From Candidatus Liminaster caballi (GTDB lineage Bacteria; Bacteroidota; Bacteroidia; Bacteroidales; UBA3663): DNA of 64,000 bases. Below are positions 1 to 64,000 of this stretch, in pieces. The translations under genes were made by a program, and so were the position numbers. The notes below the pieces were generated by a model. That model did no database searches. It had not been told where the DNA came from and saw only the letters and a program-made list of their open reading frames with translations. The stretch is taken from NCBI GenBank assembly GCA_018065085.1, contig JAGHUA010000001.1, positions 1 through 64,000 on the forward strand, in the 5' to 3' direction. How positions within the stretch are numbered: position 1 is the first letter of the stretch; the number at the start of each line of letters is the position of its first letter.

Positions 1-650
1 ACGCTGGTTGCGCCATTGATGCCAGCCAAGAACACTTGCATACCTGTCTTCAAGACATCGTTCCAACGCAAGAAGTTGCGATCATCAATGAAGGTGTCTT
101 CGGCCAGAGCGGTAGCATCACGTGACTCACGACAAATCCTTGCTGCATCAGTCAACACTTGATCCAGGATAGATGCCTTGAGCATGATGGAAACATGGTG
201 ATTGAGATAGTTCGTTATCAACTTGTCCGACACAATTGCATCATTCACCATCTCCATCCTTGAATCATAAGACTCCTTTAGATTTGCTATTTCTTGATGG
301 ACCTTGTTCAATTTGTCATGCTTCTCTTCGAGCTTCTCATTGATTGACGCAAGTTTCATATGAAGTGCTACGATTTCCTGAGCAATTTCGTTCCTGTCGG
401 AACCTGACTTCTGTAGTTGTGCTTCAAGACTCTCAATCTCGGTTTCAATTTCCTTTCGTTGGTCGGTTAATTTCTCGATCATGGTAGTGAGACCTTTGAC
501 AGCACGACGTTTCGTTTCAAGTTCTTCTTCAAGAGATTTGTTCTCACGATGCAGTTCACGGTTATGTTCTTCGAGCGACTTGTGACGTACGCCAGCCTCA
601 TGTATATCGTCACCACGTTCAAGTCCCCATTTCTCGTTGACGACAGCATA
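1..650 (-). pseudogene. MobV/Pre-type relaxase remnant, 5' truncated
   Basis: An open frame runs leftward from 650 to the window edge, so its 3' end lies outside. It has no start codon: the codon before it is TGA (651-653), and another in-frame stop, TAG, lies a few codons further up. The first residues read YAVVNEKWGLERGDD followed by EAGVRHKS, the kind of joint seen in MobV/Pre plasmid mobilisation proteins where the catalytic domain passes into a coiled-coil tail. The rest is charged and heptad-like (EEH, KSLEEELE, TDQRKEIE) for about 130 residues and then becomes globular. Codons just beyond the stops (EWHD before YAVV) look like a continuation of the same gene, so the N-terminal relaxase domain seems lost and the frame decayed. 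Family assignment is from motif recall only. Other coiled-coil proteins are possible. Confidence 0.5.
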
Positions 651-702
651 TCAGTCATGCCATTCCTATTTACCCGATGACGTTATTGGCAGTCAAAGAA
701 AA

Positions 703-738
703 AAAGAGCATGTAAACCTTGTGGCTCACATGCTCTTT
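703..738 (-). terminator. Rho-independent terminator of dnaK
   Basis: A perfect 11-bp inverted repeat (AAAGAGCATGT at 703-713, ACATGCTCTTT at 728-738) with a 14-nt loop. Read on the minus strand it is followed by a T-rich run, so it terminates dnaK transcription. It lies beyond the duplicated dnaK end. Confidence 0.8.
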
Positions 739-759
739 AGCACCAAATTATTATCAGAG

Positions 760-811
760 TTCTCGGAGTTTATTTCACTTCCTCGAACCTTTTTAGTGGT
801 TTTCTCGGAGT

Positions 812-829
<18 letters not shown>
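760..829 (-). repeat. Direct duplication of the dnaK 3' end
   Basis: Two 28-bp copies start 42 bp apart: 802-829 is the real end of dnaK and 760-787 is the copy. They differ at three positions only. Read on the minus strand, both encode Phe-Glu-Glu-Val-Lys-stop plus the next 10 bases, and all three differences are synonymous (TTT/TTC, GAG/GAA, AAG/AAA). This resembles the target duplication left when an integrating element restores the end of its target gene. See the finding. Confidence 0.8.
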
Positions 830-2710
<1,881 letters not shown>

Positions 2711-2857
2711 AGTTGTATATTTTTTAATTGTTATTTTGTTCTTGTGTTGTTTTGTTGATGCCTCCAGTTGCGGAGACACCTTATTAGTAGCAAAACCCAT
2801 GCCAAAGTGAAAGTATGACAAAATTGCGATAAAAAATGACATTTTGGCAAGCGTTTA

Positions 2858-2889
2858 TTTGCTAAGTTCAAAAATTGTCACTATCTTTG
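2858..2889 (+). promoter_or_regulatory. Promoter of ispF, Bacteroidota type
   Basis: TTTG at 2858-2861, a 20-bp spacer and TATCTTTG at 2882-2889 match the Bacteroidota primary-sigma consensus (-33 TTTG, -7 TAnnTTTG). The start codon of ispF follows about 70 bp later. Confidence 0.7.
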
Positions 2890-2957
2890 CGGCGCTTTAA
2901 ATATATATAGGTACGCGAAGAGTGCCATTCAAACGTTTTTTACAAGAAAAAAAGATT

Positions 2958-3437
2958 ATGAAGATAAGAGTAGGTTTTGGGTATGACGTTCACCGACTGG
3001 TGGAAGGTCGCGAACTTTGGCTCGGCGGCATCAAGTTGGAACACACCATGGGTCTCCTTGGCCACAGCGACGCCGATGTACTGATACATGCCCTGTGCGA
3101 TGCCCTGTTGGGTGCCGCCAACATGCGCGACATCGGTTATCACTTCCCTGACACCAGCGCCGACTTCAAGGGCATCGACAGCAAGATACTTCTTGCCGAC
3201 ACCATGCGCCTGATACGCGACAAGGGCTATGAGCTCAGCAATGCCGACATCACCGTGGCTGCCGAACGCCCGAAGCTCAATCCGCACATTGAGGAGATGA
3301 GAGCCTGTCTTGCCAATGTGATCGGTTGCGACTCGGACGATATCTCGATCAAAGCCACCACAACCGAGAAACTGGGGTTCACCGGACGCCAGGAAGGAAT
3401 CGCTGCCTATGCCACCGTACTCATAACCGGCAAATAA
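2958..3437 (+). CDS. ispF: 2-C-methyl-D-erythritol 2,4-cyclodiphosphate synthase
   Basis: Converts CDP-methylerythritol 2-phosphate to the cyclic diphosphate in the non-mevalonate isoprenoid pathway; cytosolic trimer. The 159-residue product has the usual length. It carries the metal-binding DVHRL motif near residue 8, GHSDADVLIHALCDALLGA, the FPDTSADFKG segment and the C-terminal KATTTEKLGFTGRQEGIAA motif that binds the cytidine nucleotide. An upstream ATG at 2922 is in frame, but the family N-terminus (MKIRVGFGYDVHRL) points to 2958. The gene stands behind its own promoter and is followed 25 bp later by a secreted protease gene. Confidence 0.97.
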   Translation: MKIRVGFGYDVHRLVEGRELWLGGIKLEHTMGLLGHSDADVLIHALCDALLGAANMRDIGYHFPDTSADFKGIDSKILLADTMRLIRDKGYELSNADITVAAERPKLNPHIEEMRACLANVIGCDSDDISIKATTTEKLGFTGRQEGIAAYATVLITGK

Positions 3438-3462
3438 ACACCCGACAAGAGATTTTGGGGCA

Positions 3463-5037
3463 ATGAAAAGACTGAGACTTTACATACTTCTGGCGGCAAT
3501 GGCAATTACCATCATCGACATGACGGCTGCCAACCGCTACCGCCTTTACCTCAAGGACAAGGCCGGAAGCCAGTATTGTGCGCTGAGCGAACGAGCCATG
3601 CAGCGCCGTCTGCGCCAGGGCATCGAGCTTGACAGCACCGACCTTGAGGTTTCTCCCACATACATTAACCGACTCCGCAAGCTGGGGTTCAACATCGTCA
3701 GCAAGTCGCGATGGCTCAACACCGTGGTCGTCGAGCGTCAGGACGGTTCGGCCATATCACTGGAATCCTTCAAGCACCTGTCGTTCGTGGTCAGGCACGA
3801 ACCGGTGGAAGGTTTGGGTTACGAATATGATGCCCTGACGCAGACTGCCATGTCCCAAACGCGACACACATCCAAGCGGGAAGCCGAACGAAAGCTTGGC
3901 GACGCATCCGGAACCTCAACCCCACGCCTGTCGCCATCGTCAGTACCCAACAACAAGTTGCCGCTGACCGAGGTGCACGGTGATGCGCTGATTGACAACG
4001 GTTACCGCGGACAAGGTATGCTCATAGCCGTGCTGGATGGAGGTTTCATGAATGCCAACACCGTTTACAATCTGTGTCGCAACGTCATCGGCTGGTATGA
4101 CATGTACGACCCTGAGGGCAACACCTACGAGATGTTCTATGGAGAGGATCACGGTGCCATGTGTCTGTCCGTCATGACAAGCGACAGCACCACAGGTATC
4201 TGGGGCACAGCTCCCGACGCTGAGTACTTCCTCATCCGCACAGAATATTCACTCACCGAGTGTCCCATCGAGGAGGACATGTGGGTGGCAGGAGCCGAGA
4301 TGGCCGACAGCATCGGCGCCGACCTTATCAGTTCGTCGCTGGGATACTACGAATTCGACAACTCTGCCTTCAACCACACACAGTCAGATCTCACCCAAGG
4401 CACGGTCTTCATATCGCGTGGTGCAGCCATTGCCGCTTCCAAAGGCATGCTGATATGCAATGCCGCAGGCAACGAAGGTCAGACAGCATGGGGCACCATC
4501 GACTTCCCATCGGACGCCGAGGACGTGCTTTCAGTTGGTGCCACCGACGCATGGCTCAATCCCAGCTATTTCAGCAGTCCTGGCTTTACCTCGCCATACG
4601 TCAAGCCCGATGTGTGCTGCCGAGGTTCTGCCGTACCTGCATACGATCCTTATCTGGGTGATATCTCAGCCGTCTATGGCACCTCGTTTGCCTGTCCGCT
4701 GCTATGCGGATTGTGCGCATCGCTATGGAGTGCCGTTCCATCGCTCACCCCTGCACAGATTCGCACACTGGTACGCGAGTCAGGCTCATTGGCCGACAAC
4801 CCGACCGCACAGATGGGCTATGGTATTCCTGACTTCAGCGTCATCCTTGAGCGTGCTTTTGAGATTGCCGAACCCAAGGATCCAGATGCCATCAGCCAGC
4901 CGCAGGTCATCGAGAAACGCAATGTCACGGATTGCGGTCAATGGTATGACATGCAGGGGCGCAGAGTGGGCAAACCTGTGCGCAAATCAATGATTCTGAT
5001 ACAAAACGGGACGAAAAAGGTGCTTTTAGCCAAATAA
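3463..5037 (+). CDS. Secreted subtilisin-like serine protease (S8)
   Basis: A 524-residue exported peptidase. An N-terminal hydrophobic segment (about residues 5-22) acts as a Sec signal and is followed by a pro-region to about residue 165. The S8 domain shows the catalytic triad in order: Asp192 in IAVLDGGF, His230 in GEDHGAM and Ser408 in GTSFACP, with the oxyanion Asn in CNAAGNEG. The last 40 residues contain WYDMQGRRVGKP and end NGTKKVLLAK, the short tail also seen on the proteins at 46989 and 55053. That tail may be a sorting or anchoring signal (inference). The catalytic residues are intact, so activity is expected; the substrate is unknown. Confidence 0.9.
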   Translation: MKRLRLYILLAAMAITIIDMTAANRYRLYLKDKAGSQYCALSERAMQRRLRQGIELDSTDLEVSPTYINRLRKLGFNIVSKSRWLNTVVVERQDGSAISLESFKHLSFVVRHEPVEGLGYEYDALTQTAMSQTRHTSKREAERKLGDASGTSTPRLSPSSVPNNKLPLTEVHGDALIDNGYRGQGMLIAVLDGGFMNANTVYNLCRNVIGWYDMYDPEGNTYEMFYGEDHGAMCLSVMTSDSTTGIWGTAPDAEYFLIRTEYSLTECPIEEDMWVAGAEMADSIGADLISSSLGYYEFDNSAFNHTQSDLTQGTVFISRGAAIAASKGMLICNAAGNEGQTAWGTIDFPSDAEDVLSVGATDAWLNPSYFSSPGFTSPYVKPDVCCRGSAVPAYDPYLGDISAVYGTSFACPLLCGLCASLWSAVPSLTPAQIRTLVRESGSLADNPTAQMGYGIPDFSVILERAFEIAEPKDPDAISQPQVIEKRNVTDCGQWYDMQGRRVGKPVRKSMILIQNGTKKVLLAK

Positions 5038-5059
5038 AATACAAAGTTTAGGGCAAATG

Positions 5060-5091
5060 TTTGCACATGTCGAAATAAAAGACTAAATTTG
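5060..5091 (+). promoter_or_regulatory. Promoter of adk-obgE
   Basis: TTTG at 5060-5063, a 20-bp spacer and TAAATTTG at 5084-5091 fit the Bacteroidota consensus. An 86-nt leader follows before adk. Confidence 0.65.
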
Positions 5092-5177
5092 CACGGTTTT
5101 TTGACGAACCTTCTCCCCTAAATGCGGAGAGAAAACATATATTCATTTATCTAAGGTATAAAAAACTCTTAAAGGTT

Positions 5178-5753
5178 ATGTTGAACATTGTAATCTTCGG
5201 CGCTCCAGGCTCAGGCAAGGGCACCCAAAGTGACAAGATCATTGCAGAGTATGGCGTAGAGCACATTTCGACAGGTGATGTACTCCGTGCTGAAATCAAG
5301 GCAGGCACCGAACTGGGCAAGACCGCAGCTTCATTCATCAACGACGGCAAGCTCGTTCCTGACTCACTTATCATCGACATTTTGGCATCCGTACTCGACG
5401 CCAAGGGCAAGGACATCAAGGGCGTGATCTTCGACGGTTTCCCTCGCACCATCGCTCAGGCCGAGGCTCTCAACTCAATGTTAGCAGAGCGCGGTCAGGC
5501 AGTAAGCACAGTTATCGGTCTTGAGGTCGATGACGAGGAGCTTATCAAGCGCATCATTGCCCGTGGCAAGACAAGCGGACGTGCCGACGACAATGAGGAG
5601 ACAGCCAAGAAGCGACTCAACACATACTACAGCCAGACACTTCCTCTCAAGGACTTCTATATCAACGAGGGCAAGTATGCCAAGATTCAGGGCGTAGGCT
5701 CGATCGATGACATCTATGCCGAGATCAAGAAGGCTATTGATGCCGTAAAGTAA
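5178..5753 (+). CDS. adk: Adenylate kinase
   Basis: Interconverts ATP plus AMP and two ADP in the cytosol. At 191 residues it is the short form without the zinc-binding lid insertion. Seen directly: the P-loop GAPGSGKGTQ at residues 8-17, the AMP-binding stretch STGDVLRAEI, FDGFPRT, and the lid RGKTSGRADDNEE. Upstream is its own promoter; obgE follows 80 bp downstream on the same strand, so the two probably form an operon, with a GC-rich hairpin between them. Confidence 0.97.
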   Translation: MLNIVIFGAPGSGKGTQSDKIIAEYGVEHISTGDVLRAEIKAGTELGKTAASFINDGKLVPDSLIIDILASVLDAKGKDIKGVIFDGFPRTIAQAEALNSMLAERGQAVSTVIGLEVDDEELIKRIIARGKTSGRADDNEETAKKRLNTYYSQTLPLKDFYINEGKYAKIQGVGSIDDIYAEIKKAIDAVK

Positions 5754-5767
5754 AGACCCTCCCCCAG

Positions 5768-5786
5768 CCCCTCCGCAAGGGAGGGG
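5768..5786. repeat. GC-rich palindrome between adk and obgE
   Basis: CCCCTCC at 5768-5774 pairs with GGAGGGG at 5780-5786 around a GCAAG loop. There is no T-run after it on either strand, so it looks more like a dispersed REP-like palindrome than a terminator. It could slow 3' decay of the adk message. Confidence 0.5.
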
Positions 5787-5833
5787 TGCAGATACAAACA
5801 GGGTTAACTTATAAACAATAAATTAAGCAATAC

Positions 5834-6973
5834 ATGGCAGAATCGAATTTTGTTGACTACGTAACCATCTATTGCCGCTCTGGAAAGGGTGGCCGTGGCT
5901 GTTCGCACCTGCATCGTGCAAAATATATTCCAAAGGGTGGCCCTGACGGAGGCGATGGCGGCAAGGGCGGTTCTGTCATCCTGCATGGCAACCGCAACTA
6001 CTGGACCCTCCTCCACCTTCGTTATCAGCGTCACGTGTTCGCTACCGACGGACAGGCAGGCTCTGAGAACAAATCGTTTGGCAAGGACGGCGAGGACGTA
6101 ACCATCGAAGTGCCGATGGGCACAGTGGTTTACGACGCCGAGACGGGCGAATACCTCTGCGAGATCACCGATCACAATCAGAAAGTAGTGCTGCTTAAGG
6201 GCGGACGCGGCGGTCTTGGCAACTGGCATTTCCGCACATCCACCAATCAGGCGCCACGCTATGCCCAGCCAGGCGAACCCGCCCAGGAACGTCGCATCGT
6301 GCTCGAGCTCAAACTTCTTGCCGACGTCGGTCTCGTAGGATTCCCGAATGCCGGCAAATCGACATTGCTCAGCAGCGTGAGTGCTGCCAAGCCGAAGATT
6401 GCCGACTATCCGTTCACCACGATGGAACCAAACCTCGGTCTCGTGCCTTATCGCGACAACCGTTCGTTCGTCATTGCCGACATCCCAGGCATCATCGAGG
6501 GTGCATCTGAAGGCAAGGGCCTCGGCCTGCGTTTCCTGCGCCACATCGAGCGCAACTCCACTCTCCTCTTCATGATTCCTGCCGACAGCAATGACATCCG
6601 CAAGGAATATGACATCCTGCTCAACGAACTCGGCACCTACAATCCCGAGATGCTCGACAAGCAGCGTCTGCTGGCCATCACCAAGTGCGATATGCTCGAC
6701 GACGAACTTATCGAACAGATGCGACAGGAGCTCCCAGACAATGTTCCGACCGTATTTATCTCGGCTGTTGCCAATCAGGGACTCGACGAACTGAAGGACA
6801 TGCTCTGGGTGATGCTCAATGACGAGTCTAATCGCGTGCAGACATTCACTCATCGCAACCTGGACGTCAGTCGCGGTCTTGAGGACGACTACACTGAGGA
6901 CGATCCGTTCGGACCTGGCGATCTGATAATCGATGGCGTTGCCGAATCCGATCTTATTGAAGAAGACTGGTAA
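5834..6973 (+). CDS. obgE: Obg-family GTPase (CgtA)
   Basis: Essential ribosome-associated GTPase acting in 50S assembly and growth control. The 379-residue product opens with the glycine-rich Obg fold ([29 protein letters not shown]) to about residue 160. The G domain follows: G1 [10 protein letters not shown], switch TTMEPNLG, G3 [10 protein letters not shown]4 TKCD and G5 SAV. The C-terminus is an acidic tail ([13 protein letters not shown]) with no larger extra domain. It is co-directional with adk and is followed by a strong terminator. Confidence 0.97.
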
Positions 6974-6985
6974 ACATACATTTAT

Positions 6986-7020
6986 AAAAAGCTGATTCCT
7001 TCCCTGGGAGTCAGCTTTTT
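6986..7020 (+). terminator. Terminator of adk-obgE
   Basis: The inverted repeat AAAAAGCTGATTCC / GGGAGTCAGCTTTTT has one G-T wobble and ends in a T-run, 13 bp after the obgE stop. Confidence 0.85.
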
Positions 7021-7062
7021 ATTTCATGTAGGCAGGTAAGTGGCGAAAAATAAAGCAAAACC

Positions 7063-7252
7063 ACTTCCCAGGTTTCTGGAAATGCTAGCGAAAGTTTCGT
7101 TTGGATTTCCCAACTCTTAGGAAACGCCAGCGAAAGTTTCGTTTGGACTTCCCAACTCTTAGGAAACGCTGGAGAAAGTTTCGTTTGGATTTCCCAACTT
7201 TTAGGAAACGCTGGCGAAAGTTTGTCTGGGATTTACTAAGTCTTGGGAAATA
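7063..7252. repeat. 42-bp tandem repeat array (4.5 units)
   Basis: Units start at 7063, 7105, 7147, 7189 and 7231 (partial), an exact 42-bp period. Each unit has a palindromic half (TTCCCAAnTCTTAGGAAAC) and a second half with GCGAAAGTTTCGTTTGG. The array lies between the converging 3' ends of obgE and the TonB receptor. One strand is open across the units because 42 is a multiple of 3, but there is no start codon and TAA stops bound it, so it is not called as a gene. A single related half-unit occurs at 57441-57474. Confidence 0.9.
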
Positions 7253-7296
7253 GATTTTGCTTTATTTTGAGCATTTTCATCTGATCATGAAGCAAC

Positions 7297-7328
7297 AAAA
7301 AACCGCACCCACAAGGGATGCGGCTTTT
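7297..7328 (-). terminator. Terminator of the Oar-like receptor
   Basis: CCGCACCC / GGGATGCGG around a short ACAA loop, with a T-run on the minus strand, located just beyond the 3' end of the receptor gene. Confidence 0.8.
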
Positions 7329-7376
7329 ATTATAGCCTGACTCAAATGCGTTGAGCCAGCATAACTAATCAGGAAA

Positions 7377-10300
7377 TTAGTGGAAGATGTAACGGAGGCT
7401 GAACTGGATGCTGTAGGTAGAAGCCCAGTTAGCATAGTCAGCGTATGTCTCGGTGAGACGCTCGTTACCGTTGGTTGTGAAGGTGTAAGCACCGGTCTTA
7501 GTATCGTACTTAACAAGCTGAGTCTTGCTAACCTGCTTGTAGAGACCCCACTCACTGTTCATGAGGTTGAGCACGTTCTTGATATCAACGCCGAGCTGGA
7601 TAGTATTCTTCTTACCGCCAACCTTAACGAAGAAATCCTGGTTGAACTTGAAGTCGAGCTGATGGTGCCAAGGCATCATAGCGCCGCCACGCTCAGCATA
7701 CTCGCCCTTGTGGTTCTTGAGGTAGTCATCCTGGTTGATGTAAGCCCAGAAGTCATCACGCTGCTGATCGGCAGTATAAACCTCAGTGCCGAGCTTAGAG
7801 TCTGCGAAATTCCAGTTGTCGAGCTCAGCACGAGAAGCTGGGATGTTGAGGAGGTTGTAGTTACCAGAGTTGTCACCAGAAAGGTTGGTGCCGAGAGTGT
7901 AGCTATAGCCGGTGTATGCGTATGAGCCGTTGTAACCCATGTTCATACCCTCATAGATGAAGCTGACGTGTGAACCGAAGTGCTTGCCATACTCCTTGCC
8001 GTAGCCAACGCTAACAAGAACGCGGTGAGGTGATACGTATGTACCGTAGCCAGTCTCGTTGTCGTTAAGACCATTGCGAGAGTAGCGGTTGGTGTAGTAA
8101 GCACCGGAAACCTGATCGCCGATACCATCAGAGTAAGCCTTTGAACGAGAGAAGGTGTAGCTTGCAGAGAGATCAAGACCGAAGTTGAAGGTCTTGCTCA
8201 ACTGAGCAGAGAGAGAATAGTAGTAAGCCGAACCGCCAGCATTTGTGATCTTGTAAGCGCTGTAAGCCTTACCGTCGAGGTCATTCTGCTTGATCTTGGT
8301 GAAGTGAGCACGCTCGTCAATGACTGTAGTGCCGTCAACGCCCATAATCTTGACAGTCTCATCGTCCTTCTTAAGACCGAGATCCTTCACGATGGCAGGG
8401 TTAATCTCCTTATTGAAGATACCTTCGAGAGTGAAGTTAACGTCACCTGGGAGCTTAGCATCGAATGCCAAAGAAGTCTTCCATGCACCTGGCATCTTGA
8501 GATCCTTGTCGAGAACGGTAGCACCGCTTGGCATGAGCTGCTTAGCTGCTGGGAGGTCAGAGATTGAAGCGACCTGCTTAGGCATTGATGGGTCGAATGT
8601 TGGCATTGTTGTGCCTTCGCTTGCATAGCCGTAGTACTGAGTCTGGCCAACGTTAGCGTTGCCTACAGCAGAAACGAGCCATACGTATGGGAGACGACCG
8701 TAGAAGAGACCTGTACCGCCACGAAGCACATACTTGCGATCGCCTGTCATATCCCAGTTGAAACCTACACGTGGAGAAATAGACATCTTGGTGTCTGGCA
8801 CCTGATCGGTAGCGTACTTGTTGCCATCGGCCCATGTGCACTTTGCGAAGAGCTCGTTGTAGTTATTCTCAAGTGGAGGATAGATAGAGTGCTCGAAACG
8901 AACACCTGCTGTGAGCTTGAAGTTCTTGGTGAGGTTAATCTCATCCTGGAGGTAGTAAGAGAACTGACGGTAGGTCATCTCAGCGATGAACTGATCCTTG
9001 TCAGCACCTGCAAATGGATAAGTCACACCGTAAGCCTTAGGAGTAGCACCGTTCTTGAAGTCATCCCATGAGTTATACACAAAGTAGCCGTTGGCGAACT
9101 GTGCATAACCGTTCTGAGCTGCATTAGACTCGTAGCTTACACCAGCGAGGAAGTTATTCTTGCCCAATGACCATGTAGCCTCATCGGTGATCTGTACGGT
9201 CTTCACGTCGCGGAGGTTACCGAGGGTGAATGGATCCATACCGAATGAAACGAGACAGTGACCATTGCCATCGAGAACATCGACAGTTGGGAATACGCTA
9301 CCCTCGTGAGAGCGAGGCTCATCCTGGTGAGAGTATGTAGCACGGAGAGTGTTGCGAACGTTACCGAACTTAGAGTTCAACTCGCCTGCCCATGAGATGA
9401 AGTTACGCTCCTGATAGTAGCGGCTGTTGATGAAGTAGAGAGCATAGTTAGACTGACGGCCAGCAGCATTACGACCACCATCATAAATCTTAGCATCGCT
9501 CATTGGGTTACATGAAGATGAAGGAGGATTAGAATCCTTGCTGTGTGTGTTACTGTAACGAAGAGAGAGCTTGTGGTTGTCGTTGATGATATAGTCAATA
9601 CGAGCCAGCAAACGGTAGCCTGGAGTCTCAAGTGAGTAGCCCTGATACTTGCCTGGGTTGTAACCATACTTGCTTGTGAGGTAGTCAGTAACCTCGGTCA
9701 TGAAGCCTTCTGTTGGCTGGTGAACAGGACCAGAGGTCTTCCACTCGTCAGAATCGCTCTTACGTGCAACGGCTGTAGGACCAGCGCTGATGTTGTTCTC
9801 CAACTCACCGTTGAGGAAGATGAAGAGCTTGTTCTTGATGATAGGAGCGCCGAGAGTGAAGCCGTATGTTGTAGAGTGGCTCTGTGAACGATCGAGCTTA
9901 ACGTCGCCGATCTCGTTACCACGGAGGTGTACGTTGGTCTGATAGATGTAGGCAGAAGCCTCGATCTCGTTTGTACCAGACTTTGTAACGGCATTGATAG
10001 CACCACCTGTGAAGCCTGACTGACGAACATCGAATGGAGTGATGTTGACAGAGATCTGGTCGAGAGCGTCGAGCGAGATAGGAGAACCGTTGCCTGGGAG
10101 GTTAGCACCGATACCGAAGGCATTGTTGAATGCAGCACCATCGACAGTAACGAATGACTGACGGTAGTTACCACCACCTACGGCGAAACCGTTGCCAGTA
10201 TTACCACCCTGTGGAGTCATCTTCATGACATCGTTCATCGAACGGCTTACAGTTGGAACAGCGCTGATCTTGCCAGCACTGATGCGCATACCTGCACCGG

Positions 10301-10694
10301 CACGGTCAGAACGCATGTTGCTGTTAGACGAACCAACCACCACTACGTCCTCAAGAACTGATGCATCGTTGCCGAGCTTGGCGTTCTGCACGTAGTTCTC
10401 ACCGAGAGGGAGGTCGATGCCAGAGTAAGAGATTGACTGATAGCCTACATAAGAGATCTTAACGGTGTAAGGGCCACCAGCACGAAGACCAGAAACTGAG
10501 TAACGGCCGTTGGCATTGGTGATAGCACCAGAAACAGATCCGGTAGGAACGTGTGTTACTACAATAGTAGCACCAATCAGCTCCTCATTGTTCTCGTCAG
10601 TTACCAAACCAGAAATAGAGGCTGTGGTTACCTGAGCCATAGCTACAACAGTAGCAACGACTGAGAGAACGAAAACCAATAATGATTTCTTCAT
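7377..10694 (-). CDS. Oar-like TonB-dependent outer-membrane receptor
   Basis: A 1105-residue outer-membrane beta-barrel protein. It has a signal peptide (about 1-21, ending AMAQ) and a carboxypeptidase-regulatory-like Ig domain (about 25-105: GLVTDENNEELIGATIVV ... YVGYQSI). A plug follows with VVVVGSSNSN, MKMTPQGGNTGN and FDVRQSGFTGGAINAVTKSGTNE, then a long barrel ending with the aromatic residues IFH. The plug resembles Oar/adhesin-type receptors more than SusC, and no susD gene is next to it, which supports that reading. The frame extends 15 codons upstream, but the Met at 10694 gives a proper signal peptide. Its substrate is unknown; protein or peptide export or uptake has been proposed for Oar relatives. 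Confidence 0.88.
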   Translation of the reverse strand: MKKSLLVFVLSVVATVVAMAQVTTASISGLVTDENNEELIGATIVVTHVPTGSVSGAITNANGRYSVSGLRAGGPYTVKISYVGYQSISYSGIDLPLGENYVQNAKLGNDASVLEDVVVVGSSNSNMRSDRAGAGMRISAGKISAVPTVSRSMNDVMKMTPQGGNTGNGFAVGGGNYRQSFVTVDGAAFNNAFGIGANLPGNGSPISLDALDQISVNITPFDVRQSGFTGGAINAVTKSGTNEIEASAYIYQTNVHLRGNEIGDVKLDRSQSHSTTYGFTLGAPIIKNKLFIFLNGELENNISAGPTAVARKSDSDEWKTSGPVHQPTEGFMTEVTDYLTSKYGYNPGKYQGYSLETPGYRLLARIDYIINDNHKLSLRYSNTHSKDSNPPSSSCNPMSDAKIYDGGRNAAGRQSNYALYFINSRYYQERNFISWAGELNSKFGNVRNTLRATYSHQDEPRSHEGSVFPTVDVLDGNGHCLVSFGMDPFTLGNLRDVKTVQITDEATWSLGKNNFLAGVSYESNAAQNGYAQFANGYFVYNSWDDFKNGATPKAYGVTYPFAGADKDQFIAEMTYRQFSYYLQDEINLTKNFKLTAGVRFEHSIYPPLENNYNELFAKCTWADGNKYATDQVPDTKMSISPRVGFNWDMTGDRKYVLRGGTGLFYGRLPYVWLVSAVGNANVGQTQYYGYASEGTTMPTFDPSMPKQVASISDLPAAKQLMPSGATVLDKDLKMPGAWKTSLAFDAKLPGDVNFTLEGIFNKEINPAIVKDLGLKKDDETVKIMGVDGTTVIDERAHFTKIKQNDLDGKAYSAYKITNAGGSAYYYSLSAQLSKTFNFGLDLSASYTFSRSKAYSDGIGDQVSGAYYTNRYSRNGLNDNETGYGTYVSPHRVLVSVGYGKEYGKHFGSHVSFIYEGMNMGYNGSYAYTGYSYTLGTNLSGDNSGNYNLLNIPASRAELDNWNFADSKLGTEVYTADQQRDDFWAYINQDDYLKNHKGEYAERGGAMMPWHHQLDFKFNQDFFVKVGGKKNTIQLGVDIKNVLNLMNSEWGLYKQVSKTQLVKYDTKTGAYTFTTNGNERLTETYADYANWASTYSIQFSLRYIFH

Positions 10695-10809
10695 TGTTGT
10701 TTTGTTTAAAAAATAAATAATGTATGAATGAAATAACACTTTAATACCTTACGTTCAAATAAACAGGTCTGTATGATAATCCAGAGCTTTTTTATTGATT
10801 TTGACGGTG

Positions 10810-10817
10810 CAAAGATA
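10810..10817 (-). promoter_or_regulatory. -7 element upstream of the Oar-like receptor
   Basis: TATCTTTG on the minus strand, about 115 bp before the start codon. A clear -33 TTTG at the right spacing is not obvious. Confidence 0.5.
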
Positions 10818-10902
10818 ATGCTTTTTGCTAAATACTGAAAACTATCATAGAGATTTCTTCAATATTTAACAAAAAGCAATTAACATTTGTTAAACATAAT
10901 TA

Positions 10903-12366
10903 TCAATTCTTGCGTGTTGGGTCGCAAGTGAGACCCACACCGAGCTTGCGGAAGATGGTGCGATCGACCTCGCTGAGCATCACCGTGCTGTGAGCCTGAC
11001 AGCCTCTTAGTTCGGGCAGCTGCGACAGGGCTCGGCGGCAGTTCTCATCGTGCTTGCTAAGGACAGACAGAGCCACAAGCACCTCATCGGTATGCAGACG
11101 AGGGTTCTTGCCGCCCAGGTAATCGACCTTGGTCTTCTGCACAGGTTCGATGAGTTCCTGAGGAATAAGCTTCAGGTCATGGTCGATGCCAGCCAGATGT
11201 TTGGTGGCGTTGAGCAAGAGCGACGAAGCTGTGCCGAGAAGCGGACTTGACGATGCTGTGATGATCGTGCCGTCTGCAAGTTCGATGGCAGAGCAATCGA
11301 CACCGGCTTCCTGCTTGCGTGTCTTGGCAGCCACGGTGCAGAGACGGTCGTCGGTTGTCACACCTGCCTGTTTCATCACCAGCTTGAGTTTCTGAACCTC
11401 CGACTCGTTGCCTGCACCGTCGGCCATGTGGTTGAGAGCTGTGTAGTAACGGCGGATAATCTCCTGACGCGATGCCTCACAGCATGCCTCATCGTCGCAG
11501 ATGCAGAAACCAACCATATTGACGCCCATATCAGTCGGACTCTTGTATGGGTTCTTGCCATAGATGCCCTCAAACAGCGCATCGAGCACAGGGAAGATCT
11601 CAATATCACGATTGTAGTTGATGGCAAGCTTGCCATAGGCCTCCATGTGGAATGGGTCGATCATATTGACATCGTTGAGGTCGGCTGTTGCTGCCTCGTA
11701 TGCGATGTTGACCGGATGCTTGAGCGGAAGACTCCACACAGGGAAGGTCTCGAACTTGGCATAACCGGCTGTGATGCCACGCTTATGCTCGTTGTAGAGC
11801 TGCGAGAGGCACACAGCCATCTTGCCGCTGCCAGGACCTGGTGCTGTGACGATGACCAAAGGACGCTCAGTCTCAACATAGTCGTTCTTACCGAAACCTT
11901 CATCACTGTCGATGAGTGCCACATTCGTCGGATAACCCTCGATAGTGTAGTGATAGTATGTGCGGATGCCCTGACGCTCAAGACGCTGACGATAGGCATC
12001 GGCCGAACTCTGACCGTTATAGTGGGTGATGACAACCGAGCCTACGAGGAAGCCGCGCTTCTGGAACTCGCCGCGCAGGCGCAGCACGTCCTCATCGTAT
12101 GTGATGCCAAGGTCCTGACGAACCTTATTCTTCTCGATGTCGAGCGCGCTGATGACAATCACAATCTCTGCACTGTCAGACAACTGCTTGAGCATTCGCA
12201 ACTTACTGTCGGGCTGAAAACCCGGAAGCACGCGCGAAGCATGGTGATCGTCGAAGAGCTTACCGCCCAGTTCCAGATAGAGCTTGCCCTCGAACTGGGC
12301 GATTCTCTCCTTGATGTGTTCTGACTGTATGCGTATGTATTTGTCGTTATCGAATCCTATTTTCAT
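10903..12366 (-). CDS. DUF1846 family protein
   Basis: A 487-residue cytosolic protein matching the full length of the DUF1846 family, whose biochemical role is not established. Features seen: MKIGFDNDKYIRIQSEHI at the N-terminus, a P-loop-like TAPGPGSGKMAVCLSQ near residue 175, the FETFPVWSLPLKHPVN segment, and ICDDEACCEASRQEI with clustered cysteines. There is no signal peptide or membrane segment. The gene lies 52 bp downstream of nrdD on the same strand with no terminator visible between them, so it may be cotranscribed. Whether the P-loop-like motif binds nucleotide is inference. Confidence 0.85.
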   Translation of the reverse strand: MKIGFDNDKYIRIQSEHIKERIAQFEGKLYLELGGKLFDDHHASRVLPGFQPDSKLRMLKQLSDSAEIVIVISALDIEKNKVRQDLGITYDEDVLRLRGEFQKRGFLVGSVVITHYNGQSSADAYRQRLERQGIRTYYHYTIEGYPTNVALIDSDEGFGKNDYVETERPLVIVTAPGPGSGKMAVCLSQLYNEHKRGITAGYAKFETFPVWSLPLKHPVNIAYEAATADLNDVNMIDPFHMEAYGKLAINYNRDIEIFPVLDALFEGIYGKNPYKSPTDMGVNMVGFCICDDEACCEASRQEIIRRYYTALNHMADGAGNESEVQKLKLVMKQAGVTTDDRLCTVAAKTRKQEAGVDCSAIELADGTIITASSSPLLGTASSLLLNATKHLAGIDHDLKLIPQELIEPVQKTKVDYLGGKNPRLHTDEVLVALSVLSKHDENCRRALSQLPELRGCQAHSTVMLSEVDRTIFRKLGVGLTCDPTRKN

Positions 12367-12418
12367 AAAGAGCTATTATATTTATTATTGTATGATATTT
12401 GCAGCATTTCGTCTGAGA

Positions 12419-14626
12419 TCAGGTGTGCTTAACGCGATCCTTGAGTTCGGCAATCTTACCTGAGTTCCAGCGGTCGGTGGTTCCTACAAGGTAGCCGGTG
12501 ATGCGCTGCAGACGGTCGATGTTAGTGCTGCCGCACTCAGGACATACGGTAAGGCCCTCAACTGCATCTTCGTGACCGCATTCCATGCAGCGGTTGCGGT
12601 TGTGGTTCACCGAACCGTAACCCATATTGAGCTGATCCATCAGGTCAACAACCTTCTTGATAGTCTCTGGGTTGTGTGTAGCATCGCCGTCAATCTCGAC
12701 ATAGAAGATGTGACCGCCGCGGGTGAGGTCATGATATGGAGCCTCGATTTCGGCCTTATGCTTCACAGAGCACTTATAATAGACAGGCACGTGGTTAGAG
12801 TTGGTATAATAGTCGCGATCGGTGACACCTGGAATGATGCCATAGCGCTTCTTGTCGATGCGTGTGAAACGACCTGAGAGGCCCTCTGCAGGAGTTGCGA
12901 GCACGGAATAGTTGTGCTGATAGCGCTCTGAGAACTCATCGGCCTTGTTCTTCATGAAACCGATAATCTTCAGACCAAGCTTCTGAGCCTCATCGCTCTC
13001 GCCGTGGTGCTTGCCAATGAGTGCCTTGAGCGTCTCAGCCAGACCGATGAAGCCGATACCGAGTGTACCCTGGTTGATGACAGGTTCGATCTTGTCGTTT
13101 GGATTGAGCTGCGAAGCGCCGTTCCAAAGGCAAGACATCACGAGTGGCATCTGCTTGGCAAGTGCAGTCTTCTGGAACTCAAAACGCTGGTGAAGCTGCT
13201 TGGCCACGAGCTCACACTTCTCGTTGAGGCGGAGCATGAAGGTCTCGATACGCTTCTCCTGGTTTGGCTCGCTCATGCTCTCGATGGCAAGAGCCACGAT
13301 GTTGATTGTGGTGAACGAGAGGTTACCACGGCCGATAGAGGTCTTAGGACCGAAACGGTTCTCGAACACACGTGTGCGGCATCCCATGGTTGCCACCTCG
13401 TAGTTGAAACGCTCAGGATCGTCGGCATTCCATTCCTCGTGATAGTTGTAAGTAGCGTCGAGGTTGAGGAAGTTAGGGAAGAAACGACGGGCCGACACCT
13501 TGCATGCCAGTTCATAGAGGTCGTAGTTAGGATCGCCTGGCAGGTAGTTCACGCCGCGCTTCTTCTTCCAGATCTGGATTGGGAAGATGGCTGTCGAATG
13601 GTTGCCGACGCCCTCGTAGGTCGAATGCAAGAGCTCGCGCATCACGCAACGGCCCTCCGGGCTGATGTCAGTACCATAGTTGACAGATGAGAACACAACC
13701 TGGTTGCCGCCACGCGAATGGATGGTGTTCATATTGTGGATGAATGCCTCCATTGCCTGATGAACGCGTGCTACGGTGCGGTTTATGGCCTGCTGCTTGG
13801 CTCGTTCCATGCCAGTGAGACCTGTGAGCGGACGCTTGATGTAGTCGGTGATTTCGGCATCGAGCAGGCATGTATAGTCCTTATCCTCAAAGTCCTCCAC
13901 GTTCTTTATCTCTTCCTTGTAGGTCATGCGGACGTATGGGGCAAAGTAGAAATCGAGCGCAGGAATGGCCTGACCACCGTGCATCTCGTTCTGTGCGGTT
14001 TCGAGCGAGATACAAGCCTGAACCGAAGCGGTCTCGATGCGCTTGGCAGGACGGCTCTCGGCATGGGCAGCCTTAAGACCGTGCTGCAGGATGGTGTTGA
14101 GCGGATGCTGAACGCATGTGAGCGACTTGGTTGGATAGTAGTCCTTATCATGGATGTGGATGTAACCTGCACGCATGGCATCGCGCACATCCTCATCGAG
14201 CAGATAGTCATCGACGAAAGGCTTGGTCGATTCGCTGGCGAACTTCATCATCATGCCGGCTGGTGTGTCGGCGTTCATATTGGCGTTCTCGCGTGTGATA
14301 TCGTTCTTGTCAGCACCGATGATGCTCTCGAAGATAGCACGGGTCTTGGCCTTACGGGCTACGCTGCGGGCGTTGCGATAAGAGATGTAGATACGGGCCA
14401 CTTCCTTACGGTCGGACTCCATGAGAGCCACCTCGACTGCATCCTGGATGTCCTCAACCTTCATAAACGGATCGCCCTGCTTTGCAATGCGGTCTGCAAT
14501 TGTTGCAGCAAGGATGGCATCAATACCCTTCTCACTTGCTGCCATAGCCTTACGGATGGCATCTTCAATCTTGCTGAAGTTGAAGTCGGCTGTACGGCCA
14601 TCGCGCTTGATTACTTTCTGAATCAT
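12419..14626 (-). CDS. nrdD: Anaerobic ribonucleoside-triphosphate reductase (class III)
   Basis: Glycyl-radical enzyme that makes deoxyribonucleotides without oxygen. The 735-residue product begins with an ATP-cone (MIQKVIKRDGRTADFNFSKI). The 10-strand barrel catalytic core follows. Near the C-terminus is a zinc site with two Cys pairs (CMECGHEDA, CPECGST), then RITGYLVGTTDRWNSGK containing the predicted radical Gly711. The frame is open 55 codons further upstream, but the ATP-cone start at 14626 fits the family, and the extension would cross the promoter. The activase gene nrdG, often adjacent, is not next to it here. The promoter overlaps that of a divergent LysR regulator. Confidence 0.96.
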   Translation of the reverse strand: MIQKVIKRDGRTADFNFSKIEDAIRKAMAASEKGIDAILAATIADRIAKQGDPFMKVEDIQDAVEVALMESDRKEVARIYISYRNARSVARKAKTRAIFESIIGADKNDITRENANMNADTPAGMMMKFASESTKPFVDDYLLDEDVRDAMRAGYIHIHDKDYYPTKSLTCVQHPLNTILQHGLKAAHAESRPAKRIETASVQACISLETAQNEMHGGQAIPALDFYFAPYVRMTYKEEIKNVEDFEDKDYTCLLDAEITDYIKRPLTGLTGMERAKQQAINRTVARVHQAMEAFIHNMNTIHSRGGNQVVFSSVNYGTDISPEGRCVMRELLHSTYEGVGNHSTAIFPIQIWKKKRGVNYLPGDPNYDLYELACKVSARRFFPNFLNLDATYNYHEEWNADDPERFNYEVATMGCRTRVFENRFGPKTSIGRGNLSFTTINIVALAIESMSEPNQEKRIETFMLRLNEKCELVAKQLHQRFEFQKTALAKQMPLVMSCLWNGASQLNPNDKIEPVINQGTLGIGFIGLAETLKALIGKHHGESDEAQKLGLKIIGFMKNKADEFSERYQHNYSVLATPAEGLSGRFTRIDKKRYGIIPGVTDRDYYTNSNHVPVYYKCSVKHKAEIEAPYHDLTRGGHIFYVEIDGDATHNPETIKKVVDLMDQLNMGYGSVNHNRNRCMECGHEDAVEGLTVCPECGSTNIDRLQRITGYLVGTTDRWNSGKIAELKDRVKHT

Positions 14627-14724
14627 TGTTGTTAGAGTTATAATTTTATACTCATTATATATAATAATAGGCATTTTGGAGTTACAAAAAGCACCAATCG
14701 AAGGTCTTTTTGCGAATTCGGGTG

Positions 14725-14756
14725 CAAATTTAACGTTTTTTTTTGAACTGCACAAA
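14725..14756 (-). promoter_or_regulatory. nrdD promoter
   Basis: On the minus strand, TTTG at 14756-14753, a 20-bp spacer and TAAATTTG at 14732-14725. It overlaps the oppositely directed promoter at 14742-14775. Confidence 0.7.
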
Positions 14757-14775
14757 CAGATTTTATCTATCTTTG
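14742..14775 (+). promoter_or_regulatory. Promoter of the LysR regulator operon
   Basis: TTTG at 14742-14745, a 22-bp spacer and TATCTTTG at 14768-14775. The -33 elements of this promoter and the nrdD promoter interleave within about 15 bp. Confidence 0.65.
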
Positions 14776-14886
14776 CATCGATAAAAATCAATAATGCCGT
14801 TTCGACTTATGCAAACGGCGGTTTTTAGCACATAAAAAAACTTTTCAACAAAAAAAGCTGAGTTCCGGCACACTAATTATTCGCAC

Positions 14887-15819
14887 ATGACTTTCCAGCA
14901 GCTGGAGTACATAGTGGCAGTAGATAAGTCGAGGCATTTCGTCAACGCCGCGACTGCATGCGGTGTGACCCAATCGACACTCAGCACCACCATCTCAAAG
15001 CTCGAACAGGAGATTGACGTCCTGATCTTCGACCGTTCGAAGCATCCAATAGAACCCACACCTATGGGCAAGCGCATCATAGAGCAGGCCGAGATCATTC
15101 TCCACAATTCGGCACAGCTGCGCGAGATGGTGCAGAGCGAGCGAGAGGACGAACGCGGCAAACTGCTCATCGGCATGATGCCATCGGTGGCTCCTGTGCT
15201 CGTGCCGCAGTTCTGCAACATTGTGGGACAGGCTTCGTCGGGCATCGAGGTGCACATCTTCGAGAAGGAGGCACCATCGCTCATCGAACGGCTGCAAAGA
15301 GCCGAGATCGACATTGCCATCGTCGATTCAACCGACATCACCGACACCAACCTGCTCAGCCTCGACCTCTACACCGAGCGTTTCATGCTCTATGCGTCGA
15401 GCGCAAGCCATCTGACCAATCGCGGCAGCATCCGCGTGGAGGATCTTCTCGACGGCAGCGTCTGGACTCTGCGCTCATTTCACGACCGCTATCCTCAGCT
15501 GACCGAGGTGACACACCAGAGCACCCTGCACCATGTGTTCATCGATGCAGGTTCGCTCTCGACACTGATTTCGGCGGTCGATGCCAACGGCGGATTCACA
15601 CTGCTGCCCGAATCGTATGCCAGCTGCCTCTCCCCCGAACAGCGCGAAAGGATGTACAAGATCAATTCGGGCAAGTTCTTCCGCACGGTGAGCATTGCCA
15701 TACGTCGTGACTATGTGCGCGAACGCATGCTCAATGTTGTGGTCAATGCCATCAGGCGCATCATCCCTCACGACATGCTCGACATGAGAATAACCAAATT
15801 CGACAAAGTAAAAATCTGA
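14887..15819 (+). CDS. LysR-family regulator, OxyR-like sequence
   Basis: A 310-residue transcription factor. The N-terminal winged helix reads MTFQQLEYIVAVDKSRHFVNAA with the recognition helix TQSTLSTTISKLEQEI, followed by a linker helix and the periplasmic-binding-like effector domain from about residue 90. Overall it resembles OxyR-type LysR proteins of Bacteroidota. The segment that should hold the two redox cysteines of OxyR (after the LLDGSVWTLRSFHDRYP region) has none, and only one Cys (SYASCLS) is seen in the effector domain, so disulfide peroxide sensing is unlikely. It is divergent from nrdD and lies 6 bp before an ABC exporter gene. LysR proteins often regulate a divergent neighbour, which makes nrdD a candidate target. 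Confidence 0.85.
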   Translation: MTFQQLEYIVAVDKSRHFVNAATACGVTQSTLSTTISKLEQEIDVLIFDRSKHPIEPTPMGKRIIEQAEIILHNSAQLREMVQSEREDERGKLLIGMMPSVAPVLVPQFCNIVGQASSGIEVHIFEKEAPSLIERLQRAEIDIAIVDSTDITDTNLLSLDLYTERFMLYASSASHLTNRGSIRVEDLLDGSVWTLRSFHDRYPQLTEVTHQSTLHHVFIDAGSLSTLISAVDANGGFTLLPESYASCLSPEQRERMYKINSGKFFRTVSIAIRRDYVRERMLNVVVNAIRRIIPHDMLDMRITKFDKVKI

Positions 15820-15825
15820 TATAAG

Positions 15826-17655
15826 ATGCTCAAACAGTTCTTCAGCATAATGGCAAGGTACGTCAAACCCTACCGCAAGTACCTCGTCGGCTCTGTGATC
15901 CTCAATTTCATCAGCCAGTGGCTGAGCGTATTCTCATTCGTAGCCCTTGTGCCTATCCTCAACATCCTCTTTCAGGTCGAGGACAAGCAATATGCCTATC
16001 AGGAGGTAGAGGGATTGGACAAGGATGCCATTGTCAACAATGCCTATTGGTATGTACAGAAGATGATTGCCGAGGACGGCGCGATGTATGTGCTCTTCCT
16101 TATGGGTGGCATCCTCATCGTCATGACCGGCCTTCGCTGTGGCAGCCATTTCCTGTCGTCGGCCATTATGATTCCTTTCCGCACAGGCGTTGTCAAGGAC
16201 ATCCGCATCGCTGTGTATGAGAAGGTCCTCAAGCTGCCGCTGTCATTTTTCAGCGAGGAACGCAAGGGCGATATTGTGGCACGAATGTCGAGCGACGCCC
16301 AGGTGGTCGAGAACTCGCTCACATCGTCGGTCGACATGCTCATCAAGAACCCTATCGCCATTCTCGTGACCTTCACCATGCTTTTTGCCATCTCGTGGCA
16401 GCTGACCCTCTGTGTCATGGTTGCAGCTCCGCTTATGATCTGGGGCATCGGCAGTGTGACACGCAAGCTGAAGCGTAAATCCAAATATACACAGCAGCAA
16501 TGGGGCGAGATAATGACCGAACTCGATGAGACACTCGGTGGCCTACGTGTCATCAAGGCGTTTCTCGCCGAGGGCAAGATGCTCAACCGTTTCGTGCAGA
16601 CCAACGAGAACTACCGCAAGGGCACATCGGAGGTAGCAATACGCCAGACATCCGCCCATCCTACGTCAGAGTTCCTCGGCACCTGCGTGATTGTGTTCGT
16701 GCTCTGGATCGGTGGTTATTTCATTCTCTCGCAAAGCATCATGGACGCCGGCATGTTTGTCTATTACCTCACGCTCCTCTATCTGGTCATCAATCCGCTC
16801 AAGGAATTCTCAAAGGCATTCTATCAGGTTCCACAGGGCCTGGCTTCAATGGAACGTATCGACATGATCCTCGGGGCTGAGAATCCGATTACCGACCCTG
16901 CATCGCCCAAGTCGCTCGACAACTTCTCTGAGGGCATCGACATTGAGGACGTCACCTTCCGCTATCAGAACAGCGAGGTGGATGTGCTCAAGCATGTCAG
17001 CGTGAAGGTTCCAAAGGGCAAAACCGTGGCTCTGGTGGGTCAGTCAGGCTCGGGCAAATCTACGCTCGTCGATCTCATACCTCGCTATCACGATGTGACA
17101 GGCGGCAGCATCAAGGTCGATGGCAAGGACATCCGTGACGTACGCATTGCCGACCTCCGCAGTCTTATCGGCAACGTCAACCAGGAAGCCATCCTCTTCA
17201 ACGACACCATCTTCAACAATATCACGTTCGGCGTGGAGAATGCCACAATGGATGAAGTCATCGCTGCGGCCAAGATTGCCAATGCCCACGACTTTATCAT
17301 GGAGATGCCGGATGGCTATAACACCTGCATCGGCGACCGAGGAGGACGTCTGTCAGGCGGCCAGCGTCAGCGTATCTCCATCGCACGCGCCATCCTTAAG
17401 AATCCGCCAATCCTTATTCTCGACGAGGCCACATCGGCTCTCGACACGGAGTCAGAACGACTTGTGCAGGAAGCCCTCGAACGTCTCATGAAATCGCGCA
17501 CCACCATCGCCATCGCCCACCGTCTCTCCACAATCAAGAATGCCGATGAGATTTGCGTGCTCTATGAGGGCGAAATCGTGGAACGCGGCACCCACAACGA
17601 ACTTATCGCCAAGGGTGGCTACTATAAGAAACTAAACGACATGCAGAGCCTCTAA
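15826..17655 (+). CDS. ABC transporter, fused permease and ATPase (exporter type)
   Basis: A 609-residue half-transporter of the MsbA/multidrug type, located in the inner membrane. The transmembrane domain covers about residues 1-330 with several hydrophobic helices. The ATPase domain has Walker A GQSGSGKST at 405-413, signature LSGGQRQR from 509 and Walker B ILILDEATSALD with Asp533 and the catalytic Glu534. The substrate cannot be read from sequence; lipid A, lipids or peptides are all possible. It starts 6 bp after the LysR gene and is followed 44 bp later by trmD, so the three may be cotranscribed. Confidence 0.93.
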   Translation: MLKQFFSIMARYVKPYRKYLVGSVILNFISQWLSVFSFVALVPILNILFQVEDKQYAYQEVEGLDKDAIVNNAYWYVQKMIAEDGAMYVLFLMGGILIVMTGLRCGSHFLSSAIMIPFRTGVVKDIRIAVYEKVLKLPLSFFSEERKGDIVARMSSDAQVVENSLTSSVDMLIKNPIAILVTFTMLFAISWQLTLCVMVAAPLMIWGIGSVTRKLKRKSKYTQQQWGEIMTELDETLGGLRVIKAFLAEGKMLNRFVQTNENYRKGTSEVAIRQTSAHPTSEFLGTCVIVFVLWIGGYFILSQSIMDAGMFVYYLTLLYLVINPLKEFSKAFYQVPQGLASMERIDMILGAENPITDPASPKSLDNFSEGIDIEDVTFRYQNSEVDVLKHVSVKVPKGKTVALVGQSGSGKSTLVDLIPRYHDVTGGSIKVDGKDIRDVRIADLRSLIGNVNQEAILFNDTIFNNITFGVENATMDEVIAAAKIANAHDFIMEMPDGYNTCIGDRGGRLSGGQRQRISIARAILKNPPILILDEATSALDTESERLVQEALERLMKSRTTIAIAHRLSTIKNADEICVLYEGEIVERGTHNELIAKGGYYKKLNDMQSL

Positions 17656-17699
17656 AACACGGCTCTCCCCCATTGACAATAAATTTATAACGACATACA

Positions 17700-18395
17700 A
17701 TGCGAATCGACATCATAACCGTGTTGCCGGAACTGCTCGACGGACCGCTGAACCAGAGCATCCTGAAGCGAGCACAGGCCAAAGGACTTGTAGAAATATG
17801 CGTACACAACCTACGCGACTGGAGCACCGACCAACGTCACAAGCGTGTGGATGACTATGCTTTCGGTGGTTCAGCAGGAATGGTCATGCAATGCGAACCG
17901 ATCGACCGCTGCATCTCTGATCTCATGAGCCAGCGCCACTACGATCAGGTCATCTTCGTCACACCCGATGGCGAGACATTCAACCAGCACATGGCCAACG
18001 ACCTGTCTATGTGCGATAACATGATCATCCTCTGCGGACACTACAAGGGCATTGACCACCGCATCCGCGAACATCTCATCACCAAGGAGATTACCATCGG
18101 CGACTACGTGCTGACCGGCGGCGAACTGCCTGCTGCCATCATTGCCGACGCCGTGGTGCGAGTAATCCCCGGAGCCATTGGCGACGAGCAGTCGGCTCTC
18201 TCCGACTCTTTCCAGGACGATCTTCTCGCTCCGCCTGTCTATACGCGACCGGCAGAATACACGTTCACGGATGGCACCGTATCGGCCGTTCCTGAAATCC
18301 TGCTCTCCGGACACGAACGCAAGATTCGCGAATGGGAACATGAACAAGCCATGGAACGCACCATGCGCCTGCGTCCTGACCTTATCAAAGACTAA
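17700..18395 (+). CDS. trmD: tRNA (guanine37-N1)-methyltransferase
   Basis: SPOUT-class enzyme that methylates G37 of tRNAs to prevent +1 frameshifting, using S-adenosylmethionine bound in a trefoil knot. The 231-residue protein shows [17 protein letters not shown], the [13 protein letters not shown] motif, the cofactor-binding stretch [10 protein letters not shown] ... [12 protein letters not shown], and [16 protein letters not shown]. Size and start are standard. It is usually placed with ribosomal or 16S processing genes, but here it sits between an ABC exporter and a glycosidase. Confidence 0.97.
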
Positions 18396-18408
18396 TCACC
18401 CAATCACT

Positions 18409-20829
18409 ATGAAAAAAACCTTATTTACTCTGCTCATCATGTTACCTTGCATGCTCATGGCACGCGAGGTAGTATCGTTCAATGAAGGCTGGCGCTTCTC
18501 TCTTGGCAATGCCTCATCGCCAGAGAAGGACTTCGGCTGCGGAACCGAATATTTCAATTATCTGACCAAGGCAGCCGGCATCCATAACGAAGGGCCGTAT
18601 GTAATGAAGTTCAACGACTCGGCATGGATCGATGTTCGTCTGCCTCACGATTGGGTGACACAGCTGCCATTCGACCCTAAGGCAAGTCACAGCCATGGCT
18701 ACCGTGCCGTTGGCTATCAGTATCCTGAGAACAGCGTCGGCTGGTATCGCAAGACGTTCAATGTCGCTGCCGAGGATCTTGGCAAGCACTTCGAAGTACA
18801 GTTTGACGGCATTTTCCGCAACGCAACGGTATGGTGCAACGGCGTTTATATGGGTCAGGAACCGAGCGGCTACGTGTCGCAGGTGTTCGACATTACTGAC
18901 TATCTCAACTACGGAGGCGAGAACCTTATCTGTGTCCGCGCCGACGCCACGCTTCAGGAAGGATGGTTCTATGAGGGAGCCGGCATCTATCGCAACACAT
19001 GGCTGCGACAGACAGACATGGTTCATGTTGTGACCGACGGCACATTCGTGCGCTGCAAGTTCGAGGACGGCAATATGCAGAAAGCCACACTCACTGCCAC
19101 AGCCGAAATCATGAACTCAAGCCTCACCACCAAGCATGCCGACCTCCATTTCACTCTGCTCGATGCCGATGGCAACATCGTCTGCACTGAATCAGTGACA
19201 CTTGGCCGCGACATCAACATCCTGCCTAAGGCCACCCTCAGCTGGGAGGTAAGCATGGACGTTGACAATCCTCATCTCTGGGACGTTGACGATCCGTATT
19301 TATACACATTGCGCACAGAAGTTATCACCGACGGAAAGGTTTGCGACACATACGACACCAAGACCGGTTTCCGCGACATTAAGTTCACAGCCGAAGAGGG
19401 TTTCTTCCTCAATGGCCGCAGCCTCAAACTCAAGGGCGTGAACATGCATCAGGATATGGCTGGCGTCGGTGCTGCCATTCCTGACGCACTGCAGACATAC
19501 ATCGTGCGCCGTCTGAAGTCGATGGGTGCCAATGCCTATCGCGCTTCGCACAATCCTATGTCGCCGGCCATGCTCGAAGCATGCGACCGCGAGGGTTTGC
19601 TGGTCATCGACGAGAACCGACTGATGGGCGTCAACGCCGAACACCTCGATCTCCTTGGCCGAATGATCCGCCGCGACCGCAATCATCCTTGCGTCATCAT
19701 GTGGAGCGACGGCAATGAGGAATGGGGACTCGAAAACAATGAGATGGGACGACGCATGGCTGAATCAATGCGCGAATATACACACCGACTTGATCCTACG
19801 CGTCCGGTGACTGTTGCCAACGCAGGCGGAGCTGAACTGATCAAGGGTCTTGAGGTGGTTGGCTATAACTACATCATACAGAACGATGTTCACAACCGCC
19901 ATCAGCAGCATCCGGAATGGAAGATCGTAGGCACAGAGGAAACCACAGGTTGCGGCACACGCGGCATCTACTTTGCCGACCCTCAGGGACGTCACATGCC
20001 AAGCATCAACCGCACCGAGACAGAATATGAGAATAAGATTGAACGCGGATGGAAGTTCTATCACGACACGCCTTGGGCTGCCGGTCTTTTCTACTGGACA
20101 GGCTTCGATTACCGTGGTGAGCCTAACCCGTTGGGATTCCCTGCCGTCGGTTCGCAGTTCGGTTTGCTCGATTATTGCGGATTTGAGAAGGACGAGGCAT
20201 GGTATCTGCGTGCATGGTGGACAGACGAGCCGGTTCTCCACATCTTCCCCCACTGGAACCTGACTGGTCACGAGGGTGAGACGGTGAGCGTATGGGCATA
20301 CTCGAACTGCGACGAAGTGGAACTCCAGGTCAACGGCAAGAGCCTCGGACGCCAGCAGATGCCACGCGACGGTCATCTGAAATGGGACGCCGAGTTTAAA
20401 CCCGGACGCCTCCGCGCCATCGGATATAATAAAGGTAAGAAAGTGGCCGAACAGAATATCTACACCACCGGCAGCGCCTCACAGATCGAAGCCAAGGCCG
20501 ACCGCACATCGCTCAAGGCCGACAATCAGGATGTCAGCGTCATCTGCGTGCGTCTGCTCGACAAGAAGGGACGTTTCGTGCATGACGCATGCCAGAACAT
20601 CAACGTCACCCTCAGCGGCAATGCGCGCATCCTCGGCGTAGGCAACGGAGACTCGGCATTCAAGGGCAACGAACACCCTGCGACGGACGACTGCCAGTCG
20701 TTCAGCATCGAGAGCTTCAACGGCATGGCCATGGTGCTCATCCAAACAACTCACGATGCAGGTCAGATCAGCGTACGCCTGTCTGCCGACGGTTTGGACG
20801 ACGCCTCGCTTACCCTCGAAAGTAAGTAA
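18409..20829 (+). CDS. Secreted glycoside hydrolase family 2 enzyme
   Basis: An 806-residue exported exo-glycosidase of the beta-galactosidase/beta-glucuronidase superfamily. It has a signal peptide MKKTLFTLLIMLPCMLMA and an N-terminal jelly-roll with LPHDWVTQLPFD and VGWYRKTF. An Ig-like domain follows, then a TIM barrel with LKGVNMHQDMAGVG and NAYRASHNP. The predicted acid/base is Glu437 in WSDGNEEWG and the nucleophile Glu510 in VGTEETTGCG. The C-terminal beta domains resemble DUF4982 and a bacterial Ig-like module. The frame is open back into trmD (18178), but the signal peptide fixes the start at 18409. The exact substrate is not readable. It lies outside the mannan cluster. Confidence 0.92.
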   Translation: MKKTLFTLLIMLPCMLMAREVVSFNEGWRFSLGNASSPEKDFGCGTEYFNYLTKAAGIHNEGPYVMKFNDSAWIDVRLPHDWVTQLPFDPKASHSHGYRAVGYQYPENSVGWYRKTFNVAAEDLGKHFEVQFDGIFRNATVWCNGVYMGQEPSGYVSQVFDITDYLNYGGENLICVRADATLQEGWFYEGAGIYRNTWLRQTDMVHVVTDGTFVRCKFEDGNMQKATLTATAEIMNSSLTTKHADLHFTLLDADGNIVCTESVTLGRDINILPKATLSWEVSMDVDNPHLWDVDDPYLYTLRTEVITDGKVCDTYDTKTGFRDIKFTAEEGFFLNGRSLKLKGVNMHQDMAGVGAAIPDALQTYIVRRLKSMGANAYRASHNPMSPAMLEACDREGLLVIDENRLMGVNAEHLDLLGRMIRRDRNHPCVIMWSDGNEEWGLENNEMGRRMAESMREYTHRLDPTRPVTVANAGGAELIKGLEVVGYNYIIQNDVHNRHQQHPEWKIVGTEETTGCGTRGIYFADPQGRHMPSINRTETEYENKIERGWKFYHDTPWAAGLFYWTGFDYRGEPNPLGFPAVGSQFGLLDYCGFEKDEAWYLRAWWTDEPVLHIFPHWNLTGHEGETVSVWAYSNCDEVELQVNGKSLGRQQMPRDGHLKWDAEFKPGRLRAIGYNKGKKVAEQNIYTTGSASQIEAKADRTSLKADNQDVSVICVRLLDKKGRFVHDACQNINVTLSGNARILGVGNGDSAFKGNEHPATDDCQSFSIESFNGMAMVLIQTTHDAGQISVRLSADGLDDASLTLESK

Positions 20830-20893
20830 CCATTGTCTGGCAAAACCGCTTGCCCACCCAATGAAGTAACCGAACATCAAAAAACTAAAAGGT

Positions 20894-22063
20894 ATGAAAA
20901 AAACGCTTGCTTCTCTGCTTCTCCTCCTGGCATCAATCCCACACATGATGTCAGCAGCAGACGCCGACCCATGGAACACGGCTTTCTCTCTGCTCGACGA
21001 AGACTTACGTCTGCAGGGCGAGAACCCAAAGAACACCTGCCTCTCGCCACTGAGTCTTCAGCTGGCACTCGGCATGGTCAACGAAGGCGCAAAGGGAAAG
21101 ACAAGAAGCGAACTGAACAGCATCATGCCTTCGGGCAACAACGCAATGATGCAGATGCTGCTCGACGGCAAATGCTCGCAACTGATCTCGGCCAACAGCA
21201 TCTGGATCAACAGCTCGTTTGCCAAGAGCATGAAGAAAAAGTTCGTGAAGCAGAACCTGAAGCACTTCGGTGCTGAGGTTCAGAGCAAGCCGTTCGGCGC
21301 TGAGACAGTGGCTGCCATCAACAATTGGTGCAACGAAAACACTAATGGCAAGATCCCTGCCATCATCGACCGTCTGACCGATGATGATAAGATGGTGCTC
21401 GTCAACACGCTCTACTTCAAGGCTCGCTGGATAAACACATTCAGCAAAAGCGCCACACAGCCTCGCACGTTCTACAACAGCAACGGCAGCAAGACCGATG
21501 CCATGACTATGGAAATGACGGCGAGCTTCAAATACCGCGAAACGGAGATGTTCCAGGCTGTGGAACTTCCATTCGAGTCGGACTTCTCTGACGGCGAAAA
21601 TCCAGTGGCGACAAGCCGTTTCGAACTCTTGGTAATCCTGCCTAAGCAAGAGACAGGACTTCTGGAGGTTCTCGACTCGCTGAAATCGGGCAAATTCTCA
21701 CTGACAGACAGTTACAAGCGCGTTCATCTGCGTCTGCCACGTTTCAGATGCGAATACGGAACAAGCCTCATTCCTCATCTTCAGGCTATGGGTGTCAGCC
21801 GATGCTTCACACCTGCGGCTCAGTTCAAGGGCATCAGTCGCACAAAGCTTCTCATCAGCGAGGTGATGCAAAAGACATTCATCTCGGTCGATGAGGATGG
21901 TGCCGAGGCCGCAGCAGCCACTGCAGTGAGCATGAGGATTGGCGCAGCACGTCCACGCCCGGAACAGCCGATTGAAATGTACGTTGATCGTCCGTTCATC
22001 TACGTCATCACGGAATCTCTGACCGGCACTCCTGTGTTCGTCGGTGCTATTACCAACCTTTAA
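20894..22063 (+). CDS. Secreted serpin (protease inhibitor)
   Basis: A 389-residue serpin with a Sec signal peptide (about 1-21) and no lipobox cysteine. Seen: NTCLSPLSLQLALGMV, INNWCNENTNGKI, VLVNTLYFKARW and the C-terminal YVDRPFIYVITESLTGTPVFVGAI. The reactive-loop hinge DEDGAEAAAATAV (Gly336 as P15) keeps the small-residue run required of inhibitory serpins. Counting from Gly336, P1 falls at or next to Gly350 in MRIGAARP. Bacterial serpins such as miropin of Tannerella block host or neighbour proteases in a suicide reaction. It follows the GH2 gene by 64 bp and precedes the MoxR gene by 10 bp. Confidence 0.93.
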   Translation: MKKTLASLLLLLASIPHMMSAADADPWNTAFSLLDEDLRLQGENPKNTCLSPLSLQLALGMVNEGAKGKTRSELNSIMPSGNNAMMQMLLDGKCSQLISANSIWINSSFAKSMKKKFVKQNLKHFGAEVQSKPFGAETVAAINNWCNENTNGKIPAIIDRLTDDDKMVLVNTLYFKARWINTFSKSATQPRTFYNSNGSKTDAMTMEMTASFKYRETEMFQAVELPFESDFSDGENPVATSRFELLVILPKQETGLLEVLDSLKSGKFSLTDSYKRVHLRLPRFRCEYGTSLIPHLQAMGVSRCFTPAAQFKGISRTKLLISEVMQKTFISVDEDGAEAAAATAVSMRIGAARPRPEQPIEMYVDRPFIYVITESLTGTPVFVGAITNL

Positions 22064-22073
22064 TTCCCGAGCC

Positions 22074-23195
22074 GTGTCAATTATTGTCAATACACAGCGC
22101 CTGCTGCACATCCTTGATGTCACGCCGGCATCGCACAACGTGATGCTCGTGGGTCGTCATGGCATAGGCAAATCCGAGATCCTCACACATTATTATAATA
22201 CACGCGGGATGCGCGTCGTGCCCCTCTTCCTCGGACAGATGAGCGATCCGGGCGACCTTATCGGTCTTCCGAAGGTGGCAACAACAACTGTAGCAACTGC
22301 AACAACTGCATCACAAGAGGCTCAAACATCGGGTATCGATTCACGCACAGAGTTTGTCCCTCCGTTCTGGTGGCCTGCCGACGGACAGCCAATCGTCCTT
22401 TTCCTCGACGAGTTGAACCGCGCACGTCCAGAACTGCTCCAGACGGTCATGGATCTTGTGCTGAGTCACACGCTCGCCGGACGTCATCTTCCTGAGGGCA
22501 GCCGAATAATTGCCGCCATCAATGACGGTGACGAGTATCAGCTCTCGCACATGGATCCTGCCCTCGTTTCGAGATTCAATGTCTATGAGTTCCGTCCGAC
22601 AGTGCAGGAATGGCTACAGTGGGCAGAGTCGAATGGCATAGATCAGCGCGTGGTGAAATTCATAGCTCTCGAAGGACATTGGCTCGATGGCATTGAGGGT
22701 CAACGCAGCGGCGAGGATACGGGTCTCGACAAGATTCCCGACCGCCGAGCCTGGCAGCGCGTCTCTGAGTGCATAAAACCATACACCGAACTTGCCGACG
22801 AGGACATTGACCTCATTGCAGGCATTGTCGGGCCTCAGGCGGCATCACGTTTCATGGGAAGCCTCACAGGCCATGCCGTGCTGACCGGCGCCGAGGTGCT
22901 GCAGCACTTTGAGCAACACGAAGCCACTCTCCGCAAATACCTGCTTCATCAATTGGCGATGGTCAACGAATCCATCTTCCGTCATCTCGAAGTGGCGGGC
23001 GATGACTCTCCTGCCGAATATGCCACCAACCTCGATGCCTATGTCAATCTGCTGACCGAGATGGAGGCACGCGAGGCAACGGCTCATTTTGCCAATCTCT
23101 TTGAGAGTCAGAGTTTCCCGAAGGCAATTCTGTTTATAGCCGAGCGCACTCCCGGCGTTGCCCAAAGCCTTATGAACTTCATCGCGTCACTTTAG
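22074..23195 (+). CDS. MoxR-type AAA+ ATPase
   Basis: An ATPase of about 373 residues that probably works as a chaperone with the VWA protein encoded next. Walker A is GRHGIGKSE and Walker B is VLFLDELNRARPE, followed by sensor 1 AAINDGD. The helical lid region runs to the end. An in-frame ATG at 22044 would overlap the serpin gene by 20 bp. A GTG at 22074, 10 bp past the serpin stop, gives VSIIVNTQRLLHIL, which looks like the proper N-terminus, so it was chosen, with some doubt. The 7-bp gap to the VWA gene indicates translational coupling. Confidence 0.85.
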   Translation: MSIIVNTQRLLHILDVTPASHNVMLVGRHGIGKSEILTHYYNTRGMRVVPLFLGQMSDPGDLIGLPKVATTTVATATTASQEAQTSGIDSRTEFVPPFWWPADGQPIVLFLDELNRARPELLQTVMDLVLSHTLAGRHLPEGSRIIAAINDGDEYQLSHMDPALVSRFNVYEFRPTVQEWLQWAESNGIDQRVVKFIALEGHWLDGIEGQRSGEDTGLDKIPDRRAWQRVSECIKPYTELADEDIDLIAGIVGPQAASRFMGSLTGHAVLTGAEVLQHFEQHEATLRKYLLHQLAMVNESIFRHLEVAGDDSPAEYATNLDAYVNLLTEMEAREATAHFANLFESQSFPKAILFIAERTPGVAQSLMNFIASL

Positions 23196-23202
23196 GCGTA
23201 CG

Positions 23203-24387
23203 ATGTCTGCACCTCTCACCAACACTGATTGCAGCGTGCAATACGATTTCAACGAAAACCTACGTCTCATTGCCGAGAAATGGTTCCTTTCGGAGCCAGC
23301 TTTCTATTCGCTCTACTGCCTGCAGGAAATGCGGGAGAATGCGCGGATGGAATGTGCCGTGCGTTGCGGCGAGGGACGCATCGAGATCAATCCCTTGATT
23401 CTAAGCCACAAGAACTTCCGCGAAACCGAACAGTTGCTGCGCATCGAGATGATACGACTCTTCCTCAAGCATCCATACGAGAGACGTCTCGACGGATGCA
23501 CCGGCGAGGTCATTGCACGCGGCAGCGACTGCACCATTGCCGATGGCTATTGTCTGCTCAAGGAAGCCGAACTGCTCAAAGGTCCCGGGTTCTATCATCT
23601 GCCCATCGGACAATGCTATGAGTGGTACTGCAAGGCCCTGCAGCAACGCGACGACAAAAATGACAACCGTGACAATGACAATCATGACAACGACGGGCAG
23701 GGCAACGGCAATCAGGATAACAACCGCCAGCGTCGCGACCAGTCAGAACTCTGGCACGACGACCAGCTGATGCAGACGCGCATCAACCAGCTCATTGAAC
23801 GCACCACCGACTGGGGCACTCTTCCCGGCGAACTCGTTGAACGCATCCAAGCATCGACTCGCTCCCGGCTCAATTCACGTATGGTGATGCAAGGATTCCG
23901 CAGTCAGATAACTTCCACTAACCGCACACTCACCCGAATGCGGCCAAACCGAAGGACGGGATTTCTGCAGATGGGCAGCCGCCGCACATTCGATGCACGC
24001 CTGCTTGTGGCGATTGATGTGAGCGCGAGCATCGACAATGAAACATTGGCAAGATTCTATGGCACAGTCAACCGGCTCTTCCGCGATGGCAAGGTTCAGA
24101 TTGACTGCCTGCAATTTGATGTCACCGTCAGTACAATAACCCCATTCACCCACATCGTGCGCGACGTGACCGTCAGCGGACGTGGAGGAACCTGTTTCCA
24201 ACCCGTCATAGACGTTGCGGCTAAGTCGGAATACGACGGATTGATGATCCTGACCGACGGAGAAGCGCCCGAACCACAAATACCGAAACTCATGCGTCCG
24301 TCAGTTCTGTGGGTGTGCAATAATGAGGCAAATTACAATATAAGCAAAGGATGGATGCGCCGCAGCGGACGTTGTTGCTGGCTATAA
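23203..24387 (+). CDS. DUF2201/VWA-like partner of the MoxR ATPase
   Basis: A 394-residue cytosolic protein with two parts. The N-terminal part resembles the putative metallopeptidase domain of DUF2201 proteins; the C-terminal part is a von Willebrand A domain with an intact metal site (Asp272, Ser274 and Ser276 in DVSAS, SGRGGT, LTDGEAPEP). Between them, at about residues 147-175, lies an Asp/Asn/Gln-rich low-complexity linker. The expected HExxH helix appears as RIEMIRLFLKHP (Ile81, Glu82, Arg85), so the two zinc histidines seem lost while the later His90 remains. MoxR-VWA pairs act in maturation or metal insertion of partner complexes; the client is not evident here. Confidence 0.82.
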   Translation: MSAPLTNTDCSVQYDFNENLRLIAEKWFLSEPAFYSLYCLQEMRENARMECAVRCGEGRIEINPLILSHKNFRETEQLLRIEMIRLFLKHPYERRLDGCTGEVIARGSDCTIADGYCLLKEAELLKGPGFYHLPIGQCYEWYCKALQQRDDKNDNRDNDNHDNDGQGNGNQDNNRQRRDQSELWHDDQLMQTRINQLIERTTDWGTLPGELVERIQASTRSRLNSRMVMQGFRSQITSTNRTLTRMRPNRRTGFLQMGSRRTFDARLLVAIDVSASIDNETLARFYGTVNRLFRDGKVQIDCLQFDVTVSTITPFTHIVRDVTVSGRGGTCFQPVIDVAAKSEYDGLMILTDGEAPEPQIPKLMRPSVLWVCNNEANYNISKGWMRRSGRCCWL

Positions 24388-24519
24388 AGAACACTAATCC
24401 CCCCCAAAAAAAGTGCAAAAAAAAGACGACAGCAACAAATTCTTAACATTTTGGAGTTAAAATTTCACGTTTTTTACGATTTTTATTGCATAAACTGACC
24501 ACAAACAATATTTTTTCAT

Positions 24520-24527
24520 TATCTTTG
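24520..24527 (+). promoter_or_regulatory. -7 element of the mannan locus
   Basis: TATCTTTG about 60 bp before the SusC start. No TTTG is seen at the usual -33 distance, which would fit a promoter needing an activator. No regulator gene of the locus lies inside the window. Confidence 0.5.
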
Positions 24528-24579
24528 CGCCTGTTTATTATCACTAACAAACTTTATTATTAATCACTAACAAACTGCC

Positions 24580-27500
24580 ATGATGACTAAAAGTCGTTTT
24601 ATGAGGGCTATGCTGACAGTCGTATTCGGATTGATCTCGACTGTGATGTTTGCCCAGGTAACAGTGACAGGTGTTGTGACCGAAACGAGCGGTGAGCCAA
24701 TCATCGGTGCTACTGTTCGCGAAAAGGGCACAAATGTGGGTACCATCACAGACATGGATGGTCGATACAGCCTTAAGGTTGCAAACGCCAAAGCCACTCT
24801 TGTTTTTTCTTACGTCGGTTTGGAGACCATCGAAGAGGCTCTCAACGGACGTAAAGTAGTTAATGTTGAGCTCAAGTCGAACGACGAGCTTCTTGACGAA
24901 GTCGTTGTTGTCGGCTACGGTACGATGAAGAAGAGCGACCTCGCCGGTGCTTCTTCATCAATGAACGAAAGCCTCGTGAAGGGTCCTGGCATCACTGCCC
25001 TTGACCAGTCACTTCAGGGTCACGTTTCAGGTGTACAGGCTGTCACCACTTCCGGTGCTCCAGGTTCATCTTCATCAATCCGTGTCCGTGGTCAGGCCAC
25101 CATCAATGCTGGCGCTGAACCTCTCTACGTTATTGATGGTGTAATCGTTCAGTCAGGCGGCACATCAGGTTCTGATTACGGTTTGGGCGACAAGCTCGGC
25201 AACGGTTCAGTATCTACCATTTCGCCTCTCTCAACCATCAACCCTGCCGATATCGTAAGCATGGAGATTTTGAAGGATGCCTCTGCAACCGCCATCTACG
25301 GTGCACAGGGTGCTAACGGCGTAATCCTCATCACCACAAAGCGCGGTAAGGCTGGCGAAGCTAAGTTCACTTACGACGGTTCGACCTCATGGTCTCGTCA
25401 GATGACCCGCATCGACATGCTGAACCTCCGCGAGTTCGCTGAGTACTACAACGACCTCGTTGCTCAGGGCGAAATCTACAACGGCGACCCTGCATACTCT
25501 GACCCAAGCATCCTCGGCCTTGGTACCAACTGGCAGGACGCTATCTTCCGCACTGCATTCCAGCAGCAGCACCAGATCAGCGCTCAGGGCGGTACTGACA
25601 AGCTTCGCTACTACGTGAGCGGCGGTTGGATGGATCAGGAAGGTACCATCATCGGTACTGAGTTCCAGCGCTACTCTCTCCGTTCGAATATCGATGCCGA
25701 TCTCAAGAAGTGGCTCAAGATGGGATTGAACATCTCATTCAGCAGCACATCAGAGGAGCTCAAGAAGGCTGACCAGGAAGAAGGTCTCATCACCTACTCC
25801 CTCACCACACCTCCTGACATTCAGATCTATAACATCGACGGCGGCTACTCTTCAGTAAGCAAGCAGGGTTTCTCTAACCCTAACCCAATCGCCATGGCCG
25901 AACTCGAGACACGTACCCTCGACCGTCAGAAGCTCAACGGTAACATCTTCTTCGACGTTACTCCTATCAAGGACCTCACATGGCACACTGAGCTCGGTTG
26001 GGATCTCGGCTGGAACAAGGCTGAGACTTACGACCCAATGGTAAGCTTCGGCACATGGAGCCGCGGCAAGAACGAGGCTCGTATGCAGAAGAACTCAAGC
26101 CTCTACTGGTCATTCAAGAACTACCTGACCTACAACGGCAAGATCGGCAAGCACTCGTTCACAGCAATGGCTGGTCAGGAGGCTTGGCAGTCAAAGTGGG
26201 ACTATGTGATGGTTTACAACACAGGTCTTCCTCTCGACGTTGTACACAATCCACAGCTCGGTACCGGTACTCCTCAGATCGGCAGCGGCTTCGGCACAGC
26301 AGCAATGGCTTCATTCTTCACGCGCGAAACATATAATTATGACAATCGCTACCTCCTCACCTACACCTATCGTTATGACGGTTCTTCAAACTTCGGTCCA
26401 AGCAAGCGTTGGGCAGGCTTCCACTCAGTGGCAGGCGCATGGCGCTTCCTCGAAGAAGGCTTCATGAAGGGTGTCAAGGACAGCGGCGTCCTCTCTAACG
26501 GTAAACTCCGCCTCGGTTGGGGTCAGACAGGTAACTCAAACATCGGTGGTTACAAGTGGGGCACAGCCATGAGCATCATGGAGAACCAGCTCGGCACCAG
26601 CTACCGTCCGGGCAACATCAAGAACGAGTCAATCCACTGGGAGACACAGGAGCAGGTCAACGTAGGTCTCGACCTCGGCTTCCTCCACGATCGCATCAAC
26701 CTCGTTGTCGATGTCTATAAGAAGAAGTCAAGCGACATGCTCATGCCTCTCACCCTACCTTCTATCATGGGTACATCAGGCAACGGCTCTTCTGCTCTTG
26801 CAGCACCTTGGGGTAACTACGGTGACATCGAGAACAAGGGTCTTGAAATCAGCGTTAACGCACGTCCAATCGAAATCGGTGACTTCTCTTGGAATTCTGA
26901 CTTCCAGATCTCATTCAACAAGAATAAGCTCGTAAGCCTCGCAGGTTCTTCAGCACTCCCTGGCTACGGTCAGTGGACAGACGTTGTATCACGTTCGGCT
27001 GAGGGCGAGTCTCTCTACAACTTCTACGGCTATCAGGTTGTTGGCGTCTATAAGGACTTCGACGACATCATCAACTCGCCAGTCAACACTCTCCAGCAGA
27101 ACAACCCATACACAGTTCTCAAGGATGCAGATGACAATGTTATCGGCTATGAGTGGAGTACTGATCCTTCGAAGTACAACCGCACCAACACCACATTCGT
27201 AGGCGACTTGAAGTTCAAGGATGTCAACGGCGACGGTAAGATCGACGAGCAGGATAAGACCAACATCGGTTCTCCACTTCCTAAGTTCACATTCGGCTGG
27301 AACAACACATTCCACTACAAGAACTGGGATCTCAACATCTTCGTCAATGGTTCTTACGGCAACAAGGTAGGTAACTACACTGCCATGAAGCTCACTGCCA
27401 TGAATTCTGCATGGACCAACCAGACAGTCGATGTCAAGAATCGCGTTAAGCTCGTCGCTATCGATGACAGCCAGAGCGACTGGTATGAGCACGTTGAGAA

Positions 27501-27840
27501 TGTTAAGGTTTCCAACCCAGGCGCAAGCATTCCTCGTGCCACAATCAACGACCCTAACGACAACGACGCATGGTCATCACGTTACATCGAGGACGGTTCG
27601 TACATCCGTCTTAAGACCGTCAGCCTGAGCTACACCTTCGACAAGAAGCTCATCAAGAAGATCGGCCTTGAGAATGCCCGCATCACTCTTACAGGCAACA
27701 ACCTCGTGACCTGGACAAAGTACAGCGGATATGATCCAGAAATCGGTGCTTCTACAGCAAGCAACAATGTGTTCGGTCTTGACAACGGTCGTTACCCTTC
27801 ACCATTGTCATTCACTGCTGGCGTCAATGTCACATTCTAA
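24580..27840 (+). CDS. SusC/RagA-type TonB-dependent transporter
   Basis: Outer-membrane importer of 1086 residues that forms a lidded complex with the SusD protein encoded next. A signal peptide ends near MFAQ, followed by a carboxypeptidase-regulatory-like domain (VTGVVTETSGEPIIGATV ... SYVGLETI). The TonB-box-like LDEVVVVGYGTMKKSDLAGA and a plug with VRGQATINAGAEPLYVIDGV and DASATAIYGAQGANGVILITTKRG follow, then the barrel ending in FTAGVNVTF. Two adjacent Met codons and MRAM a few residues later are alternative starts. Context with GH5, GH130 and GH36 enzymes points to beta-manno-oligosaccharides as cargo (inference). Confidence 0.95.
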   Translation: MMTKSRFMRAMLTVVFGLISTVMFAQVTVTGVVTETSGEPIIGATVREKGTNVGTITDMDGRYSLKVANAKATLVFSYVGLETIEEALNGRKVVNVELKSNDELLDEVVVVGYGTMKKSDLAGASSSMNESLVKGPGITALDQSLQGHVSGVQAVTTSGAPGSSSSIRVRGQATINAGAEPLYVIDGVIVQSGGTSGSDYGLGDKLGNGSVSTISPLSTINPADIVSMEILKDASATAIYGAQGANGVILITTKRGKAGEAKFTYDGSTSWSRQMTRIDMLNLREFAEYYNDLVAQGEIYNGDPAYSDPSILGLGTNWQDAIFRTAFQQQHQISAQGGTDKLRYYVSGGWMDQEGTIIGTEFQRYSLRSNIDADLKKWLKMGLNISFSSTSEELKKADQEEGLITYSLTTPPDIQIYNIDGGYSSVSKQGFSNPNPIAMAELETRTLDRQKLNGNIFFDVTPIKDLTWHTELGWDLGWNKAETYDPMVSFGTWSRGKNEARMQKNSSLYWSFKNYLTYNGKIGKHSFTAMAGQEAWQSKWDYVMVYNTGLPLDVVHNPQLGTGTPQIGSGFGTAAMASFFTRETYNYDNRYLLTYTYRYDGSSNFGPSKRWAGFHSVAGAWRFLEEGFMKGVKDSGVLSNGKLRLGWGQTGNSNIGGYKWGTAMSIMENQLGTSYRPGNIKNESIHWETQEQVNVGLDLGFLHDRINLVVDVYKKKSSDMLMPLTLPSIMGTSGNGSSALAAPWGNYGDIENKGLEISVNARPIEIGDFSWNSDFQISFNKNKLVSLAGSSALPGYGQWTDVVSRSAEGESLYNFYGYQVVGVYKDFDDIINSPVNTLQQNNPYTVLKDADDNVIGYEWSTDPSKYNRTNTTFVGDLKFKDVNGDGKIDEQDKTNIGSPLPKFTFGWNNTFHYKNWDLNIFVNGSYGNKVGNYTAMKLTAMNSAWTNQTVDVKNRVKLVAIDDSQSDWYEHVENVKVSNPGASIPRATINDPNDNDAWSSRYIEDGSYIRLKTVSLSYTFDKKLIKKIGLENARITLTGNNLVTWTKYSGYDPEIGASTASNNVFGLDNGRYPSPLSFTAGVNVTF

Positions 27841-27864
27841 AAATCGTATAAAAACTGATATTAT

Positions 27865-29670
27865 ATGAAAACCAATATATTCAAGTCATTGGGGATTGTG
27901 GCAATTTCTTCGGCTATGCTCTTCACCTCTTGCGAGGACTTCCTGGATTGCCCTGCTGAAGACGGCTACAACTCTGACAACTACTACACATCTGACAATG
28001 CATGCATTGCCGGTGTCAACTACCTTTACAACTCGCCTTGGTATGATTTCCAGCGCGGTTTCATCAAGGTAGGTGAGGTATTCTCAGGCAACATGTACTG
28101 GGGTAGCTCTCCATATCTCAACTTCTCTGTCAACGGCACTGACGACGACCTCGTGAACATGGCTTACTCGCTGTGGTCTGAGATCGCACACTGCTCTACC
28201 GTTTATAACTCACTCAAGGGTGCTACTGCATCACAGGCAGTCAAGGATCAGTGCATGGGCGAGTGCCTTGCATGGAAGGCCATGGCATATTTCTTCCTTG
28301 TACGATCATTCGGCGATGTGCCAATCATCCACGACAATACCGCCGAACTCGCTTCAGGCAACTACGCTACAGCCCAGAAGGTTCAGAAGGCTGACGTATA
28401 TGATTACATCATCATGAACCTTGAGAAGGCAATGGAACTCCTTCCTAAGTCATCGGCTCCTGGCCGTATCGACTATTACTGCGCTGAGGCTCTCCTCGCC
28501 AAGGTTTATCTGACCAAGGCAGGTGTGAGCGGCTCACTCAACTCTGAGGATCTCCAGCTTGCTGCAAAGTATGCAAAGGATGTTATCGACAACTCTGGCC
28601 GTACACTCACAGAGAACTATGAGGACATCTTCCGCGGTTCACACAACAATGATCCTGAGAGCCTCTTCGCTTGGCGCTGGACAGTTGGTGCACACTGGAC
28701 CTGCCAGAATACTCTTCAGTCAGACCTTGGCATCGTCGGTTTTGACGAGTACGGCGACGTATGGGGCGGCTGGGGTGGCCCATCTTCTGACCTCATGGCT
28801 GCTTTCGGTGTCATCAAGTTCGATCATACCGTAAACTCTGAAGGCAAGGACTCTGTCTATATTGCCAGCTTCCCTTCACCAGACAACCGTCTCGACAACG
28901 ACGTTCGTCGCAAGGGCACTATGATGCTGCCTGGTGATGTCTATAGCTACTTCTGGCGTGACAAGGGTGGTTTCGACTACCTCCGTGCCATCTACGACAC
29001 TGAGACAGAGTATGGCAAGACCTTCTCTGAGGGCCAGTGCCAGGGTCCATGCGGCTGCAACAACGTTAAGCACCTCTATGGTGACGACGCTGACCACGTA
29101 GCTGAGCTTGGCATCTCTGCTGCACGTATGGCTCATGCCAACGCAACTCACATCCTCCGTCTTGCAGATATTTATCTCATCTACGCAGAGGCTATGCTTC
29201 TCGACGGCAAGGGCGGTGACGCTTCTGCTCTCGACGCATTCAATGCTGTACGTACACGTGCTCATGTTCCTACTGTTGCAGCTCTCGACTTCGACCTCAT
29301 CTGGAAGGAGCGTCGTCTTGAGTTCGCAGGCGAAGGTGACCGTTGGTATGACTTCGTTCGTCGCTCTTACTATGATGCTGACGCTTGTCTTGCTGAAATC
29401 AAGTCTCAGTTCCGCAATAACATCTGGGGCTGCAACCTCTTCTACAAGACATACTATGAGAGCGGTCAGTGGCCTGCCGATCTGACTTACCTCGACGACA
29501 ACGGCAACCTTGCATATCTCTCATACAACAACAGCATTCCTGTACCAGAGAATATCACCAAGACTGTCTTCACAATGCCATTCCCAACTGAGGACTGCGC
29601 AATCAACCCTAACTTGAAGTCAGAGGCTGAGCCAATCCATGTTGACGTCCGTAGTACATACTCTTATTGA
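27865..29670 (+). CDS. SusD/RagB-type glycan-binding lipoprotein
   Basis: A 601-residue surface lipoprotein that acts as lid of the SusC channel. The signal ends MLFTSCEDFLD, with the lipidated Cys at about residue 27. The body has the family's TPR-like helices (VKDQCMGECLAWKAMAYFFLVRSFGDVPI, YCAEALLAKVYLTKA) and the C-terminal half with FAGEGDRWYDFVR. It begins 24 bp after the SusC stop. Confidence 0.95.
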   Translation: MKTNIFKSLGIVAISSAMLFTSCEDFLDCPAEDGYNSDNYYTSDNACIAGVNYLYNSPWYDFQRGFIKVGEVFSGNMYWGSSPYLNFSVNGTDDDLVNMAYSLWSEIAHCSTVYNSLKGATASQAVKDQCMGECLAWKAMAYFFLVRSFGDVPIIHDNTAELASGNYATAQKVQKADVYDYIIMNLEKAMELLPKSSAPGRIDYYCAEALLAKVYLTKAGVSGSLNSEDLQLAAKYAKDVIDNSGRTLTENYEDIFRGSHNNDPESLFAWRWTVGAHWTCQNTLQSDLGIVGFDEYGDVWGGWGGPSSDLMAAFGVIKFDHTVNSEGKDSVYIASFPSPDNRLDNDVRRKGTMMLPGDVYSYFWRDKGGFDYLRAIYDTETEYGKTFSEGQCQGPCGCNNVKHLYGDDADHVAELGISAARMAHANATHILRLADIYLIYAEAMLLDGKGGDASALDAFNAVRTRAHVPTVAALDFDLIWKERRLEFAGEGDRWYDFVRRSYYDADACLAEIKSQFRNNIWGCNLFYKTYYESGQWPADLTYLDDNGNLAYLSYNNSIPVPENITKTVFTMPFPTEDCAINPNLKSEAEPIHVDVRSTYSY

Positions 29671-29681
29671 TATTATTTAAT

Positions 29682-31025
29682 ATGAAGAAATATTCTTATT
29701 TAGCAGCCATCTCTTGCGGTGTCCTGGCCATGAGCCTTGCCTCTTGCGAGGATCAGCCAAACAAATTTGAGCTGACAGGTGGCAAACCTTCGATCACATA
29801 CATCCGCGTTCAGGATGTTGCTGCGAAGGATTCACTTATCACTGCTGCAGGTTCGGGCGCTGCCATTGCCATCATCGGTAACAACCTCACCAGCATCCGA
29901 GAGCTTTATTTCAATGACATTAAGGCTGTGCTCAACACAAGCTACATCACCAAGAACAGCTTGCTCGTCAACGTGCCAAAGTCAATCCCTGGCTATGTGA
30001 CCGACAAGATCTACATGGTGACAAACGGCAATGACACAGTGTCTTATCCTTTCCACGTAACAGTTCCTGCTGCCGACGTGGCTTCTATGGATTGTGAGTG
30101 GGCTCGCTATGGCGAGGAGGCAACCCTTTTGGGTCAGTTCTTTGTAAATGACCCAGGTGATCCTTTGACAATCACATTCACCGGCATCCAGAACTCAGCA
30201 AGCCTGCAGGTTCCTGCCGGCGACATCAAGGAAATCACCGAGAACAAGGTTCGCTTCATTGTTCCTGATGGCGCTCCAGAGGGTATCATCGAGGTTCACA
30301 CCGTCTATGGCGACAGCAAGTCTCACTTCTATTTCCATGACTCACGCGGCATCATCACCGACTTCGAAGGTGAAGGCGGCGCTGACAGCAAGTCAGGCAT
30401 CGTTCCACAGGGTTGGAACATCGCAGCTACTTATTCTAACGAAGGCGGCATCTGCAACAACTATGTTGAGCTGACCGGTCATCTTACCGATGGTGGCGGC
30501 TGGGTTGAGAGCGTTAAGCTCCCTTACTGGTGCGGCAACTGGAAAGGCGACCCTATGTCAATCACATCAGGTCCTGGCGCTCCTCTTCGTAATATTTTCC
30601 CAGAGGGTTACTTTGCCAATCCAAGCAAGCTGAGCTTCAAGTTCGAGCTCTTCATCCCATCGTCTAATCCTTGGAAGGCTGGCGCTATGCAGGTTCTGTT
30701 TGTCAACAACCAGCTCTGCGCCAACGACTCTTGGCAGAACAACAAGTACATCCATACAGGCGCTAATGGCGGTGAGGATCTCTGCCGTGGTCTCTATCGT
30801 CCATGGGCTTCTACAGGCTCATTCGACACAGGCGACAAGTGGATCACTGTTACAATCCCTCTCTCAGAGTTCACCTACAACCAGGATGGCACAGATGGCA
30901 AGGTTAAGCTTTCTGAGGAAAGTTTCGACAGCTTCATCATGTGGCCAGACGCAGGTGGTGTTACCGGCGAGGAGTGCGATCCAATCTTCCGCTATGACAA
31001 CATTCGTGTAGTACCAAACCTCTAA
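29682..31025 (+). CDS. IPT-domain surface glycan-binding lipoprotein
   Basis: A 447-residue lipoprotein (MKKYSYLAAISCGVLAMSLASCED, lipid Cys near residue 22) of the type placed after SusD in many PULs. One or two IPT/TIG beta-sandwich domains (about 30-210: AIAIIGNNLTSIRELYFND) are followed by a C-terminal all-beta domain rich in Trp, Tyr and Gly (GGGWVESVKLPYWCGNWKGD, GLYRPWAS, FIMWPDAGG), likely the glycan-binding part. An earlier ATG at 29667 overlaps the susD end; 29682 gives the standard lipoprotein signal. Specificity for mannan is inferred from the operon only. Confidence 0.82.
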   Translation: MKKYSYLAAISCGVLAMSLASCEDQPNKFELTGGKPSITYIRVQDVAAKDSLITAAGSGAAIAIIGNNLTSIRELYFNDIKAVLNTSYITKNSLLVNVPKSIPGYVTDKIYMVTNGNDTVSYPFHVTVPAADVASMDCEWARYGEEATLLGQFFVNDPGDPLTITFTGIQNSASLQVPAGDIKEITENKVRFIVPDGAPEGIIEVHTVYGDSKSHFYFHDSRGIITDFEGEGGADSKSGIVPQGWNIAATYSNEGGICNNYVELTGHLTDGGGWVESVKLPYWCGNWKGDPMSITSGPGAPLRNIFPEGYFANPSKLSFKFELFIPSSNPWKAGAMQVLFVNNQLCANDSWQNNKYIHTGANGGEDLCRGLYRPWASTGSFDTGDKWITVTIPLSEFTYNQDGTDGKVKLSEESFDSFIMWPDAGGVTGEECDPIFRYDNIRVVPNL

Positions 31026-31039
31026 TGTAAACTACAACA

Positions 31040-33409
31040 ATGAAAACAAAATATATTATTTCTGCCATGCTGATGGCAATGCTTGTGTTGGTGAGCTCAT
31101 TCACCTTCACAGCATGCAATGAAGATGATCAGCTTGACACCAACCAGTTCAAGGGCGGCGTCAGCCTGCTCTCGTTCGGTCCATGTCCAGTGGCTCGTGG
31201 TGGCGAACTCACCTTCATCGGTACCGGTTTGAATCAGATCAGCAGCATCACCATCCCTGGCTGTGCTGACGTTACTGACATCACCCGCGTAAGCAATAAT
31301 GAGATCAAGATCATCGTTCCTAAGACTGCTGAGCCAGGCTTCGTAGTTCTTCACTACGGCAAGGGCGAGATCACAACCAAGACCCGTCTTACCTTCACCG
31401 AGCCTATCGGTTTCGCCAAGACCAACTTCGACAAGGCTACTATCAAGCCAGGTGAGACTCTTACCATCAACGGTACCTATCTCCACCTCGTTGAGAGCGT
31501 GATCTTTGCTGAGGACGTTAAGGTTAGCGAACTTGAGTGCAGCTCTCCTGCCGAGCCAATGGACGAGACCATTAAGGTTGTCGTTCCTGCTGAGGCTCAG
31601 ACAGGCAAGATCTTCCTCTCTTTCTATGTCAATGGCGACACAATTCCTAACCAGGTTCTTTCTGACGACATTCTCACAGTTGTTCTTCCTTCTGTAGCTG
31701 AGATCGCCAACCTCACCGGCAAGAAGCCTGGTGACAAGATCGAACTTGCAGGCAAGGACCTCGACCTCGTTACCAAGGTTACCGTAGCTGACGAGGAGGT
31801 TGAGTTCGCAGTTGCTGACGGCAAGGTTTCATTCGAGCTTCCAGTCAGCACTCCAAGTGTTGCAGAGATCGCAATGTATCCAGCTTCTGGCGTTAAGGTT
31901 ACAATCGCCACCATCGGCATGACACTGCCAACCGAGCTCGTTGCTACTCCAGCAGCAGGTCTGCGCAATGGTGATGAGGTTACAATCAGCGGTAAGGATC
32001 TCGACGTTGTTAAGGCTGTCAAGTTCCCTGGCGTTGATGCTGAAGTAGAGTTCAACACAGTGGACGGCAACATCGTCGTTAAGTGTCCAGAAGGTTTCAC
32101 ATCGGGCAACATCGAACTCACCACCAATAGCGGTGTAGTTGTTACCGTAGCTATCGAGACTCTCAAGCCAACCTTCACATCATTTGCCGAGGCTGAGGTT
32201 TCAATGGGCAACGACGTAACTATCAACGGTGAGAACCTCGACCTCGTTGTTAAAGTTCTCTATAGCGGTGCTGGCGAAGGCTCTGTCCTCGAGGGTGCTA
32301 CTCCTACTCAAATTGTTGTCAGCATGCCTGCTTCTGGTCCTGAGTCTGGTGTTCTCACTTTGGTTATGGCCAATGGTGAGACCGCTGAGACCGGCGCTTT
32401 GACCATCAATGCTCCAGAGTTCTGCAACATCATTGGTTGGCCAGAGCTTGGCGAGGGCGAGATGATTCAGGCTGGTGACTTAATGACTGTTACCATTGCC
32501 AATGGCGAGCACTTGACTGGTGTTGAGATTAATGGTGAACCTATGCAGTTCATCGTCAATGGTGATAAGCTTATCATGCTTACTCCATACGCTGGCAAGC
32601 CTGGTTCAATCATCAAGTTGATTTCAGACAATGGTTCTATCGAGTACACCTATGACTTCAAGCCTAACACAGAGATTGAGACTGTCATCTGGACAGGCCT
32701 CGTCAAGGCAGGTAATTGGGCAGATGCATGTAAAGACCTCTCATGGGGTGGCTATGACTGGAGCACAGTGAAGGCTGGCACAATACTTCGTGTCAAGTTT
32801 ACCGTCGATCCAGAAGTCGGCTACTGCCAGATGCGTTTCGGCAATGGCTCTTGGAATGCTCTTCCTGGCACCAAAGAATTCGAGGGCGCAGATAATGATG
32901 GCAACATTTCTATGCCTGCCGATGCTACAAGCTACGAGTTCGCTCTCACCCAGGAGATGATTGATGAGATGGTGGCTAATGGCGGTCTCGTTGTCTGCGG
33001 CACCGGCTTCATTATCACGAAGATAAGCCTTGTTGAGAAGGTTTCCCTCGAGGAGGAAATCTGGAAAGGCGAGGCAGTTGTTGGTGGCTGGTCTGGCTCT
33101 ATGGGCGCTCTTTCTTGGGGTGGCTATGACTGGTCAACTGTTTCAGTAGGCAAGACACTGCGTATCCACTTCAAGATCAATCCTGCCAAGGAGTATGACG
33201 CAGTCATTCGTGCTGGTAATGGTAGCTGGGCTGCCCTCCCAAGCTGGAAACTCCTTCCTGGTTCTGATAACGAAGGCAATGTGCCTATCTCTGAGGATGG
33301 TTCATTGGAAATCAAACTCACACAGGAAGACCTCGATGAACTTGTAAACAATGGCGGTCTCGTCGTTTGTGGCGCTTGGTTCATTGCAACTAAGGTTGGT
33401 CTTGAGTGA
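31040..33409 (+). CDS. Multi-IPT surface lipoprotein with two C-terminal modules
   Basis: A 789-residue lipoprotein (lipid Cys in FTFTACNED, about residue 26). From about 40 to 540 it holds a chain of roughly five to six IPT/TIG-like domains recognised by recurring GxxLTIxGxxLxLVxxV patterns (GTGLNQISSITI, GTYLHLVESVIF, GKDLDLVTKVTV, GKDLDVVKAVKF, GENLDLVVKVLY). The C-terminus is a direct duplication of a module of about 120 residues, beginning near residues 550 and 674. Both copies contain LSWGGYDWSTV, GNGSW.ALP, and NGGLVVCG.[GW]FI. It likely extends a pair of carbohydrate-binding heads from the cell surface on an Ig-like stalk (inference). Confidence 0.8.
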   Translation: MKTKYIISAMLMAMLVLVSSFTFTACNEDDQLDTNQFKGGVSLLSFGPCPVARGGELTFIGTGLNQISSITIPGCADVTDITRVSNNEIKIIVPKTAEPGFVVLHYGKGEITTKTRLTFTEPIGFAKTNFDKATIKPGETLTINGTYLHLVESVIFAEDVKVSELECSSPAEPMDETIKVVVPAEAQTGKIFLSFYVNGDTIPNQVLSDDILTVVLPSVAEIANLTGKKPGDKIELAGKDLDLVTKVTVADEEVEFAVADGKVSFELPVSTPSVAEIAMYPASGVKVTIATIGMTLPTELVATPAAGLRNGDEVTISGKDLDVVKAVKFPGVDAEVEFNTVDGNIVVKCPEGFTSGNIELTTNSGVVVTVAIETLKPTFTSFAEAEVSMGNDVTINGENLDLVVKVLYSGAGEGSVLEGATPTQIVVSMPASGPESGVLTLVMANGETAETGALTINAPEFCNIIGWPELGEGEMIQAGDLMTVTIANGEHLTGVEINGEPMQFIVNGDKLIMLTPYAGKPGSIIKLISDNGSIEYTYDFKPNTEIETVIWTGLVKAGNWADACKDLSWGGYDWSTVKAGTILRVKFTVDPEVGYCQMRFGNGSWNALPGTKEFEGADNDGNISMPADATSYEFALTQEMIDEMVANGGLVVCGTGFIITKISLVEKVSLEEEIWKGEAVVGGWSGSMGALSWGGYDWSTVSVGKTLRIHFKINPAKEYDAVIRAGNGSWAALPSWKLLPGSDNEGNVPISEDGSLEIKLTQEDLDELVNNGGLVVCGAWFIATKVGLE

Positions 33410-33431
33410 TCCTCATTCTTCACATAATATC

Positions 33432-33457
33432 AGTGCCCGCACGTCATGATGGCGGGC
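33432..33457 (+). terminator. Terminator after the surface lipoprotein genes
   Basis: GTGCCCGC and GCGGGCAC arms followed by TTTTTC, about 25 bp after the stop of the IPT lipoprotein. It separates the transport half of the locus from the enzyme half. Confidence 0.75.
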
Positions 33458-33473
33458 GGGCACTTTTTCTTTA

Positions 33474-33644
33474 TCATTCAACAATCGCCTCCATCAAAGG
33501 CAAACGCCCAAACAGATGCTTTTTGCCATCAGCGAAAGCATAACCGACAACAGGAGTCTTTTGGTTGCCTCCTCCATAAAAAACAACCATGAACCAACTA
33601 TCCGCAACAGGCACATCACAACGGATCCCGAAACGAAAATTCAT
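33474..33644 (-). CDS. Possible 56-residue protein, unrecognised
   Basis: A short minus-strand frame starting ATG at 33644, with MNFRFGIRCDVPVADSW at the N-terminus and GRLPLMEAIVE at the end. It is compact, has an even residue mix and fills most of the gap between the IPT lipoprotein terminator and the GH5 gene. No clear ribosome-binding site or family is recognised. It may be a real small gene, a remnant, or chance; leave it as tentative. Confidence 0.25.
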   Translation of the reverse strand: MNFRFGIRCDVPVADSWFMVVFYGGGNQKTPVVGYAFADGKKHLFGRLPLMEAIVE

Positions 33645-33691
33645 TGATAACACAGATATTTTGTTTAATAATACACATATAATATATTAAT

Positions 33692-35245
33692 ATGAGAAAA
33701 CTATTTCAATTGAGCCTTGCATGCCTTCTCTCCATGACCTGTCTTGGCCTGTCGTCATGCGGAAGCGATGACAACGAAGATGCAGGTGGAGATGTTAATG
33801 GCGACAACAAGGTCATCATGCGTTCATGCAGCCTCGAAGAAGGCGCTGAGGTAAACGCAAAGGAACTGACCGTCATCACACTCTCCTACAACACCAAAGT
33901 TACTGTCGTTGGCGACATCACCCTCAACGGACAGGCTGTCGAAGCCGGCAACGGCGACCTGAAGATGAAAGTCGATGTCAATGTTAAACTCGAGGATGGC
34001 ACAAGCTACGAACTGCATGTGCCTGCCGGCGCCATCGTCAGCGATGAGGATAAGAACTGCTTTGCGCCGGAGTTCAAACTCACCTTCAAGACCAAAGAGA
34101 CACCACAGTCATTGGACAACGACGCCACACGTCTTACCAAGACCCTTGGCTGGGGCTGGAACCTCGGCAACCACTTCGATTCATACGACGGTGGCAACGA
34201 AAAGGATAACTACCGCATCACATGGAGTAAGGACTGCCCTTACTGGGATAATGCCAATCCTACCGAAAGCCTCTATAAGAATCTTGCAAAAGCTGGTGCC
34301 AAGACTGTGCGTATGCCTGTGACATGGGGTCCTTACGAGGATATGACCGACGGCAACTACACCATCGATGCCAACTACATGGCTGTTGTCAAGCAGAATG
34401 TGCTGTGGGCTAAGGAAGCCGGACTTAACGTCATCCTCAATACCCACCATGACGAATACTGGCAGGATGCCTATACTGCGAGCTCCAACCCAAGCGTAAA
34501 CACAGAGACCAAGGCACGTCTCGCTGCAACATGGACACAGATTGCCGAGGCATTCAAGGATGAGGGCGACTTCCTTATTCTCGAAGCCTTCAACGAGCTC
34601 AACCACAACTGGGCAGGTCCTACATCGGGTGAGCTTCGCATTCAGAACGAATGGAACCAGCTCGTGGTTGACGTAATCCGTGCCACAGGCGGCGAGAACG
34701 CTACACGTTGGATTGCCGTTCCAAGCTATCAGGCCAACATCGGTTATGCTCTCAAGGCCGATTTCAAGGTTCCTACCGATGCAGCAAACAAGATCATCGT
34801 TGCCGTGCACAACTACGACCCATACAATTTCACTCTTGCCAATCCTCTGACCGAGGCTTGGGGACACAATGCCAACAGCATCAACGACGAGAAGAACATC
34901 GAGAAGACCCTCAACCAGCTTTACGACAACTTCATCTCGAAGGGCATTCCTTGCTACCTCGGCGAATACGGCTGCTCGGCACACACCACCGCACTCGGCC
35001 AGCAATGCCGCGAATACTATCTTGAGTATTTCTGCCGCGCTGCATATTTTGCAGGTCTCTCGATGATGCTTTGGGACAATAATGTTGCCACCACAGGCTC
35101 TGAGAGCCACGGCTACTTCAATCACAAGGACGGTTCGTTTGTCAACAACTGCGGCGACCTCGTATCTACAATGGTCAAGGCTGCAACAAGCGACGATCCT
35201 AACTACACCCTTCAGTCAATTTACGAAAAAGCTCCTAAGAAATGA
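33692..35245 (+). CDS. GH5 endo-beta-glycanase lipoprotein (likely mannanase)
   Basis: A 517-residue lipoprotein (lipid Cys in LGLSSCGSD, about residue 23), so probably at the cell surface. Residues 40-150 form an Ig-like domain. The GH5 TIM barrel from about 155 has LGWGWNLGNHFD, VRMPVTWGPY, NTHHDEYW, acid/base Glu302 in EAFNELNHNW and nucleophile Glu425 in YLGEYGC. GH5 includes endo-mannanases and endo-glucanases; the GH130, epimerase and GH36 neighbours favour beta-mannan. The stop overlaps the start of the next gene by 4 bp (ATGA), so the two are translationally coupled. Confidence 0.88.
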   Translation: MRKLFQLSLACLLSMTCLGLSSCGSDDNEDAGGDVNGDNKVIMRSCSLEEGAEVNAKELTVITLSYNTKVTVVGDITLNGQAVEAGNGDLKMKVDVNVKLEDGTSYELHVPAGAIVSDEDKNCFAPEFKLTFKTKETPQSLDNDATRLTKTLGWGWNLGNHFDSYDGGNEKDNYRITWSKDCPYWDNANPTESLYKNLAKAGAKTVRMPVTWGPYEDMTDGNYTIDANYMAVVKQNVLWAKEAGLNVILNTHHDEYWQDAYTASSNPSVNTETKARLAATWTQIAEAFKDEGDFLILEAFNELNHNWAGPTSGELRIQNEWNQLVVDVIRATGGENATRWIAVPSYQANIGYALKADFKVPTDAANKIIVAVHNYDPYNFTLANPLTEAWGHNANSINDEKNIEKTLNQLYDNFISKGIPCYLGEYGCSAHTTALGQQCREYYLEYFCRAAYFAGLSMMLWDNNVATTGSESHGYFNHKDGSFVNNCGDLVSTMVKAATSDDPNYTLQSIYEKAPKK

Positions 35246-36483
35246 CATTCAATGAACGCAAAGCACTCGTCGAATCACAGCACGAGGCACTTCTGACCAA
35301 AAAGAATACCCCAATTGAGGGCAACGGCATCGTCTGCCGTTATGAAAATCCTATCATCACAGCCGAACACGCTCCCCTTCTCTGGCGCTACGACTATAAT
35401 CCAGAGACCAACCCATATTTCATGCAGCGCATCGGTGTGAACGCCACCCTCAACAGCGGCGCCATCCTCATCGACGGTAAGTTTCATCTCGTAGTACGCA
35501 CCGAGGGCGACGATCGCAAGTCATTCTTTGCCGTTGCCTCTTCTGACAATGGCATTGACAATTTCCGTTTCGCCGAGCGTCCTATCACCATGCCCGAAGC
35601 TAAGGTTTCGCCGCTTGCAGAGTCGCCTGTTCCAGAGGCAACCAATGTCTATGACATGCGACTCACAGCACACGAGGACGGCTGGATCTACGGTCTCTTC
35701 TGCGTTGAACGTCATGACGACAGCCAGAAGGGCAATCTCTCGGCAGCCACTGCCACATGCGGCATCGCCCGTACCAAGGATCTCGTCAACTGGCAGCGTC
35801 TCGACGACCTGAAATCGAACAGCCAGCAGCGCAACGTTGTGCTTCACCCTGAGTTTGTCGATGGCAAGTACGCTCTCTATACCCGTCCGCAGGATGGATT
35901 CATCGATGCAGGTTCGGGCGGCGGCATCGGCTGGGCTTTGGTAGATGACATCGAGCATGCAGTAGTCAAGGAAGAGAAGATCATCAATGCCCGCCATTAT
36001 CACACCATCATGGAAGTGAAGAACGGCGAGGGTCCACACCCATTCAAGACTCCAAAGGGCTGGCTTCACCTTGCCCACGGCGTACGTGGCTGTGCTTCAG
36101 GTCTTCGCTACGTCCTTTATATGTATATGACTGCGCTCGACGACCCGACTCGCGTCATTGCACAGCCAGCCGGCGCCTTCATGGTTCCAAAGGACGGTGA
36201 GTATATCGGTGACGTGATGAACGTGCTCTTCACCAACGGCTGGGTTGCCAAACCTAAGACCGACGTCAAGGGCGTATTGCCTGGCAATGCCATGCATGAG
36301 CTCGACGAAGAGGTATTTATCTACTATGCATCGAGCGACACCCGCATGCACGTTGCCACCTCGACCATCGGTCAACTCATCGACTATTGCATGAACACCC
36401 CACAGGACGGTCTGCGCACCGGCAAGTCTGTCGAGGCCATCAACGCCCTCATCGACCGCAATAAGGCACTATTAGCAAAATAA
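35242..36483 (+). CDS. GH130 4-O-beta-D-mannosyl-D-glucose phosphorylase
   Basis: A cytosolic enzyme of 413 residues that phosphorolyses mannosyl-glucose to alpha-mannose-1-phosphate and glucose. Characteristic GH130 subfamily 1 features are NPETNPYFMQRIGVNATLNSGA, the TNVYDMRL segment with the predicted proton donor Asp138, HPEFVDGKYALYTRPQDGF, and HYHTIMEVKNGEGPHP for phosphate and sugar binding. There is no signal peptide. The order mannanase, phosphorylase, symporter, epimerase matches the mannan operon known from Bacteroides fragilis. The array of 9-bp repeats begins directly after its stop. Confidence 0.92.
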   Translation: MTFNERKALVESQHEALLTKKNTPIEGNGIVCRYENPIITAEHAPLLWRYDYNPETNPYFMQRIGVNATLNSGAILIDGKFHLVVRTEGDDRKSFFAVASSDNGIDNFRFAERPITMPEAKVSPLAESPVPEATNVYDMRLTAHEDGWIYGLFCVERHDDSQKGNLSAATATCGIARTKDLVNWQRLDDLKSNSQQRNVVLHPEFVDGKYALYTRPQDGFIDAGSGGGIGWALVDDIEHAVVKEEKIINARHYHTIMEVKNGEGPHPFKTPKGWLHLAHGVRGCASGLRYVLYMYMTALDDPTRVIAQPAGAFMVPKDGEYIGDVMNVLFTNGWVAKPKTDVKGVLPGNAMHELDEEVFIYYASSDTRMHVATSTIGQLIDYCMNTPQDGLRTGKSVEAINALIDRNKALLAK

Positions 36484-36484
36484 G

Positions 36485-36565
36485 ACCTATTAGGCTAATT
36501 AGACCTATTAGGCCAATTAGACCAATTAGACCAATTGGGCCAATTAGGCCAATTAGGCCAATAAC
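36485..36565 (+). repeat. 9-bp tandem repeat RCCWATTAG, array 1
   Basis: Nine contiguous units (for example GCCAATTAG, ACCAATTAG, ACCTATTAG) begin one base after the GH130 stop and end about 45 bp before the symporter start. The same unit recurs in arrays 2 and 3. Confidence 0.92.
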
Positions 36566-36609
36566 TCCAGTCATCACAATAACTCTAATCAGAAAAAAAT
36601 AATACTACC

Positions 36610-37953
36610 ATGGCTTCTTTATCTGAAAAACTCGGCTATGCTCTTGGCGACGCTGCTGCAGGCGGCATTACCTGGAAAATCATGTCCATAGCCTTTCCAT
36701 TCTTCTTCACCAACGTGTTCGGTCTTACCTTTGCCGACACTGCAGCATTGATGCTCCTCGCACGTATGTTCGATGTTGTCACTGATCCATTGATGGGATC
36801 CATTGCTGACCGCACACAGTCACGCTGGGGCACATATCGTCCATGGCTTATCTTCGGTGCCATTCCTTATGGTCTGATCTTTGCTCTGCTTCTCTTCACT
36901 CCTGATTTCGAGCCAGGCACCAAGCGCATCTATGCCTACACTCTCTATCTGCTCATGATGGCCGTCTATACTCTGGTCAATGTGCCTTACGGATCGCTGC
37001 TTGGCGTGATGTCGGACAATGCCGATGACCGCAATCAGTTCTCTGCCTATCGTATGGTCGGAGCCTATGCCATGGGCTTCATCATGATGTTCTCGTTCGC
37101 ATACCTTCAGAAAGCTATTGGCGGAACAGAGGCACATCAGTATGCTGTGATTGGTGCTGTGTTCGGATTTGTTGCTGCTGCGCTCACCTGCATCTGCGGT
37201 TTGCTCACTAAGGAGCGTCTGAAGCCTGCTCGTGCTGAGAAGTTCTCGTTCAGACAGTATGTTGATCTTGTACAGAATAAGCCATGGGTATTCATCACAC
37301 TCACCGCTGTCTGCACAAACTTCTTCAACGGCTTCCGCTATGCTGTAACCAGCTATATGTTCACCTATTGTCTTGGTGGTGACATAACATTTGGCGAACT
37401 TATCATCAATTATACAGCATTCATGGGCATTGGCGAGGCTTTCTGTATGATCTTCGGCGGTGTTTCTCCTATTTTCACCAAGAAGGTAGGTTCAAAGCGT
37501 ATGGCATTCGTATGGTCATCGGTTATCTGCGGTCTTTCATCTGTCATTTATTTCTTCATCCCGATGGATGCTGCTTATATCTGGGTTATGATTGCCGTGT
37601 CAGTCATCACATCTATTGGTGTTGGTCTCTATTCTCCGCTCCTTTGGTCTATGTATGCTGACGTTGCCGACTATGCTACTGAGAAATATGGTACATCATC
37701 TACAGGTCTCATCTTCTCGTCAGGCACAATGGCACAGAAGTTCGGTGGCGCCATCTCTGGTTCGCTCATCGCACTCCTTCTCGGCTGGGCAGGTCTTTCT
37801 TCTGAGACAAGCATGGAAACCGGCGAGACCATCATCACCATCACTGATCTTGAGTCTGTCAAGAGCATGGTATGGAATATCTTCTCGCTCATCCCAGCAG
37901 CTATTGCTGTTGTAATGGGTCTGTTGATTTATAAGTTCCCTATCAAGAAGTAA
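36610..37953 (+). CDS. GPH-type sugar:cation symporter (major facilitator)
   Basis: A 447-residue inner-membrane transporter with about twelve hydrophobic helices, of the MelB/GPH family. Seen: LGYALGDAAAGGITWKI at the N-terminus, the first loop DPLMGSIADRTQSRWGTYRPW, VNVPYGSLLGVMS, and the later loop WSMYADVADYATEKYGT, all conserved in this family. In the comparable Bacteroides mannan operon the equivalent gene takes up mannobiose, which is the expected cargo here (inference). It sits between 9-bp repeat arrays 1 and 2. Confidence 0.92.
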   Translation: MASLSEKLGYALGDAAAGGITWKIMSIAFPFFFTNVFGLTFADTAALMLLARMFDVVTDPLMGSIADRTQSRWGTYRPWLIFGAIPYGLIFALLLFTPDFEPGTKRIYAYTLYLLMMAVYTLVNVPYGSLLGVMSDNADDRNQFSAYRMVGAYAMGFIMMFSFAYLQKAIGGTEAHQYAVIGAVFGFVAAALTCICGLLTKERLKPARAEKFSFRQYVDLVQNKPWVFITLTAVCTNFFNGFRYAVTSYMFTYCLGGDITFGELIINYTAFMGIGEAFCMIFGGVSPIFTKKVGSKRMAFVWSSVICGLSSVIYFFIPMDAAYIWVMIAVSVITSIGVGLYSPLLWSMYADVADYATEKYGTSSTGLIFSSGTMAQKFGGAISGSLIALLLGWAGLSSETSMETGETIITITDLESVKSMVWNIFSLIPAAIAVVMGLLIYKFPIKK

Positions 37954-37961
37954 GGTTTTTA

Positions 37962-37997
37962 CCCAATTAGGCTAATTAGTCCTATTAGACCAATAGT
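37962..37997 (+). repeat. 9-bp tandem repeat, array 2
   Basis: Four units (CCCAATTAG, GCTAATTAG, TCCTATTAG, ACCAATAG) lie 8 bp after the symporter stop and before the four-helix-bundle gene. Confidence 0.85.
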
Positions 37998-38033
37998 TTT
38001 CACTCCCTCCAATAAACCACTACCCCCACAATT

Positions 38034-38687
38034 ATGGAAACGCCGAAACCTTTTTTGCCAAAGAAAGGCAATTACAAAGGGTTGATTGCATATCAGAAAG
38101 CGGAGATCATCTATGATATCACCTTCTTCTTTGCCAACAAATTCTTTGACAAAAAGGATCGCACAATCGATCAGATGGTTCAGGCAGCCAGATCAGGGAA
38201 ACAGAATATTGCAGAGGGAAGTGCAGCAGGGGCAACGTCGTCAGAAACAGAAATCAAGCTGACCAATGTTGCCAGAGCAAGTTTACAGGAGCTTCTTGAT
38301 GACTTTGAAGACTATCTTCGAGTCAGAGGATTGGAGCAATGGAGCCTTCGTGATGAGCGAACACGCCAGACACAAGCGTTCTGCAACACTCATAACAACA
38401 GTTCCGACTATTTAAGCGTTTTGCAGAATCGCTCGGACGAAACCATTGCCAATATTGCAATCACTCTAATTCATCAAGAAGATGTGATGTTACGCAAGCT
38501 ATTGGAAAGGCTTCAGAAAGACTTTATGGAATTAGGCGGCATCAAAGAGCAGATGACAGCAGCCCGCCTTGGATTCCGTCATGGTCAGAAAGAAGAAATC
38601 GAACAGTTAACCAATCAGAATAACCGGCTCCTTCAAAGAGTCAAATACCTTGAGGAGCTTCTAACCAAAGCGGGTATAAGCTATTAG
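38034..38687 (+). CDS. Four-helix-bundle protein (23S rRNA IVP-like family)
   Basis: A 217-residue soluble protein. Residues 15-130 match the four-helix-bundle family first known from intervening sequences of 23S rRNA (YKGLIAYQKAEIIYDITFFF, QMVQAARSGKQNIAEGSAAG, SSETEIKLTNVARASLQELLDDFEDYL). A longer suffix follows, ending in a coiled coil (EEIEQLTNQNNRLLQRVKYLEELL). The biochemical role of this family is not known. It interrupts an otherwise metabolic operon and is flanked on both sides by the 9-bp repeat; its last two codons and stop (AGCTATTAG) are themselves a repeat unit. No reverse transcriptase or variable repeat is nearby, so a diversity-generating-retroelement accessory role is not supported. 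Confidence 0.8.
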   Translation: METPKPFLPKKGNYKGLIAYQKAEIIYDITFFFANKFFDKKDRTIDQMVQAARSGKQNIAEGSAAGATSSETEIKLTNVARASLQELLDDFEDYLRVRGLEQWSLRDERTRQTQAFCNTHNNSSDYLSVLQNRSDETIANIAITLIHQEDVMLRKLLERLQKDFMELGGIKEQMTAARLGFRHGQKEEIEQLTNQNNRLLQRVKYLEELLTKAGISY

Positions 38688-38785
38688 GCCAAGGCTTTCT
38701 ATTAGGTCAATTGGGCTAATAAGGCCAATTAGACCAATTAGACCAATTAGACCAATTTACTAATTGGGCCAATAAGGCCAATAAG
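38679..38785 (+). repeat. 9-bp tandem repeat, array 3 (degenerate)
   Basis: It begins inside the end of the four-helix-bundle gene and runs to about 30 bp before the epimerase. It contains about nine units, including three consecutive ACCAATTAG-like copies, with several shifted or altered ones. Confidence 0.85.
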
Positions 38786-38816
38786 CGCTCCCAACTATCA
38801 CCAACAATAAAAAAAA

Positions 38817-40046
38817 ATGACCCCTACCCAACTAAAAACAGAAGTTCAGGAATGCCTGACCTCCAATATCCTCCCCTTCTGGCTCAAGATGCAGGACCCG
38901 AAGCGCGGCGGTTTCTACGGACAGATGACAGGCGAGGGCAAGCTCATGAAGGACGCCAACCGAGGCGGCATCCTGAATGCCCGCATCCTGTGGTCGTTCT
39001 CAGCAGCCTATCGCGTGACTGGCAACAAGGAATATCTTGCCGCAGCAACCAATGCCAAGGATTATATCCTCGCCCATTTCATCGACCGTGAGTTCGGCGG
39101 CACATACTGGGAACTTGATGCCGACGGCAATCCCGTTGACACCAAGAAGCAGTTCTATGCCCTCGGCTTCATGATCTATGGTCTGAGCGAGTATGCACGT
39201 GCCACACACGACGTCGAGAGTCTCGACACCGCCATCGAACTCTATCATTGCATCGAGGAGCATTCGCTCGACCACATTCACAATGGTTATATCGAGGCTT
39301 GCACACGCGAGTGGGCAAAGATTGAGGACATGCGTCTTTCCGACCTCGACGCCAATTACCCCAAGAGCCAGAATACCCACCTCCATATCATCGAGCCTTA
39401 TGCCAATCTCTATCGAGTGCTCAAGAGCATCTCGACGTGCGAGAAGCATGCTGCTCAATACCGCGAGGTGACACTTCAGGTCGAGGCATCGCTGCGCAAT
39501 CTCATCGACATCTTCTGCAACCGCATCCTCAATCCTGCCACCTATCACCTTGACCTCTTCTTCGACATGGAGTGGACACGCGGTGCCGGCTGGCTTGAGT
39601 CCTACGGTCATGACATCGAGTGCTCGTGGCTTCTTCACGAGGCAGCGCTTGTGCTGGGCGACGAAGAGGTACTCCGTCATGTCGAGCCGATCGTCCAGCT
39701 TGTTGCCAAGGCCAGCGAGAAAGGCTTGAACCCTGACGGATCGATGACCCACGAAGCCAATGTTGATAACGGACACATCGATGCCGACCGACACTGGTGG
39801 GTACAGGCCGAGACCGTTGTCGGCTTCTATAATATCTATCAGCATTTCAATGACGAGGAAGCCTTACAGAAGGCACTCCGTTGCTGGCAGTATATCAAGA
39901 ACAACCTCATCGACGAGGCCAATGGCGAGTGGTTCTGGAGCCGCGATCCGGAGGGCAACATCAACCGCCGCGACGACAAGGCTGGTTTCTGGAAGTGTCC
40001 TTACCATAACTCACGCATGTGCCTTGAACTTATCGAAAGAATTTAA
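38817..40046 (+). CDS. Cellobiose/mannobiose 2-epimerase
   Basis: A cytosolic (alpha/alpha)6-barrel enzyme of 409 residues in the N-acyl-glucosamine 2-epimerase superfamily. Seen: RGGFYGQM, GGILNARILWSFSAAYR, KKQFYALGFMIYGLSEYA, WTRGAGWLESYGHDIECSWLL with the catalytic-type His, DADRHWWVQAETVVGF, and the C-terminal KCPYHNSRMCLEL. In the mannan pathway it turns mannobiose into mannosylglucose, the substrate of the GH130 phosphorylase two genes upstream. The last seven codons, including the stop, are duplicated immediately downstream. Confidence 0.93.
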   Translation: MTPTQLKTEVQECLTSNILPFWLKMQDPKRGGFYGQMTGEGKLMKDANRGGILNARILWSFSAAYRVTGNKEYLAAATNAKDYILAHFIDREFGGTYWELDADGNPVDTKKQFYALGFMIYGLSEYARATHDVESLDTAIELYHCIEEHSLDHIHNGYIEACTREWAKIEDMRLSDLDANYPKSQNTHLHIIEPYANLYRVLKSISTCEKHAAQYREVTLQVEASLRNLIDIFCNRILNPATYHLDLFFDMEWTRGAGWLESYGHDIECSWLLHEAALVLGDEEVLRHVEPIVQLVAKASEKGLNPDGSMTHEANVDNGHIDADRHWWVQAETVVGFYNIYQHFNDEEALQKALRCWQYIKNNLIDEANGEWFWSRDPEGNINRRDDKAGFWKCPYHNSRMCLELIERI

Positions 40047-40069
40047 TGAGCTTATCGAAAGAATTTAAT
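40026..40069 (+). repeat. 22-bp tandem duplication of the epimerase 3' end
   Basis: Copies at 40026-40047 and 40048-40069 differ at one position (GAA versus GAG, synonymous in the coding copy). Each holds the codons for ELIERI and the TAA stop. The same kind of end-of-gene duplication is seen after dnaK. Confidence 0.95.
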
Positions 40070-40080
40070 AACTGGGTCTT

Positions 40081-41055
40081 ATGAAACCATATAAGTTTGA
40101 ACCATATCTTAAGACCACCCTTTGGGGCGGTTATCAGATTGCCCCGTTCAAGGGCATCTACACAGCACAGCCTAATATCGGCGAGAGCTGGGAGATCAGC
40201 GGTGTGCCTGGCCATGAGAGCGTTGCCATCGACCGCGGATTGATCGATGACGTCGATCTCGGACTCACACTTACCGAACTCATCGACAAGTACAAGGGCC
40301 TGCTTGTGGGCAATAAGGTGTATAAGCGCTTTGGCAACAAGTTCCCTTTGCTGGTCAAGTTCATCGACTCGCGCCAGGATCTCAGCGTGCAGGTACATCC
40401 TGACGACAAACTTGCCATGGAACGTCACGGCTGTGCCGGTAAGACCGAGATGTGGTATATCATCAAAAGCGACGTCGGCGCTAAGATCTATGCCGGTCTC
40501 CGCAAGCAGATTACGCCTGAAGACTATCAGCAGATGGTTTCGTCCGATGCTCCGGGCGCCAATCCTATGGCCGATGTGATTGCCACACACGAGGCACATC
40601 AGGGCGACCTCTTCTTCCTCCCTGCTGGACGTCTGCACGCCATTGGTGCCGGCAACTTCCTTGCCGAGATCCAGCAGACCAGTGACATCACCTATCGCGT
40701 CTATGATTTTGGCCGCAAGGATGCCCACGGCAATCCGCGCGAACTCCACACCGAGCTTGCCAAGGATGCCATCGACTATCAGGTATGGCCAGAATATCGC
40801 ACGTCGTACGACTCAACCCAGCCTACCTCGCAGCTCATCAACTGTCCGTATTTCGTGGTTCATCGCGTCGTGGTTCAGGTTGCCCAGCAGATCGATTTCC
40901 ATTGCGACTCGTTCGTCGTTGTCGTTTGTCTCTGGGGCGAGGCCAATATCAACGGTGTCAAGGTTCGTCAGGGCGAGACTCTGCTCGTGCCGGCTTCCGA
41001 GAATGTGCTCTACATCTTCGGCAATGCCACATTCCTAACTGCCCACATCAAGTAA
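40081..41055 (+). CDS. manA: Mannose-6-phosphate isomerase, type I
   Basis: A cytosolic zinc enzyme of 324 residues linking mannose-6-phosphate and fructose-6-phosphate. Zinc ligands expected for the cupin family are visible: Gln104 and His106 in VQVHPDD, Glu123 in KTEMWY and His186 in AGRLHAIG. The NIGESWEISG motif is near the N-terminus. It begins 11 bp after the epimerase repeat and is followed by GH36. Its job here is to pass mannose from the phosphorylase route to glycolysis; a phosphomannomutase for mannose-1-phosphate is not in the window. Confidence 0.95.
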   Translation: MKPYKFEPYLKTTLWGGYQIAPFKGIYTAQPNIGESWEISGVPGHESVAIDRGLIDDVDLGLTLTELIDKYKGLLVGNKVYKRFGNKFPLLVKFIDSRQDLSVQVHPDDKLAMERHGCAGKTEMWYIIKSDVGAKIYAGLRKQITPEDYQQMVSSDAPGANPMADVIATHEAHQGDLFFLPAGRLHAIGAGNFLAEIQQTSDITYRVYDFGRKDAHGNPRELHTELAKDAIDYQVWPEYRTSYDSTQPTSQLINCPYFVVHRVVVQVAQQIDFHCDSFVVVVCLWGEANINGVKVRQGETLLVPASENVLYIFGNATFLTAHIK

Positions 41056-41082
41056 ATACCAAACACACATCATATCCATACG

Positions 41083-43323
41083 ATGAAAAAGACCTTATTC
41101 TTCGTGGCTGCCGCGCTGTCGTCAGTTGTGGCAATAGCCGAAAAAGTGGAGCTTTCCACTCAGCACACATCGCTTGTGCTCGAACTCAATGCTAACCGTC
41201 ATCCTGAGTTCCGCTACTATGGATCCAAGCTGTCTGCCACCGACCTCAAGTCGCTCGACTGGAATGGCGATGACAACTGGAGCCACCTCAACGTCTATCC
41301 GGCATACGGTGCCAACGTCATGCAGAATGAGGCCTGTCTTGCCATCCGTCATGCCGATGGCAATCTCTCGACCGATATGCTTGTCCAGTCTTTTGACGTG
41401 ACCAGCGTCTCTGACAAGGCTCCTAACGGCGCCGACCGTCACGGCAAGCTTCTCACCGTTGCCCTTGCCGACAACGTATATCCTGTCAGCGCCAAGCTCT
41501 TTTATCTTGCCTACGATGACGTCGATATCATCGAGTGCTGGACCGAGATTACCAATCAGGACACCAAGAAGAAGAACAATGTCATTACCCTCACACAGTT
41601 CTATAATCCTATTCTCCCCATCCATCGCGATAACGTGTGGGTGTCACACTGCCACGGTTCGTGGGCTTCCGAGGGTCAGCTGACTGAGGAACCGCTCAAC
41701 AATGGACAGCTCATCATCAAGAACAAGGACGGTATGCGCAATGCCACCAGCGACCGCAACGACGTTCTCTTCTCGCTCGATGGCCGTCCGCAGGAAGGTC
41801 ATGGCGCCTGCATCGGTGCCTCGCTCTGCTATTCGGGCAACTACCGTGTCAGCATCGACACCGACGAGAGCGACTACCACTACTACATGTCGGGCATCAA
41901 TCCTGACAACAGCGAATATCATCTTAAGAAGGGCGAGACATTCACCACTCCACACACAGCCCTCACCTTCACCGAGAACGGCACCAACGGCGTGAGCCAG
42001 AGTTTCCATCGTTGGGCTCGCAAGTATCAGCTCCGTCATGCCGACCAGGAACGCATGATCCTGCTCAACTCATGGGAGGGTGTCTATTTCGACATCAACC
42101 AGCAGGGCATGGATCAGATGATGCACGACATCGCATCGATGGGCGGCGAACTCTTCGTGATGGACGATGGCTGGTTTGGCGACAAGTATCCGCGTGCCGT
42201 CGATAACTCTTCGCTTGGCGACTGGGTTGTCGATACACGCAAGCTTCCCGATGGCATCGAAGGCCTGTTGCGCGACGCTAAGAAGAACGGCGTTAAGTTC
42301 GGCATCTGGATCGAACCTGAGATGGCCAACACCGTCAGCGAGCTCTATGAAGCTCATCCCGATTGGATTGTCAAGGCTCCGCAGCGCGACCCTGTGCTTG
42401 GCCGTGGCGGCACACAGGTGGTGCTCGATCTCTCCAACCCTGCCGTTCAGGATTTTGTGTTCAGCATCACCGACAATCTCCTCTCCAAGTACCCTGAGAT
42501 TGCCTATATCAAGTGGGATGCCAATGCTCCGCTTATGAACCACGGCTCGCAGTATCTGCCGATGGCCGATCAGTCGCATCTCTTCATAGCCATCCACGAG
42601 GGCATCATCAAGGTTTGCCAGCGCATACGCGAGAAGTATCCTGACGTCGTTATTCAGGCTTGTGCCTCGGGTGGCGGTCGCGTCAACTACGGTCTCCTGC
42701 CTTATTTCGACGAGTTCTGGGTAAGCGACAACACCGACGGACTCCAGCGCATACGTATGCAGTGGGGCACATCGTATTTCTATCCTGCCATCGCCATGGC
42801 GTCACACATCTCGGCTGTGCCAAACCACGCTGTCTTCCGCACCACATCGCTCAAGTACCGCTGCGACGTGGCTATGTCGGGTCGTCTCGGCATGGAGATC
42901 CAGCCAAAGAACATGACCGATGCCGAGAAGGCTCTCTGCCGTCAGGCCATCAGCGACTATAAGAAGGTGCGCCCTGTCATCCAGTTTGGCGACCTCTATC
43001 GACTGCACTCGCCATACGCCGGCGACGATCTGGCTTCGCTCATGTATGTCAGCGAGGACAAGAAGCAGGCCGTCTTCTTCTGGTACAAGCTCGAGACCTA
43101 TAAGAACCAGCACCTCCCTATCGTCAAGATGCAGGGTCTTGATCCCGACCGCGTATATACCGTATGCGAACTCAACCGCATCGACAATAAGCCACTCGAC
43201 TGCGAGGGCAAGCAATATACCGGCGCCTATCTCATGCAGCACGGCCTTGAGATGCCATATCGCCACATCGTTGAATACAACCAGCAGAACGACTGGTCAA
43301 GCCGAGTAATCTGGCTGAAATAA
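41083..43323 (+). CDS. Exported GH36 alpha-galactosidase
   Basis: A 746-residue enzyme with a cleavable signal peptide (MKKTLFFVAAALSSVVAIAE), probably periplasmic. The N-terminal beta-supersandwich covers about 1-300. The TIM barrel has LNSWEGVYFDI, DDGWFG, FGIWIEPEM, nucleophile Asp479 in YIKWDAN and acid/base Asp549 in WVSDNTDGLQR. A C-terminal beta domain completes it. It removes alpha-1,6-galactose side chains from galacto-manno-oligosaccharides, which marks galactomannan as the likely substrate of the locus. Confidence 0.94.
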   Translation: MKKTLFFVAAALSSVVAIAEKVELSTQHTSLVLELNANRHPEFRYYGSKLSATDLKSLDWNGDDNWSHLNVYPAYGANVMQNEACLAIRHADGNLSTDMLVQSFDVTSVSDKAPNGADRHGKLLTVALADNVYPVSAKLFYLAYDDVDIIECWTEITNQDTKKKNNVITLTQFYNPILPIHRDNVWVSHCHGSWASEGQLTEEPLNNGQLIIKNKDGMRNATSDRNDVLFSLDGRPQEGHGACIGASLCYSGNYRVSIDTDESDYHYYMSGINPDNSEYHLKKGETFTTPHTALTFTENGTNGVSQSFHRWARKYQLRHADQERMILLNSWEGVYFDINQQGMDQMMHDIASMGGELFVMDDGWFGDKYPRAVDNSSLGDWVVDTRKLPDGIEGLLRDAKKNGVKFGIWIEPEMANTVSELYEAHPDWIVKAPQRDPVLGRGGTQVVLDLSNPAVQDFVFSITDNLLSKYPEIAYIKWDANAPLMNHGSQYLPMADQSHLFIAIHEGIIKVCQRIREKYPDVVIQACASGGGRVNYGLLPYFDEFWVSDNTDGLQRIRMQWGTSYFYPAIAMASHISAVPNHAVFRTTSLKYRCDVAMSGRLGMEIQPKNMTDAEKALCRQAISDYKKVRPVIQFGDLYRLHSPYAGDDLASLMYVSEDKKQAVFFWYKLETYKNQHLPIVKMQGLDPDRVYTVCELNRIDNKPLDCEGKQYTGAYLMQHGLEMPYRHIVEYNQQNDWSSRVIWLK

Positions 43324-43351
43324 ATAACAAACCTATCATTACCCAATCACC

Positions 43352-45229
43352 ATGCAACGCCTTATTCTGACCACACTCACCTTGCTTGCTGCCATCACAC
43401 AGATGGTAGCAGGCGAATATGATGCCTTCAAGGTATCCATCTATACACGCGCCTACGAAGTCGAAAAGATGGCCGACGACCATTGGCTCGACTCTACGTG
43501 GCAGGTTATCTCGCAGCAGCTCACGGTCGATAAGATCTATCTCGAGACACACCGAGACCTTCTCATCGTGCCCGACGAGACACTTCAGAAGGCCAAGCGT
43601 TTCTTCCAGTCGAAAGGTCTGGAGGTCTGCGGCGGCATCACCTACACCATCTCCGAGCCTAATCTCTTCGAGACATTCTCATATTCCAATCCTGAGCATC
43701 GTCGCAAGGTGCAGGAGATTGCCGAACACACCGCACGCAACTTCGACGAGTTCATCCTCGACGATTTCTTCTTCACCAGCGCCAAATCTACGTTCGACAT
43801 CGAGGCCAAGGGCAGCCGTTCGTGGACGGAATATCGTCTGCAGCTCATGACCGAGGCTGGTCGCGAACTGGTGCTTGGTCCTGCACGCCGTGTCAATCCT
43901 AAGGTAAAGGTCATCATCAAGTACCCAAACTGGTATGACCATTTCCAGGGACTCGGCTTCAATCTCGAAAAGGGTCCATTCCTCTTCGACGGCATCTGGA
44001 CAGGCACCGAAACGCGCGACCCAGGTTCGGCACAGCATCTTCAGAACTATCTCAGCTATAACATCATCCGTTATTTCAACAATCTCCGTCCGGGTTATAA
44101 CGGAGGCGGTTGGGTCGATTGCGGAGGCATTCAGATGAGCATGGATCGCTATGCCGAGCAGCTCCATCTCACGGCTCTCGCCAAGGCTCCTGAGGTTGCA
44201 CTCTTTGCCTACAATCAGTTGCTCGATGTTCCTCTTGCCGACTCTCAGCGAGCCGCATGGCAGAACCGCAAGGATGTCAGCTGGCGTTTCGACGAGATGA
44301 AGAAGCCTGTCGTTCAGCCTGATGGCAGCAAGGTCAAGCCTACCACCATGGCTCGCATTGCCGATGTCGTTCTCCATCAGTCCGACGCACTTGTCCGTCA
44401 GCTCGGCAACCCTGTCGGCATCAAGTCATACAAGCGTTTCCACTCGCGCGGCGAGGCATTCCTCCAGAACTATCTCGGCATGGTTGGCCTGCCGATGGAT
44501 ATGCATCAGTCCTATCCTACCGACCAGCGCGTAGTGTTGCTCACAGCCCAGGCTGCCGGCGATCCCGATCTCGTCGAGCTCATCCGCCGTCAGCTTCTCA
44601 GCGGTCGCGATGTGGTCATCACCACCGGGTTGCTTGCCCTTGAGCAGGACAGACTCGCCGACATTGCCGAACTGCAGATCGACAACAGCAAGGCATTGGT
44701 CAATGACTTCGGTCACTATGGTCAGAGCACACGCGACATTCTCATTCCGCAGCTCCATTACTATACCAACGATTCGTGGGAGATAGTCAGCGCCGGTCGT
44801 CCGCTCAACGGTGGCGTGTCAGGCTATCCTATCCTCCATCGTGCGCTCTATGGCGGTGGCAATCTCTATGTGCTCACCATCCCTGACGATTTCGGACAGC
44901 TCTATGACTATCCGCAGGCAGCGCTCCGTCCTATCCGCCGCATCCTGAGTCAGGATCTCCCTGCCTATCTCGACGCTCCGTCCAAGGTGTCGCTCTTCCT
45001 CTATGACAATCGCACTCTTGTGGTCGAGAATTTCAACGACGAGCCTGTCACCGTTTCTATTGTCATGGGCGAGCAATACACTGAACTCCACGATCTTCTC
45101 TCTTCCGAGACCCTTCGTGGCGCTGCCGAACAGCAGGCTCCGTCACGCTTCTTCCGCAACGGTCTTCCTAAGGAGAATCTCTTCACGCTCACACTCCCAC
45201 CTCACAGCTATCGCGGCTTCAAGTATTGA
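43352..45229 (+). CDS. Large secreted protein, possible new glycosidase
   Basis: A 625-residue exported protein (signal about 1-20, ending MVAGEY) that I cannot place in a named family. The first 370 residues look like a TIM barrel: LTVDKIYLETHRDLLIVPD, GLEVCGGITYT, FDEFILDDFFFT, VIIKYPNWYDHFQG and FDGIWTGTETRD. Residues about 380-480 look like a Rossmann or amidotransferase-like domain (QRVVLLTAQAAGDPDLVEL), and the rest is a beta-rich end. This order recalls GH42-type beta-galactosidases. Acidic residues such as Glu220 in TGTETRD and the Asp pair in LDDFFF are candidate catalysts. It is the last gene of the mannan cluster, 28 bp after GH36, so a role on the same glycan is likely (inference). 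Confidence 0.6.
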   Translation: MQRLILTTLTLLAAITQMVAGEYDAFKVSIYTRAYEVEKMADDHWLDSTWQVISQQLTVDKIYLETHRDLLIVPDETLQKAKRFFQSKGLEVCGGITYTISEPNLFETFSYSNPEHRRKVQEIAEHTARNFDEFILDDFFFTSAKSTFDIEAKGSRSWTEYRLQLMTEAGRELVLGPARRVNPKVKVIIKYPNWYDHFQGLGFNLEKGPFLFDGIWTGTETRDPGSAQHLQNYLSYNIIRYFNNLRPGYNGGGWVDCGGIQMSMDRYAEQLHLTALAKAPEVALFAYNQLLDVPLADSQRAAWQNRKDVSWRFDEMKKPVVQPDGSKVKPTTMARIADVVLHQSDALVRQLGNPVGIKSYKRFHSRGEAFLQNYLGMVGLPMDMHQSYPTDQRVVLLTAQAAGDPDLVELIRRQLLSGRDVVITTGLLALEQDRLADIAELQIDNSKALVNDFGHYGQSTRDILIPQLHYYTNDSWEIVSAGRPLNGGVSGYPILHRALYGGGNLYVLTIPDDFGQLYDYPQAALRPIRRILSQDLPAYLDAPSKVSLFLYDNRTLVVENFNDEPVTVSIVMGEQYTELHDLLSSETLRGAAEQQAPSRFFRNGLPKENLFTLTLPPHSYRGFKY

Positions 45230-45296
45230 TCCGCATCAGTTCGTTGTCTTCTTATCGCTCGTGAAGTCCATGAAATGCTATCTCGGCGTTATCTTT

Positions 45297-45413
45297 TAGA
45301 AAAAATGTGATTCCGACCCAGCATATTTTCGGAAAAAATGTATTTTTGGCTTGCCTATTTGTCGGAATAAATGTATTTTTGCAGCATGTTTTTAACGGAA
45401 TAAATGTAGTTTA
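45297..45413 (+). repeat. 33-bp tandem repeats in the promoter of the ATPase gene
   Basis: CGGAAWAAATGTATTTTT-like cores begin at 45330, 45363 and 45396, exactly 33 bp apart, and a weaker fourth core (TAGAAAAAATGTG) begins at 45297. Two of them hold a TATTTTTG -7-like element (45341-45348, 45374-45381). The last core runs to within 2 bp of the start codon. Confidence 0.85.
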
Positions 45414-45415
45414 CC

Positions 45416-46771
45416 ATGCTAAGGAGGAAAATTGAAACGAAAATTGAAGATTATCTAACGTCTGATTCAAACAAGATACTTGTTGTTGATGGCGCCCGAC
45501 AGATAGGTAAGTCATTCATAATCCGACATGTCGGTCAGAAACTGTTTGCCAACTATATTGAAATCAATATGGAGAAGGACAAGCAGCGTGACCGTCTGTT
45601 TGCCGATGCCAACTCTGTCGAATCATTCTATCTGGCTTTGAGTGCCATAGCAGGTGATAAAATGCATGAACGTGAGAACACGCTCATATTCATTGACGAG
45701 ATTCAAGCCTATGACCATTTGATGACACTCGTTAAATTCCTGAAGGAAGACAACAGATACACTTACATAGCCAGCGGTTCGCTTCTTGGCGTCACTCTTA
45801 AGAAAACCCAATCAATTCCCGTTGGCAGTCTTTCTGTCCTCCACATGTACCCACTCGACTTCGAGGAGTTTCTTTGGGCAAACGGCGTTGGCGAAATGGT
45901 AATTGACGAAATGAGACGCAGCTTCGAGTCTCGCTCATCGTTGCCCAATGCCTTGCATCAGGTTATAATGGGTCATTTCAGGCGCTATCTTCTGGTGGGC
46001 GGACTGCCAGATGCCGTAAATACTTATCTCGCAGATCATAATATCGTCAAGGTTCGTGAGGTACAGACCAATATATACTCGCTCTACATCGACGATGCGG
46101 CAAAGTACGAGCAAGAGTCTTTGCGCAAGTTGAAAATTCAACGCATCTATCAGATGGTGCCATCCAATATGGAGAGCCGGAAGAAACGCATTGTGGTCAA
46201 AGACATCGAGTATAAAACAGGCAAGCGCACATCTGATTATCAAAACGAATTCGACTATCTTATCTCTGCTGGTGTCGTCCTTGATGTCAATGCCATCAGC
46301 AAACCGTCATATCCATTGGTTCAGAATGCTGGCAAGAATTTATTGAAGCTCTATATCAACGATATCGGTATGTTAACCAACATACTCTATCGCAATAACA
46401 TCAAACCAATTCTCGAAGACATCGCCAGCATCAACCTCGGGGCTGTTTACGAGACGCTTGTGGCTCAGGAACTAAAGGCTCATGGTTACAGCTTATTTTA
46501 TTATGACAACAAGAAGAATGGAGAGGTTGATTTTCTGATTGATGACTCAGACAATCTCACTACCCTGCCTCTTGAGATCAAGTCAGGCAAGGACTATACC
46601 GTTCACAGCGCGCTTTCCCATTTTGTCGATACATCCGAATATAATATCCATCAGGCATTTGTCCTTTCCAATGAGTCAAGAATCTTCATTGACCAAAAGA
46701 CCATCTATATGCCTATATATAATATTATGTTCTTCGATGCCAACCGGCAACCAGATCAGCTATATTTCTAA
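45416..46771 (+). CDS. AAA_14/DUF4143 ATP-binding protein
   Basis: A 451-residue cytosolic protein. The AAA_14 domain has Walker A DGARQIGKSF near residue 26, Walker B TLIFIDEIQAYD and sensor YIASGSLLG. The C-terminal DUF4143 part carries a nuclease-like pattern, NGEVDFLID followed by LPLEIKSGK (D...ExK). Such proteins are very numerous in Bacteroidales and their role is unknown; a toxin-like or mobile-element-associated role has been suspected. It stands alone behind a repeat-built promoter and is lower in GC than the mannan cluster, which fits acquisition by transfer (inference). Confidence 0.9.
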   Translation: MLRRKIETKIEDYLTSDSNKILVVDGARQIGKSFIIRHVGQKLFANYIEINMEKDKQRDRLFADANSVESFYLALSAIAGDKMHERENTLIFIDEIQAYDHLMTLVKFLKEDNRYTYIASGSLLGVTLKKTQSIPVGSLSVLHMYPLDFEEFLWANGVGEMVIDEMRRSFESRSSLPNALHQVIMGHFRRYLLVGGLPDAVNTYLADHNIVKVREVQTNIYSLYIDDAAKYEQESLRKLKIQRIYQMVPSNMESRKKRIVVKDIEYKTGKRTSDYQNEFDYLISAGVVLDVNAISKPSYPLVQNAGKNLLKLYINDIGMLTNILYRNNIKPILEDIASINLGAVYETLVAQELKAHGYSLFYYDNKKNGEVDFLIDDSDNLTTLPLEIKSGKDYTVHSALSHFVDTSEYNIHQAFVLSNESRIFIDQKTIYMPIYNIMFFDANRQPDQLYF

Positions 46772-46875
46772 CTCTTTTGCACCAGAGTTTTTGCAAAAAA
46801 ACGCATATTATCGGCATTTATTACAAGATTATGAAGAAAATAGGGCGATAATGAGCAAGATATCAATATAATCAC

Positions 46876-46883
46876 TATCTTTG
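46876..46883 (+). promoter_or_regulatory. -7 element before the Fn3 protein
   Basis: TATCTTTG about 105 bp before the start codon. A matching -33 TTTG is not seen. Confidence 0.5.
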
Positions 46884-46988
46884 CATCGCAATTATCATTG
46901 CATCTCCGTTCATTGACTTAGATTTATACTATTATACATTACTGACTATACTTATACAATTTATACATTTACTTTAATTATTATTCTT

Positions 46989-48863
46989 ATGAAAAAACTA
47001 TTTACGAAGCTTTTGCTACTCGTAGCGATGGTCGCTATGTGTGGCAATGCGTGGGCAGACTCAGTGACTATTACCCTCAAGGATTGTAATGGTGATTCTG
47101 ACAGTTCTTCTAAAATCGCAAATGCCAACGCTACCATTGATGCACAAATGTATTCTGTTAGCACTAACAACTTTGTTAACACTATTGTGGCTGGAAATGC
47201 ATATGTATTTCAAGCAAAAACCGACTGTGGCTGGAAATTCGGAAACTCATCAAATGCTGGTAAGATTACCATTAACTTAGCAAATGCAGTTGAAGTAGCA
47301 TCTGTTAAGGTAACAGCGAAGAATGCTTCGTCGAAGGTTGCAGACCTTAAGATAGCTGGAGGTTCTGCTCAAGCGTTGACGAGTGTGTTTGCCGACTACA
47401 CACAGGCCTATCCAAGTGGAAATAGTACAAATTCTATCATAATTGAAACCGCTTTGCATACATCTGGCGATCGTAGAGCTTACATTACTTCAATTGTTAT
47501 CACTACTGCTGATAATGGTGGCGGCAACACTCCTTCCACCCCAACTGCTCTATCCGTTCCATCAAACCTCTCTTCTTCGAATGTCACCACAACAGGTGCT
47601 ACTCTCTCTTGGAATGCGGTAAGCAATGCAAGCAGCTACACCGTGAAGATTGGCGAAACAGAATACACTGGTGTAAATACAAACTCTTATTCTGCAACAG
47701 GCTTAACCGCTGGCACTCAATACACATGGACCGTTAAGGCCGTAGGTGATGGCATTAACTATTCTACAAGTGCATATGCTGCCAACGCTAATTTCACCAC
47801 CGAAGCAGATCAAGGCGGCGGTGCAGGAAATACAATCACCATTTGGTCTGAAGATTTCTCAAAAGTCGCCTTTTCTGGCACAAGTGTCACACAAACCGAT
47901 CTCAGCAAGATCACATCTGCAACTTTTGTGCAAAGAGTAAAAGGAAATACAGATGCAACTATTTATAAGAATGACAATAATGCCGGTGGAACAGCTCCAG
48001 AATTTTTCATTTCAAAGCGAGCTGGATCAGGTTCCTCTATAACGGCAACCGAGATTGATATTACTGTAAATCTGGACGGTTGTTTTGGAGATTTAACTCT
48101 AACATTTAAATCAACTATTGCAAATGGTGCGACTGCCGTATTTGTAAAAACTGAAGATGCTGGTGTAACATATAGGCAGGGTGATAATGCAAAAGAATGG
48201 ATTTTTACCGTGCCAGAAGGAAAAAGCACATTAACTTTCACAATTGTAAATAACAGTTCATCAAACCAAAGATTTGACGATTTCTTGCTTACAGGTACCC
48301 AAAAGTCTATTTCTTCTTCTGAAAACCTTCAGGGCTACAAGACTTATTTCAATGCTGAAACTAATATGGAAGTAGATGCAAATACTACTATCTATAAGGT
48401 TTCCTCTACTTCTGACGACGCTGTAACGTTGTCTTCTGTTTCGGCTGATAAGATTATTCCTGCTGGTACTCCTGTTATATTGAAGGCATCTACTACATCG
48501 AATTACAAGATCACATTGACAACAACAGAAACAGTTTCAAGCAATGATTTTGATGGAAACCAGTTGCGTGTCGCTGATGGCGGCGAGACTAGCAAATGGA
48601 TTCTTGCATATACCACAGCTAGGGGTCTTGGCTTCTATAACTACACTTCTGCACTCGATGCAGGCGACATTTATGTAGAAGCTCCATCAAATAGTGCTTC
48701 AACAATGCGCATAGTAATCGAAGATGGAGAGGAAGGAAATCAGACTGCTATTGAGAACATCAACGCCAATAACAACAATGTTGTGAAATACGACTTGCAG
48801 GGTCGCCGCACTAATGCAAAGGGTCTCTTAATTGAGAACGGCAAAGTTGTACTGGTAAAGTAA
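46989..48863 (+). CDS. Secreted fibronectin type III protein with C-terminal tail
   Basis: A 624-residue exported protein (signal about 1-23, ending GNAWAD). Residues about 25-170 are a beta-rich domain. A Fn3 domain lies at about 185-270 (LSVPSNLSSSNVTTTGATLSWNAV split by strands, ending TAGTQYTWTVKAVGDG), preceded and followed by Gly/Thr/Pro-rich linkers. Two more beta domains follow. The end is VVKYDLQGRRTNAKG, then LLIENGKVVLVK, the tail shared with the proteases at 3463 and 55053. No enzymatic motif is seen. Its composition is Asn/Thr/Ser-rich and its codon use is more A/T-rich than neighbouring housekeeping genes. Confidence 0.8.
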   Translation: MKKLFTKLLLLVAMVAMCGNAWADSVTITLKDCNGDSDSSSKIANANATIDAQMYSVSTNNFVNTIVAGNAYVFQAKTDCGWKFGNSSNAGKITINLANAVEVASVKVTAKNASSKVADLKIAGGSAQALTSVFADYTQAYPSGNSTNSIIIETALHTSGDRRAYITSIVITTADNGGGNTPSTPTALSVPSNLSSSNVTTTGATLSWNAVSNASSYTVKIGETEYTGVNTNSYSATGLTAGTQYTWTVKAVGDGINYSTSAYAANANFTTEADQGGGAGNTITIWSEDFSKVAFSGTSVTQTDLSKITSATFVQRVKGNTDATIYKNDNNAGGTAPEFFISKRAGSGSSITATEIDITVNLDGCFGDLTLTFKSTIANGATAVFVKTEDAGVTYRQGDNAKEWIFTVPEGKSTLTFTIVNNSSSNQRFDDFLLTGTQKSISSSENLQGYKTYFNAETNMEVDANTTIYKVSSTSDDAVTLSSVSADKIIPAGTPVILKASTTSNYKITLTTTETVSSNDFDGNQLRVADGGETSKWILAYTTARGLGFYNYTSALDAGDIYVEAPSNSASTMRIVIEDGEEGNQTAIENINANNNNVVKYDLQGRRTNAKGLLIENGKVVLVK

Positions 48864-48889
48864 TTTATTCAATCTAAAAACGTAAGAAA

Positions 48890-49060
48890 ATGAAAAAGTT
48901 ATATATTGCCCCTAATGCAAAAATAGTTGAGATTGAAACTGAGTCAATCATCGCCGATTCTCAGTTGGGTAGCAAAGGAGATGCCAATGGTAACGAAGAA
49001 GGTTTCACTAAAGCTGCCGGTGGCTACCGTTCAAACCTCTGGGGTGACGACGAGGATTAA
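48890..49060 (+). CDS. 56-residue peptide gene, function unknown
   Basis: A short frame 26 bp after the Fn3 protein, starting MKKLYIAPNAKIVEIETES and ending NLWGDDED. It has no hydrophobic signal. Short proteins with a similar MKK.YI.P..K.V..E start and an acidic Trp-containing end are common in Prevotella and Bacteroides genomes as unannotated genes. A strong terminator follows 30 bp later, so the peptide is the last gene of its transcript. Function is not known. Confidence 0.7.
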   Translation: MKKLYIAPNAKIVEIETESIIADSQLGSKGDANGNEEGFTKAAGGYRSNLWGDDED

Positions 49061-49090
49061 TCCCTGACTGATCACAAATCTATGATAGTT

Positions 49091-49125
49091 ACAGCACCTA
49101 TTTGCGGATAGGTGCTGTATTTTTT
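49091..49125 (+). terminator. Terminator after the 56-residue peptide gene
   Basis: ACAGCACCTAT and ATAGGTGCTGT form an 11-bp perfect stem with a 6-nt loop and a T-run. Confidence 0.9.
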
Positions 49126-49137
49126 GTATTGTTACTA

Positions 49138-49203
49138 CAATGTAAGCATCCGAGAAAGTACATGTAGTTCAATATACGGTAAAAGATGTAAGCATCCGAA
49201 ATG
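49138..49203. repeat. Short direct repeats (ATGTAAGCATCCGA)
   Basis: The 14-bp word occurs twice about 49 bp apart in the gap between the peptide gene and the palindromic array. No function is evident. Confidence 0.6.
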
Positions 49204-49296
49204 CAGCAGTGACTAATGCCTAAGAATTAGAATGCCCATCAAAAGACTTTGAATACATACCCAAAGATTGTGCATGCTTTCGAAAAATCGGTTCTG

Positions 49297-49526
49297 GTCA
49301 CTCAAGTGCGCCGTGGAGTGACCAGAAACTTTTTTCAGTCACTCAAGTGCGCCGTGAGTGACTACGAAACTTTTTCAGTCACCCGAGTGCGCCGTAGAGT
49401 GACTACGAAACTTTTTCAGTCACCCAAGTGCGCCGTGGAGTGACTCGGAGAAAATTCTAGTCACTCAAGCGCGCCGTGGAGTGACTCGGAGAAAATTTTG
49501 GTCACTCAAGCGCGCCGTGGAGTGAC
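49297..49526. repeat. 41-bp palindromic tandem repeat array (6 units)
   Basis: Units start at 49297, 49338, 49378, 49419, 49460 and 49501 (period 40-41 bp). Each has a 26-bp hairpin with arms GTCACTC and GAGTGAC (one copy has CACCC variants) around a GTGCGCCGTG-like loop, then a 15-bp linker that falls into two types: TACGAAACTTTTTCA and TCGGAGAAAATTnTR. Linkers repeat, so this is not a CRISPR array. It lies between the converging ends of the peptide gene and fba. Confidence 0.92.
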
Positions 49527-49591
49527 TCGTGCTTGTTTTATGCTAAGGGGACAGGTGTGTCAGATGGTGAAACGTTGTAACCGACACACAT

Positions 49592-49622
49592 AAAAAAGCA
49601 CGACCCGCAGAGAGCCGTGCTT
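49592..49622 (-). terminator. Terminator of fba
   Basis: AAGCACG and CGTGCTT arms enclosing a partly paired CCC/GAG region; the minus strand continues into a T-run. It lies 22 bp beyond the fba stop. Confidence 0.8.
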
Positions 49623-49644
49623 AAATATGATTGTCAGTGACTGA

Positions 49645-50643
49645 TTAGCCGAGGTGACCGTTAGAGCCGAGCACATCAACGATCTTGTGGATGTACATCT
49701 TCTTCATGTTGTCACGGGCAGGAGTGAGATACTGACGTGGGTCGAAGTGTGATGGGTTCTCAGCGAGGTGCTTGCGGATAGCTGCAGTCATAGCGAGACG
49801 TGAGTCAGAGTCGATGTTGATCTTGCAGACAGCCGACTTAGAAGCCTCACGGAGCTGCTCCTCTGGAATACCGATAGCATCTGGCAACTTGCCGCCGAAC
49901 TCGTTGATAGTAGCAACCTCATCCTGTGGAACAGATGAAGAGCCGTGGAGAACGATTGGGAAGCCTGGGAGCTTAGCCTCGATCTCGTGGAGAACGTCAA
50001 ATGCGAGTGGTGGTGGAACGAGGATACCCTTCTCGTTGCGTGTGCACTGAGCAGGAGTGAACTTGTAAGCACCGTGAGAAGTACCGATTGAGATAGCGAG
50101 AGAGTCGCAACCTGTGCGTGTAGCGAAGTCGATAACCTCCTCTGGCTTTGTGTAGTGTGACTCAGCTGCAGAAACCTCATCCTCAACACCGGCGAGAACG
50201 CCGAGCTCAGCCTCAACAGTTACGTCGAACTGGTGAGCGTACTCAACAACCTTCTTGGTGAGGGCGATGTTCTCCTCGTATGGGAGGTGTGAGCCATCGA
50301 TCATTACTGAAGAGAAACCGCAGTCGATGCAGTCCTTGCAAGTCTCGAAGCTGTCACCGTGATCAAGGTGAAGAACGATTTCAGGCTTCTCGCAACCAAG
50401 CTCCTTAGCATACTCAACAGCACCCTGAGCCATGTAGCGGAGGATTGTTGGGTTAGCGTACTTGCGTGCGCCCTTAGAAACCTGCATGATAACTGGAGAC
50501 TTTGTCTCGACAGCAGCCATTACGATAGCCTGCATCTGCTCCATTGTATTGAAGTTGAATGCTGGGATAGCATAACCACCTGCAACAGCCTTCTTGAACA
50601 TCTCGCGGGTGTTCACAAGACCGAGATCTTTGTAATTTACCAT
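49645..50643 (-). CDS. fba: Class II fructose-bisphosphate aldolase
   Basis: Zinc-dependent glycolytic enzyme cleaving fructose-1,6-bisphosphate, cytosolic, 332 residues. Visible are AIPAFNFNTMEQMQA, the metal-binding IVLHLDHGDSFETC, EAELGVLAGVEDEV, GTSHGAYKF with a zinc His, and IVLHGSSSVP. Codon use is that of a highly expressed gene. It is monocistronic, with its own promoter and terminator, and is divergent from the phenylalanine operon. Confidence 0.97.
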   Translation of the reverse strand: MVNYKDLGLVNTREMFKKAVAGGYAIPAFNFNTMEQMQAIVMAAVETKSPVIMQVSKGARKYANPTILRYMAQGAVEYAKELGCEKPEIVLHLDHGDSFETCKDCIDCGFSSVMIDGSHLPYEENIALTKKVVEYAHQFDVTVEAELGVLAGVEDEVSAAESHYTKPEEVIDFATRTGCDSLAISIGTSHGAYKFTPAQCTRNEKGILVPPPLAFDVLHEIEAKLPGFPIVLHGSSSVPQDEVATINEFGGKLPDAIGIPEEQLREASKSAVCKINIDSDSRLAMTAAIRKHLAENPSHFDPRQYLTPARDNMKKMYIHKIVDVLGSNGHLG

Positions 50644-50689
50644 AATAATAATATGTTAGTTGTTACTAATGTTGTTTGAAATAACGCTG

Positions 50690-50723
50690 CAAAGATAATG
50701 CTTTCTTGACGAATTGCGGCAAA
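50690..50723 (-). promoter_or_regulatory. fba promoter
   Basis: On the minus strand, TTTG at 50723-50720, a 22-bp spacer and TATCTTTG at 50697-50690. Confidence 0.65.
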
Positions 50724-50800
50724 AACCAACGGATTTTTGCACACAAACAGATACTTTTGTAAGAAAAGTAAGATTTAAATAGCAAAAAAACGGAAAAAAG

Positions 50801-50832
50801 TTTGGAGGTTAATCAGCAATGACTTATCTTTG
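50801..50832 (+). promoter_or_regulatory. Promoter of the Phe/Tyr operon
   Basis: TTTG at 50801-50804, exactly 20 bp, then TATCTTTG at 50825-50832. A leader of about 230 nt separates it from the first enzyme gene. Confidence 0.8.
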
Positions 50833-50854
50833 CACCCGAAAAAAAGAAAATGCT

Positions 50855-50920
50855 ATGAGTTTGTACGGCCGATTTTATTATTTCTTTTATTACTTTGCAA
50901 AGGAATGTAAGGTCGGGTAA
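50855..50920 (+). CDS. Phe/Tyr-rich leader peptide of an attenuator
   Basis: A 21-codon frame starting ATG about 20 bp downstream of the promoter. Codons 7-14 read Phe-Tyr-Tyr-Phe-Phe-Tyr-Tyr-Phe, and Tyr also occurs at codon 4. It ends VG-stop, the stop lying immediately after the GGTCGGG antiterminator strand. The operon behind it makes phenylalanine and tyrosine. A run of regulatory codons in a tiny frame, right before a terminator, is the classical arrangement of amino-acid attenuators such as pheL and trpL of enterobacteria. The sequence itself is unlike pheL. Confidence 0.85.
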   Translation: MSLYGRFYYFFYYFAKECKVG

Positions 50921-51016
50921 GCGTGTGCCGCTGAGCAACGAAGACGAAAGGCACAGACAGACAAACTGAGATTAGCACATGAAACCCCGACCATGAGACT
51001 GGCTGGGATTTTTTTT
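50911..51016 (+). promoter_or_regulatory. Transcription attenuator of the Phe/Tyr operon
   Basis: Strand 1, GGTCGGG (50911-50917), is fully complementary to CCCGACC (50986-50992), an antiterminator. The latter can instead pair with GGCTGGG (51001-51007; one wobble, one mismatch), which is followed by eight T residues (51009-51016), a terminator. Only one pairing can form. A ribosome stalled on the Phe/Tyr codons leaves strand 1 free, allowing read-through; one that reaches the stop codon covers strand 1 and lets the terminator form. A third small hairpin (TGTGCC 50924-50929, GGCACA 50950-50955) lies between. Confidence 0.8.
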
Positions 51017-51065
51017 GTACGTAACGAATCATTGCAGACTTGCAACACATATTATAATATATATA

Positions 51066-51920
51066 ATGAGTAAGCTAAGAGTCGCCATTCAGGGCGAAGA
51101 AGGATGCTATCACGAATGGGCTGCGCGCCAGTACTTCGAGGGCGAGGACGTTGAGGTTGTTCCATGCCTTACGTTCCAGTCGGAGTTTGAGGCGATGGCT
51201 GCCGACCCGTCGCTCCTCGGCATCATGGCCATCGAGAATACCATCGCAGGCAATATCCTGCAGAACCATGAGCTGCTCCGCACCTCGCAGCGCAGCATTG
51301 CCGGTGAACATCGCGTGCATATCAGTCACGTGCTCTGTGCCTTGCCCGGCCAGACGCTCGCCGACATCACCGAAGTCAACTCCCACCCTATCGCCCTGCT
51401 CCAGTGTGAGGAATTTCTCCACTCCCAGCTTCCTGACGCCAAGGTGGTGGAGATGGACGATACGGCAGGCTCGGCAAAGATCATCCGCGACCAGCATCTG
51501 ATGGGCCATGCTGCCATCTGCTCGGAATATGCTGCCAAGCTCTACGGCCTCGACATTCTGGCTCGCGCCATCGAGACCAACAAACGCAACTTCACCCGCT
51601 TCCTCATCCTCGAAGACAAGTTCGTCGCCGCCGAGAAGCGCCGCCATGATGTCAACAAGGCCAGCATCGACTTCTGCGTGCGCCACACACAGGGCAGCCT
51701 TACGAAAGTGCTCACCATCCTGTCGTTCTACGGCATGAACCTCACCAAGATACAGTCTATGCCGATCATCGGACGTGAGTGGGAATATCGTTTCTATGTC
51801 GATCTGACGTTCGATGACTATCTGACCTATCGCAAGGCCATCGACGCTATCATGCCGTTTGCCACCGACTTCCAGATTCTTGGCGAATATAAGGAAAAAA
51901 CTGAAATTATTGAGAAATGA
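51066..51920 (+). CDS. pheA: Prephenate dehydratase
   Basis: Converts prephenate to phenylpyruvate, the committed step to phenylalanine. The 284-residue cytosolic protein starts MSKLRVAIQGEEGCYHEWAA and has the periplasmic-binding-like catalytic lobes with IENTIAGNI and TRFLILED. From about residue 200 comes an ACT regulatory domain (TQGSLTKVLTILSFYGMNLTKIQSMP split by position) that should bind phenylalanine. There is no chorismate mutase domain; that activity is fused to DAHP synthase two genes on. A longer in-frame start at 51015 falls inside the attenuator T-run and is rejected. It overlaps the next gene by 4 bp. Confidence 0.95.
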   Translation: MSKLRVAIQGEEGCYHEWAARQYFEGEDVEVVPCLTFQSEFEAMAADPSLLGIMAIENTIAGNILQNHELLRTSQRSIAGEHRVHISHVLCALPGQTLADITEVNSHPIALLQCEEFLHSQLPDAKVVEMDDTAGSAKIIRDQHLMGHAAICSEYAAKLYGLDILARAIETNKRNFTRFLILEDKFVAAEKRRHDVNKASIDFCVRHTQGSLTKVLTILSFYGMNLTKIQSMPIIGREWEYRFYVDLTFDDYLTYRKAIDAIMPFATDFQILGEYKEKTEIIEK

Positions 51921-53089
51921 AAACCATACAGCCGGCTGACCGTATCAGCCATGTCGAGGAATATTACTTCAGTCGCAAACTGAAGGAAGTGGCACGAATG
52001 AATCAGGACGGTGGCATCCCTGTCATCAGTCTTGGCATCGGCGGCCCTGACTTCATCCCGTCAGACCTTACCATCCAGGCATTGATCGACGATGTCAGGC
52101 GCTCGGACGCTCACAGCTACCAGAGCTATGTAGGTCTGCCTGAGTTGCGCAAGGCTTGGGGCCAGTTCTATAAGCGATGGTATGATGTCGATCTCGATCC
52201 GCAGACCGAGATGCTGCCTCTCATCGGTTCGAAGGAAGGCATCATGCACGTGTCGATGGCATTCCTCAATCCTGGCGATAAGGTTCTCGTGCCTGATCCC
52301 GGCTATCCGACCTACACGTCGGTCAGCAAGCTGGTAGGCGCTGAGATTATCAAGTACGACCTTACCTACGAGAACAACTGGGAACCTGACTTCGATGCCC
52401 TCGAACGTATCCCCGGCCTTGACGATGTGAAGCTGATGTGGGTCAACTATCCGCACATGCCTACCGGACACAAGGCTTCGACCCAGCTCCTTGAGCGCAT
52501 TGTCGATTTCGGTCGCCGCCATCAGATTGTCATCATCAACGACAACCCATATTCGTTCATCCTCAACGACAACCCGCTGTCCATCCTTCAGGTGCCGGGT
52601 GCCAAGGACATCTGCCTTGAGTTCAACTCTATGTCCAAGAGTCACTCGATGGCCGGCTGGCGTCAGGGCATCGTCTGCGGCAATGCGGAGTTTATCAGCT
52701 GGATACTGCGCGTCAAGAGCAATGTCGATTCGGGCATGTTCCGTCCGATGATGAAGGCTGCCATCGCTGCCCTCAACAATCCCGAGGAGTATTATTCTCG
52801 CCAAAACGATGCCTACCGCGAACGTCGCGTCGTGGCCGAACAGATCATGACCCAGCTGGGCTGTGAGTTCGATCCGTCGCAAAGCGGTCTCTTCCTTTGG
52901 GGTCGTATTCCGGAATCGGCTCCTGACTGCGAGTCGATCACCGAGCCTGTTCTCCATCAAGCCCGTGTCTTCATCACTCCCGGCTTTATCTTCGGCAAGA
53001 ACGGCGAACGCTTCATCCGCATAAGCCTTTGCGCACCGGCAGAAAAAATGGAAACAGCTTTACAAAGAATTAAAAATCTAAATAAATAA
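51917..53089 (+). CDS. Aromatic/aspartate-type aminotransferase (fold I)
   Basis: A 390-residue PLP enzyme of class I/II. Seen: ISLGIGGPDFIPSD, LIGSKEGIMHVSMAF, VPDPGYPTYTS, the NYPHMPTG segment, NDNPYSFI, and the cofactor lysine in NSMSKSHSMAGWRQG. Between prephenate dehydratase and DAHP synthase genes, its role is most likely the transamination of phenylpyruvate and hydroxyphenylpyruvate to Phe and Tyr (inference from position). An LL-diaminopimelate or aspartate aminotransferase role cannot be excluded. The start overlaps the previous stop (ATGA). Confidence 0.9.
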   Translation: MKTIQPADRISHVEEYYFSRKLKEVARMNQDGGIPVISLGIGGPDFIPSDLTIQALIDDVRRSDAHSYQSYVGLPELRKAWGQFYKRWYDVDLDPQTEMLPLIGSKEGIMHVSMAFLNPGDKVLVPDPGYPTYTSVSKLVGAEIIKYDLTYENNWEPDFDALERIPGLDDVKLMWVNYPHMPTGHKASTQLLERIVDFGRRHQIVIINDNPYSFILNDNPLSILQVPGAKDICLEFNSMSKSHSMAGWRQGIVCGNAEFISWILRVKSNVDSGMFRPMMKAAIAALNNPEEYYSRQNDAYRERRVVAEQIMTQLGCEFDPSQSGLFLWGRIPESAPDCESITEPVLHQARVFITPGFIFGKNGERFIRISLCAPAEKMETALQRIKNLNK

Positions 53090-53092
53090 AAT

Positions 53093-54163
53093 ATGGAAAT
53101 GACATTCGAGCCACTGCTTCCGCAGATGGACAACAAGCGCCCAATGGTGATAGCAGGACCTTGCAGCGCAGAGAGTGAGGAACAGGTGTTGACCACAGGC
53201 CGCGCACTTGCCGCCAAAGGTTTCAAGATCTTCCGTGCCGGAATCTGGAAGCCGCGCACCAAGCCAGGCGGATTCGAAGGCGTCGGCGTGATCGGTCTGC
53301 CATGGCTCCAGAAGCTCAAGGAAGAGACCGGCATGCTCACAGCAGTCGAGGTTGCCACCAAGGCACACGTCGAGGCTGCACTTGCCTTTGGCGTCGATAT
53401 TCTCTGGATCGGAGCACGCACCACAGCCAACCCATTCGCCATGCAGGAGATTGCCGACACACTCCGCGGCCATGACGTACCTGTATTGATCAAGAATCCG
53501 GTCAATCCGGACGTTGAACTCTGGATCGGCGGCATCGAACGTATCTACGGTGCAGGCATCCATCGCATCGGTGTCATTCATCGCGGTTTCTCATCGGCCG
53601 ACAAGACCATCTACCGTAACGTCCCACAGTGGCACATCGCCATCGAGCTGCGCCGCCGTTTCCCTAACCTCCCGATCTTCTGCGATCCTTCGCACATCGG
53701 CGGTCGTCGCGACCTCGTGAAGCCTCTGTGCCAGCAGGCTATGGATCTCGGTTTCGACGGTCTCATCGTCGAGAGCCATTGCAACCCGGACGCAGCATGG
53801 AGCGATGCCAAGCAGCAGGTTACGCCTGATGTCCTTGACGAGATCATCAGCAACCTCGTCATCCGCGACACCGTTCAGACCACCGAGGACCTCGTTGACC
53901 TCCGTCAGCAGATCGACGAGATCGACAATAAGATCCTTGAGATCCTTGCCAAGCGTATGCGCGTCAGCCGCGAGATTGCACAGTATAAACTCGAACATGC
54001 GATGCCTGTCCTTCAGGCCGGCCGTTATGACGAAATCCTCAACAAGCGTTCTGAGCAGGGCGTTGCGTTCGGCATGAGTTCGGAGTTTGTCAAGGAGGTG
54101 TTCGAGGCTATCCACGGCGAGTCTGTGCGCACACAGATGCAGCATATTAATAAATGGAGCTGA
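53093..54163 (+). CDS. DAHP synthase fused to chorismate mutase
   Basis: A bifunctional 356-residue enzyme. The N-terminal part (about 1-260) is a KDO8P-like DAHP synthase (MVIAGPCSAESEEQV, FRAGIWKPRTKPGGFEGVG, PVLIKNPVNPD, FCDPSHIGGRRD). It condenses phosphoenolpyruvate and erythrose-4-phosphate at the entry of the shikimate pathway. The C-terminal 90 residues are an AroQ chorismate mutase (LVDLRQQIDEIDNKILEILAKRM, REIAQYKLEHAMPV). The fusion couples the first and the branch-point steps and is known from other Bacteroidota; the mutase domain often provides feedback control. It starts 3 bp after the aminotransferase stop. Confidence 0.95.
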   Translation: MEMTFEPLLPQMDNKRPMVIAGPCSAESEEQVLTTGRALAAKGFKIFRAGIWKPRTKPGGFEGVGVIGLPWLQKLKEETGMLTAVEVATKAHVEAALAFGVDILWIGARTTANPFAMQEIADTLRGHDVPVLIKNPVNPDVELWIGGIERIYGAGIHRIGVIHRGFSSADKTIYRNVPQWHIAIELRRRFPNLPIFCDPSHIGGRRDLVKPLCQQAMDLGFDGLIVESHCNPDAAWSDAKQQVTPDVLDEIISNLVIRDTVQTTEDLVDLRQQIDEIDNKILEILAKRMRVSREIAQYKLEHAMPVLQAGRYDEILNKRSEQGVAFGMSSEFVKEVFEAIHGESVRTQMQHINKWS

Positions 54164-54164
54164 T

Positions 54165-54950
54165 ATGAAGATTGTAATTTTAGGCAGTGGAAAGATGGGC
54201 ATGTTCATGGCCGACACGCTGTGCATGGATCATGATGTGGCGCTTTATGCCCGTCACGCCGAGAAACTCCGTTACTGTCTGAACACACGCCGATTCACAT
54301 CCTATGATGAGATTCGCGAGTTCGATCCGGATCTGGTCATCAACGCCGTAACCATCAAGAATACGCTCAATGTGTTCAACGAGGTGCTGCCATATCTCAA
54401 CAAGAAGTGCATGCTTTCTGACATAGCATCGGTCAAGACCGGTCTGCCTGAGTTCTATGCAGCTTCGGGACATCCGTTCGTCTCGACCCACCCGATGTTC
54501 GGTCCTACGTTTGCCAACCTCAATGACCTGAGCCACAACTACTGCATCATCATCAAGGAGTCCGATCCGTTCGGCAAGGCTTTCTTCCGCGAGGTATATG
54601 CTGCCCTGAAGCTCAACATATACGACTATACGTTCGAGGAGCATGACGAGACCATCGCCTACTCGCTCTCCATTCCGTTTGTTTCCACATTGGCATTCAC
54701 CGGCGTGATGAAGCCGCAGGACGCTCCTGGCACGACGTTCAAGAAGCACATGGCCATTGCACGCGGCCTTCTCAGCGAGGACGATTATCTCCTCACCGAG
54801 ATCCTGTTCAATCCGAACTCCCCGAAGCAGATCGACCTCATCGTCGATAAGCTCAAGGAGCTATCTGAGATCATACGCGAACACGATACAGACAGGTTGC
54901 TGAACTACATCAACCAGAGTCGCGAAAACATAAAAGGTCAGGCACTTTAA
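54165..54950 (+). CDS. tyrA: Prephenate dehydrogenase
   Basis: NAD-dependent step to hydroxyphenylpyruvate for tyrosine, 261 residues. The Rossmann motif is MKIVILGSGKMGMF. Further on are NAVTIKNTLNVFNEVLP, DIASVKTGLPEF, the STHPMFGPTFANL segment with the catalytic-type His, and a helical dimer domain. There is no ACT domain. The start at 54165, 1 bp after the previous stop, gives the dinucleotide-binding N-terminus; an in-frame ATG at 54087 would lie inside the mutase gene. With it, the operon encodes both branches from prephenate, which matches a leader peptide rich in both Phe and Tyr. Confidence 0.93.
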   Translation: MKIVILGSGKMGMFMADTLCMDHDVALYARHAEKLRYCLNTRRFTSYDEIREFDPDLVINAVTIKNTLNVFNEVLPYLNKKCMLSDIASVKTGLPEFYAASGHPFVSTHPMFGPTFANLNDLSHNYCIIIKESDPFGKAFFREVYAALKLNIYDYTFEEHDETIAYSLSIPFVSTLAFTGVMKPQDAPGTTFKKHMAIARGLLSEDDYLLTEILFNPNSPKQIDLIVDKLKELSEIIREHDTDRLLNYINQSRENIKGQAL

Positions 54951-54962
54951 GCCTGACCTTTT
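54933..54962 (+). terminator. Terminator of the Phe/Tyr operon
   Basis: AAAGGTCAGGC and GCCTGACCTTT form a perfect 11-bp stem with a T-run. The first arm is within the last codons of tyrA and the loop contains its TAA stop. Confidence 0.92.
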
Positions 54963-55052
54963 TCTGTGTTGTTCGATTCATCGAAAAAAACCGAGTCATG
55001 ATTCGAGATTCCGATGATTTGAGGAATATGGCCTCAAATCATCAATCTCTCC

Positions 55053-57209
55053 TTATCTCTTCATCATCTTCTTGCCATTGATGATTACCATGCCCTTGGC
55101 ATTGGCATCCACCTTCTGACCGAAGAGGTTGAATGCAGCCGATTCGCCTGACACTGCCTCGACCGTGGTGATGGCCGATGGGTCGTCATCCTCTGGGTTT
55201 GGATCAGGAATGATGGCAAACTCATCGATGAGGAAGCGTTTGAGCGCGCGCATCTTGATCTTCTGCTCGCCGCTGCCTTTCAGCTTCACCTCGAAATTTG
55301 TCCACTTGCCTGTCTCCATGGTCAATGATGTCTGACCGAGCGTGCCGTTGCCACTGCCGATGCTGAGCTTAAGGGATGTATTGTCAGTATCGAATGGTGC
55401 AGCCATAAATGTAACGATAAAATGACCCTCATCAGCACCGAGGTTGAAGGCTGGAGTTGTGGCGTATGCACCAGGAGTCTGAGTGTTGAACACAGCACAG
55501 TTCCAACCGCCCGACTTCACAGGACATGTCCATCCTTCATTATCCGGATTGAAATCACCGGTTCCGCCTGCGAAGTTATCATTCAGACCGCACTGACCTG
55601 TGCAGCTGTTGAACGATTCATAGAACAAGGCGTCTTCAGGAGCCTCTGGGTTAACATAGACTGTCGATCCCTCATAGAAGTCGAACGATATCAGTCCATT
55701 TCTCTTTGAGATATTGGTAACGGTCACGTTCAACTTGTTGGTTCCGTCGATATTCTTGTGATAAAGCACAGTGGCAGGATAGCTGTTTGGCGAGAACGTA
55801 GTGTTGCCGGCACCTGGATATGGGTCGTTGGCAAGCTGTGTGGCACCGCTTGAGGTGTGCTTGCCGTCGGCTGGCACGATGGTGTATCGCTCGTGATCGT
55901 TCTTATACCACCATGAGTCGAACTTTGAGTTCACCATGTTCCATGCCCAGATTGTCTCATCATAGTCGATGTGGGTGATGAGCAGACCGTTGCCGTAGAG
56001 CGACTTGTCCCAACTCTTCTGCTGACGGTTCTCAAGCAGGAAGAACTCCTCTGGGAAAGCAGGATTCTGCATTGCGTAAGCCACAGGTTCGTCCTCAATG
56101 GCAGGCATGTCGCGCACCTCGATGGTATCGCTCAAAGGCATTGGATCGACCCATCCGCAGCACATCTTCTCGTATGCGGTATATCCGCAAGGACGGAAGC
56201 TGTTGCCAAGATAGCAGCCGTTGGCCATGATGCTCCAGTTGCCCATTCCCTCAAAACCGGAATACTGCGAGTCGTAGGCATCAGGCAGACCCATGCAGTG
56301 GCTGAACTCATGGCAGATTGTACCTACACCATCGAGCACAGACTGTGTGTCGCGTGGATCAGCGGCATTGCAACCGCCACGCTGCAACTCTGGCGCACAG
56401 GCGTAGGTGCTGATTCTCACGCCATCCTTCTGCACAGGGTCGATGCCAGACTTATGCGGCCAGATGGTGTCGTCTTTGCCACCGTCGGCCTCGCCACGAC
56501 CGGCATAGATCACAAACACAAGTTCTGCCACACGGTCACCATCCCAGTCATAATCGGCATAGTTGACGTCGGCATCGGCCTTGTTCACAGCCTCACGGAT
56601 CATCTCGGCGGCATAGATATCATTGCGGTCGCCCGAGTTTGCTCCATAATAGGCATAGTTGTGCGAGAGCGTATAGATGCCGGCTACGGTAAAGTCAATA
56701 TCGAAGTCATTGTAGCTCTGATCGCGATAGTAATCACGCACAGAACCCACATAACCCTCTGACGAAGTATAACCAGGCTCGTTGATGATGCGCTCGTAGA
56801 GGGCCTTGTCATGACCTTCCTCAAACATACAGTCAGGGAACTGCACCAGGATGATAAGGCATTTCTTAACACCAGTATATACATGATCAGCACCTGCAAA
56901 TGTGCGTGGAGTCTGTCCAGCCTTGAGCATGTTCGACTGCTCCTTGGCCTTGAATTCCTTAAATCTGATTGAACGGATCTCGTTCATCTTCTCAAGCGAC
57001 ACCTTCTCAAACCTGTCATTGCCCAATGCACGATACAGGGTGCCATCGGCATCACGCCAGCAATGGGCGAACTCATCGCCGCAAAGCTCAGCACGGACTT
57101 CTGTTCCGTTGTGCAAACGGATGTTACGCCAGACGCCAGGTTTGGCTGGTGCGGCAACTGCGGATACTGTCACAAGGGCAGATACGAGTATGCTCAGTAG
57201 TTTCTTCAT
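55053..57209 (-). CDS. Secreted M6-family metalloprotease
   Basis: A 718-residue exported zinc protease. The signal is MKKLLSILVSALVTVSAVAA, followed by a propeptide to about 105. The peptidase domain carries CHEFSHCMGLPD with zinc ligands His300 and His304, catalytic Glu301 and Asp310, plus YDWDGDRVAELVFVIYAG before it. An MxNG-type turn follows (GNWSIMANGCY). The C-terminal half has beta domains and the tail AAFNLFGQKVDANAKG, then NGKKMMKR, comparable with those of the S8 and Fn3 proteins. M6 enzymes (immune inhibitor A type) degrade host proteins in some bacteria; the target here is unknown. Confidence 0.92.
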   Translation of the reverse strand: MKKLLSILVSALVTVSAVAAPAKPGVWRNIRLHNGTEVRAELCGDEFAHCWRDADGTLYRALGNDRFEKVSLEKMNEIRSIRFKEFKAKEQSNMLKAGQTPRTFAGADHVYTGVKKCLIILVQFPDCMFEEGHDKALYERIINEPGYTSSEGYVGSVRDYYRDQSYNDFDIDFTVAGIYTLSHNYAYYGANSGDRNDIYAAEMIREAVNKADADVNYADYDWDGDRVAELVFVIYAGRGEADGGKDDTIWPHKSGIDPVQKDGVRISTYACAPELQRGGCNAADPRDTQSVLDGVGTICHEFSHCMGLPDAYDSQYSGFEGMGNWSIMANGCYLGNSFRPCGYTAYEKMCCGWVDPMPLSDTIEVRDMPAIEDEPVAYAMQNPAFPEEFFLLENRQQKSWDKSLYGNGLLITHIDYDETIWAWNMVNSKFDSWWYKNDHERYTIVPADGKHTSSGATQLANDPYPGAGNTTFSPNSYPATVLYHKNIDGTNKLNVTVTNISKRNGLISFDFYEGSTVYVNPEAPEDALFYESFNSCTGQCGLNDNFAGGTGDFNPDNEGWTCPVKSGGWNCAVFNTQTPGAYATTPAFNLGADEGHFIVTFMAAPFDTDNTSLKLSIGSGNGTLGQTSLTMETGKWTNFEVKLKGSGEQKIKMRALKRFLIDEFAIIPDPNPEDDDPSAITTVEAVSGESAAFNLFGQKVDANAKGMVIINGKKMMKR

Positions 57210-57274
57210 AGTCTATAACTGTTTTTTGATTATTATATACAATTAAATTTACGCGCGAGTGCGCAAATACGGGG

Positions 57275-57306
57275 CAAAGGTAGCAAATAATACTCATATT
57301 GCCAAA
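57275..57306 (-). promoter_or_regulatory. Promoter of the M6 protease gene
   Basis: On the minus strand, TTTG at 57306-57303, a 20-bp spacer and TACCTTTG at 57282-57275, about 65 bp before the start codon. Confidence 0.75.
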
Positions 57307-57440
57307 TTTTTGGCCATTTATTTGCAATTTCATACACCTTATTTACAATTATTAACCGTTTCGCAACAAAAAGGGAATGCTATTTTGCAACAAGCAAGCA
57401 CCTTTTCACAGTTATGGAACAGTTAGGAATTGGTTGCGAG

Positions 57441-57474
57441 CACTTCCCAATACTTAGGAAACAGTTTTGCTCAC
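57441..57474. repeat. Single unit related to the 42-bp array
   Basis: CACTTCCCAATACTTAGGAA followed by ACAGTTTTGCTCAC matches the palindromic half of the 7063-7252 array, at 50 kb distance. It lies in the 500-bp divergent gap between the M6 protease and SusC genes. The remainder of that gap is A/T-rich and holds only the two promoters. Confidence 0.6.
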
Positions 57475-57598
57475 ATAATTCATCTTTTATGCGAATAAAA
57501 ACACATGTGCAGTTTGCATTTTTTGCATTTTTTGTGAAAATTTATAATATAATTGCCATTATTATGTAATAACATGTAGATTTTTGATATATATTTAG

Positions 57599-57606
57599 TA
57601 CCTTTG
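57599..57606 (+). promoter_or_regulatory. -7 element of the second SusC operon
   Basis: TACCTTTG about 105 bp before the start codon. TTTG occurs upstream but at a shorter distance (12 bp) than usual. Confidence 0.5.
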
Positions 57607-57709
57607 CGCACGCTATTGGTATGTATTTACATCGTGTTATGCTGTTAGCGACAATTATTGGTTACGTGTTTTAGGAATCAACATTATTAATTATATAAGG
57701 AATTAAAGT

Positions 57710-60700
57710 ATGAAAAAACTCCTGTCCGTCATTGTTGTGCTCGTTATGAGCGTAACCATGATGATGGCGCAAAAGACCATTACAGGTCACGTAGTTGCTG
57801 CCGAAGATGGAGAACCGATTATCGGTGCAGCCGTTATGGTGAAGGGTACCACACAGGGTGTGGCCACCGATATCGATGGTAACTTTACTATCAAGGTTCC
57901 AGCTTCGGCCAAGACGCTTGTAGTTTCTTACCTCGGCATGACCTCTCAGGAGGTGCCAGTGAAGGATAAGATCACTGTCAAGCTCGAATCAGATTCTCAG
58001 GTCCTGGACGATATCGAGATCGTATCGACAGGTATGGGTAACATGGACAAGCGTCTCTTTACTGGTTCAAGCCAGAAGATCGACGCAGGCAAGGTACAGC
58101 TGGCCGGTGCTACCGACGTGAGTCGCTCACTCGAAGGCCGTGTATCAGGTGTACAGGTTACCAACGTAAGTGGTGCTTTCGGTGCATCTCCTAAGATCCG
58201 TGTCCGTGGTGCTACATCAATCTATGGTAACTCTAAGCCTCTCTGGGTTATCGACGGTGTGATTTATGAGGATAACGTCGATGTGTCGGCTGACGAACTT
58301 TCTTCGGGCGATGCCAAGACCCTTATCTCTTCTGCCGTTGCCGGTCTTAACTCAGACGATATCGAGTCATTCACCATCCTCAAGGACGGTTCGGCTACAT
58401 CTATCTATGGTGCTCGCGCCATGGCTGGTGTGATCGTTATCACCACCAAGAAGGGTTCCAAGGGCCGCGCTTCGGTTAACTACACCGGCGAGTTCTCTAC
58501 TCGTCTCAAGCCTTCATACAAGAACTACAACATCATGAACTCTCAGGAGATGATGGGTATCTACAAGGAAATGGAGGACAAGGGCTGGTTGCAGATCGAA
58601 AGCCTTTCAAATGCTTCTAACTCTGGTGTATATGGTTACATGTTCCAACAGCTCCGCAAGTTCGATGAGACAAGCGGCAAGTACGGTCTTGAGAACACTA
58701 TCGCTGCCCGCAACGCTTACCTCCAGGAGGCTGAGTTCCGCAATACCGACTGGTTCGACATGCTGTTCTCTACAGCCGTTTCGCAGAACCACTCTGTCAG
58801 CATCGCCGGTGGTACTGAGAAATCTCAGACATACTTCTCAATGTCATTGATGAACGACCCAGGCTACTTCGTAAACCGCAACAGCGTTAAGCGTTACACC
58901 TTCAACGGCAATACATCTTATGATATTCTTAAGAATGTGACTGTCAAGCTCGCTGCCCAGGGTAGCCACCGTGATCAGGAGGCTCCTGGCTCACTCAACC
59001 AGACCACCGACGTTGTAACAGGTGAGGTGAAGCGTGACTTCGATATCAACCCATTCTCGTTCGCGATGAACACCAGCCGCTGCTTGGATCCAAACATCAA
59101 CTACACTCGCTTCTACAACCCATTCAACATCTTCAATGAGTTGGAGAACAACTATAACGACATCGCGGTTGACGAAATCATGATGCGTGGCGAGATCGAG
59201 TACAAGCCTATCAAGAGCGTGACCCTCTCAGGTTTGATCTCTGCCCGTATGTCTCACACCAAGCGTCAGCACAACGTAATGGACGATTCGAACCAGGCCA
59301 ACGCTTACCGCGCAGGTGCTGATCAGAGCGATGATAACTCTACCATCCGCGACTCGAACCCATTGCTCTATACCGACCCAGACAACGACCTCGCTCTTCC
59401 TGAGTCTGTATTGCCACAGGGCGGTATCAAGTACCAGTATGATGACAAGATGCGTTCTAACAACCTTCGTTTCATCGCTGAATACCGTGACGTTTACAAC
59501 GAGAAGCACACTGTCAACGCTATGGCAGGTACAGAGCTCTCGACCGTACGCCGTACAGCTACAAACTGGACTGGCTGGGGCTACCAGTACAACAATGGTG
59601 GCATCACCTACACTCCATACCTCTGGCTCAAGATGTGCAACGAGGAGAACACCGAATACTTCGGCGAGTCGTTCACACAGACCAACACCCTCGCCTTCTA
59701 CGGCCAGGCTGTATATAGCTTCGATCAGCGATACACCATCAACGGTACATTCCGTTATGAGGGTACCAACCGTCTCGGCAAGGCCACATCTTCACGCTGG
59801 TTGCCTACATGGAACATCTCTGGTAGCTACGACATGGGTTCTGAGCCATTCATGGAGTCTATCCGTCACTGGCTCTCACAGCTCAAGTTCCGCGGCAGTT
59901 ACTCTCTTACCGCCGATACAGGACCTTCGTTCGTAACCAACGCTACAGCTATCTATAAGACTGTCAACATCTGGCGTCCAACAACATCAGCTGCTGAGTC
60001 TGGTATTGAGATCGAGAGCATCGCCAACACCGAGCTTACCTACGAGAAGAAGCACGAGCTCAACGTAGGTGCCGACTTCGGTTTCATCGACGACCGTCTC
60101 GCTCTTACAGCCGACGTTTACTGGCGTAACAACTTCGACCTCATCGGTCGCACATACACCCAGGGTGCCGGTGGTCAGATTGCAAAGTGGGCTAACGTTG
60201 CCGACATGGAGTCAAGCGGTGTCGAGCTCGGTCTTTCTACTGTCAACATCCAGCAGAGAGGTTTCCGTTGGACATCCGACCTCATCTGGACCAAGACTAA
60301 GAACAAGATCACCAACCTCAAGACTTCGAGCCGTGCCATCGACCTCGTAAGTGCTTCAGGCTACGCTCTTCAGGGCTTCCCTGTTCGCGCCATCTTCAGC
60401 TACCAGTTCTCTGGTCTTAACGAGGAAGGTCTGCCTGTAATCGTTAATGAATATAATGAGGAGACCGTTGGTGACATCAACTTCCAGGAGACTGAGGGTC
60501 TTGAGAACTTCCTCAAGTATGAGGGTCCATCAGATCCAACCTGGTACGGTTCATTCAACAACTCATTCTCTTACAACCACGACAAGCTCGGCAAGTTCGG
60601 TCTCGACGTGTTCATCACCTACAGCGGTGGCAACGTCGTTCGTCTTGAGCCTGTATTCAGCAGCGCATATTCTGACCTTAGCGCACTCCCACGCGAGTTC

Positions 60701-61075
60701 AAGAACCGCTGGATGATGCCTGGCGACGAGCAGAAGACTGACATTCCTACCATTGCCACACGCAACCAGCTCGACCGCTACGGTTCGTCTGCACTCTCTA
60801 TGGCATACAATGCATACAACTATTCTACCGCACGTATCGCTTCTGGCGACTTCGTACGCTTGAAGGAGGTTGCATTCACCTACACAATGCCACAGAAGCT
60901 CGTTGCCAAGAGCGGCTTCATCAGCAATGCTTCACTCAAGGTTTCAGGCACAAACCTCTGCCTGCTCTATGCCGACAAGAAGCTCAATGGTCAGGATCCT
61001 GAGTTTATCAACGCTGGTGGTGTTTCTTCACCAATCAGCAAGCAGTGGACACTCACCGTCCGTCTCGGCTTCTAA
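57710..61075 (+). CDS. SusC/RagA-type TonB-dependent transporter (second)
   Basis: Outer-membrane importer of 1121 residues. A signal peptide ends MMMAQ, followed by a carboxypeptidase-regulatory-like domain (TGHVVAAEDGEPIIGAAVMV ... SYLGMTSQEV). The region after it reads LDDIEIVSTGMGNMDKRLFTGSS, a less usual variant of the LDEVVVVGYG box. The plug has VRGATSIYGNSKPLWVIDGV and DGSATSIYGARAMAGVIVITTKKG, and the barrel ends TVRLGF. It is paired with a susD gene and a metallohydrolase lipoprotein gene, an arrangement associated with import of substrates other than plain polysaccharide; the cargo is unknown. Confidence 0.95.
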   Translation: MKKLLSVIVVLVMSVTMMMAQKTITGHVVAAEDGEPIIGAAVMVKGTTQGVATDIDGNFTIKVPASAKTLVVSYLGMTSQEVPVKDKITVKLESDSQVLDDIEIVSTGMGNMDKRLFTGSSQKIDAGKVQLAGATDVSRSLEGRVSGVQVTNVSGAFGASPKIRVRGATSIYGNSKPLWVIDGVIYEDNVDVSADELSSGDAKTLISSAVAGLNSDDIESFTILKDGSATSIYGARAMAGVIVITTKKGSKGRASVNYTGEFSTRLKPSYKNYNIMNSQEMMGIYKEMEDKGWLQIESLSNASNSGVYGYMFQQLRKFDETSGKYGLENTIAARNAYLQEAEFRNTDWFDMLFSTAVSQNHSVSIAGGTEKSQTYFSMSLMNDPGYFVNRNSVKRYTFNGNTSYDILKNVTVKLAAQGSHRDQEAPGSLNQTTDVVTGEVKRDFDINPFSFAMNTSRCLDPNINYTRFYNPFNIFNELENNYNDIAVDEIMMRGEIEYKPIKSVTLSGLISARMSHTKRQHNVMDDSNQANAYRAGADQSDDNSTIRDSNPLLYTDPDNDLALPESVLPQGGIKYQYDDKMRSNNLRFIAEYRDVYNEKHTVNAMAGTELSTVRRTATNWTGWGYQYNNGGITYTPYLWLKMCNEENTEYFGESFTQTNTLAFYGQAVYSFDQRYTINGTFRYEGTNRLGKATSSRWLPTWNISGSYDMGSEPFMESIRHWLSQLKFRGSYSLTADTGPSFVTNATAIYKTVNIWRPTTSAAESGIEIESIANTELTYEKKHELNVGADFGFIDDRLALTADVYWRNNFDLIGRTYTQGAGGQIAKWANVADMESSGVELGLSTVNIQQRGFRWTSDLIWTKTKNKITNLKTSSRAIDLVSASGYALQGFPVRAIFSYQFSGLNEEGLPVIVNEYNEETVGDINFQETEGLENFLKYEGPSDPTWYGSFNNSFSYNHDKLGKFGLDVFITYSGGNVVRLEPVFSSAYSDLSALPREFKNRWMMPGDEQKTDIPTIATRNQLDRYGSSALSMAYNAYNYSTARIASGDFVRLKEVAFTYTMPQKLVAKSGFISNASLKVSGTNLCLLYADKKLNGQDPEFINAGGVSSPISKQWTLTVRLGF

Positions 61076-61106
61076 TTACGCGTACATTATATAATATAGA
61101 TAGAAT

Positions 61107-62828
61107 ATGAAACTAAAATATTTCACACTCGCTGCCCTGGCTCTTGCCACCTTCGCTTCGTGCGACAAGCTCGATGAGGTGCCTGATAACCGTACAGAGA
61201 TTGATTCTGTCGAGAAGGTACAGCTCCTGCTTGCAACAGCATATCCAAACTCTACTCCAGCACGTATCTGCGAGCTCAGCGGCGATAACTATGTCGATGA
61301 CAACGTGGTTGTTCCTGCCACCCACAATGCAGCCTACGAACTTTTCGATGAGGAGACATACAAGTGGGAGGATATCAAGAATTACTCAATCGGTGCTGAC
61401 GACACTCCTTATCAGGTTTGGGAGGCATACTATGGCGGCATCTCTGTATGTAACCATGCAATCGCTGCCATGAAAGAGATGTCTGAGGATCCTGCCAATG
61501 ACCTTCAGCTCTCTGCATACTGGGGCGAGGCTCACGTACTCCGTGCCTATCTCCACTTCGTGCTTGTCAATGTCTTCGCTGAAAGCTACAAGACTGATGC
61601 AGCAAGTGCAGCTGACCGTGGCATTCCTTATGTAACAGAACCTGAGACTACCGTTCAGGTCGATTACTCTACCTCTGAGTTCTGCAAGAACGTCACTGAG
61701 ACCTACAAACTCATCGAGAAGGATCTTCTTGAGGGCATCGATCTCATCAAGAACGAGGCATACAAGGTGCCTGCATACCACTTCAACAAGAATGCAGCCA
61801 ATGCCTTTGCTGCACGTTTCTACCTTTACAAGCGTGACTACAGCAAGGTTATTGAGTATGCCAACGCAGCTCTTGGCAGCAATCCTTCGTCAATGCTCCG
61901 TAAGTGGAATGCCATCAACCAGAACACCATCAACTCGCGTCTGAACGACTTCAACGACGAGAAGGCAAACTGCAACTTCCTCATCCAGTCAACCTACTCA
62001 CTGCAGGATCGTATGCTCTCTGCCTGCCGCTTCGCTTCAAACAACGGTGCCACTATCACCGACTGCGATGGCAACACATGGAATGTTCCTAATGTTCTCG
62101 GCGTTACAATGACCAGCTCTGGTCCTAACTGGAGCGGCCAGCTCCCTTGCTACGACGGTAACCTCTTCATCTGGGGTGAGCAGAAGCTTGGCGTATGGCT
62201 CTTCCGCGTATATGAGTATTTTGAATATACTGACAAGATTGCAGGTATCGGTTTCGTACACATGCTCTATCAGCCATTCACAGCCGAGGAGACTCTTCTC
62301 TGCCGTGCCGAGGCTAAGCTTTATCTTGGCGACCGCAACGGTGCAATCCAGGATCTTGAGTACTGGACAGGCTCTAAGCTTGTCAAGGATCCTCTGACAA
62401 TTGCCAACATCCGCAAGAAGTACAGCCGTTCAAGCGAGAATGACTGGGTAAGCGATCTTCACCCTGCTGAGATGGGCTTTGAGAAAGTTCTCACCGGCGA
62501 TGACGCATCAGTACTTGACTGCTTGCTCCACTTCCGCCGTATCGAGACTCTCTACGAAGGTCTCCGCTGGTACGATATCAAGCGTTATGGCATCACCGTT
62601 CGTCACCACTATCGTGACGCTAACGAGGATGACATCCACACTGACTCACTGACTTGGAACGATCCTCGCCGTGTGCTTCAGTTGCCTAACAACGTTATCG
62701 AGGCAGGTTTCCCTGGCAGCCGTCCTGGTTCATCAGCTGGCGGTGGCAGCGGCAGCGGCTATCAGACTCACACTCCTGAGCCACAGCGTCCACTCGCTGG
62801 CAACCCAACTAAATTTGAGAACAAATAA
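61107..62828 (+). CDS. SusD/RagB-type lipoprotein (second)
   Basis: A 573-residue surface lipoprotein with lipid Cys near residue 19 (TFASCDKLD). It has SusD features: VWEAYYGGISVCNHAI, GEAHVLRAYLHFVLVNVFAES, the NAANAFAARFYLYKRDYSKV TPR region, and YEGLRWYDIKRYGI near the end. The C-terminus is a Gly/Ser-rich stretch followed by THTPEPQRPLAG, an unusual low-complexity tail. It begins 31 bp after the SusC stop and presumably caps that transporter. Confidence 0.94.
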   Translation: MKLKYFTLAALALATFASCDKLDEVPDNRTEIDSVEKVQLLLATAYPNSTPARICELSGDNYVDDNVVVPATHNAAYELFDEETYKWEDIKNYSIGADDTPYQVWEAYYGGISVCNHAIAAMKEMSEDPANDLQLSAYWGEAHVLRAYLHFVLVNVFAESYKTDAASAADRGIPYVTEPETTVQVDYSTSEFCKNVTETYKLIEKDLLEGIDLIKNEAYKVPAYHFNKNAANAFAARFYLYKRDYSKVIEYANAALGSNPSSMLRKWNAINQNTINSRLNDFNDEKANCNFLIQSTYSLQDRMLSACRFASNNGATITDCDGNTWNVPNVLGVTMTSSGPNWSGQLPCYDGNLFIWGEQKLGVWLFRVYEYFEYTDKIAGIGFVHMLYQPFTAEETLLCRAEAKLYLGDRNGAIQDLEYWTGSKLVKDPLTIANIRKKYSRSSENDWVSDLHPAEMGFEKVLTGDDASVLDCLLHFRRIETLYEGLRWYDIKRYGITVRHHYRDANEDDIHTDSLTWNDPRRVLQLPNNVIEAGFPGSRPGSSAGGGSGSGYQTHTPEPQRPLAGNPTKFENK

Positions 62829-62847
62829 AGCATCATTGTAGTACATT

Positions 62848-64000
62848 ATGAAAAAGTTTATCTATACATTTGCCATTCTGGCTACTTTGTGCGGATTGAC
62901 AGCATGTGGCAATGACGAAGATTTCACAGAGAGCATCTTCGACACCACAACTCCAGTAGTCGATCCTAATGCCACAACCTATCCTTTCGACCAGTGGATC
63001 TACGATGAGTTTGTTGTTCCTTACAACACTCAGATTGACTATAAGCTGGTGTTCACAGCCACCAACCTGGCATATCAGGTTACTCCAGCCGACTATAAGA
63101 AGTCTCAGCTTCTTGCCCACTTCATCAAGTACCTGTTCTATGACGTATATAACAAGTACGGCGAGAAGGATGCTAATGGCAATCCTCTGTTCATGAAGAA
63201 GTACGGTCCACGTCTGTTCCACTTCATCGGCTCTCCAATGTCTTCTCCATCAACCCACACCGAGACCCAGGGTTACGCTTCTGGCGGTGTTAAGATCACA
63301 TTGGTCAATGTCAACAACATGCGTACATGGAACGAGGGCGTTGTTTACACTCCTAACGACATCGCTGCTTTGAACAAGGATCAGTTCCACGTTCTTCACC
63401 ACGAGTTCTCGCACATCATGCACCAGACCAAGTCATATCCTGTGGCATTCGGTCAGGTTACTCCAGGCTCATACGATCCACGTAACTGGCAGGAGCGCGA
63501 CTCTACAGAGAGCCACAGACTCGGTTATCTCACCCAGTACGGTTCGAGCGCCAACACCGAGGACTTCGTTGAGAACCTCTCTTGTATCATCACCGATACT
63601 CCAGAGCGCTGGATGTCTTGTCTGACTCTCTGCTGTCTTAACGGTGGCGTACGCGAGGGCGATATCGACCTTATGTATGCTTTCATCGACAGCCTCGGCA
63701 TCGATGTTGACAAGGCAGGTGCCGTTTGGAACAAGATCAACATCAACAAGGAGCTCGCTCAGAACGAAGAAACCAAGAAATATGAGGAGACAGGCCGCTA
63801 CGTGCTCGATCAGCACAAGGGTGATGCCATAGGTAACTCAGATGTAGCCCTCAAGTTCGAGGCAGAAAAGAGTTTCACTTCATTCCGTGACTTCGTGAAG
63901 GAATGGGTTGAGGTTGACAACTCAGGCGAGACCAAGGGTCTGAACGCTGTGCTCAAGAAGATCGAGATTGCCACAAAGTGGTATGTCGAGAACTGGGGCA
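62848..64000 (+). CDS. Zinc metallohydrolase lipoprotein, 3' end outside window
   Basis: An open frame of at least 384 codons running off the right edge. The signal MKKFIYTFAILATLCGLTACGNDED gives a lipid Cys at about residue 20. The zinc motif is HHEFSHIMHQ with His185, Glu186 and His189, and a downstream EDFVENLSCII may supply the third ligand. This fits the 'substrate import-associated zinc metallohydrolase lipoprotein' group that accompanies SusC/SusD pairs. It would process peptide or other material at the cell surface before uptake (inference). It starts 19 bp after the SusD stop. Confidence 0.85.
   Translation, partial: MKKFIYTFAILATLCGLTACGNDEDFTESIFDTTTPVVDPNATTYPFDQWIYDEFVVPYNTQIDYKLVFTATNLAYQVTPADYKKSQLLAHFIKYLFYDVYNKYGEKDANGNPLFMKKYGPRLFHFIGSPMSSPSTHTETQGYASGGVKITLVNVNNMRTWNEGVVYTPNDIAALNKDQFHVLHHEFSHIMHQTKSYPVAFGQVTPGSYDPRNWQERDSTESHRLGYLTQYGSSANTEDFVENLSCIITDTPERWMSCLTLCCLNGGVREGDIDLMYAFIDSLGIDVDKAGAVWNKININKELAQNEETKKYEETGRYVLDQHKGDAIGNSDVALKFEAEKSFTSFRDFVKEWVEVDNSGETKGLNAVLKKIEIATKWYVENWG

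Follow-up and report, generated by a model that had tools for sequence, protein, structure and literature searches.

The window, by which we mean the whole 64,000-nt stretch analysed here, comes from a fragmented genome assembly (90 contigs) and carries a four-gene operon on its forward strand. The first gene, pheA (51066–51920), encodes a prephenate dehydratase (NCBIfam prephenate dehydratase, E 3e-56). A check of gene content identified the following genes, all on the same strand, as an aminotransferase overlapping the pheA stop (51917–53089), a DAHP synthase-chorismate mutase fusion (53093–54163) and prephenate dehydrogenase (tyrA, 54168–54950). Judged by this content, the products of the operon are both Phe and Tyr, in agreement with the original prediction, which had placed prephenate dehydratase first in an operon making the two amino acids. 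The gene upstream of the pheA leader, a class II fructose-bisphosphate aldolase, is divergent, and a terminator in the leader can therefore serve no upstream gene.

The leader begins with a Bacteroidota-type promoter (50801–50832, forward strand, as are all leader features) composed of TTTG (50801–50804), a 20 nt gap and TATCTTTG (50825–50832). Downstream lies a leader peptide ORF of 21 codons (50855–50920) that runs from ATG to TAA, encodes MSLYGRFYYFFYYFAKECKVG and is kept as an aromatic ORF in relatives. Its codons 7–14 (50873–50896), the putative control codons, are eight consecutive Phe/Tyr codons in the order F Y Y F F Y Y F. Within the ORF, strand s0 (CCGATTTTAT, 50869–50878) pairs with 50907–50916 in the minimum-free-energy fold and is taken as the protector. 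The latter segment belongs to strand s1 (GTAAGGTCGGG, 50907–50917), the 5' half of the antiterminator, which ends in GGTCGGG (50911–50917) directly adjoining the leader stop codon (50918–50920). Strand s2 (CCCGACC, 50986–50992) is common to the antiterminator and the terminator. Strand s3 (GGCTGGG, 51001–51007), followed by an A and eight T residues (51009–51016), forms the 3' half of an intrinsic terminator (51001–51016) located between the leader ORF and pheA, and the end of the T-run is separated from the pheA ATG (51066) by 49 nt.

The promoter, the 21-codon ORF with its eight Phe/Tyr codons, GGTCGGG at the stop, CCCGACC and the eight T residues were thus all found in the sequence where the original prediction had put them. 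GGCTGGG, proposed as the alternative partner of CCCGACC, was likewise in its place, but the pairing is imperfect: the stem contains one G-U pair and one A-C mismatch (–8.6 kcal/mol). The window's terminator is for this reason weaker than those of many relatives, in many of which the stem is perfect. A generic promoter and terminator scan of the window detected neither the promoter nor the hairpin. It missed the promoter because it is built on E. coli-type promoters, and the hairpin presumably because of the stem mismatch.

A run of this kind is not expected by chance. When an ATG-start ORF of 8–45 codons with at least eight Phe/Tyr in 10 codons was taken as the unit, none was found in 20,000 dinucleotide shuffles of the leader or in the controls, 2,641 segments 330 nt long that were taken from related loci. 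Even at six or more Phe/Tyr in 10, the leader ORF was unique on both strands of the 64 kb.

Conservation was examined in two samples. Among the 80 nearest pheA orthologues from a species-level collection, 66 had an aromatic leader ORF upstream. Three of the 14 loci without one (L048, L054, L076) have little upstream sequence, and in at least eight (L010, L046, L052, L057, L069, L070, L073, L077) another gene ends there; in two peptides tested this gene was a B12-dependent methionine synthase. The second sample comprised 80 upstream regions; a few of its genomes also occur in the first sample, and the structure tests were run on the set cleared of duplicates. With a criterion of at least five aromatic residues in 10 (background 1.3%, for Phe/Tyr and ATG only), an aromatic leader ORF was present in 57 of 60 Bacteroidales regions, in 12 of 13 from the remainder of the class and in two of seven from other classes. 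At one locus (L171) the leader was present by eye, though the automatic terminator finder had dropped it. Of 136 relatives, 106 had a TAnnTTTG motif in the 50 nt preceding the leader ATG, compared to 3.2% of shuffles. Both Phe and Tyr codons occurred in 134 of the 137 family leaders, and their order varied freely.

The position of the aromatic codons relative to s1 was also confined. The first paired base of s1 followed the last aromatic codon at a median distance of 12 nt (5–95% range, 8–16), counted from the end of that codon. This is roughly the leading edge of a ribosome with that codon in the A site, according to the established footprint. The leader stop fell in the interval from ~6 nt upstream to 25 nt downstream of the s1 start (5–95%), so that a ribosome at the stop would cover all or most of this strand. 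The bases of s1 appear to be kept as RNA. In relatives the RNA corresponding to the C-terminal half of the leader persists while its frame changes or the ORF no longer includes it, and AATGTAAGGTCGG is invariant among congeners, some of which translate it as ECKVG and others as NVRSG. Retention of these bases while they are read in two frames indicates selection on the RNA.

Structure tests were performed on 137 non-redundant leaders with a terminator. Cognate s1:s2 duplexes had a mean energy of –16.9 kcal/mol, compared to –12.1 kcal/mol with permuted partners (20 sd), and s0:s1 duplexes, with s0 taken from the first codons of the ORF, –15.6 compared to –10.9 kcal/mol (19 sd). The corresponding values for control pairings were 1.2 sd for 5'UTR:s1, 0.3 sd for s0:s2 and ~4 sd for reversed strands; loop:s2 and post-terminator:s1 deviated in the opposite direction. 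The residue of ~4 sd probably reflects shared base composition. In a few loci (e.g. L028, L034, L055, L068) the automated search for strands put s1 or the terminator in the wrong place, which adds noise rather than signal.

When 103 leaders were aligned on the GGG core, s1, s2 and s3 co-varied. Two bases upstream of the core, s1:s2 was GC in 32 leaders, AT in 21, TA in 13 and CG in 12, and the dominant s1-s2-s3 triples were G-C-G (23), A-T-A (16), C-G-C (11), T-A-C (7) and T-A-T (6); these counts are not independent events, since the sequences are related. Still, four Watson-Crick types at a single position would be hard to explain by relatedness alone. Covariation supports an antiterminator that excludes the terminator, as in known attenuators, and a protector helix of the kind found in attenuators is present both as s0:s1 in the window's minimum-free-energy fold and in the pairing of relatives. 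The attenuator reading of the original prediction held up in the comparison it had called for, with orthologous leaders across Bacteroidota, where the aromatic ORF and the strands are kept with compensatory changes. Its three-strand logic was correct for s1, s2 and s3 and overlooked the fourth strand, s0, inside the ORF. Because s0 pairs with s1, the layout is that of a classical four-strand attenuator.

To model folding during transcription, RNA was folded up to just before s3 with a ribosome masking 15 nt upstream to 13 nt downstream of its position. In the window, the predicted probability of s1:s2 was 0.29 without a ribosome, 0.997, 0.999 and 0.97 with the ribosome stalled at an early, middle or last aromatic codon, and 0 with the ribosome at the stop. 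The medians over the 137 leaders in the model were 0.61 for free RNA, 0.985, 0.99 and 0.97 for the three stalls, and 0 at the stop. In the window as in the family, the value at the stop is partly built in by the placement of the mask. The antiterminator probability in the stalled state exceeded that at the stop by 0.2 in 121 of 137 leaders. As the no-ribosome median of s1:s2 is still ~0.6, the strength of the protector varies among relatives. Equilibrium folding of the full-length leader with ribosome masks was dropped in favour of this pre-s3 folding, as it preferred the terminator in every ribosome state for most family leaders and left the states unseparated. In the window itself, the full-length equilibrium folding did switch: the terminator had a probability of 0.002 with the ribosome stalled mid-run and 0.88 with it at the stop, but 0.83 when the stall was at the last aromatic codon. 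We assume from the lack of separation in most relatives that the switch is decided kinetically, during transcription.

We believe that the element is, very probably, a four-strand ribosome-mediated attenuator that couples the Phe/Tyr operon to charged tRNA-Phe and tRNA-Tyr. We infer stalling and termination in cells, with Phe and Tyr as the signals. When either Phe or Tyr is short, a ribosome would stall on the Phe/Tyr run and cover s0, leaving s1 free past its leading edge; the free s1 would capture s2 as the antiterminator before s3 is made, and polymerase would read through. When both amino acids are plentiful, the ribosome would reach the stop and cover s1, allowing s2:s3 to form and transcription to terminate at the T-run. 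If the leader is not translated at all, s0:s1 would compete with s1:s2 and favour termination.

A simpler arrangement, in which s1, s2 and s3 act without a protector helix and the ribosome just covers or uncovers s1, would also account for the clear s1:s2 and s2:s3 covariation, and in the model control in the right direction follows from covering or uncovering s1 by itself. We consider it unlikely, as s0:s1 is as specific as s1:s2 (19 sd compared to 20 sd) and is part of the window's minimum-free-energy fold. Some leader-ORF systems are known to use Rho, and stalling in the leader might here expose or hide a Rho entry site or, by translational coupling, the pheA start, with the hairpin secondary. 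The chance of this seems slight to us, given that nearly all relatives have an intrinsic terminator with a T-run after s2 that covaries with s1 and s2.

The ORF could alternatively encode a functional small hydrophobic protein whose position is incidental, and the N-terminal half of the peptide is indeed alike among relatives (RFYAYYFSYFYF-like). However, these conserved 5' codons are explained by s0, and neither the free order of Phe and Tyr nor the shifting frame of the C-terminal half over a retained RNA fits a selected protein; we regard this explanation as highly improbable. For a chance U-rich stretch next to an unrelated terminator we found nothing in favour; it is contradicted by the shuffles, the control segments and conservation across the phylum, and its likelihood is close to nil. 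We therefore retain the four-strand attenuator as the preferred reading.

Ribosome-mediated attenuation is a textbook mechanism, and the enterobacterial pheA attenuator, pheL, is Phe-only. Like the element described here, pheL (Rfam Phe_leader) lies upstream of pheA and combines a leader peptide containing control codons with competing antiterminator and terminator structures; unlike in pheL, Phe and Tyr codons alternate here and the operon serves both branches. Classical four-strand attenuators of trp and his operons share the protector, antiterminator and terminator helices and the use of ribosome position as the switch, but here s1 overlaps the leader stop or sits next to it, and the majority of the control codons are located between s0 and s1. 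Rfam covariance models gave no match at the gathering threshold in the window, none with E up to 5 in the element, and none in the loci of ten relatives. Bacteroid-trp (RF01692; Weinberg et al. 2010, PMC2864571), a candidate cis-regulatory RNA of Bacteroidetes named for trp genes, had no match in the window or the source genome. The attenuator is well supported and belongs to a widespread family that Rfam does not list.

The original prediction also held that such an element had not been described for Bacteroidota, which goes too far in view of Bacteroid-trp and of a 2021 transcriptome study of Flavobacterium psychrophilum (PMC9723704). The available parts of that study give clues to leader-peptide attenuation at amino-acid operons and report, for Flavobacteriaceae, a structured 5' element ahead of pheA that is conserved across genera and lacks an Rfam match. 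This element, in the same phylum and at the same gene as ours, is named there without codons, strands or covariation. Compared by description, it is likely a member of the present family, and several genomes of the same class in our second sample carry the element described here. A transcriptome study of B. thetaiotaomicron (PMC7366714) mentions, in general terms, leader-like short ORFs in long 5'UTRs. In light of these earlier reports and the textbook mechanism, the novelty here extends no further than the description of the family across the phylum, the covariation of its four strands, its mixed specificity for Phe and Tyr and its tandem forms.

On balance, and with some reserve, we favour the broader proposal that the family is ancient, responds to Phe/Tyr and in places Trp, has no Rfam entry, governs pheA operons in most of the class Bacteroidia as well as in parts of other Bacteroidota classes, and was repeatedly doubled to give two complete attenuators in series, which would sharpen the response. 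The covariation makes it very probable that classical ribosome-mediated attenuation controls the synthesis of aromatic amino acids across the phylum, which is dominant in the gut and in which such control is little documented. The family is defined and alignable, ready for a covariance model, and the element would act as a simple two-input sensor of Phe or Tyr shortage that is testable with reporters in Bacteroidales. Within the window's own genome, the regions upstream of hisG (G000:C23), trpE (G000:C59) and ilvD (G000:C66) (L186–L188) showed no evident leader ORF of comparable kind, rich in His, Trp or branched-chain codons at the expected density and accompanied by a terminator, which argues that attenuation is no general habit there; trpE appears internal to an operon.

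Two complete aromatic leader ORFs in series, each with its own terminator, were seen upstream of pheA in about a dozen relatives: L022 (Coprobacter secundus), L104, L105, L112, L113, L131, L157, L160, L163, L175 and L178, with the arrangement probable at L137 and doubtful at L134. Both members of a pair mix Phe and Tyr, so the two amino acids are not divided between them. The single paper title found on tandem attenuators is about Salmonella mgtCBR (PMC3641672). The forms seen here provide a natural way of testing what is gained from a second attenuator. Eleven leaders have a Trp codon in or near the aromatic stretch (L128, L141, L145, L146, L147, L151, L156, L167, L169, L172, L176) and may thereby sense the third aromatic amino acid as well. 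Four records titled Pseudoflavonifractor, Clostridium, Lachnospiraceae and Paenibacillus (L031, L058, L060, L081) contain pheA leaders and genes of the Bacteroidales type, and their titles are for this reason probably wrong. Short direct repeats (cttttgactt; gaagtgaca) were present between the attenuator and pheA at L063, L075 and L086.
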